The notes below the pieces were generated by a model. The model had not been told where the DNA came from. It was given only the letters and a program-made list of their open reading frames with translations, and did no database searches. Positions 1-21,279 of a stretch of DNA of 21,279 nucleotides are shown piece after piece (position 1 is the stretch's first letter; each line of letters begins with the position of its first letter). The DNA is from a virus. The stretch spans positions 1-21,279 of IMG/VR virus record IMGVR_UViG_3300035698_016634. One strand, given 5' to 3'. A program made the position numbers and the translations under genes.

Positions 1-215
1 CTCGTTGCAGTCCCAACACCATACGCCATTGACGTGCTGATCGTTGCGCCGCTTGCGACAGTGATTAGATTGCTAAACGCCGCGCTTGCTGCAACGCTGA
101 TCGCGCCCGAATGTGCAACGTCACTCGCAACGCTTTGCGATGCGCTTGCTGTCTTTGATAAAAACGCGGTGTTGAATGTCGATGCGTCTGCTGTGTTTCC
201 GTCTTCTACGCTCAT
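1..215 (-). CDS. Tail-associated protein, N-terminal part (cut by window edge)
   Basis: An open frame begins with ATG at 215 and runs off the left edge, giving 71 visible residues. It overlaps the stop of the preceding gene as ATGA, so it is very likely translated by coupling and belongs to the same late operon. The visible part starts MSVEDGNTADASTFNTAF and is then almost entirely Ala, Ser, Thr, Val and Gly, which is typical of an elongated beta-rich or coiled virion protein. From its place after the distal tail gene it is probably a tail tip, baseplate or fibre component. The family cannot be named from this much sequence. The plus-strand reading across 34-219 is the complement of this frame and is not a gene. 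Confidence 0.65.
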   Translation of the reverse strand, partial: MSVEDGNTADASTFNTAFLSKTASASQSVASDVAHSGAISVAASAAFSNLITVASGATISTSMAYGVGTAT

Positions 216-988
216 GTGATTACTCTCCAAATTAGCATGCCAGTTTCGTAATACCCTGGAAGCCCTTTACCATATAACTCTTTCAATTTGACTTGTGTGC
301 CTTCGCTCCCAAATCCTTTTTCAATAACCATCTTTGAATACGTTGCTGTCGTATCTCGATCGGGCATGAATTCAACTGTGTTTTTCTCTCGTGTCCACTC
401 AAAGAAAGCTAACGCGTCTGCAACTGCAGTTGCATTGTTTTCAATCGGACCGCTTGATGGTTGGGCGATGTTAGAAATGTATTTAGCGTTACACTGCATT
501 CTAACTAAGTTACCGAATGAAACCATCTCATAGTTTCCAGTGACGGTTTCGTAAACAGTTTCATTCAAAGCAGCGCGCCAGTTCTCTTCTGGAATATAGT
601 CCTGCAAGATGAATTGTGGTTTCCATTCAGTGCCTGTCGCACTCGCTGCATCGTATGTGCTCGCACCAGTCTTATCACTCGCTGCGTTGATACCGATGTC
701 AGCATAGACGCCGCTCGCTGCGTTCGCTCCTGTGCTCGCAAGGATTGAGAAAGTTGCATCACCTGCAATCGTGATTATTCGAGTCGCCCTGGCGAGCGAC
801 ACAGTGAAGTCAATCGTTTCGCTTATTGCATTCAACTTGCTTGAAAGATGAGCGACAATCTCGACAGGGCTATAAGTGCCATAGTCCAGAGTAACGTTTT
901 GCTCAGTGCCATCGTCAATATCAATGCGGTTGTTGCTCCCATTAATTTCAAAGCCATAATAGAATTTGCTCAATGTGCTAATGCTCAT
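212..988 (-). CDS. Distal tail / tail tip protein, 258 aa
   Basis: This gene follows the tape measure gene directly, with an ATGA overlap at 985-988. That is the usual place for the distal tail protein that joins the tail tube to the tip complex in siphophages. The N-terminal ~120 residues look like a beta domain with a D-x-T-G-A-S-x-Y stretch near residue 105, a pattern I associate with a recurrent domain in viral structural proteins. The C-terminal half carries an aromatic-rich segment around 120-150 and a conserved-looking ending with LKELYGKGLPGYYETG followed by a hydrophobic strand. The tail assignment rests mainly on gene order. The precise role (distal tail protein or hub) is not settled. 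Confidence 0.6.
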   Translation of the reverse strand: MSISTLSKFYYGFEINGSNNRIDIDDGTEQNVTLDYGTYSPVEIVAHLSSKLNAISETIDFTVSLARATRIITIAGDATFSILASTGANAASGVYADIGINAASDKTGASTYDAASATGTEWKPQFILQDYIPEENWRAALNETVYETVTGNYEMVSFGNLVRMQCNAKYISNIAQPSSGPIENNATAVADALAFFEWTREKNTVEFMPDRDTTATYSKMVIEKGFGSEGTQVKLKELYGKGLPGYYETGMLIWRVIT

Positions 989-2703
989 GCAGTCAGTCCT
1001 TTAACCATTCTAATTCCATCGCTTCCGAATGCTTCATTCAGTGCGTCAGCGATCTCTCGACCCAATGCTCGTTTGTCACCTAAGACATTGCCTTCAATGT
1101 TGACGCTGATTTCTTGCGTCGCACGCCTGTCAACCTCTTGTTGTTCTGTTAGTGCGCTTCCAGCTTCACCAACAAATGAACTTGATTGTGAGCTTGACGC
1201 CCCACCCGACGCCGCAGATGTTGAACCCGACCCCAAGCTTGCAGCGAGCACTTTCATTCCTGCGCCTGCTGCAATCAAAGCCAGGCCTGCAGCTACTGCA
1301 AAGCCACCAAAGAAACCGATCAACGCCGCTTTCAATGTGTCGATCGCTTTGGCTTCCAGAACGATTGCGGTTCCGATTTGGATTGCCATGTCTCCCATGA
1401 TGCCAATGACGAAACCAACGAACGCAAGGAACGCGTTCTTTCCAGTCATTAGCGCTGTCACAATAGTTGTTATCCCCCCAACGATTGTTTGTGTTATCCC
1501 ACCAAGAATTGCAGCATCTATTTTCTTTTCTGTTTCAGTCAGCTCTTTTTCGACTACCGCTAGATTCTTTTTTGCAGATTCGGCCATTTCGCCGAAGCCT
1601 CTGCGCGCAGCAGAGCCGACGTCCAAAAACATAACACGCAGCGACTCAAGCTTTTCTTTTAAAGCGTCTGTGAATTCTGTCGAGATTATTTCCTCAGGGT
1701 CATCAAAAGCAGGCGCAGCTTGAGCGATTAATTTCATCCCCTCTAATATGTCACCGCTGAGAATCTTCACGACTCCCTTGGCTTTTAGATATAGTTTCTC
1801 GATTTTCCTTGAAAACATATTGTAGAAAACTTCGAATGGTCGAATGACGCTGTCGAGTAGTGTTGCTCCAAACTCCATTGAAGCAATCACAAACGGTGCG
1901 AAAATATCGTTGCCCGTTTTTTTAACTTCGTCCATGCCCTTTAGAAATTCGATAAGCTCGAATCGAATAAATCTAAGCACCTTAATTACGGTGGGACTTT
2001 GCGTGATGATTGCCCCTTGCTTCTCTTTTATGTCACCCCAAAGATTCTTGATTGACTTCATTGCACCGCTGAATGTGCGCAATTCACTGGAAGCAAAGCC
2101 TGCGAATTTCTTCGCTACTAAATCAATACCTGCACCAGCTTTTAACTGTGCAGCGTCTAACGTTCTGAGAGAAGAAACACTTTCACCTAGTTTTCCAGTT
2201 AATCCTGCGAGCGTTTTTCCCAGGTTGGTGATTGCACCTTCGGCGGAAAGCGTCGACCCTGCAGCAAGGTCAAGCCCTGCTGAAACCATTTTCTTTGCTT
2301 CCTCATTGGTGCGTGCAAACGTGCGAGCAAGCGCGAGTAATTCGAGAGTTGTCTCGTCGCCCATTGTTGTGATCGACTGCAACCCCGATGCAAAGTCTTG
2401 CATGTCCTGTGATGCTGCTTGTGAGAATTCACCCGCACTCATCAGCGATTGATTCATGCGGTTGATCGCGTCCTCTTGTGCCGACGCTAATGCGATGTTT
2501 TCTTCTATGGCGCGGAATATTTTCCCACTTATGAATACTCCTGCGAACGCAATGGATGCAACTTTAATTGCATTGAAACCCCTGCTAAAAGATTTCCCAA
2601 TCTTGTCGCCGGATTTCTTGGCGCTTTTCTCAACTTTTTTTAAGTCGCTCCTTAGCGATGCGACTTCCGCTTTGACTTCGTAGACAATTTCATTATCCGC
2701 CAC
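985..2703 (-). CDS. Tail tape measure protein, 572 aa
   Basis: The tape measure sets tail length, fills the tail lumen and takes part in DNA delivery through the host membrane. The sequence shows an alpha-helical, Ala/Lys/Glu-rich N-terminal region with coiled-coil character (about residues 8-40), a hydrophobic helix around 47-66, a second long helical region near 370-400, and a strongly hydrophobic Gly/Ala-rich segment from about 405 to 490. A Ser/Gly/Ala linker and a small C-terminal domain follow. The start is GTG at 2703, supported by GGGGGT five bases upstream. It overlaps the end of the tail chaperone extension, as expected in a siphophage tail cluster. At about 1.5 angstrom per residue the length predicts a tail near 85 nm. 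Tape measure proteins are usually the largest tail gene product, and this one is on the short side. Confidence 0.9.
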   Translation of the reverse strand: MADNEIVYEVKAEVASLRSDLKKVEKSAKKSGDKIGKSFSRGFNAIKVASIAFAGVFISGKIFRAIEENIALASAQEDAINRMNQSLMSAGEFSQAASQDMQDFASGLQSITTMGDETTLELLALARTFARTNEEAKKMVSAGLDLAAGSTLSAEGAITNLGKTLAGLTGKLGESVSSLRTLDAAQLKAGAGIDLVAKKFAGFASSELRTFSGAMKSIKNLWGDIKEKQGAIITQSPTVIKVLRFIRFELIEFLKGMDEVKKTGNDIFAPFVIASMEFGATLLDSVIRPFEVFYNMFSRKIEKLYLKAKGVVKILSGDILEGMKLIAQAAPAFDDPEEIISTEFTDALKEKLESLRVMFLDVGSAARRGFGEMAESAKKNLAVVEKELTETEKKIDAAILGGITQTIVGGITTIVTALMTGKNAFLAFVGFVIGIMGDMAIQIGTAIVLEAKAIDTLKAALIGFFGGFAVAAGLALIAAGAGMKVLAASLGSGSTSAASGGASSSQSSSFVGEAGSALTEQQEVDRRATQEISVNIEGNVLGDKRALGREIADALNEAFGSDGIRMVKGLTA

Positions 2704-3234
2704 GACTGACCCCCATGCCTTGCGCTAGTTGCAGATCATGCACCGTCAACGCTTTTTTATTATCGTTCGGAAACGCTCGCATATGCACTTCTCTATGCAA
2801 CTTGCTTCGACCCGATTCTTTCATGTGGGGATAGTCAGACACGTTCATTTGCAAAAGCATATCCTGAGACTTCAACAAATCTATTGCGCTGAAGTATGTC
2901 TCAAGTGTTATCACGTCCAACCCTTCCACATAGTCAGCGCTCCAACCATAGTAATGGCAGAGCGCTGCAAACTTTATGTCAAGATTGTCTAACTTTTTTT
3001 TTCAGAAGGTATCAGACCACTCACGATTTGAGACAATGAACCTGAGTCGATATCCCATGCGACATCTTTAGGAAGTCCCAACATGTCGAGTAACTCGATC
3101 ACGCCGTCAATCGTTTCTGCGTCTTTCCGTTCTGAGAAAGCTTTGATCTGTCGCGCCGATGGAATAGTTAATAAGTAATTATCTTTTCCAACAACAACTT
3201 TGATCTGCTTTTTAACAACCTTGATTTCATTCAT
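2693..3234 (-). CDS. Tail assembly chaperone, frameshift fusion product (gpGT-like, 180 aa)
   Basis: This is the long chaperone form made by a -1 ribosomal frameshift. Frame 0 runs from ATG 3234 through the A9 tract (T9 on the plus strand, 2994-3002). Slipping back one base on A-AAA-AAA moves the ribosome into a frame open from 2995 to the stop at 2693. The result is 80 residues of the short form followed by 100 more that begin KLDNLDIKFAALCHYYGWSA. The second frame has no good start of its own before the GTG at 2929, and reading through from the slip joins it seamlessly, which supports frameshifting over two separate genes. In lambda-like phages the G and GT proteins coat the tape measure during tail assembly, and this pair lies between tail tube and tape measure exactly as expected. 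Confidence 0.82.
2989..3234 (-). CDS. Tail assembly chaperone, short form (gpG-like, 81 aa)
   Basis: This is the unshifted product, ending in SEKKS and TAG at 2989-2991. It is a small, lysine-rich alpha/beta protein, in keeping with tail chaperones of this type. The ATG at 3234 shares its A with the TAA stop of the tail tube gene (TAATG), so translation is coupled. An in-frame upstream start at 3252 is possible but would lie inside the tail tube gene. The pairing with the -1 extension and the location upstream of the tape measure carry the assignment. The residue sequence alone would not. Confidence 0.8.
   Translation of the reverse strand: MNEIKVVKKQIKVVVGKDNYLLTIPSARQIKAFSERKDAETIDGVIELLDMLGLPKDVAWDIDSGSLSQIVSGLIPSEKKS
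2994..3003 (-). promoter_or_regulatory. -1 ribosomal frameshift slippery site (A9)
   Basis: On the coding strand the sequence is GAA AAA AAA AGT TAG, which contains the X-XXY-YYZ heptamer A-AAA-AAA in the correct phase, two codons before the frame 0 stop. A 4-bp GCAG/CTGC hairpin lies roughly 25-30 bases downstream and could add modest stimulation. A run of nine A could also allow transcriptional slippage. Confidence 0.78.
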
Positions 3235-3785
3235 TACGTTGTGACGCTCCAATCGCCAGTGTTCCAGTTCCCAACAATGCCAAGTCTAACCTCGGTGTCT
3301 TTCGTCGTGTCTGGATATATTTTAAAAGTCACAGTCAATAGACTTGGACTTTCTCCTGAGAAAGAAAAGCTTCCAGGCATTGGATACGCTTTCCAAAAAT
3401 GGATGTCGTCTTCATAGTCTGCGGCACCATTCACAACTGGGTGAAGTGTCAACGCTGCGGCTTGGGAGATTGTTTGTGTGAAGTCGCGACCCGACCCCCA
3501 ACCAACTTGCGCGGATGCACCTGCGCCACTTGCTGTGCGTGACTCGCCCGATTGTGCCATCATGTATTGCACGATTGCTCGGTGAGTTTCTTTTAATGTG
3601 ATTGTCAGCTCAGCACCTTTTCCTGTGCGAATGCCTGACAATATATTTGTGCCCTCTTGATGAGCAGTGACGTCAACGACGTCTTCTGAAAAGGTGACTT
3701 CAATGTCGCCCTCGGTGAAGCCCAACGCGGAAGCAGACCAAGTCACTTCCATCGGTTGAACGAGAATATTTGCTACAGTTCCCAT
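3234..3785 (-). CDS. Major tail tube protein, 183 aa
   Basis: This protein is beta-rich throughout, with Thr/Ser/Val/Gly-rich strands and few helices. It includes an early strand pair around residues 25-45 with EGDIEVTFSEDVVDVTAHQE and a central long-loop segment rich in Gly and Ala (about 80-100). Size, composition and position upstream of the chaperone and tape measure genes match the tail tube subunit that polymerises into the tail shaft. The ATG at 3785 is preceded by an AGGGGA-type site about nine bases upstream, stronger than at most neighbours, which suits a high-copy structural protein. The downstream chaperone start overlaps its stop codon. I see no extra Ig-like domain at the C-terminus. 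Confidence 0.8.
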   Translation of the reverse strand: MGTVANILVQPMEVTWSASALGFTEGDIEVTFSEDVVDVTAHQEGTNILSGIRTGKGAELTITLKETHRAIVQYMMAQSGESRTASGAGASAQVGWGSGRDFTQTISQAAALTLHPVVNGAADYEDDIHFWKAYPMPGSFSFSGESPSLLTVTFKIYPDTTKDTEVRLGIVGNWNTGDWSVTT

Positions 3786-3800
3786 TTCTTCTTTCCCCTC

Positions 3801-4226
3801 TTAAAAACACAATACTAGAAGACATGTGAATGTAACTTCTAAAATGATTGCGTTGTCGTTTGACTCATCGTATGGTTCTAAGATTTTACTATTTAAATAA
3901 ATATTTTTAATCTCAGTGCCCAAGCGATTGTCACTGTCTAAGACTTCCTCAAGTAACGCTTGATATTTTTCCATGACAGTATCAAGTGCGCCACCAACGT
4001 CACGGTATCCTTTGAAAAAGATTCGTATGACGACATCCTCTTCAATCTCTTGACCGATGTTGTCGTATGACCCACGTCGGCCGCCCGATGGGTTGTCGAT
4101 ATGATACGCCTCATGGAATATCGTTTTCGGAACGTTCTGAAAGTTGAAGCCGTCTTTATGTTCTCTGTATCCGAGCGCAGTCATTCGCGTTCGAAAGTAT
4201 GGACGAACGTCTGCAACGCCTGCCAT
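3801..4226 (-). CDS. Tail terminator / tail completion protein candidate, 141 aa
   Basis: The gene sits between the head-tail connector and the tail tube. In siphophages this is where the tail terminator or head-tail joining protein is encoded. It begins MAGVADVRPYFRTRMTALGYREH, followed by a region around residues 35-60 with Asn-Pro-Ser-Gly-Gly-Arg-Arg, and a C-terminal beta strand pair (about 110-135) ending in a hydrophobic LLVLCF. The N-terminal helix, flexible loop and closing strands agree with the alpha/beta fold of tail terminators, but no diagnostic motif is visible. Its ATG shares a base with the TAA stop of the upstream gene, indicating coupled translation. The function is inferred from order, size and predicted fold. 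Confidence 0.6.
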   Translation of the reverse strand: MAGVADVRPYFRTRMTALGYREHKDGFNFQNVPKTIFHEAYHIDNPSGGRRGSYDNIGQEIEEDVVIRIFFKGYRDVGGALDTVMEKYQALLEEVLDSDNRLGTEIKNIYLNSKILEPYDESNDNAIILEVTFTCLLVLCF

Positions 4227-4924
4227 TACTTCCTCGACACAAACGCGGAACGTGTATCGAGAAACTCTGCGTCGTCGATCGTTCCGTCATTGTTGATGTC
4301 GACTCGCAGTGCGACTCGACTTCGCCATTTGATTTGCTCGGCACTATATTTTCTCGCTTTGATCGAAAAGACATCGTCAGTTGCGTTTGATATTCCCTCA
4401 AAGATTAGTTGCAACGTCCAGAATGTTGACCATTGTTTGACTTCCTCAATATCAACTATTGAGGTTTTCGTTAGCGGTTCGTCATCAACGTCGACGTATC
4501 CCTCTTTATCTAACCATTTCAGAATCAACGTTTGCACTCGACGATGCGTATTGAGAAACGACTCGCGTCCATCCTCAACCCACTTCAATACGTCGGGTTC
4601 GTGCAGTGTTAAATCTGAATCAGTTGAGAAGAGTTTATCCGCAACGCTCGTGACGACAGTGATTGCACCAGTAACTTGCGCGCTTGCGCTCGCTGCTCCT
4701 GCTTCCACTATGCATGTGAACGTTTTGGTTCCGCTTGCTGCGTAACTCCAATCGAGATACATGTCAGTTGTGACGGTGATTAAATCCTCGCCTACTGCTG
4801 GACGTATCTTGATTGCAGATATTGCACTTTCATCTTGAGTGACAAAACTTTTCTCTGCGTTCAATCGAATCTTGTCATCAACTTGTGTTGTCGGTTCGAC
4901 TTTTAGCTTTGGGAAAATTGCCAT
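4226..4924 (-). CDS. Head-tail connector (adaptor) protein with Ig-like domain and EF-hand loop, 232 aa
   Basis: The protein appears to have two parts. Residues ~35-100 are a Thr/Val/Ala-rich beta segment with a PKD/Ig-like pattern (YLDWSYAASGTKTFTC and following strands). Residues ~105-232 are helical with conserved-looking Trp and Lys-x-x-x-Tyr features like phage connector proteins of the gp6 type. At residues 209-220 there is a textbook 12-residue EF-hand loop, DINNDGTIDDAE, with D, N, D, T, D and E at positions 1, 3, 5, 7, 9 and 12. A strong AAGGAG lies six bases before the ATG. The place after the capsid genes and before the tail terminator supports a connector role. The calcium loop is seen directly, but calcium binding is inferred. 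Confidence 0.65.
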   Translation of the reverse strand: MAIFPKLKVEPTTQVDDKIRLNAEKSFVTQDESAISAIKIRPAVGEDLITVTTDMYLDWSYAASGTKTFTCIVEAGAASASAQVTGAITVVTSVADKLFSTDSDLTLHEPDVLKWVEDGRESFLNTHRRVQTLILKWLDKEGYVDVDDEPLTKTSIVDIEEVKQWSTFWTLQLIFEGISNATDDVFSIKARKYSAEQIKWRSRVALRVDINNDGTIDDAEFLDTRSAFVSRK

Positions 4925-4943
4925 TCAAAACTCCTTAAGGGTT

Positions 4944-4963
4944 GAGGCGGCTTTCACCGCCCC
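4944..4963 (-). other. GC-rich hairpin between head genes
   Basis: In the 55-bp gap between two head genes the minus-strand transcript can form a 7-bp stem (one G-U pair) with a six-base loop: GAGGCGG at 4944-4950 against CCGCCCC at 4957-4963. No U-run follows, so it is not a typical intrinsic terminator. It could protect mRNA ends or reduce readthrough from the capsid genes. Confidence 0.4.
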
Positions 4964-4979
4964 TAATTTATTCACGTCG

Positions 4980-5372
4980 CTATTCGGCGATGTAGTAAAA
5001 TCTTTTTACTTTTAACTTTCCTGCAGTCAAAGCACCACCTGCAATAGTGAGAATACAATCCGCACCACTTGCAGCAGTTACTAGGACGGGCGTCCTGTCA
5101 AAAGTGTTAATGACTGCATTGTTTGAATACGTTGCAACTGCAGCATCAGCGCCATAGGCACCATCAGCAGCAGTGGTTCCAACCGCGGCACTTGCACTTG
5201 ACCCAGCAAGAGCAGTCTCGACAGTTACGATCACATCATAGACGAGAGCGCCGGTTGGCAAGTCTGCTTTGTTTGCTTTCGCAGACAAGTCGATCACACC
5301 AATAGCGCCGCCGTCGACAGAGAAGTCATAAATAAATTCATCAGCTAATAGATTGTCATTTTGAAAAGCCAT
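4980..5372 (-). CDS. Head decoration-like protein, 130 aa
   Basis: This is a small Ala/Gly/Thr/Val-rich protein encoded directly after the major capsid protein, 15 bp downstream. Beta strands dominate: an N-terminal FIYDFSVDGGAIGVIDL, a middle region with Ala/Gly loops (residues ~55-80) and a final strand LKVKRFYYIAE. Position and composition match head decoration or capsid-stabilising proteins found next to capsid genes. It has its own well-placed AAGGAAAGGA site seven bases before the ATG, consistent with high expression. No family-specific motif is recognised, and a minor head protein with another role cannot be excluded. Confidence 0.6.
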   Translation of the reverse strand: MAFQNDNLLADEFIYDFSVDGGAIGVIDLSAKANKADLPTGALVYDVIVTVETALAGSSASAAVGTTAADGAYGADAAVATYSNNAVINTFDRTPVLVTAASGADCILTIAGGALTAGKLKVKRFYYIAE

Positions 5373-5387
5373 ATCTAATTCCTTTCC

Positions 5388-6230
5388 TTAACCCAACGTC
5401 ACTACGCGTGAAGAGTCGAGCTGTTTGAAACCTGCCAACGTATCAACGTTGACTCGTTCTGCACGTTTACCTTCGCCACCAAGGTCATAGATTTTAACTT
5501 CCATGCCTTGTTGTGCTGCTACTGTGAAATAGCTCTCGTGAAAGAGATAAGTTGTGTTGCTCACAATTGTAGTCATGTGAGGAGTGAACCCAAGCAACGG
5601 AGCTCCGACTTCACCAGTAGTTAAAAGGTTTGCACCAGAAACGAAATCACTGGAAGTGAAACCAGAGATGTTGAAGACGTCTGCAGCTTGAGCGGCGCCC
5701 ATAACTGCGTGACGTCCTTGCTTAGGCACATTGGCAGTATCCAAAAGTTCCATCGACTCCAATAAATCGGCAAGGGATAACGTGGTGCCTGAGTCGAACG
5801 AAAGCGTATGATCGGGCGAGCTTGTGCTTGGTGCAGTGTTGTCGATAATGTGTTGTTGAAATTTCTTCAACACAGAATAGATCGCAAGATCTTGAAGCTT
5901 AGTCATCAAAGGCAATGATTGCTTTTGACTTCTTTTAGTCAAGATTAAATCTTTAACGATTCGTTTGTTGATAACAAGCGCTTGTCCAGTGATGGTAACT
6001 GCGTCTGCATCAGCAGCAGCGTCTTCATCAAGGTCACTTGCTGCACTGAATTCAGGCACGCTTGAAATGTTTACTGTGTCGCCGAGATCGTTGATCTCAC
6101 CTTCATAGTCACGAGAGATTACTGCGTTGAATGGAAGTTCTGCGAGTAATACATCATAGAAATTTGAGCTCCAGATTTCTGGAACGATTGCACTTGTCTC
6201 AGTGCCTGCTCTAAATAATTGATCGGCCAT
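5388..6230 (-). CDS. Major capsid protein (HK97-like fold), 280 aa
   Basis: The predicted architecture fits the HK97 fold of tailed phages. There is an N-terminal arm with TSAIVPEIWSSNFYDVLLAEL, an extended E-loop-like region rich in Asp/Ala (~50-80), a long spine-helix candidate near 105-130 and a C-terminal beta-rich P/A domain ending in FKQLDSSRVVTLG. The protein begins directly after the scaffold gene and has the strongest ribosome binding site of the head genes (AGGGGGA about seven bases before ATG), as expected for the most abundant virion protein. No N-terminal protease or propeptide is evident and no separate protease gene is seen nearby, so maturation probably relies on the separate scaffold protein. 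Confidence 0.85.
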   Translation of the reverse strand: MADQLFRAGTETSAIVPEIWSSNFYDVLLAELPFNAVISRDYEGEINDLGDTVNISSVPEFSAASDLDEDAAADADAVTITGQALVINKRIVKDLILTKRSQKQSLPLMTKLQDLAIYSVLKKFQQHIIDNTAPSTSSPDHTLSFDSGTTLSLADLLESMELLDTANVPKQGRHAVMGAAQAADVFNISGFTSSDFVSGANLLTTGEVGAPLLGFTPHMTTIVSNTTYLFHESYFTVAAQQGMEVKIYDLGGEGKRAERVNVDTLAGFKQLDSSRVVTLG

Positions 6231-6247
6231 TTGGTTTTCCCCCTAAA

Positions 6248-6925
6248 TTAGCCACGTTGTTTTAAGTATGCGTCATGCACCTTTTGAAACTCAACGCGGT
6301 CGCCAGTTTTGTTGTATTCTTTTTGTGCTTTTAAATAGGCTGCTTTGTCTATTCCAGATCCATTGACTGAAACGCTTGGCACTAGGCCATTGACATTCGG
6401 AGCGCCACCAAACCAATGAGGTCGTGAAAGCTTTAGGTTGCTGATGAATGCTTCAATATTATGCACTGTCACATTGCCGAATGAAGTCGTTTCGACTTCG
6501 ACTTCGTCGCTTGGAACGAGCTCTAAATCGGCAAGGGCTTGTTGCCTCAGTCCGTTCTTTAGTGCTGCGCTTTTAATTGCTTCCATCTTTTTGCTATTTA
6601 TAAACGAGTGAGAGAGTGTCTCAGTTTTCTTGCGTTCTGCATCGGCCATGTCAACTGCCTCTTGGCGTTGTTGGTCTTTCAGTTCAGCAAGCTCTTTCCA
6701 CTTCTCTGACTGTCGTAAAACTTCTTCTTTTTGCTTTTGACCCGTTTGCTTTAGTTCGTTCGCTTCGTTTTTGTATTTATGCAAATCATCCATCAATCGC
6801 TTGTAGTCTGATTCACTAATAGTTTTAACCTTCGGACCCGAATCGGGTGTTGCCTGAATTGAAGCACTGCTTTCATTCTCAGACGCAGGTGCGTTTGTAT
6901 TGTCATTGTTCTCTGTGTTTTCCAA
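6248..6925 (-). CDS. Capsid scaffolding protein, 225 aa (TTG start)
   Basis: This protein is highly charged. It has an Asn/Ser/Glu-rich disordered N-terminus, a long coiled coil from about residue 37 to 106 with heptad Lys/Glu/Leu spacing (KRLMDDLHKYKNEANELKQ and onward), and a small C-terminal domain containing LSRPHWFGG. Composition, length and position immediately before the major capsid protein match phage scaffolds, which nucleate and shape the procapsid and then leave. The start is chosen as TTG at 6925 because AGAGAGG lies nine bases upstream. Other in-frame candidates are GTG at 6952 and TTG at 6961, and neither has a comparable site. There is no ATG in this part of the frame, so the translational start is unusual. 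Confidence 0.8.
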   Translation of the reverse strand: MENTENNDNTNAPASENESSASIQATPDSGPKVKTISESDYKRLMDDLHKYKNEANELKQTGQKQKEEVLRQSEKWKELAELKDQQRQEAVDMADAERKKTETLSHSFINSKKMEAIKSAALKNGLRQQALADLELVPSDEVEVETTSFGNVTVHNIEAFISNLKLSRPHWFGGAPNVNGLVPSVSVNGSGIDKAAYLKAQKEYNKTGDRVEFQKVHDAYLKQRG

Positions 6926-6947
6926 AATCGTAGCCCTCTCTTCTTTG

Positions 6948-6978
6948 GTCACTGACCGCAATGGTTTTCGTCACTGAC
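6948..6978 (-). repeat. Two 9-bp repeats, 22 bp apart, upstream of scaffold
   Basis: GTCACTGAC occurs at 6948-6956 and again at 6970-6978 on the plus strand, start to start 22 bp. Each copy is itself a GTCA-C-TGAC palindrome. The pair sits just upstream of the chosen scaffold start. The helical-phase spacing suggests binding sites for a dimeric regulator rather than chance. Confidence 0.5.
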
Positions 6979-7004
6979 TAACAACCATGCTCAAATGATA
7001 TATC

Positions 7005-7472
7005 TTATTTGAGAAAAGATGCAATGATACGCTGCAGTAAATTCTTAACTGCTCGATCGATTGTGACGGTGAATTGCTCACCATCTTTATCGGGAATGAA
7101 GCGTCGAGCGGCCATGTCTTTCGTTCCCTCTTGGTGTGCCTTCGCGTATTCAATTACTTTGCCGTCGTCAAATATCCCGACATCAATATGATCGCCTTTG
7201 ATTTTGTAATTGAGTGCGGCATAAAGTTGACCCGATAAAAATAGATCGACGGGTCGGTGTGGCTTTTTCTTTCCAGGGTAGCTCGGTGGGTTTTTGTATT
7301 TGTCCCAACGCCTGACCCCCCTAACTGGTGACACTCCATGACTCATTGACTTCACCATTTCCGACACAGTTACGCGCCCGATTTTATTGAGCACCTTTTT
7401 GCTTCTCAATGCCTTGGATATTTTAAGGAGTGAGTCGTGTTTGAAAGTAACCTTCGCGTTGACCGTCGTCAT
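7005..7472 (-). CDS. gpG-like virion morphogenesis protein B, 155 aa
   Basis: This protein resembles the Mu gpG / HK97 gp10-type head completion proteins. It has a helical N-terminus (KISKALRSKKVLNKIGR), then SPVRG and a basic Tyr/Pro/Lys-rich loop, then the hallmark LFLSGQLYAAL strand-helix, a VGIF strand, an AxxHQEG segment and the closing ARRFIP-x-x-x-GE motif near residues 122-132. The same series occurs in the gene immediately upstream, so the two are probably paralogs. The start overlaps the upstream stop as ATGA. In Mu-like phages gpG lies between portal/F and scaffold/capsid genes, and this gene occupies the same place. Its likely role is at the head vertex or neck during head-tail joining. 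Confidence 0.65.
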   Translation of the reverse strand: MTTVNAKVTFKHDSLLKISKALRSKKVLNKIGRVTVSEMVKSMSHGVSPVRGVRRWDKYKNPPSYPGKKKPHRPVDLFLSGQLYAALNYKIKGDHIDVGIFDDGKVIEYAKAHQEGTKDMAARRFIPDKDGEQFTVTIDRAVKNLLQRIIASFLK

Positions 7473-8113
7473 ATTGGCAGCAGGTGTCCTAGTCCCATAG
7501 CGCGAAGCTTCACAATTAAATCAGGATTGACAATTATCATTTCCCAAATACGCTCTTTGCTAAAGCCAGAAAGAGCAGCGTCGTCACCGAGCGCAGTTAT
7601 GAGCGCGGATTTTGATTTGACACCTTGAAGTAGTCCGCCGAGTTTTGCTTTCGACATCTCTGCGAGAGGGTTTCCACCTTCCATTTCGTTGAGCTCTTTT
7701 TGAATGGGACCCTTGAACGACTCACCTTCTTTCGGTAGAAAACGTCGCTCAGGCAATTGCGAGTTGCCCGAAAGATTGTTGTGCCCATCTGCTTTTTTAG
7801 CTTCTTTTCCAAAGACACCAATCTTGAAACCGTCTTTCGTAACTTTGAAATCAATCGCATCTTTCATCTTTCCAGAGAATTCGAGATCTGGCACAGGTGA
7901 AAGCCCTGAATCTTTTTTGTATTCAGCATAGTCCTTTGACAGCGATTGCTTGTACTTGGCACCCGACACAGGGCTCTTTCTATCCGCCAGTGATAAGAGA
8001 ATACTCTCAACGAGAAATTCGCCTGCCTCACGCTTTTGGGTGCGCGACCCTTTGAAGTTAATCTCGCTCGATGTCTCGCTCGACGTCGCGTTCGTTTTCT
8101 TCACTTCCGGCAT
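7469..8113 (-). CDS. gpG-like virion morphogenesis protein A, 214 aa
   Basis: The protein has the same motif order as the next gene: SPVSG, a Lys/Tyr-rich loop, a LEFSGKMKDAI strand-helix, IGVFG, a His/Asn/Gly segment and PERRFLP-x-EGESF. A C-terminal extension of about 80 residues ends in a possible helical bundle with LRAMGLGHLLPI. The first ~35 residues are Ser/Thr/Lys-rich and encoded within the 3' end of the portal gene (56-bp overlap). I place the start at the ATG at 8113 because GAGG lies nine bases before it. The ATG at 8119 would be only about three bases from that site, and the open frame upstream of this point is a shadow of the portal gene. The role is probably head vertex or neck assembly. 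Confidence 0.6.
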   Translation of the reverse strand: MPEVKKTNATSSETSSEINFKGSRTQKREAGEFLVESILLSLADRKSPVSGAKYKQSLSKDYAEYKKDSGLSPVPDLEFSGKMKDAIDFKVTKDGFKIGVFGKEAKKADGHNNLSGNSQLPERRFLPKEGESFKGPIQKELNEMEGGNPLAEMSKAKLGGLLQGVKSKSALITALGDDAALSGFSKERIWEMIIVNPDLIVKLRAMGLGHLLPI

Positions 8114-9758
8114 CAACATTTTCCTCTTCAGTATTCTCTTTATTATTATCGTCTGATTCGTCTTCTTTTTCTTGAGGTTCTTTTGACGGCAATCCAAACT
8201 GAGCAGCGTTAGCCACCTTCTCAGCCATGATCTCCTCAAGCTTCTCAAGTAATTGAGCGTCAGTGTAATTGGGATATTCAGTGCGGAGCATATCAATCTT
8301 AGTCAACAAACCGAGCGCTGATTTCTTTTGAAGAACGTCAAGCTTTTCATTCTCAGTGACGATGGGCTTGGGTTGTCCAAACTTAAGGCCGACCTCGAAT
8401 GATTCGGGAAAGGTTATCTTGTTTAGCTCCTCAGTGAGATGGCCACTTGCTTTATAGAGTTTGTGCCACGACGAATAGATGTCCCAGAAGTCGGGTTCCT
8501 TATCCATAAAGATTTGTCGTTGGTCTTCAATGTCTTCCATTGATTCAGCTTTGTCGAGCATCATTGCAACGCCGCTTGGAAACGTTCCGCCGCCTGATAG
8601 CTGCATAGCTATTCCACTCGTTGAGAGATTGTTGGTTGTGAGCAAAAGCGCAACATACATTTCAACGACGCGAATGAGTGAATCAAGTTGTGGGTTTGGT
8701 GACTTGTAGTCGAAGGTCGCTGCGTTACCATCCTCATCAGTTTCGAGCAACACTGCTTTGCTTGGACCTGTCTTAATTGTTTGTGGAAGGTCTTTGCCTG
8801 ACACAACGATTTGCCCATGACCCTGAATGATCGCAAGGTGAATGATGTTGGTGATTGTGACGTTGATGTTTATTCCGCTGTCGATTAGATCCGTTCCGCC
8901 AACGTCCCAGAAAGAACCGTCTTGGTCCTCTGCGTAGAATACTGCAGGAATGCGTCCGATCTCATTGACGATATCGTCAGTAGTTAGTTCGCCTTTTTTC
9001 TCTGTGTTTACGATCTCGCCGTTTTCGTTTGTGGTGAAGTGATAGGAGTCGGTCCACCAGACGTACCCCTCGAAGTCGACTTGATCGTTTAGGTTGTCTG
9101 CAATCTTGTCGTCTTTTCTATTGGTGAAACCGTCGAGTTTGTTTGTTGACGACGACGAACGATTGCCTGCGTTTGGTTTGTATGTGCTCAATCCTTTTGC
9201 CGGTTTGTAGTCTGAGAGAATGAGCACGCCTGCTTTCTCTCTGTCGTCTGCAACTTCGACAACGTCATAAAGGAATGGAAGCAACGACATTGATTTAATC
9301 CCATACTTTGAATCCTCTTTGAATGAATCTTTTTTGGGAATGATATATTGAGCGGTGTTGCGAATGAGTTTCATAAATCGATTCGCTTTTTTAAATGATC
9401 GATCAACGTCTGATTCTTTTGTTGCAACTTGAATTGCTTCGGTGCCTACCTTGTCGATGTCGCCTGAATCACTATAGAGCTCACGTTCAACGCCATGCTT
9501 GTAAACGCGTGAGAGCTTATCGACAATCTGCCTTGTGAAACTAATGTTGGTGATTGCATATTGCATGTCCTCAACACTGTCGGCGTCGAATTGTTTTTCG
9601 AGAAGCTTTTCAACAAAGGCATTGGTGGTGTCTTTGTAGCAAAGATATGCGCGATATGCCGCGTGTTTGCGGTCCATGTTTTCTTGACCTTTGATTTCGT
9701 CAATGATTGCTTTCCTGACTTCTTTGTCTAAGATGTCCGTTTCTTTTTTAAGTCTCAT
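8058..9758 (-). CDS. Portal protein, 566 aa
   Basis: The portal forms the dodecameric ring at one capsid vertex through which DNA is packaged and ejected. The protein sits directly after the large terminase gene and has the length expected for an SPP1 gp6-like portal. Features include an early ISFTRQIVDKLSRVYKHGV helix that resembles the region around the portal clip/wing entry, a central beta-rich wing (residues ~170-260) and a long helix near 355-385 (LDSLIRVVEMYVALLLTT), as in crown/stem regions. From about residue 530 the C-terminus is a highly acidic Asp/Glu/Asn tail whose coding sequence overlaps the next gene. AGGGG lies about five bases before the ATG. I saw no MuF fusion. Confidence 0.85.
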   Translation of the reverse strand: MRLKKETDILDKEVRKAIIDEIKGQENMDRKHAAYRAYLCYKDTTNAFVEKLLEKQFDADSVEDMQYAITNISFTRQIVDKLSRVYKHGVERELYSDSGDIDKVGTEAIQVATKESDVDRSFKKANRFMKLIRNTAQYIIPKKDSFKEDSKYGIKSMSLLPFLYDVVEVADDREKAGVLILSDYKPAKGLSTYKPNAGNRSSSSTNKLDGFTNRKDDKIADNLNDQVDFEGYVWWTDSYHFTTNENGEIVNTEKKGELTTDDIVNEIGRIPAVFYAEDQDGSFWDVGGTDLIDSGININVTITNIIHLAIIQGHGQIVVSGKDLPQTIKTGPSKAVLLETDEDGNAATFDYKSPNPQLDSLIRVVEMYVALLLTTNNLSTSGIAMQLSGGGTFPSGVAMMLDKAESMEDIEDQRQIFMDKEPDFWDIYSSWHKLYKASGHLTEELNKITFPESFEVGLKFGQPKPIVTENEKLDVLQKKSALGLLTKIDMLRTEYPNYTDAQLLEKLEEIMAEKVANAAQFGLPSKEPQEKEDESDDNNKENTEEENVDAGSEENERDVERDIERD

Positions 9759-9766
9759 GCTTGCCC

Positions 9767-11008
9767 CTATCGATATTTGATAACTCGCGAGTTTGGTTTG
9801 TTGCCACTCAACGGAAATAGAATATCACAACCGTAGTCGAGTCCATCGCTTGCGTGAGTGAGTGTTGTGTTTTTCTTGTTCTTGTCGAGCGTGTCGACGT
9901 TTTGCTCGACGGCTTGTAGGTCTTTCTTGAGCGTCGGCATGGTGTCGGGATTGAATGTGATGAGCTGCTTGTCGAGCAGGTTGTTCACTTTCAATTGACG
10001 CTTTCTCATGTTGGGAGCTTTGCGTTTTACTTTCACTTGATACCCTGCGCCAGAGACAATCACATGATCGGCCATTCCATTTGTGCGTCGCGCCGCGCCT
10101 GCAGGGTCGGGGTAACAAATTGTGTTGTCGGGAGTGTATCCGCGTTCACGCATCGCATCAAGCATTTTGTTTGTGTCGGCGTTTTGCTTGATGACGATCT
10201 CGTCGAAGCCTTCGAGTTTGTGTCCGTCGTAATGCCAGAAGGTTGTCGTCATGTGCTCAACGTTGAAATCCATGAACGCGTTGATTGATTGTTTTTTATT
10301 CCACACGTTTTGCGCGTGATTCTTTTCGGGTGCGTATGAATAGTAGAATTGATTGCCATTCATGTTGACCCACATGCCATGCAGGTATGCTTGAAGAGAC
10401 ACCTCGTCGTATGAAGCTTTCAATGCCTCGACGTAACTTGGGTCGAGATTCTCTGCATTGTCCATTGTCTTTGCATAGAGAATGCGTGAGTTTTTCATGG
10501 GGTATTCTTCAAAGATTTCATAGACGAAAGAACCGATACCCTCTGGCGTTCCTGATGAATAGATCTGCAAACACTTTGCTCCTTTAGTTCGCACGCGTCC
10601 GATCGCTTCCATGTATCGCTCGCGGTTCATGAGGGTGACTTCGTTTAGTCCGATGTCTGCGAGGTTGGGTCCACGAATCTTTTTCTCTGCAGTAAACATC
10701 CAGAGCTTTCCTCTGCACCAGGGGAATGTGAAACACTTGCGTTGTTGGTTGTAGGTGTATGGAATGTTGTGATCGTCGAGAATAGAAAACATAGTGACGA
10801 GCACGTCACGCGTGAGCTCTGCGTATGTTGGTGCGACCAGGCCGCCGTCGAAGTTGCGGTTTATGTGTCGAAGCTTCAATGCTTTTTGGCATAGTGAATA
10901 AGTTTTGCCCGATCCGTAGCCACCAGATAGATGCAAGAATTTAGAATAGACATCGTCATGAAAGTCTTTTTGGTGTGGCAGTTTGTTGTATTTTATTTGG
11001 AGCTTCAT
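9767..11008 (-). CDS. terL: Terminase large subunit, 413 aa
   Basis: This is the packaging motor. An N-terminal ATPase drives DNA into the procapsid and a C-terminal nuclease cuts concatemers. The Walker A motif is GGYGSGKT at residues 29-36. The Walker B region is LADIGLNEV at ~116-124, with Glu123 as the catalytic carboxylate candidate, and a coupling segment IYSSGTP lies at 149-155. The RNase H-like nuclease domain shows three acidic positions: Asp247 in FMDFN, Asp301 in YPDPAG and Asp388/Asp391 in SDGLDYG. Length is on the compact side for TerL but complete. The start ATG at 11008 lacks a clear Shine-Dalgarno site. The gene ends eight bases before the portal start. Confidence 0.95.
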   Translation of the reverse strand: MKLQIKYNKLPHQKDFHDDVYSKFLHLSGGYGSGKTYSLCQKALKLRHINRNFDGGLVAPTYAELTRDVLVTMFSILDDHNIPYTYNQQRKCFTFPWCRGKLWMFTAEKKIRGPNLADIGLNEVTLMNRERYMEAIGRVRTKGAKCLQIYSSGTPEGIGSFVYEIFEEYPMKNSRILYAKTMDNAENLDPSYVEALKASYDEVSLQAYLHGMWVNMNGNQFYYSYAPEKNHAQNVWNKKQSINAFMDFNVEHMTTTFWHYDGHKLEGFDEIVIKQNADTNKMLDAMRERGYTPDNTICYPDPAGAARRTNGMADHVIVSGAGYQVKVKRKAPNMRKRQLKVNNLLDKQLITFNPDTMPTLKKDLQAVEQNVDTLDKNKKNTTLTHASDGLDYGCDILFPLSGNKPNSRVIKYR

Positions 11009-11041
11009 TGGAGCGGCATGGTCGGTACTGCCCCGCCTTTT

Positions 11042-11082
11042 TCTGATTGAAAATCAGACGCATACTTTGTTGACTCATGCGT
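11042..11082. other. Two adjacent inverted repeats in the gap before terL
   Basis: In the 81-bp non-coding gap between the ParB-like gene and terL there are two perfect inverted repeats that abut. One is TCTGATT / AATCAGA (11042-11048 and 11052-11058, 3-base loop). The other is ACGCAT / ATGCGT (11058-11063 and 11077-11082, 13-base spacer). No U-run follows on the transcribed strand. They may be a packaging (cos/pac) or RNA-processing element. This is inference from position only. Confidence 0.4.
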
Positions 11083-11089
11083 GGCCCAA

Positions 11090-11599
11090 TCAATCTTGAG
11101 CGTCGGCTTTGTTTTCTGCATGGTCGAATATGTTTCCACAATCAGGACATTTAGTTAATTGTTTCTCGTCGAGTTTTCCTTGTTCATCAGCAGTGCCTGC
11201 TTCGAATTCAACATCGAGCACGAAATCTTTTATGCCGAGCAGGTCAACGTCGAGATCGATCATGTCGCGGATGTCGTCTTTTATTCCTGATAGATCGAGG
11301 TCCGCCCATGCAGCGGTTGCATTGTCTGAAACTTGAAACGCGAGCTCTTGCTCGGCGTCTTCAAACTCTTGCTTGATGACTGGCGCTTTATTCCACCCGA
11401 GTTTCTTTGCAGCGAGCAATCGCCCATGCCCTGCAGCGATTAGGCCAGATCGATTTGAAACGACAATAGGCACGCGCCAACCTTGATAGTTGAGTATGTC
11501 AGCGAGTCGATTTATTTGCTCATCAGTGTGTGTGTTTCTATTGTTTGGGTTGGGCTTGATTTGACTAACGTCAACCCATTCAACATTGAGGTCACTCAT
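11090..11599 (-). CDS. ParB/sulfiredoxin-like domain protein, 169 aa
   Basis: The N-terminal domain is a ParB-type nucleotide/DNA-binding fold. A VSQIKPNPNNRNTHTDEQI opening (residues 11-29) is followed by VPIVVSNRSGLIAAGHGR (43-60), where IAAGHGRLLAAKKLG is the diagnostic box. Such proteins are common beside phage terminase genes and are thought to act in DNA processing or genome handling, though their biochemical role is mostly unproven. A short C-terminal tail has CPDCG and a following His, a possible partial metal knuckle. The start is placed at ATG 11599, which overlaps the TerS stop (ATGAGTGA), rather than at ORF-internal starts further upstream that would lie inside terS. Confidence 0.8.
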   Translation of the reverse strand: MSDLNVEWVDVSQIKPNPNNRNTHTDEQINRLADILNYQGWRVPIVVSNRSGLIAAGHGRLLAAKKLGWNKAPVIKQEFEDAEQELAFQVSDNATAAWADLDLSGIKDDIRDMIDLDVDLLGIKDFVLDVEFEAGTADEQGKLDEKQLTKCPDCGNIFDHAENKADAQD

Positions 11600-11996
11600 T
11601 CTCATCAACAAACTCCAATCCTTCATACCTGTCATCATCATTGACTGGATCATCTCGAAAGTGCGTGACGTTCTTTGAGTAGAATATAAGACTTGCAGCG
11701 CTTCCTTTTAGTTGACCAGTGATTTGTCCTTTGAACATTAGTTCGAGTGCATACAATGATTTTGCCCTACCGCGTCTTTTAGCTTGTAAAAACTCTTCAT
11801 ACTCACGCTCCCAATTGTAAAGTGTCTTTGTGCAAACGCCGATAAGTCCAGCGAATGATTCGTATGAGAAAGGCTTGCTCATATGCTCGACGAGCATGTC
11901 GCAATACTTAGGGTCGTAGTCGCTTGGGCGACCTGTCTTAACTTTCGGGCGTGCCGACTTTTTCGACTTTATGAGTTTCGATTTTTTCGATTGCAT
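11592..11996 (-). CDS. terS: Terminase small subunit, 134 aa
   Basis: TerS recognises the packaging site and regulates TerL. The protein starts with a very basic Lys/Ser-rich arm (residues 1-22). After GRPSDYDPKYCDMLVEHM comes a helix-turn-helix at about 44-65 containing FAGLIGVCTKTLYNWEREY, as in small terminases with an N-terminal DNA-binding domain. The remainder is helical, consistent with the oligomerisation region. AGAGGA lies about eight bases before the ATG. The gene overlaps the preceding unknown gene by 59 bp and the ParB-like gene by 8 bp. Size and location two genes upstream of terL agree. Confidence 0.82.
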   Translation of the reverse strand: MQSKKSKLIKSKKSARPKVKTGRPSDYDPKYCDMLVEHMSKPFSYESFAGLIGVCTKTLYNWEREYEEFLQAKRRGRAKSLYALELMFKGQITGQLKGSAASLIFYSKNVTHFRDDPVNDDDRYEGLEFVDENE

Positions 11997-12351
11997 TGAG
12001 TGTGTCCTCTGTAACTATTCCGGTGTCTGCGGCGATGTTGATTTCATTCATATGCTCGACGTGATCTTGTTTCATTCTATTTGCGATCATTGATGCAGAC
12101 TTTTCTTGTTGATGGATTTGGTAGAAAGAAAGCATTGTTGCGGCACATGATTCTACGATTTGTTTTATCTTTTGTTTGGTTTGAAACTTTTGTTTGAGTG
12201 CTGATATTTGCACAGTGACCGAGTCAATGAATTTGTTTGATTGAATATGACCGCGCAGGGCGATTTTCATTTCATTGGGAATGTGTTTGCGTGAATTGAG
12301 AAACTGATAATAGTTTTTTTCAACGACGCGTTTAAGCTCGCCTTGACTCAT
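11938..12351 (-). CDS. Unrecognised helical protein, 137 aa
   Basis: I do not recognise a family. The protein is mostly helical and basic in its first ~90 residues, with a Lys/Gln-rich stretch (QKFQTKQKIKQIVESCAATM) and a short acidic C-terminal part. Its ATG overlaps the stop of the upstream gene as ATGA. The 3' end overlaps terS by 59 bp, so it belongs to the packaging operon. Basic helices next to terS would fit a DNA-binding or packaging accessory protein, but nothing proves this. Confidence 0.6.
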   Translation of the reverse strand: MSQGELKRVVEKNYYQFLNSRKHIPNEMKIALRGHIQSNKFIDSVTVQISALKQKFQTKQKIKQIVESCAATMLSFYQIHQQEKSASMIANRMKQDHVEHMNEINIAADTGIVTEDTLNAIEKIETHKVEKVGTPES

Positions 12352-12941
12352 GACCCAACGCCGGCGATTCCTTGTCCTTTGGCGTGAACCATTTGCGCGA
12401 GTTTTTGAAATTCAGCGCTTGGTTTTTTCTTTGGTTGGATGTCATCACTTTTTAGATAAGTGATTTCGTGTGTGTGCGTGTCTGATTTTATTTCGACTGC
12501 TTCAACTGAGACATTGCCTAAGACATCTTTGACTTTTGCATGAATCATTGCAGGTGAGCATTTGAATACTGCAGGTGATTCGTCAGTTGCTTCGGTGACG
12601 AGAATCATTTCATGAAAGTGTCCCATTGTTGGAACGACCTTTTCATGCTTTTTCCCTTTTGAATCGATGGTGTGATAAATGTGGCAATGGTCGAATTGTT
12701 CCCACTTGGGTTTATCTTTTTGCCACGAGACATTCTTGTTTGTTTTGGCAGCTTCGAGTCGATAGGTGTCTGACACCATTTGCGTTGTTCGATTGAATGA
12801 ACGTTTGATTTTCGCTTTAGCTTGATTGAGCTCTCGTTCTTTTCGAGCAATTTCTTCGAGTGATAGATCGGGTGTTTCGATTGCTTCGATCAGTTCGATA
12901 ATTTCGACAGATTGATTCGGTGAAAGTTTTTGGCGTGCCAT
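12348..12941 (-). CDS. Unrecognised His-rich protein, 197 aa; first gene of the late operon
   Basis: No family is recognised. The N-terminal ~60 residues are helical and charged, with a Lys/Glu coiled-coil-like stretch around 30-50. The middle is beta-rich with clustered histidines: DHCHIYHTID near residue 83, MGHFHEM near 105 and DTHTHEI near 150, an arrangement that could bind a metal ion. The start at ATG 12941 is fixed by AGGAGG ten bases upstream. The open frame continues upstream to 13151, but that part overlaps the opposite-strand resolvase gene and lacks a ribosome site. It appears to head the minus-strand transcript and is divergent from the resolvase gene. Confidence 0.6.
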   Translation of the reverse strand: MARQKLSPNQSVEIIELIEAIETPDLSLEEIARKERELNQAKAKIKRSFNRTTQMVSDTYRLEAAKTNKNVSWQKDKPKWEQFDHCHIYHTIDSKGKKHEKVVPTMGHFHEMILVTEATDESPAVFKCSPAMIHAKVKDVLGNVSVEAVEIKSDTHTHEITYLKSDDIQPKKKPSAEFQKLAQMVHAKGQGIAGVGS

Positions 12942-13046
12942 AGTCAGGAGCCCTCCTGCATTCAACGTATCGCACGGTAGACTTTTAACAATGCGCAACG
13001 CAGTATTGTTTTTGTGAAAACCAGAGCGCGCGGCCGCAAGGCGAAT
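12942..13046. promoter_or_regulatory. Divergent regulatory region between late operon and resolvase
   Basis: About 100 bp separate the divergent starts at 12941 and 13047. It holds an inverted repeat CAGGAG-CC-CTCCTG at 12945-12958, which includes the late gene's Shine-Dalgarno site, and a second, operator-like pair AACAAT (12987-12992) / ATTGTT (13005-13010) with a 12-bp spacer. Promoters for both directions are expected here, but I cannot assign confident -35/-10 boxes. Confidence 0.4.
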
Positions 13047-13496
13047 ATGCATGGGAAGGGTTTTGAGAAATTGGTTTCTGTGCGTTGCCGCGAGATGGGA
13101 ATAGTTTGCAAGCGTATTGCTGATGGGTGTGAAGTGTTGAGTCCCAATCATGTGATTCGAAAAAAGCAGCCGTTTGATTTTTTCGCGGTTAAAGATAGCG
13201 AGGGAGTTTTCTTTGACTGCAAGGCAATGCAGAGCGGTCGCACGTTCGCATACTCAAAGATTGACCGCGACCAGTTGAGTCATTTGTTAGACATGTCTAA
13301 TGAAGGATTTGAAGCGGGCTATTTAGTTTTCTGCATTGAAGAGAATTATTGTCGTTGGATACCAGCAGACATTTTGGATGACATTGAACCTGGGAGCTCT
13401 GTGCGCCTCTGTGACGTGCGATCGACATCGCCGCTCGTCAACATGCTCGAATCAATAAAACTCGCATCTCCGGCGCGTCATTCGCCCTCTAAATAA
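13047..13496 (+). CDS. RecU-like Holliday junction resolvase (PD-(D/E)XK fold), 149 aa
   Basis: The arrangement matches RecU-type and related small Holliday junction resolvases. There is a GKGFE start motif (Glu7), then PFDFFAV (Asp44), FFDCKAM with Asp57 and Lys59 as the D-x-K pair, and a downstream IDRDQLSHLLDM helix whose Gln76 is the customary RecU-like glutamine. A hydrophobic strand (YLVFC) and RWIPA follow, as expected after the core. It probably cleaves branched intermediates during replication and recombination, clearing DNA before packaging. The start is placed at ATG 13047, which has AAGG about five bases upstream. An in-frame GTG at 13014 would add 11 residues but has no ribosome site. 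It is the only plus-strand gene between minus-strand neighbours and overlaps the convergent gene by 19 bp. Confidence 0.78.
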   Translation: MHGKGFEKLVSVRCREMGIVCKRIADGCEVLSPNHVIRKKQPFDFFAVKDSEGVFFDCKAMQSGRTFAYSKIDRDQLSHLLDMSNEGFEAGYLVFCIEENYCRWIPADILDDIEPGSSVRLCDVRSTSPLVNMLESIKLASPARHSPSK

Positions 13497-13774
13497 ACAT
13501 CAGTGCCTATGTCCGTTGCGATTGGGTCTTCGAGCTCGTCGAATAGTTTCTTGTGTTTGTTTTTTAGCCATGCCTTTGACACGTAATAGAAATATTTGAG
13601 GGGGTCGTCGACGACGATGCCATTGAGAATATGTCCGACTGCCTCGTCGACGAGCTCGTCAGCGAGGTTGTTCACTTTTGCGATCATGGCATCTTGCATT
13701 GCTTCGGTGACTGCTGTGGTTTCTTTGTCCATGACTTTCAGAATATCTTGAATCGGGAAAAGTCTTTGCCACAC
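13478..13774 (-). CDS. Unrecognised small acidic protein, 98 aa
   Basis: No family is recognised. The protein is helical and acidic with a Val/Asp/Ala stretch (MIAKVNNLADELVDEAVGHI), an aromatic patch near DDPLKYFYYVSKAWLKNK and an acidic end. The start is uncertain: GTG at 13774 gives 98 residues and ATG at 13732 gives 84, and neither has a convincing ribosome binding site. The 3' end overlaps the resolvase gene tail to tail. It lies between the repeat-rich region and the resolvase, downstream of the primase gene on the same strand. Confidence 0.55.
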   Translation of the reverse strand: MWQRLFPIQDILKVMDKETTAVTEAMQDAMIAKVNNLADELVDEAVGHILNGIVVDDPLKYFYYVSKAWLKNKHKKLFDELEDPIATDIGTDVYLEGE

Positions 13775-13794
13775 CGAGGCGAGAAAATGTCTAG

Positions 13795-13830
13795 GGTAGG
13801 ATTGGGTTGAAAATCGAGCTCAGTCCTACC
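13795..13830. repeat. 36-bp dyad, operator- or attenuator-like
   Basis: GGTAGGA at 13795-13801 pairs perfectly with TCCTACC at 13824-13830. After one mismatch, two further bases continue the symmetry. It lies 21 bp upstream of the 98-residue gene's GTG start. No U-run follows on either strand. Confidence 0.5.
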
Positions 13831-13896
13831 TTGGTCCATGCGAACGTGCGAACGATAAATCTGAAAATACGAAAATACACGACACCCGTATAGACA

Positions 13897-13952
13897 CCCC
13901 CCCTGCACACACACACACCCCTAATAATAATAATAATAATATATATATATAT
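13897..13952. repeat. Composite microsatellite C7-(CA)6-(TAA)6-(TA)6
   Basis: There is a homopolymer C7 at 13897-13903, then six CA units from 13906, a short C-run at 13918-13921, six TAA units at 13922-13939, and six TA units at 13940-13951 plus a final T at 13952. Several different short tandem repeats placed end to end are rare in compact phage genomes. Confidence 0.85.
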
Positions 13953-14142
13953 CTTATTATCTTATATTCAATTATTACGGTTTTTTCTTTGTTATTTCAG
14001 CAACTTAGAAAAAATGAAAATACGATTGAAAGTGCGACAGAGTACGAATTTACACGCTGAATGTGCCAACACACCGCATCAACATTGAAATGAAATCGCG
14101 ACGAAATTTCAAAATGGTCGTCAATTTTTGAAAATGTTTTTA

Positions 14143-14160
14143 TGAAAATGTGTATTTTCA
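14143..14160 (-). terminator. AT-rich hairpin at the end of the primase gene
   Basis: TGAAAAT (14143-14149) and ATTTTCA (14154-14160) form a perfect 7-bp stem with a 4-base loop that includes the primase stop codon. On the transcribed strand the hairpin is followed by TAAAAAC, not a U-run, so termination would be weak. Confidence 0.25.
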
Positions 14161-16209
14161 GAATATTTGAAGCTGCTTTTTTCGACCGTCTTTGACCGAT
14201 TCACCCATGCCGCGCTCTGTTATTTCTTCAATCAACATCTTTCGATATCTCGATGTTGTTTTGAAAAATTGATTCAATTTTGTCTGTGAGCATATTTGTT
14301 TGGGTTGTTTTTTAACGAAAGCGACCATTCGTTTGATATCGTCTTCTAATCGACGATCGGTTTCTTGCATGAATAGGTTGGGAAGGAATGCTTTCACTTC
14401 ATCAATGGCCTGCTTGGCGTGGTCAAAACCCCACCATATATTTTCACCAAGCAATTCAACATCAGTCGATTCAATCCCTTGAGTAAACAATGCGTCAATC
14501 ATTGCAAGTTTGATGATTCGTTCATTCATTCTTGCATAGATGATTTCCTCAAATTGATTTTGATTGTTGAATGCTTCCTTTTGAATAGGGCGCATTGCGT
14601 TTTGAGTGTCTTTAATTGCTTTCATTCCACAATCTGAAATATTCATGATTTCTGATTGATCTCTATTTTGACCGCCGAAATTGCCCCATAATTTCATCCA
14701 TTTTTTAATTTGAACGGGGATAGATTCTTGATTCATGAACCCATCTTGGACTCCTTTATATTGCTCATCGATATAAAACATCATTCGAGAACCAAGCCCT
14801 GATAGGAATGTTTCCGAATCGATGTTATTTTGAAGCGCTTCGGGAGTAAGTGCCGCGATCATATTGACACAAATATTTGCGCTCTTTCCATAGACGATCA
14901 TGGTTGTGGGATTCTTTGGATCACTAATCATTGTGCCTGAGTAATGTTGACCGCTCGTTGTATAAAGTTCATTGTAGACATCAGCCACACCAGCAGAATT
15001 TCCTGCTTTGTTTTTTCCAGCGCGCAAGATTTGTCCGAATTCATCGAGTCGATCCAATCTGCAATTTTGTTTGGTGAGTGTTGCAGTGACTGTTTTTGTT
15101 GACGCGAGTCGCCCCAACCCAATACGATGTTCAACCATAGCTCCGCGCATGAGCAATTCGGGAAACTTGAGTGGAAAATCTTTGCCACTTCCAGACCTGC
15201 CGACGATGCACAAATAAAGATTAGGAACGAAGCCGCAGCATTTGTAGCTATTGCCCAATGCGATTGCACCCGTTGCAAGTGTTGACGCGATCGAGAATCT
15301 TGATCGTGCAATGGGTGAGTTTGAATAAACATATTTGAAGATTTCTTGACCGATGCCTTGGAAGTGGTTAAAAGCATTTCTTGAGGGTTGTTCTTCAATA
15401 ACCTTCTTAGTTTCCTTTGCGTTGACTGTGATTGAAACACTTTTGGAGAGTCGATAAGGCTCTCCACTTTTTTCCAAACTCTTCATATGTGATTTAATAA
15501 ATTTAGATGTTGTGTCTTTGTGTCCACGATGTCGTTCGGTTGTGTCGTCAAACCATGATGGTTTGTGGTGCTCGTCGTCGTATTCAATGAGCTCTTTTTC
15601 AATGATATCTAAGTCAGTGCCGTCGCGAAGTTTTGCGTAACACATTCGAGAAAGTTGGTTTTGCCTTCCCCCCCCCCCTGCTTTGTTTGTTGGATCTGCT
15701 TTGATTGCAGCGCGTTCTGCTTTTCGTTCTGCGGTTTCGCATCGACGAATGAAATCCTCTGGAATGTTTTCGAGCTCATCCAAGCCAGACAATAAATCGA
15801 GATCTGTTATCCATATATAAGGTTTCTTTGTGTCGGGGTGAATCGATGGGGGAAGCACTGCACTTTTCCCAGTTGAGAGAAGCTCGATTTTAATGTGTCT
15901 GAATGAAACGTTTTCCTCACCGTTGAATTTGAAAAAACGAACGCTTCCTTTTTGACCGCGTCGCATGACAGGCGACAATGGGATTTCGATAGTGGGTGAA
16001 TCTGTGTCGACGTCAATGGCAATGACGCGAGATCTTTTCCCTGTGAGCAGAGCAATATCTGCGTCGGGGTAGCGACCGCAAAGTCTTTCGACGTAGTCTT
16101 CTGGGTAGTCACGTTCGTTCCAATCGACGAGCATTGGGTCTTTTCCATTCGTCGGCGTGCAAATTAAATCTAATTCAAAATACTTTTGAGCCCATTGCGC
16201 GTAGCACAT
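14158..16209 (-). CDS. Primase-polymerase / helicase-like ATPase fusion, 683 aa
   Basis: The N-terminal domain is a Prim-Pol fold. It has the metal-binding pair IDVD at residues 65-68, a PPSIH motif (S122-x-H124) and a downstream YIW strand, as in the PF09250 primase/polymerase domain. After a linker containing GGGG (178-181), the C-terminal half is a P-loop ATPase of the DUF3987 type: Walker A GRSGSGKD at 337-344 (Asp in place of the usual Thr/Ser), an RLDEFGQIL Walker B-like segment with Asp389-Glu390, and a sensor-like region near 448-460. Such fusions prime and unwind DNA in plasmids and phages. The start ATG at 16209 has AGGGGGA upstream. The linker is encoded by an 11-G run, a mutable site. 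It is divergent from the recombination operon. Confidence 0.85.
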   Translation of the reverse strand: MCYAQWAQKYFELDLICTPTNGKDPMLVDWNERDYPEDYVERLCGRYPDADIALLTGKRSRVIAIDVDTDSPTIEIPLSPVMRRGQKGSVRFFKFNGEENVSFRHIKIELLSTGKSAVLPPSIHPDTKKPYIWITDLDLLSGLDELENIPEDFIRRCETAERKAERAAIKADPTNKAGGGGRQNQLSRMCYAKLRDGTDLDIIEKELIEYDDEHHKPSWFDDTTERHRGHKDTTSKFIKSHMKSLEKSGEPYRLSKSVSITVNAKETKKVIEEQPSRNAFNHFQGIGQEIFKYVYSNSPIARSRFSIASTLATGAIALGNSYKCCGFVPNLYLCIVGRSGSGKDFPLKFPELLMRGAMVEHRIGLGRLASTKTVTATLTKQNCRLDRLDEFGQILRAGKNKAGNSAGVADVYNELYTTSGQHYSGTMISDPKNPTTMIVYGKSANICVNMIAALTPEALQNNIDSETFLSGLGSRMMFYIDEQYKGVQDGFMNQESIPVQIKKWMKLWGNFGGQNRDQSEIMNISDCGMKAIKDTQNAMRPIQKEAFNNQNQFEEIIYARMNERIIKLAMIDALFTQGIESTDVELLGENIWWGFDHAKQAIDEVKAFLPNLFMQETDRRLEDDIKRMVAFVKKQPKQICSQTKLNQFFKTTSRYRKMLIEEITERGMGESVKDGRKKQLQIF
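15668..15678 (-). repeat. G11 homopolymer inside the primase-helicase gene
   Basis: The coding strand has eleven consecutive G (C on the plus strand), encoding GGGG at residues 178-181 between the primase and ATPase domains. The full reading frame is kept only at lengths of 8, 11 or 14. A shift of one or two would separate the two domains. Confidence 0.9.
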
Positions 16210-16291
16210 TTTATGAAGAGTCCCCCTCGTTGACCGCTCAAAGATATTGGGTTAATTCTTTTGACAAGTCAACGGGCCAAAGGAGAAAACG
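16210..16291. promoter_or_regulatory. Divergent promoter region, primase versus recombination operon
   Basis: Eighty-two bp separate the two divergent starts. TTGAC occurs at 16230 and 16261 and its complement GTCAA at 16268, giving a TTGAC-AA-GTCAA dyad (16261-16272) and a wider GTTGAC/GTCAAC pair (16229-16234, 16268-16273). TTGACC at 16230 followed by 17 bp and TAATTC could be a plus-strand promoter with a poor -10. TTGACT on the minus strand (16267-16272), 17 bp before CAATAT, is a better minus-strand candidate. AGGAG six bases before ATG 16292 is a clear ribosome site. Confidence 0.45.
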
Positions 16292-17086
16292 ATGTTTACA
16301 AGCGTCAATCAAATCATAGATAAAACCATTTCGATTCTTTTGTGTGGGAAGTCTGGGTCGGGAAAAACGTCGATCGTAAAAACCATTCCAGGCGAAGCGA
16401 AAAGAATTCTTTTAATCAACGCAGAAAACGGTCTACGGTCAATCGCAGACAGTGAAGTGATTGTCTTTGATCTCACTAAAGAAAAGAGCGGCGAGAAAGT
16501 TGTTCCAACGAATCGAATCGATCGATGGAAAAAGTTCCATGCGTTGATTTTAGATCTGACATTCAACGATAAATACAAAAAAGCTTTCGACTGGATCGTG
16601 ATTGATTCACTGACTGAGGTCGCGCAGAATCTCGTCGAATCATTGAAACACAAGTATCCTGATAAGAAAGACAGTTTCTCTTTGTGGGGCGAATACGATG
16701 AGCAAATGAGCAAACTTGTTCGCAGCTTGCGCGACATCGGAAGTTACAACGTTCTATTCATCACGCTTGATCGAGTCGACAAAGACGATGAGGGTGTGCG
16801 ACACGTTGGCATTGAAGTGCCAGGGTCGGCAATGAAAAGAAAATTGCCTGCGTTCGTCGATGAATACTTTTACTACATGAAAGAGATCGACGTTGAAGGG
16901 AATGAAAAACGTGCGTTGCTCACTCAGAATTATAAATTCATTGGTGCAAAAGATCGCAGCGGCAAGTTAGATAAATTTGAACGTCCTGACATTGGGGCGA
17001 TCATGGAAAAAATAAACGCGAAAGCAAAAACAGAAAAGGAAAAACCAAAGAATGAAACTAGGCAAACAAATACAGGAAGCAAGTAA
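16292..17086 (+). CDS. Sak4-like recombination ATPase (AAA_24/RecA-like), 264 aa
   Basis: This is a single RecA-fold ATPase domain of the phage AAA_24/Sak4 type. Walker A is GKSGSGKT (19-26), LLINAENGLRSI lies at 40-51 and Walker B is WIVIDSLTEV (101-110) with Asp105. A further strand YNVLFITL and the conserved VPGSAMKRKLPAFVDEYFYY region follow. Sak4 proteins pair and anneal single strands during phage recombination, acting with a single-strand binding protein. That fits the next gene, whose start overlaps this one by 35 bp. The charged C-terminal tail is Lys/Asn/Thr-rich. AAGGAG upstream of ATG 16292 gives strong initiation. It is the first gene of the plus-strand operon. Confidence 0.8.
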   Translation: MFTSVNQIIDKTISILLCGKSGSGKTSIVKTIPGEAKRILLINAENGLRSIADSEVIVFDLTKEKSGEKVVPTNRIDRWKKFHALILDLTFNDKYKKAFDWIVIDSLTEVAQNLVESLKHKYPDKKDSFSLWGEYDEQMSKLVRSLRDIGSYNVLFITLDRVDKDDEGVRHVGIEVPGSAMKRKLPAFVDEYFYYMKEIDVEGNEKRALLTQNYKFIGAKDRSGKLDKFERPDIGAIMEKINAKAKTEKEKPKNETRQTNTGSK

Positions 17087-17471
17087 CTCAACGGGTGGGT
17101 TCGTGATTGACCCTGGCGAATACGACGTGGTCTGTGATGCTGCGGAAGTATGTGTTACGAAAAAAGGCAACGGGAAATACGTCAAGGTCGTGCTCGTGTT
17201 GACTGGGAAAGATCATGAGGGATTTAAAGTCTTTCAAAACTTCACGCTTGAAAACCCAAGTGAAAAAGCGGTCGCAATTGGCATGAGTCAGTTGAAAAAC
17301 TTTCTCATTGCAAGCGGAACAAGTGAAGAGAACGTCGGCGAGGTTGATGTGCCGAGTGAATTAGTGAGTCGAAAGTGCGTCGCAGACTTAGCAATTGAGG
17401 TCAATGAAGACTATGGCGATCGTATGAGGGTGAAGAAATTTCTCCCGTCACCAGAAGACATTCCATTCTGA
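17052..17471 (+). CDS. DUF669-like single-strand DNA-binding protein, 139 aa
   Basis: This is a beta-rich OB-like protein with a GGFVIDPGEYDVVCDAAEV opening, then GNGKYVKVVLVLTG, a FKVFQNFTLENPSEKAVAIG segment and a MRVKKFLPSPEDIPF end. The acidic tail closing with DIPF is the classic C-terminal tip of bacterial SSB proteins, used to recruit partner enzymes. The central pattern is that of DUF669 phage proteins, which commonly lie beside Sak4-like ATPases and are thought to serve as their SSB. It starts inside the ATPase gene and ends immediately before the repeat element, so the first 17-bp repeat begins at its stop codon. Confidence 0.8.
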   Translation: MKLGKQIQEASNSTGGFVIDPGEYDVVCDAAEVCVTKKGNGKYVKVVLVLTGKDHEGFKVFQNFTLENPSEKAVAIGMSQLKNFLIASGTSEENVGEVDVPSELVSRKCVADLAIEVNEDYGDRMRVKKFLPSPEDIPF

Positions 17472-17487
17472 ATTAAATAACAATTTG
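17471..17487 (+). repeat. 17-bp direct repeat, copy 1
   Basis: AATTAAATAACAATTTG begins at the last base of the SSB stop codon and is repeated exactly at 17575-17591. The two copies bracket a structured stretch. Confidence 0.85.
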
Positions 17488-17567
17488 GGGTTTGCCCGAA
17501 AGGGACTAAGGCTTGCGAGTGGTGTGTGACAAGCCATTTCCGTGTAGACTCACACCAATGCCCCGAA
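17484..17567 (+). other. Folded intergenic element with a predicted pseudoknot
   Basis: An outer helix pairs TTTGGGG (17484-17490) with CCCCGAA (17561-17567). Inside lies a CCC-GAAA-GGG tetraloop hairpin (17495-17504). Next is a GGCTTG/CAAGCC helix (17510-17515, 17530-17535) whose loop contains GGTGTG (17521-17526), complementary to CACACC at 17551-17556, which would make an H-type pseudoknot. It could be a riboswitch-like leader of the helicase gene, a small RNA or part of an origin. No known class is recognised. Confidence 0.4.
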
Positions 17568-17574
17568 GCTTTAA

Positions 17575-17591
17575 AATTAAATAACAATTTG
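17575..17591 (+). repeat. 17-bp direct repeat, copy 2
   Basis: This is an exact copy of 17471-17487, placed 104 bp downstream, start to start. It runs straight into the long hairpin that begins at its final G (17591). Confidence 0.85.
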
Positions 17592-17649
17592 CTGCGCGCG
17601 TATTAGTATGTGAACTTCCTTGTTACCGTATGTGATGTGCGCACGCAGC
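17591..17649 (+). other. Long hairpin with two 8-bp repeats in its loop
   Basis: GCTGCG (17591-17596) pairs with CGCAGC (17644-17649). After a C-A mismatch, GCG/CGC and two to three weaker pairs continue the stem. The loop contains GTATGTGA twice (17606-17613, 17628-17635), 22 bp apart. It precedes the helicase gene by about 60 bp. An operator or origin element is more likely than a terminator, since no U-run follows directly. Confidence 0.5.
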
Positions 17650-17708
17650 AATCTTTTATCCACTCTTTGAGTGACGTCGTTTAGAAAACGAAAAACAGAA
17701 AGAAGAAA

Positions 17709-19196
17709 ATGAAACTTAGAAACTATCAAAGCAAGTGCGTCGACGACGTATGGAAAACACTATTCAACAAAAACGAATGCAACGTATGGATGCCGACCGC
17801 AGCAGGCAAAACAGTTATTTTCTCAGCACTCATTCGCAAAGCGCTTGACGGTGCGAAAGCACACAATCAAGAATTCAAAACATTAATCATTGTTCCTAAG
17901 ATTAATCTCGTTGAACAAACCATTGCTAAAATATATGAGCACTGTGCGATCGATGGCGCTATTTATTGTGCGTCGTTGAATCAAAAGTCGATGAAAAAAA
18001 ACGTGATCGTCGGCACGAAACAAAGTCTCTGCAAAGTCAAAGAAGAGGATTTACCGAAAGTGAATCTCGTCATTGCTGATGAATGGCACAACTATGCAAA
18101 CAGCGGCGAGTATGGCGTGATGCTTGAACGATTGCACGATGCAAACCCTAAACTAAAAGTTGTGAATTTTACTGCCACACCATACGGAAGTCAGAACGAA
18201 TTGATATTCGAGCCCGACGTGCATGAGGAGCTCTCTCATTTAGTCGCGCAGCGTTGGCTTGTTCCGCCTGTCTTTAAGAGCTCGCCTGAGAGTTTCGACA
18301 CGAGTCATTTGAAACTTGTGAACGGTGATTTCAAGATAAAAGATCTTGAACGATTGTCTTTGCAGGACGTGCAAAAGTCGCGCAAGCAAGTCAGGGACGG
18401 GCTTTCGAGATTGAGTGATCGTGCGCATGTGTGCTGGACATGCACTTGTATTGAGCACGCACGCGTGATCTATGAGATATTGACGAAAGATTGCGCGCAG
18501 ACAGCGAGTATTGTGCATTCTCAAATGAACATGAAAGAGCGCATGGTCCACACCAAATCATTCGAAAAGGGGTGGTCAAAGCATTTGGTGAGTGTGTTGA
18601 TTGTTAGCGAGGGGTGGGACTTTCCGGCGCTTGATGCGATCGTAAACCTTCGCCCCACCAGGAGCTTGAAACTATACATGCAGCTCGTGGGTCGTGGTTT
18701 GAGGTTGTTTGAAGGCAAAAAGAATTGCTTGTTCATTGACTACGGCGGCACTGCGAAAGAATTAGGGCATCCATACAACCCTGAGATCAATCATGACCCT
18801 GAGAGAAAGTATGTGAACGAGAACCCTGGCAAGGTATGTCCGTCGTGCGCGGAGATTGTCTTTGGAAGGATATTCTTTTGCCCGTCGTGCAAGTATGAAT
18901 TCACGAAAGAAGAACGTGAGTTTACGAGCGTGAAAAAGCTGTCTGCGAAAGCTGATGCGAACGGTGCGACGGTGAAGAGGTTGAACGTATTGAGTCATGA
19001 CTTTGTTTTGCACTATAGAACGCGCACAGGGCGCAAAGGGCTTGCTATTTTCTGCATCACGATTGAGGGAAAGAAGATGTTTTATTGTGACTCGCAGAGC
19101 GTAAAGCTTCAATATTACTATGGGTTGATAACCTCAGGCTGGGTGCCAAAGGTTGTCGAGGCGAATCAAAAGTTTATCACTGCTTTTGTTGACTAG
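17709..19196 (+). CDS. SF2 DNA helicase, RadD/UvsW-like, 495 aa
   Basis: All main SF2 motifs are visible: Q-motif-like RNYQ at 4-7, Walker A TAAGKT at 30-35, motif Ia VPKINLVEQ (62-70), motif II DEWH at 124-127 (in place of DEAH/DECH), motif III TATP at 155-158, motif V SEGWDFP at 300-306 and motif VI QLVGRGLR at 325-332. A CPSC-x10-CPSC zinc ribbon (C377, C380, C391, C394) follows the second RecA domain, as in bacterial RadD, which works with SSB. The SSB-like gene lies just upstream. A ~100-residue C-terminal domain of unknown fold completes it. Likely roles are branch migration, fork restart or annealing control. The start has only a weak GAAGA-type ribosome site. Confidence 0.88.
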   Translation: MKLRNYQSKCVDDVWKTLFNKNECNVWMPTAAGKTVIFSALIRKALDGAKAHNQEFKTLIIVPKINLVEQTIAKIYEHCAIDGAIYCASLNQKSMKKNVIVGTKQSLCKVKEEDLPKVNLVIADEWHNYANSGEYGVMLERLHDANPKLKVVNFTATPYGSQNELIFEPDVHEELSHLVAQRWLVPPVFKSSPESFDTSHLKLVNGDFKIKDLERLSLQDVQKSRKQVRDGLSRLSDRAHVCWTCTCIEHARVIYEILTKDCAQTASIVHSQMNMKERMVHTKSFEKGWSKHLVSVLIVSEGWDFPALDAIVNLRPTRSLKLYMQLVGRGLRLFEGKKNCLFIDYGGTAKELGHPYNPEINHDPERKYVNENPGKVCPSCAEIVFGRIFFCPSCKYEFTKEEREFTSVKKLSAKADANGATVKRLNVLSHDFVLHYRTRTGRKGLAIFCITIEGKKMFYCDSQSVKLQYYYGLITSGWVPKVVEANQKFITAFVD

Positions 19197-19200
19197 AGAG

Positions 19201-19226
19201 ATTTCATTTTGTAAACAAATTGTAAT
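19201..19226. promoter_or_regulatory. Dyad operator candidate upstream of the ribbon-helix-helix gene
   Basis: The 26 bp from 19201 to 19226 are symmetric about 19213.5, with 10 of 13 positions matching, and contain TTTGT-AA-ACAAA at the core. The site abuts the ATG at 19227, where a Shine-Dalgarno site would normally lie. This placement suits autorepression by the ribbon-helix-helix product. Confidence 0.5.
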
Positions 19227-19385
19227 ATGAAATTAGAACGTAATACATTCACTTCAAAAGAAACGCCTGTGTTGAAGACATTCAGGCTTGAGAAAAAGGT
19301 GTTGAAGAAACTGCACATCATTGCAAAGAAAGAGAACAAGACGTTGAGCCTTTTAATGCGTCAGTTGATTGAAAAAAGTTTGTAA
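19227..19385 (+). CDS. Small ribbon-helix-helix DNA-binding protein, 52 aa
   Basis: This is a short basic protein, MKLERNTFTSKETPVLKTFR at its start. A beta strand with alternating residues (LKTFRLEKKV) leads into helix 1 (KKLHIIAKKEN), a KTLS turn and helix 2 (LLMRQLIEKS), the Arc/MetJ/CopG ribbon-helix-helix pattern. Such proteins bind DNA as dimers and often repress their own promoter, and a dyad sits at this gene's 5' end. It is followed at once by a terminator-like inverted repeat, suggesting a short regulatory transcript. No standard ribosome binding site is seen, so translation may be weak, leaderless or coupled to the helicase gene (30-bp gap). Confidence 0.7.
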   Translation: MKLERNTFTSKETPVLKTFRLEKKVLKKLHIIAKKENKTLSLLMRQLIEKSL

Positions 19386-19389
19386 TAAT

Positions 19390-19458
19390 TTTGGGCGAGT
19401 TTTCCTAACTTGTTTGTGAATCTTTAATTTGTACGCAGCTCGCCCAAATCTTTTTTAG
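19390..19458 (+). terminator. Terminator-like inverted repeat with a long loop
   Basis: TTTGGGCGAG (19390-19399) and CTCGCCCAAA (19439-19448) form a perfect 10-bp stem, extendable by two pairs, and TCTTTTTTAG follows. The U-rich tail and position five bases after the regulator stop suit rho-independent termination, but the loop of about 39 bases is unusually long and could hold a regulatory site. Confidence 0.6.
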
Positions 19459-19470
19459 CAAAGGGGGCGT

Positions 19471-19608
19471 ATGATTTATTTAGGGTTGGCCGCGGTGAGC
19501 GTGCTCATTGTATTAGTTAGTTACTGGAGTGTGAGCTTGTGGCTTGCGATAAAAGAAGACGATGCGTTTTCGCATACATTCAAAGAAGAAAACGAAAAGG
19601 AAGTATAG
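19471..19608 (+). CDS. Single-pass membrane peptide, 45 aa
   Basis: Residues 1-27 form a clear hydrophobic helix (YLGLAAVSVLIVLVSYWSVS, then LWLAI). A charged cytoplasmic-type tail (KEDDAFSHTFKEENEKEV) follows. A strong AGGGGG lies three bases before the ATG at 19471, within the sequence immediately after the terminator. The stop is three bases before the next gene. Such peptides in phage early regions are often holin-like, superinfection-exclusion or membrane-anchoring proteins, but I cannot assign this one. It is too short for common gene finders and could be missed. Confidence 0.6.
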   Translation: MIYLGLAAVSVLIVLVSYWSVSLWLAIKEDDAFSHTFKEENEKEV

Positions 19609-19611
19609 AAA

Positions 19612-19977
19612 ATGAATACAAAAGAAATAAAGATTTTAAAACAAAAGATAAACGTTGTTGAACAAACTGTGGGTGATAGAAACGTGCGTGAGAAAATCAT
19701 TCGTGATTTATTCGCTGGTGTTGGAAGCACACCCGTAGCTTCACAAGTGTGCGCAGTCGGCACTCGCATAAGAGCTAATGCATGTGAATTGCAAAAGATA
19801 GTTGGAAGCAAAGAATACTCGACAGTGACATTCAGTATTTCAAAAAAGCAAAGAGATGAGCTTGTAAAGCGTGCGAAAATTGCTGATGAAAGCCTAAACC
19901 TTTTTCTCACTGGTTTACTGCAGCCTACTATTTATGTATTGGTTGGACAAGGTGTCTATGAATCTGACGAAGCGTGA
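19612..19977 (+). CDS. Unknown protein with a ribbon-helix-helix-like C-terminus, 121 aa
   Basis: No named family is recognised. The N-terminal ~65 residues are helical and charged and include VCAVGTRIRANACELQKIVG. Residues ~70-105 read TVTFSISKKQRDELVKRAKI followed by ADESLNLFLTGLL, which has the strand-helix-turn-helix spacing of a ribbon-helix-helix unit, here after a longer N-terminal domain. A DNA-binding regulator or antitoxin-like protein is plausible. GGAAG lies about ten bases before ATG. Its stop is three bases before the TTG start of the next gene, so the three genes 19471-21132 look like one operon. Confidence 0.6.
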   Translation: MNTKEIKILKQKINVVEQTVGDRNVREKIIRDLFAGVGSTPVASQVCAVGTRIRANACELQKIVGSKEYSTVTFSISKKQRDELVKRAKIADESLNLFLTGLLQPTIYVLVGQGVYESDEA

Positions 19978-19980
19978 GGA

Positions 19981-21132
19981 TTGAAACCAGACGCAGCAGT
20001 AACAGAGGATCAATTTAAAAAAGTGATAATTCTTAGATGGATTGTTTTCCCGATCGGGGTTGTTCTTGATTTCGTGTGCGCGTATTTAATTTATCCGTTG
20101 TTCTATATCCTCTATTGGAAATGGCGCGTTCAACCGAAACTCACACGCAACATCGGTTACCCTCAATATGTTGAGCCGGACGAAAAATACGATGAATATA
20201 GAATAGATCAAGAAGGTCATGGCGCAATGATGTTGATCGCACCAGCAATCGTTAATGAGGAGATGTGCAGCAGGACAATTTTATCGGCAATAATGAGCGA
20301 CGGGTATATTTTAAAATACTATGCAGATGGCGATAAAAAAGAAAACACACTTTCAAAGGACGCCATTTGCTATTCGGGTTATTACCTTGCCAACAATCTA
20401 TACTCAAGCTTTCCAGAGGATTGCTGTCAGACTTGTGAATTCAAAAAAGCAGAAAAAATGTTTTGGAAAAACCTGGGCTTTCCGGCAAGGGATAGCGGAT
20501 ATGTCAGCGCTCGCCAAAACATCTTTGGCTTTAACTTTTACAAAGACGGTGGCGCATACTTGGGCGCACCTTGTTTTGGCCAGGAGTTCTGGGTCAAGTT
20601 GCAAGTCCTGAGTTTGTTTTTCAAAGAGCTCGGCGGTTCGCATCGCAAAGCATTGTATTGGTTTTTCTATTACGTCGGCGGCGGGCCCGTTTATTCACGA
20701 ATTCCTTTCATGTCGATTGATGAAAAGAAATGGTATTACTCAAATACCGTCACCATGTATGCGCTGGCTTCAATTCGCGAAGCAATGGGAAATAAAGAAT
20801 ACATTTCCCGTCCCATGAAATGGCTTGCAAAGAATCAAGCGTTTTTAAACCCCTGGCTTGATTGTGAAATTGGCATTGATCCTCCATTCGAATACACCAC
20901 ATCAAGAATGGTTCAGAAGACCACAATGGTTTTTAGCGTCGATCCTGAAGTAGAAGATGTGACTACGACTGAGGTTGTGGATGAGCAAGGATTTCTCACG
21001 GGCGCAATAAACCGCTTTTGCAAAGGACGATTTGATTTGGAAAATAAAACTGGCAAAAATGAAATGCTCTCGAATGTTGAGGGGAAAATGTGCGCTCCCA
21101 GAGCGAAGCAAGTTAGGGAGAAATATTTATGA
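19981..21132 (+). CDS. Membrane-anchored protein of unknown function, 383 aa
   Basis: The N-terminus has a strong hydrophobic stretch at about residues 14-45 (VIILRWIVFPIGVVLDFVCA continuing into an aromatic YPLFYIL segment), long enough for one tilted or two membrane helices. A large domain of ~330 residues follows, with many aromatic residues and several Cys (CYS near 122, CCQTC near 146). LSKDAICYSGYYLANNLYSS and ALYWFFYYVGGG look like paired helices, but the fold is unknown to me. The start at TTG 19981 is close to GAGG and its exact position is uncertain. GTG at 20023 is an alternative that would remove 14 residues. Its stop overlaps ATG at 21129. Confidence 0.7.
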   Translation: MKPDAAVTEDQFKKVIILRWIVFPIGVVLDFVCAYLIYPLFYILYWKWRVQPKLTRNIGYPQYVEPDEKYDEYRIDQEGHGAMMLIAPAIVNEEMCSRTILSAIMSDGYILKYYADGDKKENTLSKDAICYSGYYLANNLYSSFPEDCCQTCEFKKAEKMFWKNLGFPARDSGYVSARQNIFGFNFYKDGGAYLGAPCFGQEFWVKLQVLSLFFKELGGSHRKALYWFFYYVGGGPVYSRIPFMSIDEKKWYYSNTVTMYALASIREAMGNKEYISRPMKWLAKNQAFLNPWLDCEIGIDPPFEYTTSRMVQKTTMVFSVDPEVEDVTTTEVVDEQGFLTGAINRFCKGRFDLENKTGKNEMLSNVEGKMCAPRAKQVREKYL

Positions 21133-21165
21133 GCGAAAGTATGATTCAAAGAAGGAGTCCGAAGG

Positions 21166-21279
21166 ATGAGTGATCATGTAGGTTTTCAATGGGTGGCTCG
21201 GTCGATCAGCGAGGGAATAAAAATAAGGAAGAAATCTTGGCATAAAGACGCATGGATCATGTGGGAGTCGCAGGGATTC
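21166..21279 (+). CDS. DUF2829-like small protein, N-terminal part (cut by window edge)
   Basis: ATG at 21166 is preceded by AAGGAG at about eight bases and the frame is open to the window end (38 residues). The visible sequence has the pattern W-V-A-x-x-I-x-x-G-I-K-I-R-K-K-S-W-x-x-x-x-W, which resembles the opening of DUF2829 proteins (G-x-x-[VI]-x-R-x-x-W). Some DUF2829 proteins act as Tad2, which sequesters the signal of Thoeris immunity. The resemblance is short, and other small phage proteins share this opening, so the family assignment is tentative. Confidence 0.5.
   Translation, partial: MSDHVGFQWVARSISEGIKIRKKSWHKDAWIMWESQGF

Follow-up and report, generated by a model that had tools for sequence, protein, structure and literature searches.

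A repeat-flanked element and a stem-loop in the gap between the SSB and helicase genes of an uncultivated phage

Introduction

The translational operator of T4 gene 32, which encodes the single-stranded DNA-binding protein (SSB) of this phage, consists of a pseudoknot with an unstructured region containing UUAAA/UAAA repeats behind it, and both parts are required for repression; M13 gp5, in turn, acts as a repressor on the mRNA of a different replication gene (PMC535899, PMC3014915). Pseudoknots are also known from the STAXI motif (RF01728), which is found close to genes whose products bind ssDNA or otherwise manipulate DNA (PMC2864571). On its 3' side, T4 gene 32 has a GC stem together with a T run.

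Here we compare these systems with the gap between the SSB and helicase genes in a 21.3-kb phage record, the whole of which was analyzed and is referred to below as the window. An initial annotation of this DNA had pointed out a repeat-flanked, pseudoknot-like element in the gap and had proposed it as a new regulatory RNA, an origin or a recombination hotspot.

Results and discussion

Gene neighbourhood

The minus strand of the window carries structural and primase genes and the plus strand carries a replication block, with a divergent gene boundary at 16210-16291. The features considered in this study are collected in Table 1. A gap of 237 nt (17472-17708) separates the SSB gene from the helicase gene, and the repeat-flanked element occupies its first half. 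From the SSB stop (17471) to the helicase start (17709), no ORF reaches 60 aa, in line with the initial annotation, which placed no gene in the element; no tRNA or tmRNA is present in the window. Gene order in annotated relatives is annealing protein - (hypothetical) - SSB - (other genes) - YqaJ/Cas4-type exonuclease - helicase; the window lacks the exonuclease gene and has only the non-coding gap at this place. The C-terminus of the window SSB (17460-17471), EDIPF, resembles the tip of E. coli SSB, whereas the aligned relatives have PW-type tails.

Table 1. Features of the SSB-helicase region in the window and loci of the handle-and-insert element in other viral contigs
Feature	Position	Strand	Details
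Sak4-like annealing protein gene	16292-17086	+	
SSB gene, DUF669 family	17052-17471	+	139 aa, C-terminal tip EDIPF; Pfam PF05037, E = 2.5e-8; phrog_2300, phrog_6015; six-SSB alignment
Direct repeat, copy 1	17471-17487	+	17 bp, AATTAAATAACAATTTG
Predicted outer helix, 5' arm	17485-17491	+	UUGGGGU
Predicted hairpin CCC-GAAA-GGG	17495-17504	+	3 bp, GNRA loop; CCC 17495-17497 with GGG 17502-17504
Candidate pseudoknot helix 1, 5' arm	17510-17515	+	GGCUUG
Candidate pseudoknot helix 2, 5' arm	17520-17526	+	UGGUGUG
Candidate pseudoknot helix 1, 3' arm	17530-17535	+	CAAGCC
Candidate pseudoknot helix 2, 3' arm	17551-17557	+	CACACCA
Predicted outer helix, 3' arm	17560-17566	+	GCCCCGA
Direct repeat, copy 2	17575-17591	+	17 bp, AATTAAATAACAATTTG
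Long stem-loop, then AATCTTTTAT	17589-17651	+	best supported structure of the gap; MFE -27.9, z = -3.99, 1/200 shuffles
SF2 helicase gene	17709-19196	+	ResIII/DEAD, Helicase_C
Handle-and-insert element	L031:1719-1790; L039:5450-5537; L090:4465-4545; L110:6978-7029; some 150 others (viral loci L091-L278)		

A conserved stem-loop slot behind the SSB gene

The whole SSB-helicase gap folds better than 200 of 200 shuffles (z = -3.07), mainly because of the long stem-loop at 17589-17651, which lies at the edge of the repeat-flanked element and is absent from the initial annotation. Since its tail (AAUCUUUUAU) is a poor U-run, termination at this site is uncertain; the stem-loop is also unlisted in a consensus terminator scan.

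With the six-SSB alignment as query, 80 viral loci with related SSBs (28-47% protein identity) were obtained. In most of these relatives (L003-L087), the SSB stop is followed at a distance of at most a few dozen bases by a GC-rich stem-loop, which in some cases is a textbook terminator. In 67% of 78 DUF669-type SSB loci, a fold of -18 kcal/mol or lower lies no farther than 90 nt from the SSB stop, compared to 24% for other stop codons of the same loci (n = 403; Mann-Whitney p = 3e-15, an optimistic value because the 78 loci are related to each other). The window shares with T4 gene 32 and with these relatives a GC-rich stem behind the SSB gene; it differs from them by a repeat-flanked module on the 5' side of the stem-loop and by the weak U-run. 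One relative has an elaborate structure behind its SSB gene (L009:1189-1312), in which a terminator-like outer stem (TTGGGTGAG...CTCACCCAACCTTTTTT) surrounds a folded domain.

The reading that we prefer, although only tentatively and at somewhat less than even confidence, is that the gap (17472-17708) forms a structured stretch of mRNA between the two cistrons, which acts in cis and keeps SSB expression separate from that of the helicase. The stem-loop at 17589-17651 would be the counterpart of the stem-loop that is usual behind the SSB gene of related phages, most likely acting as a leaky terminator or a 3'-end protector, and as a consequence the SSB could be made in excess over the helicase. 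The stretch 17471-17591 would represent an extra module between the SSB stop codon and this stem-loop, which may act in cis at the RNA level and probably arrived by insertion or duplication, leaving the 17-bp repeats behind.

Direct repeats and base composition

Perfect 17-bp repeats with a 104-bp period had been noted before, and they are indeed present as two identical copies of AATTAAATAACAATTTG. The pair is the longest non-simple repeat of the window, repeats of at least 17 nt anywhere in the sequence were obtained in 2 of 200 whole-window shuffles, and the repeats are beyond chance. The segment between them has 54% GC, compared to 8% and 17% in the tracts on either side.

The location next to replication genes, the direct repeats and the AT-rich tracts might also suggest a replication origin or a site-specific recombination site, and one DnaA-like 9-mer (TTATCCACT, one mismatch) is present at 17656-17664. 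However, DnaA-like 9-mers are not enriched in the window (8 versus 4.4 expected, with 8 reached in 10 of 100 shuffles), the repeat has only two copies, and the divergent gene boundary lies elsewhere. We regard such a site as very improbable, and the earlier proposal of an origin is not supported. As for a recombination hotspot, an insertion or duplication in the past could account for the repeats, but an empty site is not known.

Predicted fold of the element

According to the initial annotation, the element contains an outer 7-bp helix, a GNRA-like tetraloop hairpin and an H-type pseudoknot of two 6-bp helices. All of these can be drawn, with several differences in detail. The outer helix has just four G-C pairs, its remaining U-A and G-U pairs being weak; the stem around GAAA is only 3 bp long; and the second pseudoknot helix comprises 7 bp, which gives a candidate H-type pseudoknot with helices of 6 and 7 bp and loops of 4, 3 and 15 nt.

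The nested fold of the element is no more than chance, with MFE z scores against shuffles of -0.41 (17485-17576) and -0.64 (17471-17591), and the pseudoknot is borderline. Its stacking score was matched in 7 of 500 dinucleotide shuffles of the element (about 1.5%, or roughly 1 in 70 per element) and is equalled or exceeded at five other places in the window, the two strands counted; a strict 6+6 Watson-Crick pseudoknot appeared in 5 of 300 gap shuffles and occurs seven times on the two strands of the window. Among the intergenic gaps of the window, the element is the best pseudoknot scorer by a small margin (-25.9 vs -24.3). The stacking score is a crude yardstick in both directions because the published T4 pseudoknot is missed by it. 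Taken as a model, the fold of 17485-17566 is weakly supported, and the view of the element as exceptionally folded is not supported, given the nested z scores and the five other places in the window. The proposal of a regulatory RNA survives in part: position and context are compatible with it (a gene-free, GC-rich stretch behind the SSB stop, in the stem-loop slot of the relatives).

The same measurements bear on the possibility that the element has no RNA function, with the repeats being a neutral duplication and the helices in 17485-17566 being chance complementarity in a GC-rich spacer. The nested z scores, the five places with pseudoknots as good or better and the lack of any homologue found are in its favour, whereas the conserved tendency of the slot towards structure, the rarity of the pseudoknot in both sets of shuffles and the contrast between the GC content of the element (54%) and that of its flanking tracts (8% and 17%) speak against it. 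On balance, we consider this explanation somewhat unlikely.

Searches for homologues and known RNA families

No Rfam 15 family reached its gathering cut-off in the window; the best chance match was sR35 (14.1 vs 60 bits). Together with the separately tested STAXI model, for which the window gave no match at E values up to 10, this agrees with the earlier statement that the element matches no known riboswitch or ribozyme class. Helicase and terminase searches of viral contigs revealed no close relatives, a distant blastn search in phages gave nothing, and no copy of the element was observed in the phages with related SSBs (28-47% protein identity). The outer-handle pattern of the element had 0 matches in viral contigs, and the pseudoknot pattern had 13, none of which extended to the second 3' arm.

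An 18-mer of the element (GCCCGAAAGGGACTAAGG) was found in one viral contig (L002) and in two unrelated bacterial contigs. The viral contig has 21 nt (TTTGCCCGAAAGGGACTAAGG) in common with the window, followed by AGC, just 5' of a start codon, and lacks the second half of the element. These 18-mer matches are consistent with chance, as about one would be expected under an assumed collection size.

The letters shared with L002 are one argument for a small gene of 21-23 codons starting at GTG 17519, in which case the conserved-looking letters of the element would be protein-coding. This ORF has UAAGG 7 nt before its GTG-GTG and a stop codon inside repeat copy 2. Its codon score (-0.06 per codon), on the other hand, is below that of 98% of equal windows in the genes of the phage and typical of out-of-frame sequence, and the viral match can be a chance one for the reasons given above. 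With such non-coding codon usage, the small ORF was rejected, and a gene at this site appears extremely unlikely.

Comparison with the T4 operator and the STAXI motif

The operators of T4 and RB69 gene 32 resemble the window in having an H-type pseudoknot (a candidate one in the window) and A+U-rich, UUAAA-type tracts beside a phage SSB gene. The pseudoknot helices (predicted) and the adjacent A+U tracts of the T4 operator are present on paper in the window; the unstructured A+U-rich repeat tracts are AAUUAAAUAACAAUUUG and, directly 3' of the element, UUUAAAAUUAAAUAA. Differences are found in location, as the T4 operator is 5' of the SSB gene and overlaps the ribosome binding site whereas the window element follows the SSB gene, with over 100 nt left to the helicase start, as well as in the longer loops (4, 3 and 15 nt), the outer helix and the SSB family.

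By analogy, the element could be an SSB operator of the gene 32 kind, in which the SSB would nucleate on the pseudoknot and spread over the A+U-rich repeat tracts on either side, so that free SSB would control its own mRNA or the synthesis of the helicase. The adjoining SSB gene, the low GC content of both flanks (8-17%), the sharing of AATTAAAT between the T4 leader (GTTAATTAAATTAAATTAAA) and both window repeats, and the T4 and M13 precedents cited in the Introduction are consistent with this scheme. Nevertheless, the element is located 3' of the SSB gene and repeat copy 2 ends 117 nt before the helicase start; because these 117 nt and the strong hairpin precede the helicase start, the A+U tracts do not overlap a ribosome binding site. 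A+U tracts are also frequent (28 in the window), there is no enrichment of the UUAAAUUAAA-like motif, and the SSB families differ (DUF669 vs gp32). We estimate such an operator to be distinctly unlikely but a live alternative, and mechanistically the most interesting one. If the pseudoknot and its A+U-rich flanks do bind SSB, a control circuit of the gene 32 type would exist beyond the T4 group, with its site 3' rather than 5' of the SSB gene.

STAXI likewise combines a pseudoknot (a candidate in the window) with a nearby ssDNA-binding-protein gene. Its pseudoknot is repeated two or three times, whereas the gap has a single candidate and the repeats of the window are its A+T-rich flanks. With neither a match to the Rfam model nor a repeated pseudoknot, the identification of the element as STAXI was rejected.

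A handle-and-insert RNA element in the same slot of other phages

Two of the 80 SSB loci (L031 and L039) have a larger element behind the SSB gene, which also occurs in other viral contigs (Table 1): its 5' motif (GGGCYGAAAGCGGATGCTG) and its 3' motif are each present in at least 120 viral contigs. A constant handle, GGGGCY-GAAAGCGGAUGCUG ... CAGACGCAGCGAGUA-RGCCCC (also written GGGGCY-GAAAGCGGATGCTG ... CAGACGCAGCGAGTA-RGCCCC(ACC)), encloses a hypervariable insert, the length of which ranges from 10 to about 140 nt. Both sides of the closing helix GGGGCY/RGCCCC show C-G to U-A changes, with 10 double-changed cells versus 3.2 in shuffles. Among the matches listed, 115 of 120 elements start at most 10 nt from the stop codon of the upstream ORF, the distance usually being 4-8 nt, and 99 of 100 contigs have exactly one match to the model of this element (R1).

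Unrelated inserts were observed in 43 of 65 contig pairs in which both flanks are at least 80% identical over at least 250 nt; conversely, 50 contig pairs have an insert in common (at least 85%) between flanks without similarity. Judged from these sequence comparisons, the inserts are exchanged between phages. In the fetched loci, inserts are found only inside such handles, except for a 20-nt tRNA T-arm match. A scan of 55 flanking proteins recognized SSBs of several families, RecT, endonucleases and Cas4-type exonucleases, with many remaining unrecognized; SSB, RecT and endonuclease genes are among those upstream of the element, which often follows a gene for an ssDNA-binding protein. The idea that the inserts are mostly pseudoknots was discarded, as they show no pseudoknot excess. 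We found no description of this element in the open-access literature, and it looks more important than the window element.

Three loci connect the handle-and-insert element with the slot behind DUF669-type SSB genes. In L244, L263 and L090, it lies behind the SSB stop and is followed by an A-tract with a stem-loop; the same site is empty in L038 and L056, whose flanks are 76-84% identical to those of the filled loci. The stop - RNA element - stem-loop order of the three filled loci is the order seen in the window. The two elements are also alike in slot, size and GC-rich closing helix; they differ in that there is no match in sequence or model. Membership of the window element in this family was rejected, because the best R1 score in the window (9.7 bits) lies elsewhere in the window and members score 44-75 bits, and its best similarity score to family members or inserts was reached by 49 of 100 shuffles. 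Its outer helix begins 13 nt after the SSB stop and before the next start, compared to mostly 4-8 nt in the R1 family.

The window element could still be an exchangeable RNA module of this sort with a different handle, the 17-bp repeats being the scar of its arrival. In addition to the shared slot and order in phages of the same SSB family, the similar size, the GC-rich closing helix and the perfect repeats on both sides are compatible with such a module, and its orphan sequence is what fast exchange would predict. Against it, the element does not match the handle model and resembles no insert beyond the level of shuffles, the inserts of the known family are without pseudoknot excess, and the putative handle of the window has no second copy in viral contigs. 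We rate this alternative as unlikely. Quite improbable is a broader version, in which the window element would be an independent case, having a handle and flanking repeats of its own, of a phage habit not described to date: one exchangeable structured-RNA module per genome would be kept directly behind a gene, often one for an ssDNA-binding or recombination protein, and would be swapped between phages like a cassette. If the module was inserted, the window element would join the handle-and-insert elements, which raise the question of why there is one swappable RNA module per uncultivated phage, often behind a DNA-metabolism gene.

At its cut-offs, Rfam 15 recognized nothing in the handle-and-insert elements apart from a single insert with a tRNA score (30 bits, cut-off 29). 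This insert is found in L098 (1085-1186) and L189, and its acceptor stem is apparently supplied by the handle.
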